Positions 1-10,255 of a DNA stretch of 10,255 nt are shown piece after piece. The notes below the pieces were generated by a model. The model ran no database searches, was not told where the DNA came from, and saw nothing but the letters and a program-made list of their open reading frames with translations. The position numbers and the translations under genes were made by a program. Where the stretch lies: NCBI GenBank assembly GCA_017545095.1, contig JAFYCU010000111.1:1-10255 (forward strand), given 5' to 3'. Within the stretch, counting starts at the first letter, position 1. Every line of letters starts with the position of its first letter. Origin of the DNA: Muribaculaceae bacterium. GTDB lineage: Bacteria; Bacteroidota; Bacteroidia; Bacteroidales; Muribaculaceae.

Positions 1-1
1 G

Positions 2-112
2 AAGTACTACAACGCCGCTGGTGTTGCTGCCGACAGCGCCTTCGAGGGCGTGAACATCGTCGTGACCAAGTACGCCGATGGCAGCCAGAGCGTTGTGAAG
101 GTTGTGAAGTAA
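2..112 (+). CDS. 3' end of a secreted protein with a type IX-like C-terminal sorting tail (partial)
   Basis: Only the last 36 codons are present; the gene runs in from the left edge and stops at TAA 110-112. The peptide begins KYYNAAGVAADSAFEGVNIV and ends in VVKVVK. The pattern of Tyr-Asn-x-x-Gly, then Gly-Val-Asn-Ile-Val, then a short turn and a Val/Lys-rich last strand matches the C-terminal beta-sandwich tails that direct Bacteroidetes proteins to the type IX secretion system. That assignment is from family knowledge. The cargo part of the protein lies outside the window, so its function is unknown. A terminator-like hairpin follows about 50 bases after the stop. Use of GTG/GTC/AAG codons resembles the other chromosomal genes here and not the AT-richer transposase downstream. 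Confidence 0.75.
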   Translation, partial: KYYNAAGVAADSAFEGVNIVVTKYADGSQSVVKVVK

Positions 113-132
113 TCACGGCTTCGACACACGCT

Positions 133-150
133 GGTTAGATTTATCTAACT
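133..150 (+). other. Small hairpin after the partial gene
   Basis: GTTAGA (134-139) pairs with TCTAAC (144-149) around a four-base loop, with a possible G-T closing pair outside. It lies 20 bases after the stop codon and just before the stronger GC-rich hairpin at 160-183. It may help transcript termination or stabilise the 3' end; there is no U-run directly after it. Confidence 0.4.
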
Positions 151-159
151 AAGACAAGG

Positions 160-190
160 CCTCCCTACCATATGGTGGGGAGGTTGTTAT
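160..190 (+). terminator. Terminator-like hairpin for the gene ending at 112
   Basis: CCTCCCTACCA (160-170) is complementary to TGGTGGGGAGG (173-183) over eleven positions with one T-G wobble. The plus strand then continues TTGTTAT, a weak U-rich tail. The position, about 50 bases after the stop, fits an intrinsic terminator. The dyad is nearly perfect, so it could also act on the other strand. Confidence 0.6.
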
Positions 191-207
191 ATATATGTGC
201 GCTGGGT

Positions 208-230
208 CTCCCTAAACCCCGTGGGGGTAC
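208..230. repeat. CCCTAAACCCC/GGGGG element, similar to the one at 8983-9013
   Basis: The segment CTCCCTAAACCCC followed by GTGGGGGTAC has the same plan as the element at 8983-9013: a C-run, TAAA, a second C-run, then a G-run. It can fold by pairing CCCC with GGGG. It directly abuts the first REP module at 229. Similarity is by eye and partial; the two may share only low-complexity composition. Confidence 0.4.
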
Positions 231-254
231 AGTACAGGTCATCGGATTGCCGAG

Positions 255-296
255 TCCTGTAGAACCGCACCATGGTGCGGCTTGTAACTTTTGCGT
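255..296 (+). repeat. REP copy 1 (GTAG on the plus strand)
   Basis: GTAG at 259-262 is followed after one A by the perfect 16-base palindrome CCGCACCATGGTGCGG (265-280), then CTTGTAACTTTTGCGT. Read on the other strand this is GTTACAAGCCGC, hairpin, CTACAGG, the same plan as the copies of opposite orientation. The inner stem is GCACC/GGTGC, different from every other array copy. Confidence 0.85.
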
Positions 297-303
297 CCGC
301 AAG

Positions 304-380
304 GTTGCCGCGATGCAGCACGTAGTTACAAGCCGCTGCGTGCAGCGGCTCTACAGATTGCCGGGATGCCGTTTGCGATG
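304..380 (-). repeat. REP copy 2 (GTAG on the minus strand)
   Basis: The hairpin AGCCGCTGCGTGCAGCGGCT (331-350) is self-complementary except at the two central bases and is followed directly by CTAC (351-354), that is GTAG on the minus strand. It is preceded by GTTGCCGCGATGCAG and GTTACA. The unit repeats 77 bases later as copy 3. Confidence 0.85.
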
Positions 381-452
381 GTTGCCGCGATGCAGAACAA
401 AGTTACAAGCCGCTGCGTGCAGCGGCTCTACAGGTTGCTGGATTGCCCGATG
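381..452 (-). repeat. REP copy 3 (GTAG on the minus strand)
   Basis: The hairpin at 408-427 is identical to that of copy 2, including the central GT, and CTAC follows at 428-431. The upstream block GTTGCCGCGATGCAGAAC (381-398) matches the other direct copies. The following linker is shorter than after copy 2. Confidence 0.85.
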
Positions 453-479
453 GTTGCCGCGATGCAGCACGAGGTTACA
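453..479 (-). repeat. Truncated REP left arm
   Basis: GTTGCCGCGATGCAGCACGA then GGTTACA matches the upstream block of the direct REPs, but the sequence switches at about 477-480 into the inverted REP module with no hairpin or CTAC. It marks the junction between the two modules. Confidence 0.7.
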
Positions 480-544
480 GTACAAGTCATTGGATTGCCG
501 TGTCCTGTAGAGCCGCATCATGATGCGGCTTGTAACTTTTGCGT
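477..544 (+). repeat. REP copy 4 (GTAG on the plus strand) with left flank
   Basis: GTAG (507-510) is followed directly by the perfect 20-base palindrome AGCCGCATCATGATGCGGCT (511-530) and then TGTAACTTTTGCGT. Over 68 bases it aligns with 229-296 with six differences. Two of these are paired changes in the stem (C to T and G to A), so the hairpin is kept. Confidence 0.85.
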
Positions 545-576
545 TATCAAATGTCGGTGTCTTTCACGTCGGCATA

Positions 577-651
577 GGCCGCGATGCAGAACGAAGTTAG
601 AAGCCGCTGCATGCAGCGGCTCTACAGATTGCCGGGATGCCGTTTTCGATG
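577..651 (-). repeat. REP copy 5 (GTAG on the minus strand)
   Basis: The hairpin AGCCGCTGCATGCAGCGGCT (602-621) is a perfect 20-base palindrome and CTAC follows at 622-625. It is preceded by CCGCGATGCAGAACGAAGTT and followed by the same linker as copy 2. One flank base differs (GTTAGA in place of GTTACA). Confidence 0.85.
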
Positions 652-712
652 GTTGCCGCGATGCAGAACGAAGTTACAAGCCGCTGCATGCAGCGGCTCT
701 ACAGGTTGCCGG
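652..712 (-). repeat. REP copy 6 (GTAG on the minus strand)
   Basis: The perfect palindrome at 679-698 is identical to that of copy 5 and is followed by CTAC (699-702) and AGGTTGCCGG. It starts 77 bases after copy 5. It is the REP nearest upstream of the transposase, and AT-rich unique sequence begins right after it. Confidence 0.85.
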
Positions 713-750
713 TATTGTGCATGATTTTATGTGTTTAAATGTATGATGGT

Positions 751-781
751 TTTGCAGGGTGATAATTATTATGTATTTTTG
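751..781 (+). promoter_or_regulatory. Consensus Bacteroidetes promoter for the RAYT
   Basis: TTTG (751-754) and TATTTTTG (774-781) are separated by exactly 19 bases. This matches the known Bacteroidetes primary sigma factor consensus, -33 TTTG and -7 TAnnTTTG. The transcript would start near 788, giving a leader of about a dozen bases before ATG 801. It lies between the last upstream REP and the gene, so the transposase should not depend on read-through from the left. Confidence 0.75.
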
Positions 782-800
782 TTGGTAAAAACGAATTGCT

Positions 801-1340
801 ATGAGTGAAGTTCTGTATAATGATTTGTATAGGATTGATACTGAGCGTGCTAACTGGATTGACTATAATAATGGCACATATTTCATCACGATTTGTTGCA
901 AAGGCATGGCGCACTTTTTTGGCCATATTGCAGATGGGGCGATGCATCATTCATCTATCGGCACATATGCTGTAGGTTGTATACGTGACATCCCATCGCA
1001 CTTCCCAGAATGCAAGGTGATAAATTTCGTTGTGATGCCTAATCATGTGCATATACTATTGAAGTTGGATGGAGTTGAACAGCAGTCGTCCGTGAGAAGT
1101 GGAATTGATGAATTCATGCAGGGTGTTTCGTTGCAGCGTGGGCGTTGTTCACTTATCGTAAGTCAGATGAAAGGAGCCATTACACGATATGCGCATGCCG
1201 AAGGGCTTGTTTTTGGGTGGCAGTCTCGATTTCATGATCGGTTTGTGCGTAATCATGATGAGCTGACGCGCATTTCAAATTACATCGACAATAATCCTGC
1301 CACATGGATAAATGATTGTTTCCATAATGATGACAAGTAG
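801..1340 (+). CDS. REP-associated tyrosine transposase (RAYT, Y1/HUH family)
   Basis: This 179-residue protein belongs to the Y1 transposase superfamily (IS200-like fold), single-strand DNA nucleases that join covalently to DNA through a tyrosine. The first beta strand YFITICCK is at residues 27-34. The HUH metal motif lies in VVMPNHVHILLKL with His82 and His84. The C-terminal part has the family signature FGWQSRFHDRFVRN (138-151) and ISNYIDNNP (158-166), where Tyr161 is the expected nucleophile. Length is normal for RAYTs and all key residues are present, so it is probably active. The GTAG-flanked hairpins on both sides point to a RAYT and not an IS200 transposase, whose element ends would lie close to the gene. 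The gene is visibly AT-richer than its neighbours, which suggests transfer. It has its own promoter (751-781). Confidence 0.9.
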   Translation: MSEVLYNDLYRIDTERANWIDYNNGTYFITICCKGMAHFFGHIADGAMHHSSIGTYAVGCIRDIPSHFPECKVINFVVMPNHVHILLKLDGVEQQSSVRSGIDEFMQGVSLQRGRCSLIVSQMKGAITRYAHAEGLVFGWQSRFHDRFVRNHDELTRISNYIDNNPATWINDCFHNDDK

Positions 1341-1349
1341 TGTGTTTTG

Positions 1350-1403
1350 TTTGCCGCGATGCAGAACGAAGTTACAAGCCGCTGCGTGCAGCGGCTTCTA
1401 CAG
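1350..1403 (-). repeat. REP copy 7, downstream flank of the RAYT
   Basis: TTGCCGCGATGCAGAACGAA then GTTACA precede the hairpin AGCCGCTGCGTGCAGCGGCT (1377-1396). CTAC follows at 1398-1401, with one extra T (1397) between hairpin and tetranucleotide. It begins 10 bases after the RAYT stop and has the same orientation as copy 6, so the gene is flanked by direct copies. Confidence 0.85.
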
Positions 1404-1426
1404 GAATTGATGTGCCCTTGTGGGGG

Positions 1427-1993
1427 TTATTCAGAGAAGGGTGGGCCGAAGAGGTTTAGTAGTTGCTCGAAGCGCTGGGATGTGTCGGGGCCGAATTTGG
1501 CGAGCGACTGGCGTGCTTTGGCGAGCGATTTCATGCGGTGGGTGTGCGACTTGCTGTAGAATTTGTCGGCAAAGCAGATCACTTTTTCTTCGAGCGAAAG
1601 GGGGAGCATGTCGCGCTGTGGCAGGTCGAGCTGCTGGCGGATGATATCGTTCAAGGAGATGCCCGACCCGGTGTGTCGCTCACACACCAGTGCATGTCGC
1701 GGCAGGCCGAGGCTGTCGAGCAGCTCGCGTCCCAGAATGCCGTGGCGGATGTAGGGCTGGTTGCCGTAGCAGCCAATGCCTGGCGCATTGGTGCGAAAGA
1801 CGGCGATGTCGTGGAGCATGGCGGCTTCCTCGACAAACTCGAGGTCGATGACTTCGCCGGGATGTGTGCTCATATATCGCCGTGCGAGCTTGATGGCTTG
1901 CTGTGCCACTTGCGAGCTGTGCGTCACCAGGATGGTGTGGTCGAGGTAGCCCGGTGTGTAGTACTGCGTGATGATGTCGTTGTAGTTGATCAC
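1427..1993 (-). CDS. HD-domain metal-dependent hydrolase, HDIG-type, GTG start
   Basis: The protein has 188 residues. His25, the His61-Asp62 pair in MLHDIAVF, His84 in YIRHGILG, His107 in CERHTGSG and Asp143 in CFADKFYSK are the metal-ligand pattern of HD phosphohydrolases; the usual HDIG reads HDIA here. From family knowledge, similar Bacteroidales proteins of about this length begin with a sequence like INYNDIITQYY. That fits the GTG at 1993-1991, where no ATG is available nearby. An ATG at 2278 in the same frame would add 95 Arg/His-rich residues that are ilvE read in the wrong frame, so I reject it. Substrate is unknown; nucleotides or phospho-compounds are typical. The gene follows ilvE with a strong terminator hairpin only 16 bases before its start, so it needs read-through or its own promoter. 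The stop faces REP copy 7. Confidence 0.8.
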   Translation of the reverse strand: MINYNDIITQYYTPGYLDHTILVTHSSQVAQQAIKLARRYMSTHPGEVIDLEFVEEAAMLHDIAVFRTNAPGIGCYGNQPYIRHGILGRELLDSLGLPRHALVCERHTGSGISLNDIIRQQLDLPQRDMLPLSLEEKVICFADKFYSKSHTHRMKSLAKARQSLAKFGPDTSQRFEQLLNLFGPPFSE

Positions 1994-2007
1994 AGCGTGT
2001 AAATTTG

Positions 2008-2064
2008 AAAAACCACGCAGATTGCGCTGCTCGCAGTGGGGTGGGTGCGCAATCTGCGTGGTTT
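2008..2064 (-). terminator. Strong intrinsic terminator after ilvE
   Basis: Read on the minus strand, AAACCACGCAGATTGCGC (2064-2047) pairs perfectly over 18 bases with its complement at 2027-2010 around a 19-base loop. The second arm runs into a U-tract (GGTTTTTC, down to 2008). It starts 28 bases after the ilvE stop. It ends just 16 bases before the GTG of the HD gene, which makes an attenuator role possible. Confidence 0.8.
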
Positions 2065-2091
2065 GGTTTGTTGTGTCTCGTGCCTTGTTGA

Positions 2092-3123
2092 TTAGAGGTC
2101 GATGATGGTGGTCCAGTTGTGCGTGTCTTCGATTTCGCCAAGCTGGATGCCTCGTAGCCTGTTGTAAAGCTCGGTGGTGACGGGGCCAGGGTTGCCGTCC
2201 TTGGAGATAACGTAGGTCTTGTTCATGGCCTCGTCGAAGATTTCGCCGATGGGCGTTGCCACAGCTGCGGTGCCGCACTCGGCAGCCTCCTGCACCTCGG
2301 CCAGCTCCTCAACGGGGATGGGTCGGCGTTCCACCTCCAGCCCCATGTCGGCGGCAATCTGCTGCAGACTCATGTTGGTGATAGAGGGCAGGATGGAGTC
2401 GCTTTTGGGGGTGATGTATTTGCCGTCTTTGATGGCGAAGAAGTTGGCGGGACCGCACTCATCGAGGTATTTTTTCTCTTTGGGGTCGAGGAACAGCGCT
2501 GCGCTGAAGCCGTTGGCCTTGGCCTTGGCTGTGGCTCCCATGCCGCATGCATAGTTTCCGCCCACTTTCCACTTGCCGGTGCCCAGCGGAGCAGCACGGT
2601 CGAACTCGCGGTAGATGGCCACCTTGGTGGGTTTGAAGCCGTCTTTGAAGTAGGGACCCACTGGCGTGGCGAAGATGATGAAGGTGTACTCATCGGCGGG
2701 GTTCACACCCACGCGTGGCGTGATGCCGATTTCGAGTGGGCGCAGGTATAACGAGCTGCCGCTGCCGTAGGGCGGGATGAACCGTGCGTTGAGCTGGACG
2801 ACCTTCTTGGCCATCTCGATGAAAAGCTCGGTGGGTATGGGTTGCATCTTGATACCGAGTGCGCTGGCCTGCATGCGCTTGGCGTTCTCGTCGATGCGGA
2901 ACAGTCGCACCTTGCCGTCTTTGCCCCTGAAGGCTTTCTGTCCCTCGAAAATCTCCTGTCCGTAGTGGAGGCAGCTGGCGGCCATGTGCAGTGTGATGTG
3001 CTCATCGCTGCATACCTCAATCTCGCCCCACTTGCCGTCGCGGTAGGTACAGCGGACGTTGTAATCAGTTTTCATGTAGGAGAACGAAAGGTTGCTCCAG
3101 TCAATTTTCTCATTCATTGCCAT
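2092..3123 (-). CDS. ilvE: Branched-chain amino acid aminotransferase
   Basis: This PLP enzyme of fold-type IV catalyses the last step of valine, leucine and isoleucine synthesis, or the first of their breakdown, by moving an amino group between glutamate and the 2-oxo acids in the cytosol. The 343-residue length fits the larger BCAT subfamily. Visible family motifs are HYGQEIFEGQKAFR (53-66), LYLRPLEIG (125-133), the lysine region GTGKWKVGGNYACG (181-194) with Lys186 as the expected Schiff-base lysine, LDECGPANFF (220-229) and the late ECGTAAVATPIG (282-293), which contacts the cofactor phosphate in relatives. Two in-frame ATGs lie at 3123 and 3117; I kept the first. It lies 55 bases after the small sorting-tail gene on the same strand with no clear terminator or promoter between them, so the two may share a transcript. 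A strong terminator follows. Confidence 0.95.
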   Translation of the reverse strand: MAMNEKIDWSNLSFSYMKTDYNVRCTYRDGKWGEIEVCSDEHITLHMAASCLHYGQEIFEGQKAFRGKDGKVRLFRIDENAKRMQASALGIKMQPIPTELFIEMAKKVVQLNARFIPPYGSGSSLYLRPLEIGITPRVGVNPADEYTFIIFATPVGPYFKDGFKPTKVAIYREFDRAAPLGTGKWKVGGNYACGMGATAKAKANGFSAALFLDPKEKKYLDECGPANFFAIKDGKYITPKSDSILPSITNMSLQQIAADMGLEVERRPIPVEELAEVQEAAECGTAAVATPIGEIFDEAMNKTYVISKDGNPGPVTTELYNRLRGIQLGEIEDTHNWTTIIDL

Positions 3124-3178
3124 AGTGTTGCAAATCAGGTTTTTTATAGGTTAGTTAATTAGTTGATGTCGGGTTGTG

Positions 3179-3508
3179 TTAGAGGGCAACTTTCTGTGTG
3201 AGGTTACCGATTTTAACGATGTAGATGCCGCGGGTGCCAATTCGTAGTTCCGAAGTGCCCGGGTTGAGCACGGCTTGCGACACGCTTTGCCCAAGAATGG
3301 TGAACACGCGCACGGTGATGCGTCGTGGCGTTTTGATGGTGATGACGCCAGCATTGCCGTAGATTTCGATGCCGTCGGTGAGCTTTGGGTCGGTGAGGCT
3401 GCGGCCGGTGACCTCGCGGTTGGTCTCGCGCCATGACAGCTGCGCGCTGGCCATGTTGCTCACAGCCAGTGCAATCATCGTCAGCAATATCATCACGGTT
3501 CTCTTCAT
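3179..3508 (-). CDS. Small exported protein: signal peptide plus a type IX-like sorting tail
   Basis: The protein has 109 residues. Residues 1-22 (MKRTVMILLTMIALAVSNMASA) form a typical Sec signal peptide, with cleavage likely around Ala22-Gln23. From about residue 46 to the end it resembles the type A sorting domain of the type IX secretion system: IEIYGNAGVITI, VRVFTILGQSV, then GTRGIYIVKIGNLTQKVAL. The usual large cargo is missing; only about 20 polar residues separate signal peptide and tail. It could be a stand-alone beta-sandwich surface protein, or a remnant of a larger protein. The in-frame signal peptide, the intact end and a good promoter upstream (3536-3567) argue that it is a real, expressed gene. 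ilvE follows on the same strand after 55 bases. Confidence 0.75.
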   Translation of the reverse strand: MKRTVMILLTMIALAVSNMASAQLSWRETNREVTGRSLTDPKLTDGIEIYGNAGVITIKTPRRITVRVFTILGQSVSQAVLNPGTSELRIGTRGIYIVKIGNLTQKVAL

Positions 3509-3535
3509 TGCTTCACAGGGTCGCTAATCACAAGC

Positions 3536-3567
3536 GCAAAGTTACCAAATAAAATTGATATGGGAAA
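3536..3567 (-). promoter_or_regulatory. Probable promoter for the small sorting-tail gene and ilvE
   Basis: On the minus strand TAACTTTGC (3544-3536) is a full match to the -7 TAnnTTTG element. TTTC (3567-3564), one base from TTTG, lies 19 bases upstream. Transcription would begin roughly 20 bases before ATG 3508. No other promoter of comparable quality is seen between here and ilvE. Confidence 0.6.
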
Positions 3568-3699
3568 GAAATTTCGCAAAAAGGTTTTGAGCAAGCGTGA
3601 AAATTCCGCATACAGGTGAGTTTCGCAAAGCGGTGCCTTGCGACCTGCTGACTGATTGTGCTTTGGTTGTCTTGGGTTTTGGTTCTTGTTTCGGTCATC

Positions 3700-3724
3700 A
3701 GCCGCACCGGGGGTGCAGCTCTAC
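3700..3724 (-). repeat. Solitary REP-like hairpin with GTAG, overlapping a stop codon
   Basis: AGCCGCACC (3700-3708), a GGG loop and GGTGCAGCT (3712-3720) are followed directly by CTAC (3721-3724), which is GTAG on the minus strand. The first arm is identical to the matching arm of REP copy 1. The one imperfect pair is a U-G wobble when read as minus-strand RNA. The flanking GTTACAA of the array copies is absent. The TAG stop of the upstream minus-strand gene is part of the GTAG. Confidence 0.5.
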
Positions 3725-4116
3725 TGTTCTTGTTTTTGCAGGGCTTCTTCGAGCAGTTGGGCTGCATCGGCCACGCACAGGTGGCACTCTCGCAGCACTT
3801 TTCCTGTGGCTATTCCCTTGAGCTGATGGCATTGTGTGGTGCCGTTGCGCTGCTCAAATCGTGTGATTACCTGCCGCATGGCGGCCAGTGCCTGCGGCAT
3901 GTGGTGGTAGTGCAATCCGAGCACGATGCCTGCTCCCACCAGGGCACCGCAGGTGCCTTGCATATTGCCCATGCCGGCAGCGAAGGCGGCAGCCACGGCC
4001 CGGCTCTGCTCGCTGTCGAGGCCGGTGAGCTCGGGATAGGAACATACGATGGCCTGCGCACAATTATAACGTCCGCTGAGTTTTTTCTCCACAGCTTCGT
4101 GTTGATGGGTTTCCAT
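3721..4116 (-). CDS. C_GCAxxG_C_C family protein (putative metal or redox cysteine protein)
   Basis: The 131-residue protein carries the spaced cysteines of the C_GCAxxG_C_C family: Cys19 in YNCAQAIV, Cys56 in GMGNMQGTCGALVGAG, Cys96 in TTQCHQLKG, and Cys111 and Cys114 in RECHLCVADAAQLLEE. Cys25 is additional. The family is usually described only as a probable redox or metal-binding protein; I do not know the substrate. There is no signal peptide or membrane segment, so it should be cytosolic. It starts 10 bases after the pseudouridine synthase stop and is probably the last gene of that operon. Its TAG stop overlaps the REP-like hairpin at 3700-3724, which may protect or end the transcript. 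Confidence 0.85.
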   Translation of the reverse strand: METHQHEAVEKKLSGRYNCAQAIVCSYPELTGLDSEQSRAVAAAFAAGMGNMQGTCGALVGAGIVLGLHYHHMPQALAAMRQVITRFEQRNGTTQCHQLKGIATGKVLRECHLCVADAAQLLEEALQKQEQ

Positions 4117-4126
4117 ATTGTGATAT

Positions 4127-5242
4127 TCAGTTGTTGTTGGGTAGCTGTTTCAGGTTGGCGGCGTAGTCGCGCCATTTGTCGATGAGCGCACTCATGTCGG
4201 CAGGCAGTGGGCTGTCGAAATGCATGGCTTTGCCCGTGACGGGGTGCACAAATCCCAGCGTCTTGGCATGTAGTGCCTGGCGCGGGCACAGCTTGAAGCA
4301 GTTGTGGATAAACTGGTTGTAGCTGGCCGTTTTGAATCCTCGCAACACTTGGTCGCCGCCGTAGCGTTCATCGTTGAATAGTGGATGGCCAATGTGCTGC
4401 ATGTGCACGCGGATTTGGTGTGTGCGTCCAGTTTCGAGCTGGCACTGCACCAGGGCCACATGGGCGAGGTTTTCGAGCGTGTGGTAGTGGGTAACGGCGT
4501 GCTTTCCCTGCTCGTCGGTGGTGATGCACATCTTGACGCGGTCGCGGGGGTCGCGGCCAATGTTGCCGGTGATGGTGCCATCGAGTGTTTTCATCTCGCC
4601 CCACACCACGGCCATGTATTGGCGTGTGGTGGTTTTGTTGAAGAACTGCGTGCCAAGCGAAGTCTTGGCGCGGGGTGTTTTGGCCACCACGAGCAGCCCC
4701 GACGTGTCTTTGTCGATGCGGTGCACGAGCCCCATGCGCGGGTCGGTGACGTCGTAGTCGGGGTTGTCCTTGAAATGCCAAGCGAGTGCGTTGACCAGTG
4801 TGCCGTCGAAATTGCCGTGCCCGGGATGCACGCACATGCCGGCGGGCTTGTTCACCACCATGAGGTCGTTGTCTTCATAAACGATGTCGAGGGGAATGTC
4901 TTGCGCCACGATTTCGTTCTCGTAGCGTGGCCTGTCCATCACCACGCTGATGATGTCGCCCGGATGCACACGGTAGTTGCTCTTGACGGGCTTTCCGTTC
5001 ACGCGAATGCAATCGGCCTCGGCGGCGTGTTGGATGCGGTTGCGCGAAGTGCCCTTGATGCGCTCAACGAGGTATTTGTCGATGCGAAGCAACACCTGTC
5101 CGCGTTCCACCTCATATCGGTAATGCTCCCACAGGTCACGCCCGTTCTCGGTGAAGTCGGGATCGGCAAAGTCGAGCTGTATGGGTGAGCCGCCGGTGGC
5201 GGGTAGCTCCTCGATGCCGTCGAAGAACTCGTTGACGGTCAT
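4127..5242 (-). CDS. rluD: RluA/RluD-family 23S rRNA pseudouridine synthase
   Basis: This enzyme converts uridines in large-subunit rRNA to pseudouridine. The 371 residues hold an N-terminal extension of about 50 residues, an S4 RNA-binding domain at about 52-100 (LRIDKYLVE... IRVNGKPVK... HPGDIISV), and the catalytic domain. The catalytic motif GLVHRIDKDTSGLLVVAK spans 171-188, with Asp177 as the expected catalytic aspartate. The later signature GRTHQIRVHMQHIGHPL (272-288) is intact. An S4 domain plus the RluD-type motif favours RluD over RluC, but the target uridines cannot be read from sequence. The start ATG (5242-5240) overlaps the TGA of the PASTA gene as ATGA, which indicates translational coupling. 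The C-terminus ends in an Asn-rich tail. The C_GCAxxG_C_C gene follows after 10 bases. Confidence 0.93.
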   Translation of the reverse strand: MTVNEFFDGIEELPATGGSPIQLDFADPDFTENGRDLWEHYRYEVERGQVLLRIDKYLVERIKGTSRNRIQHAAEADCIRVNGKPVKSNYRVHPGDIISVVMDRPRYENEIVAQDIPLDIVYEDNDLMVVNKPAGMCVHPGHGNFDGTLVNALAWHFKDNPDYDVTDPRMGLVHRIDKDTSGLLVVAKTPRAKTSLGTQFFNKTTTRQYMAVVWGEMKTLDGTITGNIGRDPRDRVKMCITTDEQGKHAVTHYHTLENLAHVALVQCQLETGRTHQIRVHMQHIGHPLFNDERYGGDQVLRGFKTASYNQFIHNCFKLCPRQALHAKTLGFVHPVTGKAMHFDSPLPADMSALIDKWRDYAANLKQLPNNN

Positions 5243-5931
5243 CGGTTGTTGTCGTTGTTGTTCTCGTCGGCAATGCTTTGGTTGTATTGCTCGAGCTCTT
5301 TCTTGTAGTTCTCGTCTTCGATGGCATTGATGGTGGAGTCGTCAAGCACCGCCGTTGGGTCAAGGTCCTTGATGGAGCCGTCGCCCACGGTGAGGCGGAT
5401 GATGGCGTTGACACTCACTGTGGCACCTTCGGCCACGGCGCGTCCGTTGGCCGTGACTTGGAGGATGAGTCCCTGATAGGGCGACGCGATGCTGTCGACC
5501 TGCACATGCTTGAAGCCGTGTGCGCGTAGTGCGGCCAAACCTTGCCGCACCGAAATCTCGGTGAGTTTGGGCAGCTTCACCGAGCGTGCGTGCATGGCGT
5601 TGACCTTGAGGTAGATGGTGCGAATGGCCTTGATGTAGCTGAGTGGCTGCGGGTCTTGGTCGATGACCACACCGGGTTTGTACTGCTCGTAGAAGGTGGT
5701 GGAGTCGCTGATGTCCCATTTGAAACCAGCATTTTCGAGCGAGTCGATGGCCTGCTCGAGCGGCAGGTTGCGCACATCGGGCACGCGGCGTTCCTGCCCG
5801 TGCGAGGTGAAGACGTCGATGAACAGCAGTGCGATGTAGCCGACGAGGAAAAAGGCGAGCACCATGAGGATGCCGTTGAGCAGGAATGGATGCTTGTCCT
5901 TGAAACTGTCGAAAGCGTTGTTGTTACTCAT
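5239..5931 (-). CDS. Membrane-anchored PASTA-domain protein without kinase
   Basis: The protein has 230 residues: a short cytoplasmic N-terminus, one membrane segment at about 17-39 (LLNGILMVLAFFLVGYIALL), then periplasmic PASTA repeats. Repeat 1 is at about 49-112, starting RVPDVRNLPLEQAIDSLENAGF and containing VIDQDPQPLSYI. Repeat 2 is at about 117-186, starting KLPKLTEISVRQGLAALRAHGF. The acidic, Asn-rich tail (from about 190) is low complexity. PASTA domains bind peptidoglycan or beta-lactams in other proteins. Here there is no Ser/Thr kinase or PBP domain, so a passive cell-wall sensor or scaffold is an inference. It overlaps rluD by four bases and lies 30 bases after the DUF4270 gene. 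Confidence 0.88.
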   Translation of the reverse strand: MSNNNAFDSFKDKHPFLLNGILMVLAFFLVGYIALLFIDVFTSHGQERRVPDVRNLPLEQAIDSLENAGFKWDISDSTTFYEQYKPGVVIDQDPQPLSYIKAIRTIYLKVNAMHARSVKLPKLTEISVRQGLAALRAHGFKHVQVDSIASPYQGLILQVTANGRAVAEGATVSVNAIIRLTVGDGSIKDLDPTAVLDDSTINAIEDENYKKELEQYNQSIADENNNDNNR

Positions 5932-5961
5932 GCTTGAAGGGGGATTAGTGGTGGCGATGCG

Positions 5962-7359
5962 CTACATCACCACCTGCTTGCTGTAGTTGATTTTCACCTT
6001 AGCCTTGTCGAGCCGCAGCCGTGCGATGGCTGGAGCCGATACCATGGGCGAGATTTTGGTCACCGTGGTGGTGCTGGTGGTGTAGTAGGAACTCGATGTG
6101 GTGTAGGTGTTCACATCAACGGGTGTGATGGTGATGTCGGAGTCGTCGTCGGTGGCTACGGCATCCTGGTTGTTGATGATGTTGAGCACATAGGCTCGCA
6201 GCCCCGTGAAAGTGTAGCACTTGTTGCTGCTGTCGTAGGTGGCATAGAACGAGTCCTTGTTGTTGGTGAGGCTGTCGCCGGCGATGAACTGGTCCTTTTT
6301 GGACGTTTTGACCATGAGCAGATATTTGGGTGGTGCTATTTTGTTGGCGTTGGTCACCTGCTCCACGGGCAGTGTGAGTGTGACGTTGTTGATGGATGTG
6401 AGTCCACCTTCGGCACCCTGCTTGTAGTGGTCGATAATGTCTTGTATGGGGAAATTCATTCTGACCTCATATCCCGCCGGGGCCATGACGATGGCTTCGC
6501 CAGCTGCAATGCGGCTTTGCAGCTCGGTGTCGATGTTCAGGTTGATGATGTTGTTGCTGAGCACCTCGGGGCTTGCGGCCATATAGACGCGTTCTTGCCC
6601 CTCGGCAATGGAGTCGGCACCCTCGAGGGTGGTGGTGTGCTTGCGGTAGAACACCTTGAACTCGGTGTTGGCGAAGTTCATCACGCGTCCGCTGCCAAAG
6701 GTGTTGGTGATGATGATGCCGGGAAAGAACTTGGCGAAAGCAGTGGGCGTGCTGAACGTTTCGGGGTTGCGCTTGAACTCGTTGAAGATATCCTTGGCCA
6801 GTGCAACGGGCATGGGCACGTAGGTTTCGAGATATTCGGTGCTGTTCTGCGAGTTCTGTGTGTCGTAGGCTGTTGTGGCCGATTGTGGCGAGTAGGGTGC
6901 TGTGCCGAGCAGGTCGCTGGTGGAGTAATAGCCAGTGGGGTCGAAGTCGCTGAACAGCGGCGAGGTGAGCTGCTTGTTGAGCTTATAGACGCTGAGTCGC
7001 ATAGGAGTCTCGGCATCGCCGGTGAAACCATTGGATGGTATGCGCAGCACCAGCTTGCAGGAGTCGATCATGTCGGCGGTTACGCCCAAGGTGTCGATCA
7101 TGGTCGAGGGCATGAACTGCGTGACCACCTCCGACGACAGCGTGCCATAGCCCTTGCTGTGCAGCACACCGAGCAGCTGTGTTGCCGTGCGGGCCTGGAT
7201 GCGCTGATTACGAATCGAGGAGCCTTTGATGATGAACGAAGAGTCCTGGATGATGGTGGTGCGTGTGTCGATGAGCGAGCCGCCGATGGTGTCGTCGGTG
7301 CAGGCTTGCAGGCCGGTTATCGCTACCACTAACAGGAACAGGTAAACAATCTTTCTCAT
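5962..7359 (-). CDS. DUF4270-family lipoprotein
   Basis: The 465-residue protein begins MRKIVYLFLLVVAITGLQACTDD, a classic lipoprotein signal peptide with lipobox Leu-Gln-Ala-Cys (Cys20 lipidated). Next come IGGSLIDTRTTIIQDSSFIIKG and LLGVLHSKGYGTLSSEVVTQF, regions I recognise as the start of DUF4270, a family of Bacteroidetes surface or outer-membrane lipoproteins of unknown function. The rest is Ser/Thr/Asn-rich with many beta-type strands and ends in a short SKQVVM tail. A longer in-frame start at 7491 would add 44 residues, run into the upstream gene and bury the signal peptide, so I chose ATG 7359. The gene starts 49 bases after the GT5-like gene and is followed 30 bases later by the PASTA gene. 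From memory, DUF4270 genes are often next to this GT5-like gene in Bacteroidales. Confidence 0.88.
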   Translation of the reverse strand: MRKIVYLFLLVVAITGLQACTDDTIGGSLIDTRTTIIQDSSFIIKGSSIRNQRIQARTATQLLGVLHSKGYGTLSSEVVTQFMPSTMIDTLGVTADMIDSCKLVLRIPSNGFTGDAETPMRLSVYKLNKQLTSPLFSDFDPTGYYSTSDLLGTAPYSPQSATTAYDTQNSQNSTEYLETYVPMPVALAKDIFNEFKRNPETFSTPTAFAKFFPGIIITNTFGSGRVMNFANTEFKVFYRKHTTTLEGADSIAEGQERVYMAASPEVLSNNIINLNIDTELQSRIAAGEAIVMAPAGYEVRMNFPIQDIIDHYKQGAEGGLTSINNVTLTLPVEQVTNANKIAPPKYLLMVKTSKKDQFIAGDSLTNNKDSFYATYDSSNKCYTFTGLRAYVLNIINNQDAVATDDDSDITITPVDVNTYTTSSSYYTTSTTTVTKISPMVSAPAIARLRLDKAKVKINYSKQVVM

Positions 7360-7408
7360 TGCGGTTGGGTGATGAAAGCGAGATTGCGAAAAAGTGGCGT
7401 GTGTTGAC

Positions 7409-8218
7409 TTATCCGAGCGACTCATAGAAGTCGCCATATCGGTTGATGTTGGTGTCGTTTTCGTCGTAGGGCAGGAAAGGCAATCCGGCATTTTGCACGA
7501 GTTGCAGCACTTCGGGCTTTACATTCGGCGAGCACTGAATCACGGCATCGCTGTGGTTGAGCGCGAGCTGAGTGAGCGCGAGGTGGTCGACAGGACGGTT
7601 GTTGATGGCTTCGACGCAGGCAGGTGGAATGCCGTCTTGGCAGATTTTGTCGGCCATCAAGCTGTCGAGCGGCTGCTCGAAATCATCGTTGAAGAGCGCA
7701 TAAACGATTTTGGCATCGCGGAACGAGGGGTCCTCGGCATACATCTCCCTCATGTAGAGCGGAGCGAGTGCGGTGACCCATCCGCTGCACTGAATGATGT
7801 CGGGGTCCCACCGCAGCTTGCGCACGGCTTCGATGGCTCCTCGCACATAGAAGATGCTTCGTTCGTCGTTGTCTTCGGCATGGGTGTCGATTTCCAACTC
7901 CTTGGTGAGCGTGTGCGTGAAGAAATCATCGTTATAGATGAAATAAACGGGCATGCGTGCTGGCTGCAGCGTAGCGGCCTTGATGATGAGCGGGTGGTCG
8001 CTGTCGTTGATGACGATGTTCATTCCCGACAGGCGTATGGTTTCGTGGATTTGGTTCCTGCGTTCGTTGATCATGCCATAGAGCGGCATAAACGTGCGCA
8101 CTTCGGCTCCACGGTCTTTGATGGCCTGCGGCAGCTTGCTGCACAACAGCGACATGGGAGTTTCGGGAACGTAGGGGTAAATCTCCTGCGAGATAAATAA
8201 GACTTTTTTGAGTTCCAT
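7409..8218 (-). CDS. Short glycogen/starch synthase-like protein (GT5 N-terminal domain only)
   Basis: The 269-residue protein matches the N-terminal half of GT5 glycogen synthases (for example VLFISQEIYPYVPE at 6-19 and LRWDPDIIQCSGWVTALAPLY at 135-155). It is about half the length of GlgA and lacks the C-terminal Rossmann domain that binds ADP-glucose. The GlgA motif KxGGL near residue 15 is missing (the site reads YPYVPETPMS). The usual His in the DVVHxHDW-type motif is replaced (QCSGW, 143-147). Similar short proteins exist across Bacteroidales and are often annotated as glycogen synthase; a catalytic role is doubtful, and a binding or regulatory role is more likely. It is the first gene of the five-gene minus-strand run and has a promoter -7 element at 8247-8255. 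It ends ...YGDFYESLG with a normal stop, so it is not a recent truncation. Confidence 0.85.
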   Translation of the reverse strand: MELKKVLFISQEIYPYVPETPMSLLCSKLPQAIKDRGAEVRTFMPLYGMINERRNQIHETIRLSGMNIVINDSDHPLIIKAATLQPARMPVYFIYNDDFFTHTLTKELEIDTHAEDNDERSIFYVRGAIEAVRKLRWDPDIIQCSGWVTALAPLYMREMYAEDPSFRDAKIVYALFNDDFEQPLDSLMADKICQDGIPPACVEAINNRPVDHLALTQLALNHSDAVIQCSPNVKPEVLQLVQNAGLPFLPYDENDTNINRYGDFYESLG

Positions 8219-8246
8219 TTCGAAATCTTGCTCTTGATACTATCAT

Positions 8247-8255
8247 GCAAAGGTA
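8247..8255 (-). promoter_or_regulatory. Promoter -7 element for the GT5-like/DUF4270/PASTA/rluD operon
   Basis: On the minus strand TACCTTTGC (8255-8247) fully matches TAnnTTTG and lies about 30 bases before ATG 8218. I see no good TTTG at the expected -33 spacing, so this may be a weak or activator-dependent promoter. Confidence 0.5.
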
Positions 8256-8482
8256 CAAAAAAATTAGCAAACGGCCTTGGGAAAGCCAAGCATCACGGCA
8301 ATTTTTAAGTAAAAGTCGCTGCGATTTAACATCTGGTAATTGTTCGGGCTGCGGCAGAGCCGCTGCATACGCCACCATTGCGGATGCCTGGTTGCGGGCG
8401 GCTTGCTGCTGTTTTTTGCCATGGCGGGCTCTTTTTCCGCTAAAAAAAGCTAAAGTGGGGCGGCTCTTTGGCGATGAGTGTG
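8256..8482. other. Intergenic stretch between divergent genes, no gene seen
   Basis: This part of the 282-base divergent region has an AT-rich run next to the left promoter, a GC-rich middle (about 8345-8425) and a poly-A stretch (8441-8450). I see no tRNA, no convincing reading frame and no strong hairpin other than GCGGC-AGA-GCCGC near 8350. Confidence 0.5.
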
Positions 8483-8490
8483 TAAATTTG
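8483..8490 (+). promoter_or_regulatory. Promoter -7 element for the YqaA-like gene
   Basis: TAAATTTG (8483-8490) matches TAnnTTTG. It ends only 10 bases before ATG 8501, so the leader would be a few bases long if the upstream ATG is used and about 14 if the ATG at 8510 is used. No -33 TTTG is seen at the right distance. Confidence 0.5.
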
Positions 8491-8500
8491 TGGCCGAATT

Positions 8501-8968
8501 ATGGAATCGATGAATGAATTTTTCGCACAATGGGGCTATGTGGGGCTGTTTATTGGTTCGTTCATAGCGGGCAGTGTGGTGCCGTTGAGCAGCGAGGCAC
8601 TGGTGGTGGCCTGCTTGGTGCCGCCGTTGCAGCTCAATCCGTGGTGGTGTCTGCTGGCCTCGACGCTGGGAAATGTGTCGGGCGGCAGCACCTGCTATTG
8701 GTTGGGCACGCTGGGCAACCTGGAGTGGATTGAACGTTATGCCCATGTGAAGAAGGAAAAACTCGACAGTGCCGAACGTTTTATTCAGGGACGAGGCGCA
8801 TGGATGGGTTTCTTCGCTTTCATCCCGCTGTTGGGCACCGCCATCACGGTGGCGTTGGGCTACATGCGTGCTCACTGGCCCACGGTGTTGCTGTCGATGA
8901 CCATAGGCAAGCTGCTGCGCTATGCCGTGCTCATCTGGGGCACTTTGGGCGTGGCGAGTTTGTTTTGA
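8501..8968 (+). CDS. YqaA/DedA-type small membrane protein (VTT/SNARE-associated fold)
   Basis: The protein has 155 residues, or 152 if translation starts at the second ATG (8510). Its plan matches the YqaA branch of the DedA/VTT superfamily, whose best-known members move lipid carriers or phospholipids across the inner membrane. The first hydrophobic segment is at about 12-40 and contains GSFIAGSVVPLSSEALVVA. A re-entrant-like segment LLASTLGNVSGGSTCYWLG lies at 51-69, and an amphipathic cytosolic stretch WIERYAHVKKEKLDSAERFIQ at 76-96. Two further segments lie at about 102-122 (FAFIPLLGTAITVALGYMR) and 127-152 (GKLLRYAVLIWG). The Gly/Pro positions and GKxLRY near the end are typical of YqaA. 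The gene stands alone on the plus strand and converges with asnS. The specific cargo is unknown. Confidence 0.87.
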   Translation: MESMNEFFAQWGYVGLFIGSFIAGSVVPLSSEALVVACLVPPLQLNPWWCLLASTLGNVSGGSTCYWLGTLGNLEWIERYAHVKKEKLDSAERFIQGRGAWMGFFAFIPLLGTAITVALGYMRAHWPTVLLSMTIGKLLRYAVLIWGTLGVASLF

Positions 8969-8982
8969 GAGCCAAGCTCGTG

Positions 8983-9013
8983 ACCCCCTAAATCCCCCTA
9001 AGGGGGGACTTTT
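8983..9013. repeat. CCCCCTAAATCCCCCTAAGGGGGG element with T-run
   Basis: Two CCCCCTAA-type blocks run into GGGGGG and then ACTTTT. The second C-run pairs with the G-run (5-6 pairs), followed on the plus strand by CTTTT, so it can end the YqaA transcript. From memory, elements of exactly this type (AAAGTCCCCCTTAGGGGG...) are scattered widely through Bacteroidetes genomes and yield spurious 'SPPLGGFRG' peptides; that needs a search to confirm. A weaker relative is at 208-230. Confidence 0.65.
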
Positions 9014-9024
9014 CATTAATACAC

Positions 9025-9069
9025 AATTACCGCAATGCGCTGCACATGAGGCAGCGCATTGCGATAATT
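9025..9069. terminator. Long hairpin between convergent genes, likely bidirectional terminator
   Basis: CGCAATGCGCTGC (9031-9043) and GCAGCGCATTGCG (9051-9063) pair perfectly over 13 bases around a 7-base loop. After one C-A mismatch, AATTA and TAATT extend the stem by five pairs. It lies between the YqaA stop (8968) and the asnS stop (9101), as expected for a shared terminator; the flanking A/T pairs serve as a modest U-tract on either strand. Confidence 0.75.
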
Positions 9070-9100
9070 ATCAGTGATTTTGTCTTATGCGAAAAATTGC

Positions 9101-10255
9101 TTAGAACTCGCAGTTGTTGGGCGTGCGGGGGAAGGGGATGACATCGCGGATGTTGGCCATGCCGGTTACGAAGAGGATGAGTCGTTCGAATCCCAGACCG
9201 AAGCCTGCGTGCGGGCAGGTGCCGTATTTGCGTGTGTCGAGGTACCACCACATGTCCTTCATGGGTATGTTGCGGCGTTCGATTTCGCTCAGCAGCTTGT
9301 CGTAGCTTTCCTCGCGCACCGAGCCACCGATGATTTCGCCGATTTGCGGGAACAGCACATCGGTGCCCTGCATGGTGGGTTCAGGAGCCTCCACGCCCTG
9401 ATAGCCTATGGAGCCGCCCTGTGGCGTACCTTGGTTCTGCTTCATGTAGAAGGCTTTGATCTTGCTCGGATAGTCGGTCATGATCACCGGTTTCTTGAAG
9501 TGTTCCTCGACCAGATAGCGCTCGTGTTCCGAAGCCAGGTCGTCGCCCCAGTTGCAGGGGAACTCAAATTTCACGCCGCTGGCGATGGCTTGTTGCAGAA
9601 TCTCGATGCCCTTGGTGTAGGTGAGGCGCACGAAAGCGTCTTTGAGCACACCGTTGAGGCGTTCAAGCAAGGTGTTGTCAATCATCTTGTTGAGGAATTC
9701 CAGGTCATCCTTGCAGTGGTCGAGTGCCCAACGCACACAATACTTGATGAAGTCCTCTTCAAGGTCCATGAGTCCTTCTTGCTGGAGGAAAGCCACTTCG
9801 GGTTCCACCATCCAGAATTCGGCCAGGTGCCGTGGCGTGTTGGAGTTCTCGGCACGGAAAGTGGGTCCGAAGGTGTAGATGGCTCCCAGAGCTGTTGCGC
9901 CCAGCTCACCCTCGAGCTGTCCGCTCACGGTGAGGGAGGTCTGCTGCCCGAAGAAGTCGTCGTCGTAGGTGATATGTCCCTGGTCGTCCTTCTTGAGGTC
10001 GTAGAGGTTCTTGGTGGTGACCTGGAACATGTTGCCGGCTCCCTCGCAGTCGCTGGCGGTGATGAGCGGTGTGTGGAAATAGAAGAAACCGTGCTCGTGG
10101 AAGGAGGTGTGAATGGCCAGGGCCATGTGGTGGCGGATGCGCATCACGGCCCCGAAGGTGTTGGTGCGCAGGCGCATGTGCGCGTGCTTGCGCATACACT
10201 CAAAGGTTTGGCCTTTTTTCTGCATGGGGTAGTCGCTGGGGCACAGGCCGTAGAC
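9101..10255 (-). CDS. asnS: Asparaginyl-tRNA synthetase (C-terminal part; 5' end outside window)
   Basis: This class II tRNA synthetase charges tRNA-Asn with asparagine in the cytosol. The 384 codons present run to TAA at 9103-9101; the frame is open to the right edge ([14 protein letters not shown] at the cut), so the N-terminal anticodon-binding OB domain lies outside. The ATG at 10225 is internal. Visible motifs are the motif 1 region [13 protein letters not shown]... [17 protein letters not shown], motif 2 [24 protein letters not shown] and motif 3 [15 protein letters not shown] near the C-terminus. The ending [10 protein letters not shown] is typical of AsnRS and separates it from AspRS. 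The insert region after motif 2 is of normal size. It converges with the YqaA-like gene, sharing the hairpin at 9025-9069. Confidence 0.96.

What the first reader, a model, noticed from the sequence alone, without database searches (positions are those of the whole stretch)
229..1403. Complete REP/RAYT system in a Bacteroidales-like genome
Seven GTAG-flanked hairpins surround a transposase with intact HUH (His82, His84) and Tyr161. The match to the REP/RAYT arrangement known from enterobacteria and pseudomonads goes down to the GTAG tetranucleotide beside the stem. The hairpin sequence here (AGCCGC...GCGGCT) is unlike the proteobacterial REPs I know, so this may be a lineage-specific and little-described REP family whose enzyme and substrates sit side by side.
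Basis: partly seen in the sequence, partly recalled or inferred. Interest (0 to 1): 0.8.

Follow-up and report, generated by a model that had tools for sequence, protein, structure and literature searches.

The report
REP repeats beside their transposase gene
The window holds a small transposase gene surrounded by seven short DNA hairpins that it probably cuts and copies, an arrangement already known in many bacteria including this phylum, here with a hairpin family of its own.

Summary
Shuffled sequence gives about none.

Less ordinary: these REPs have one GTAG foot plus a TGTAACT tail, seen in 0 of 205 hairpins in the 80 relatives' loci. Two other genomes of one genus hold 42 and 53 dispersed, mostly intergenic copies with paired stem changes and the same tail, ending at CT, the dinucleotide other TnpAREPs cut. 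No close RAYT was found in those genomes.

Not testable: copy number in the window's own genome (not held), and activity. The seven copies are not independent: the array grew by local duplication. The claim that the stem is unlike proteobacterial REPs fails; Stenotrophomonas has close ones.

The parts
801..1340 (+). RAYT / TnpAREP gene, 179 aa, HUH (N81-H82-V83-H84), W140-Q141, Y161
259..289 (+). REP copy 1: GTAG, stem with one mismatch, tail TGTAACT
324..354 (-). REP copy 2: GTAG, 8-bp stem, 4-nt loop, tail TGTAACT
401..431 (-). REP copy 3, as copy 2
507..537 (+). REP copy 4, inner stem AT/AT instead of TG/CA (paired change)
595..625 (-). REP copy 5, tail TCTAACT
672..702 (-). REP copy 6
1370..1401 (-). 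REP copy 7, downstream of the gene, 9-bp stem (one extra base), tail TGTAACT
225..445 (.). array unit A (one + and two - REPs), duplicated in unit B
   Evidence: self-comparison
473..717 (.). array unit B (one + and two - REPs)
   Evidence: self-comparison
751..781 (+). putative promoter of the RAYT gene, TTTG-N19-TAnnTTTG (Bacteroidetes consensus recalled, not from a call)
   Evidence: the only TTTG-N18-22-TAnnTTTG in the window on either strand

Best explanation
A REPtron: a domesticated IS200/IS605-like HUH/Tyr nuclease (RAYT, TnpAREP, TnpAY1 subclass 2.4) with its cognate REP hairpins. Proposed working: when the DNA is single-stranded (lagging strand), each REP folds into a hairpin; the protein binds it and uses the 5' GTAG as guide to select a CT dinucleotide next to the hairpin; Tyr161 attacks there, forming a 5'-phosphotyrosine link, and joining to another CT or to a neighbouring REP moves or multiplies the unit. 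The conserved tail TGTAACT puts a CT at a fixed place on the 3' side; a CT also stands directly before GTAG in all seven window copies. Shown here: the parts, the predicted fold, the conserved residues, the paired stem changes, the hairpins beside relatives' genes, and the dispersed copies of a sister REP with a conserved 3' end. Inferred from other TnpAREPs: binding, CT cleavage, strand transfer. Not shown: that this protein acts on these hairpins, or that it is active today.
For: Model: 4er8 (TnpAREP with REP hairpin) is the top match by Z, 13.1, rmsd 3.1, 128 residues; IS608 chains follow at 11.1-11.8 and ISDra2 at 10.3-10.9. NCBIfam REP_Tyr_transpos is the best family by sequence, E 3e-13, but under its cut-off (49.8 against 80 bits). 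Motifs NHVH, WQ, YIDNNP fit the published subclass 2.4 signature. GT[AG]G hairpins within 1 kb of 66 of 80 relatives' genes, 0.953 per kb near against 0.026 per kb far; allowing one mismatch recovers 7 of the 14 misses (73 of 80), while 6 of 127 far 2.5-kb tiles have one. Sister REP: 53 and 42 copies in two of 13 genomes of one genus, reversed-pattern control 0. In 93 distinct copies, picked by a rule that fixes GTAG and part of the stem but not the tail, the tail is exactly TGTAACT in 75 and has CT at its end in 85, and the sequence outside is hardly conserved; 11 of 89 are spanned by a frame open 150 nt on both sides against 685 of 944 control points. CT cleavage by E. coli and S. maltophilia TnpAREP: PMC8266576.
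Against: Own genome not held, so genome-wide copies of this very REP are unknown. The window's own stem was found in no searched genome; other samples gave 0 of 20, 0 of 123, 0 of 7 and 0 of 4 genomes, and 1 of 393 with a single copy. The genomes rich in the sister REP have only distant RAYT-like genes. 7 of 80 relatives show no hairpin even with one mismatch. The upstream copies partly reflect tandem duplication, which needs no transposase. The protein scores just under Pfam's cut-off (22.9 against 23) and its closest relatives are about 45% identical. By Foldseek E-value ISDra2 ranks first and 4er8 tenth. Mean pLDDT 76.5, with residues 1-21, 93-103 and 107-112 under 50.
Confidence: 0.92

Rival explanations
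1. An ordinary IS200/IS605 insertion sequence, the hairpins being its subterminal ends, moving as a whole.
For: Same fold and chemistry; hairpins on both sides of the gene.
Against: The IS200 model scores far below its cut-off (12.5 against 55 bits, E 0.12) while the REP-transposase model scores 3e-13; the hairpins come in seven copies of two orientations, and a sister hairpin is dispersed without a transposase gene beside the copies examined. Published subclass 1.1 motifs (DH[VI]H, Y[IV]ENQ) differ from those here.
Confidence: 0.03
2. The hairpins are mainly host elements (transcription terminators or mRNA 3' stabilisers between converging genes) and their nearness to the RAYT is incidental.
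For: The locus sits between an apparent + strand frame ending at 112 and a - strand gene ending at 1427; copy 7 lies about 25 nt beyond the latter's stop.
Against: No T-run follows the stems; the TGTAACT tail is conserved outside the stem in the sister REP; the same class of hairpin clusters at RAYT genes in relatives. A secondary host role is not excluded.
Confidence: 0.04
3. A relic: the enzyme was cognate, but the array now grows only by recombination between repeats, and the RAYT is no longer active.
For: Nested duplications of about 77 and 250-270 nt make up the upstream array.
Against: The gene is intact, all residues invariant in the 16-row alignment are kept by definition of that alignment, including the catalytic ones, and a promoter-like sequence lies about 20 nt before it; inner stem changes among the copies stay paired.
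Confidence: 0.2

Closest known systems
TnpAY1 subclass 2.4 / group 4 RAYTs of Cyanobacteria and Bacteroidetes (PMC6006769; sections 12, 23 and 25 read, outline with abstract and found passages seen)
   Same: Motif signature NH[IFV]H, WQ, YIxNNP; phylum; REPs with GTAG beside the gene
   Different: No REP inside this gene (51 of 80 relatives have one); the REPs are single-footed with a TGTAACT tail, while 130 of 201 hairpins in the relatives' loci are double-footed
Stenotrophomonas maltophilia REPtrons, group 3 (PMC8266576 sections 10 and 17 read; PMC3686654 one passage seen)
   Same: Perfect 8-bp palindrome directly after GTAG; several SM REPs begin GTAGAGCC, two with CATG near the centre
   Different: Different transposase subclass (2.5, motif DH[LF]H); 3-nt loop in REPSm, 4-nt here; no tail of this kind printed in the passage seen
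E. coli TnpAREP (rayT) and its REPs, 4er8
   Different: 21% identity in the structural alignment; E. coli REPs have a bulged stem and its REPtron holds three REP pairs in inverted orientation

Membership tests
TnpAY1 / RAYT superfamily | HUH motif and one catalytic Tyr in the IS200-like fold | tested here: met
   (fold from a predicted model)
TnpAY1 / RAYT superfamily | Over curated model cut-offs | tested here: not met
   NF047646 49.8 of 80 bits, PF01797 22.9 of 23 bits; these are naming thresholds, not features of the family
REPtron | GT[AG]G-tagged hairpins within 1 kb of the gene | tested here: met
   seven copies
[quoted passage not shown]
   window genome not held; met only for the sister REP in G388 and G416
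REPtron | Protein cuts its cognate single-stranded REP at CT | not testable with these tools
   needs the bench
TnpAY1 subclass 2.4 | Motif string NH[IFV]H, WQ, YIxNNP | tested here: met
   window NHVH, WQ, YIDNNP; 28 of the 80 relatives fit the string exactly, so it is a loose test
TnpAY1 subclass 2.4 | Clusters with subclass 2.4 in a tree | tested here: inconclusive
   groups with six Bacteroidales RAYTs (98% SH-aLRT), but no labelled references of other subclasses except E. coli were used
TnpAY1 subclass 2.4 | REP inserted in frame between HUH and Tyr (frequent, not obligatory) | tested here: not met
   no GTAG hairpin in 801-1340
IS200/IS605 insertion sequence | IS200 transposase model and single subterminal hairpins | tested here: not met
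   12.5 of 55 bits; seven hairpins in mixed orientation

The most novel reading that the evidence does not exclude
A distinct 'tailed' REP type: single-footed, with a built-in CT cleavage site in a fixed 7-nt 3' tail, spreading as 31-nt monomers and short head-to-tail runs (13 same-strand against 2 opposite-strand pairs closer than 200 nt in the fetched stretches of the sister genomes) instead of the inverted REPIN pairs or double-foot REPs usual for this transposase class, and able to stay or spread in genomes without a close RAYT.
Probability: 0.3. Interest if true: 0.5.

Novelty: new member of a known kind. Interest (0 to 1): 0.3.

Why it matters
How REPs spread is still poorly understood (PMC8266576, abstract). 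A compact locus with enzyme and substrates, plus two sister genomes with 42 and 53 copies, gives a ready test set for whether a tail next to the hairpin fixes the cleavage site. PMC3733652 leaves open whether such tails in other REP families are recognised by RAYTs (passage).

Tried and rejected
Host naming: AsnS best 82% (G022, G004; 198 genomes), BCAT best 67% (G109; 20 genomes); the two disagree and no host genus is claimed. Rfam: no match; tRNA: none. RAYT on plasmids: 3 of 72,556 records, at best 38%; phages: 1 of 50,697, 30%; viral contigs: no match to the gene's peptide patterns nor to the exact REP. Cognate RAYT for the sister REP: five alignment hits in G388 and three in G416 (places, some of them pieces of one gene), plus G416 C62 by Pfam, all distant and none with the sister REP in the stretch held around it; both are fragmented assemblies, so absence is not proven. 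Empty site: G177 and G072 have the neighbouring BCAT and HD genes side by side and no GTAG hairpin of stem 6 or more in about 3.5 kb beyond, and neither genome matched the RAYT alignment; but the next gene there does not match the window's, so this is no clean empty site. G063, G109 and G004 gave BCAT only. Terminator and plain IS readings were considered and set aside (rivals). The literature search for the REP letters returned 240 papers, 15 listed, of which one (PMC3686654) is about REPs.

Full report
Check of the observation. Each repeat in GTAG orientation reads GTAG, an 8-bp stem (9 bp in copy 7, one mismatch in copy 1), a 4-nt loop, then TGTAACT (TCTAACT in copy 5). CT precedes GTAG in all seven. 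Folded as DNA, each hairpin scores z -2.5 to -4.9 against shuffles. The inner two stem pairs exist in three forms (TG/CA, AT/AT, AC/GT), all paired. Chance gives 0.005 GTAG hairpins of stem 7 or more in 1-1500 (200 shuffles). Two unrelated GTAG hairpins with weaker 6-bp stems lie elsewhere in the window.

Array. The upstream six are two diverged copies of one block (one + and two - repeats): 307-445 with 578-717 at 94%, 225-296 with 473-544 at 90%; within the first block the two - repeats are themselves an imperfect tandem (303-407 with 380-479, 86%). Copy 7 shares 57 nt with the stretches of copies 3 and 6 (95%), including about 22 nt beyond the tail. So the array carries a history of local duplication, and flanks shared inside the window cannot define the mobile unit.

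Relatives. One genome-contig scan kept the best 80 of 156 relatives (29-44% identity in the listing). With a strict hairpin rule, 66 of 80 have at least one GT[AG]G hairpin within 1 kb of or inside the gene; 191 hits in 200 kb near against 14 in 546 kb far. Allowing one mismatch recovers 7 of the 14 misses, so 73 of 80, with 6 of 127 far tiles of 2.5 kb as control; L010, L015, L029, L030, L033, L060 and L076 still have none. 51 of 80 have a hairpin inside the gene (contig ends cut some flanks short). Of 201 hairpins directly after the tag in those loci, 130 are double-footed and none has TGTA after the stem; with a one-base gap allowed, 0 of 205 have GTAAC within 8 nt of the stem. P0002 and P0005 carry peptides that look like translated REPs, in line with the in-frame REP inserts reported in PMC6006769.

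Sister REP. The window's REP allowing 3 mismatches was sought in 399 genomes of the family of G004 (its record, L008, is titled Prevotella sp.): 3 of 399 hit, G416 with 53 places, G388 with 42, G374 with 1; the pattern read backwards gave none in those three and one each in two others. G388, G416 and G374 fall in one genus of 13 held genomes. The change is paired: GCCGC/GCGGC here, GACGC/GCGTC there. Other samples: 0 of 20, 0 of 123, 0 of 7, 1 of 393 with a single copy, and 0 of 4, where the backwards control had one hit. The patterns and mismatches differed between these calls, the samples overlap and they are not all of the order. From 80 fetched stretches (eight of the 95 places not fetched) I took 93 distinct copies by a rule that fixes GTAGAG, CGC, GCG and the last T but leaves the tail free, so full conservation of those fixed letters is by construction. 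The free tail is conserved at 0.88-0.98 in TGTAAC and 0.92 at the final T; information is at most 0.58 bits before GTAG and drops from 0.72 bits just after the tail to about 0. The tail is exactly TGTAACT in 75 of 93; CT at its end in 85 of 93; CT before GTAG in only 9 of 93. So the 5' CT of the window copies is not a general feature and may be inherited through duplication. The free stem pair 10-17 occurs as CG 76, GC 10, GT 3, AT 2, TG 1 and one unpaired. Only 11 of 89 copies (4 too near a stretch end were left out) lie in a frame open for 150 nt on both sides, against 685 of 944 control points from 19 of the loci: they are largely intergenic. Pairs closer than 200 nt are 13 same-strand and 2 opposite-strand; degenerate copies outside the rule are not seen.

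Against. G388 and G416 show only distant RAYT-like genes: the cognate is lost, missing from the assembly, or the units are driven by a distant one. The only RAYT there with strict GTAG hairpins beside it (G388 C158) has another stem.

Novelty. Literature searches. In their listings I saw no paper on this REP family; one search listed 15 of 240 papers. PMC3733652 reports GTAG repeats in Proteobacteria, Cyanobacteria, Chloroflexi and the PVC group, and CGTC repeats in Bacteroidetes (passages); PMC6006769 later has subclass 2.4 with REPs in Bacteroidetes. The claim of an unfamiliar stem fails against Stenotrophomonas REPs SM5, SM9 and SM13 in PMC3686654 (passage). Verdict: a new member of a known kind, with a tail feature worth a test. 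CT cleavage by other TnpAREPs and the guide idea come from PMC8266576 (outline with abstract; sections 10, 11, 17, 24, 28 and 29 read); its extension to this protein is inference.

Noticed in passing
window 751-781: TTTG-N19-TAnnTTTG, the recalled Bacteroidetes promoter form, about 20 nt before the RAYT start; the only such pair in the window on either strand.
   Followed up: partly
G388 and G416 (L132-L211): 42 and 53 copies of a tailed REP with only distant RAYT-like genes in the same assemblies.
   Followed up: partly
L129 (G374 C26): A 370-aa RAYT-like gene with five GGAGAG-GTAG hairpins (stems GCAGGAC or GCGAGAC) within about 1.7 kb, a different REP type.
   Followed up: no
P0005, P0002: Relatives with peptides such as CRDVIYDVST that look like translated double-foot REPs, in P0005 at two places.
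   Followed up: no
L018, L058, L071: RAYTs of this group on contigs labelled Planktophila, Deltaproteobacteria and Chloroflexi; transfer or binning error.
   Followed up: no
window 9025-9069: 19-nt inverted repeat (95%) between the VTT gene and AsnS, possibly a two-way terminator.
   Followed up: no
window 2010-2064: Perfect 18-nt inverted repeat with a 19-nt loop between the HD-domain and aminotransferase genes.
   Followed up: no
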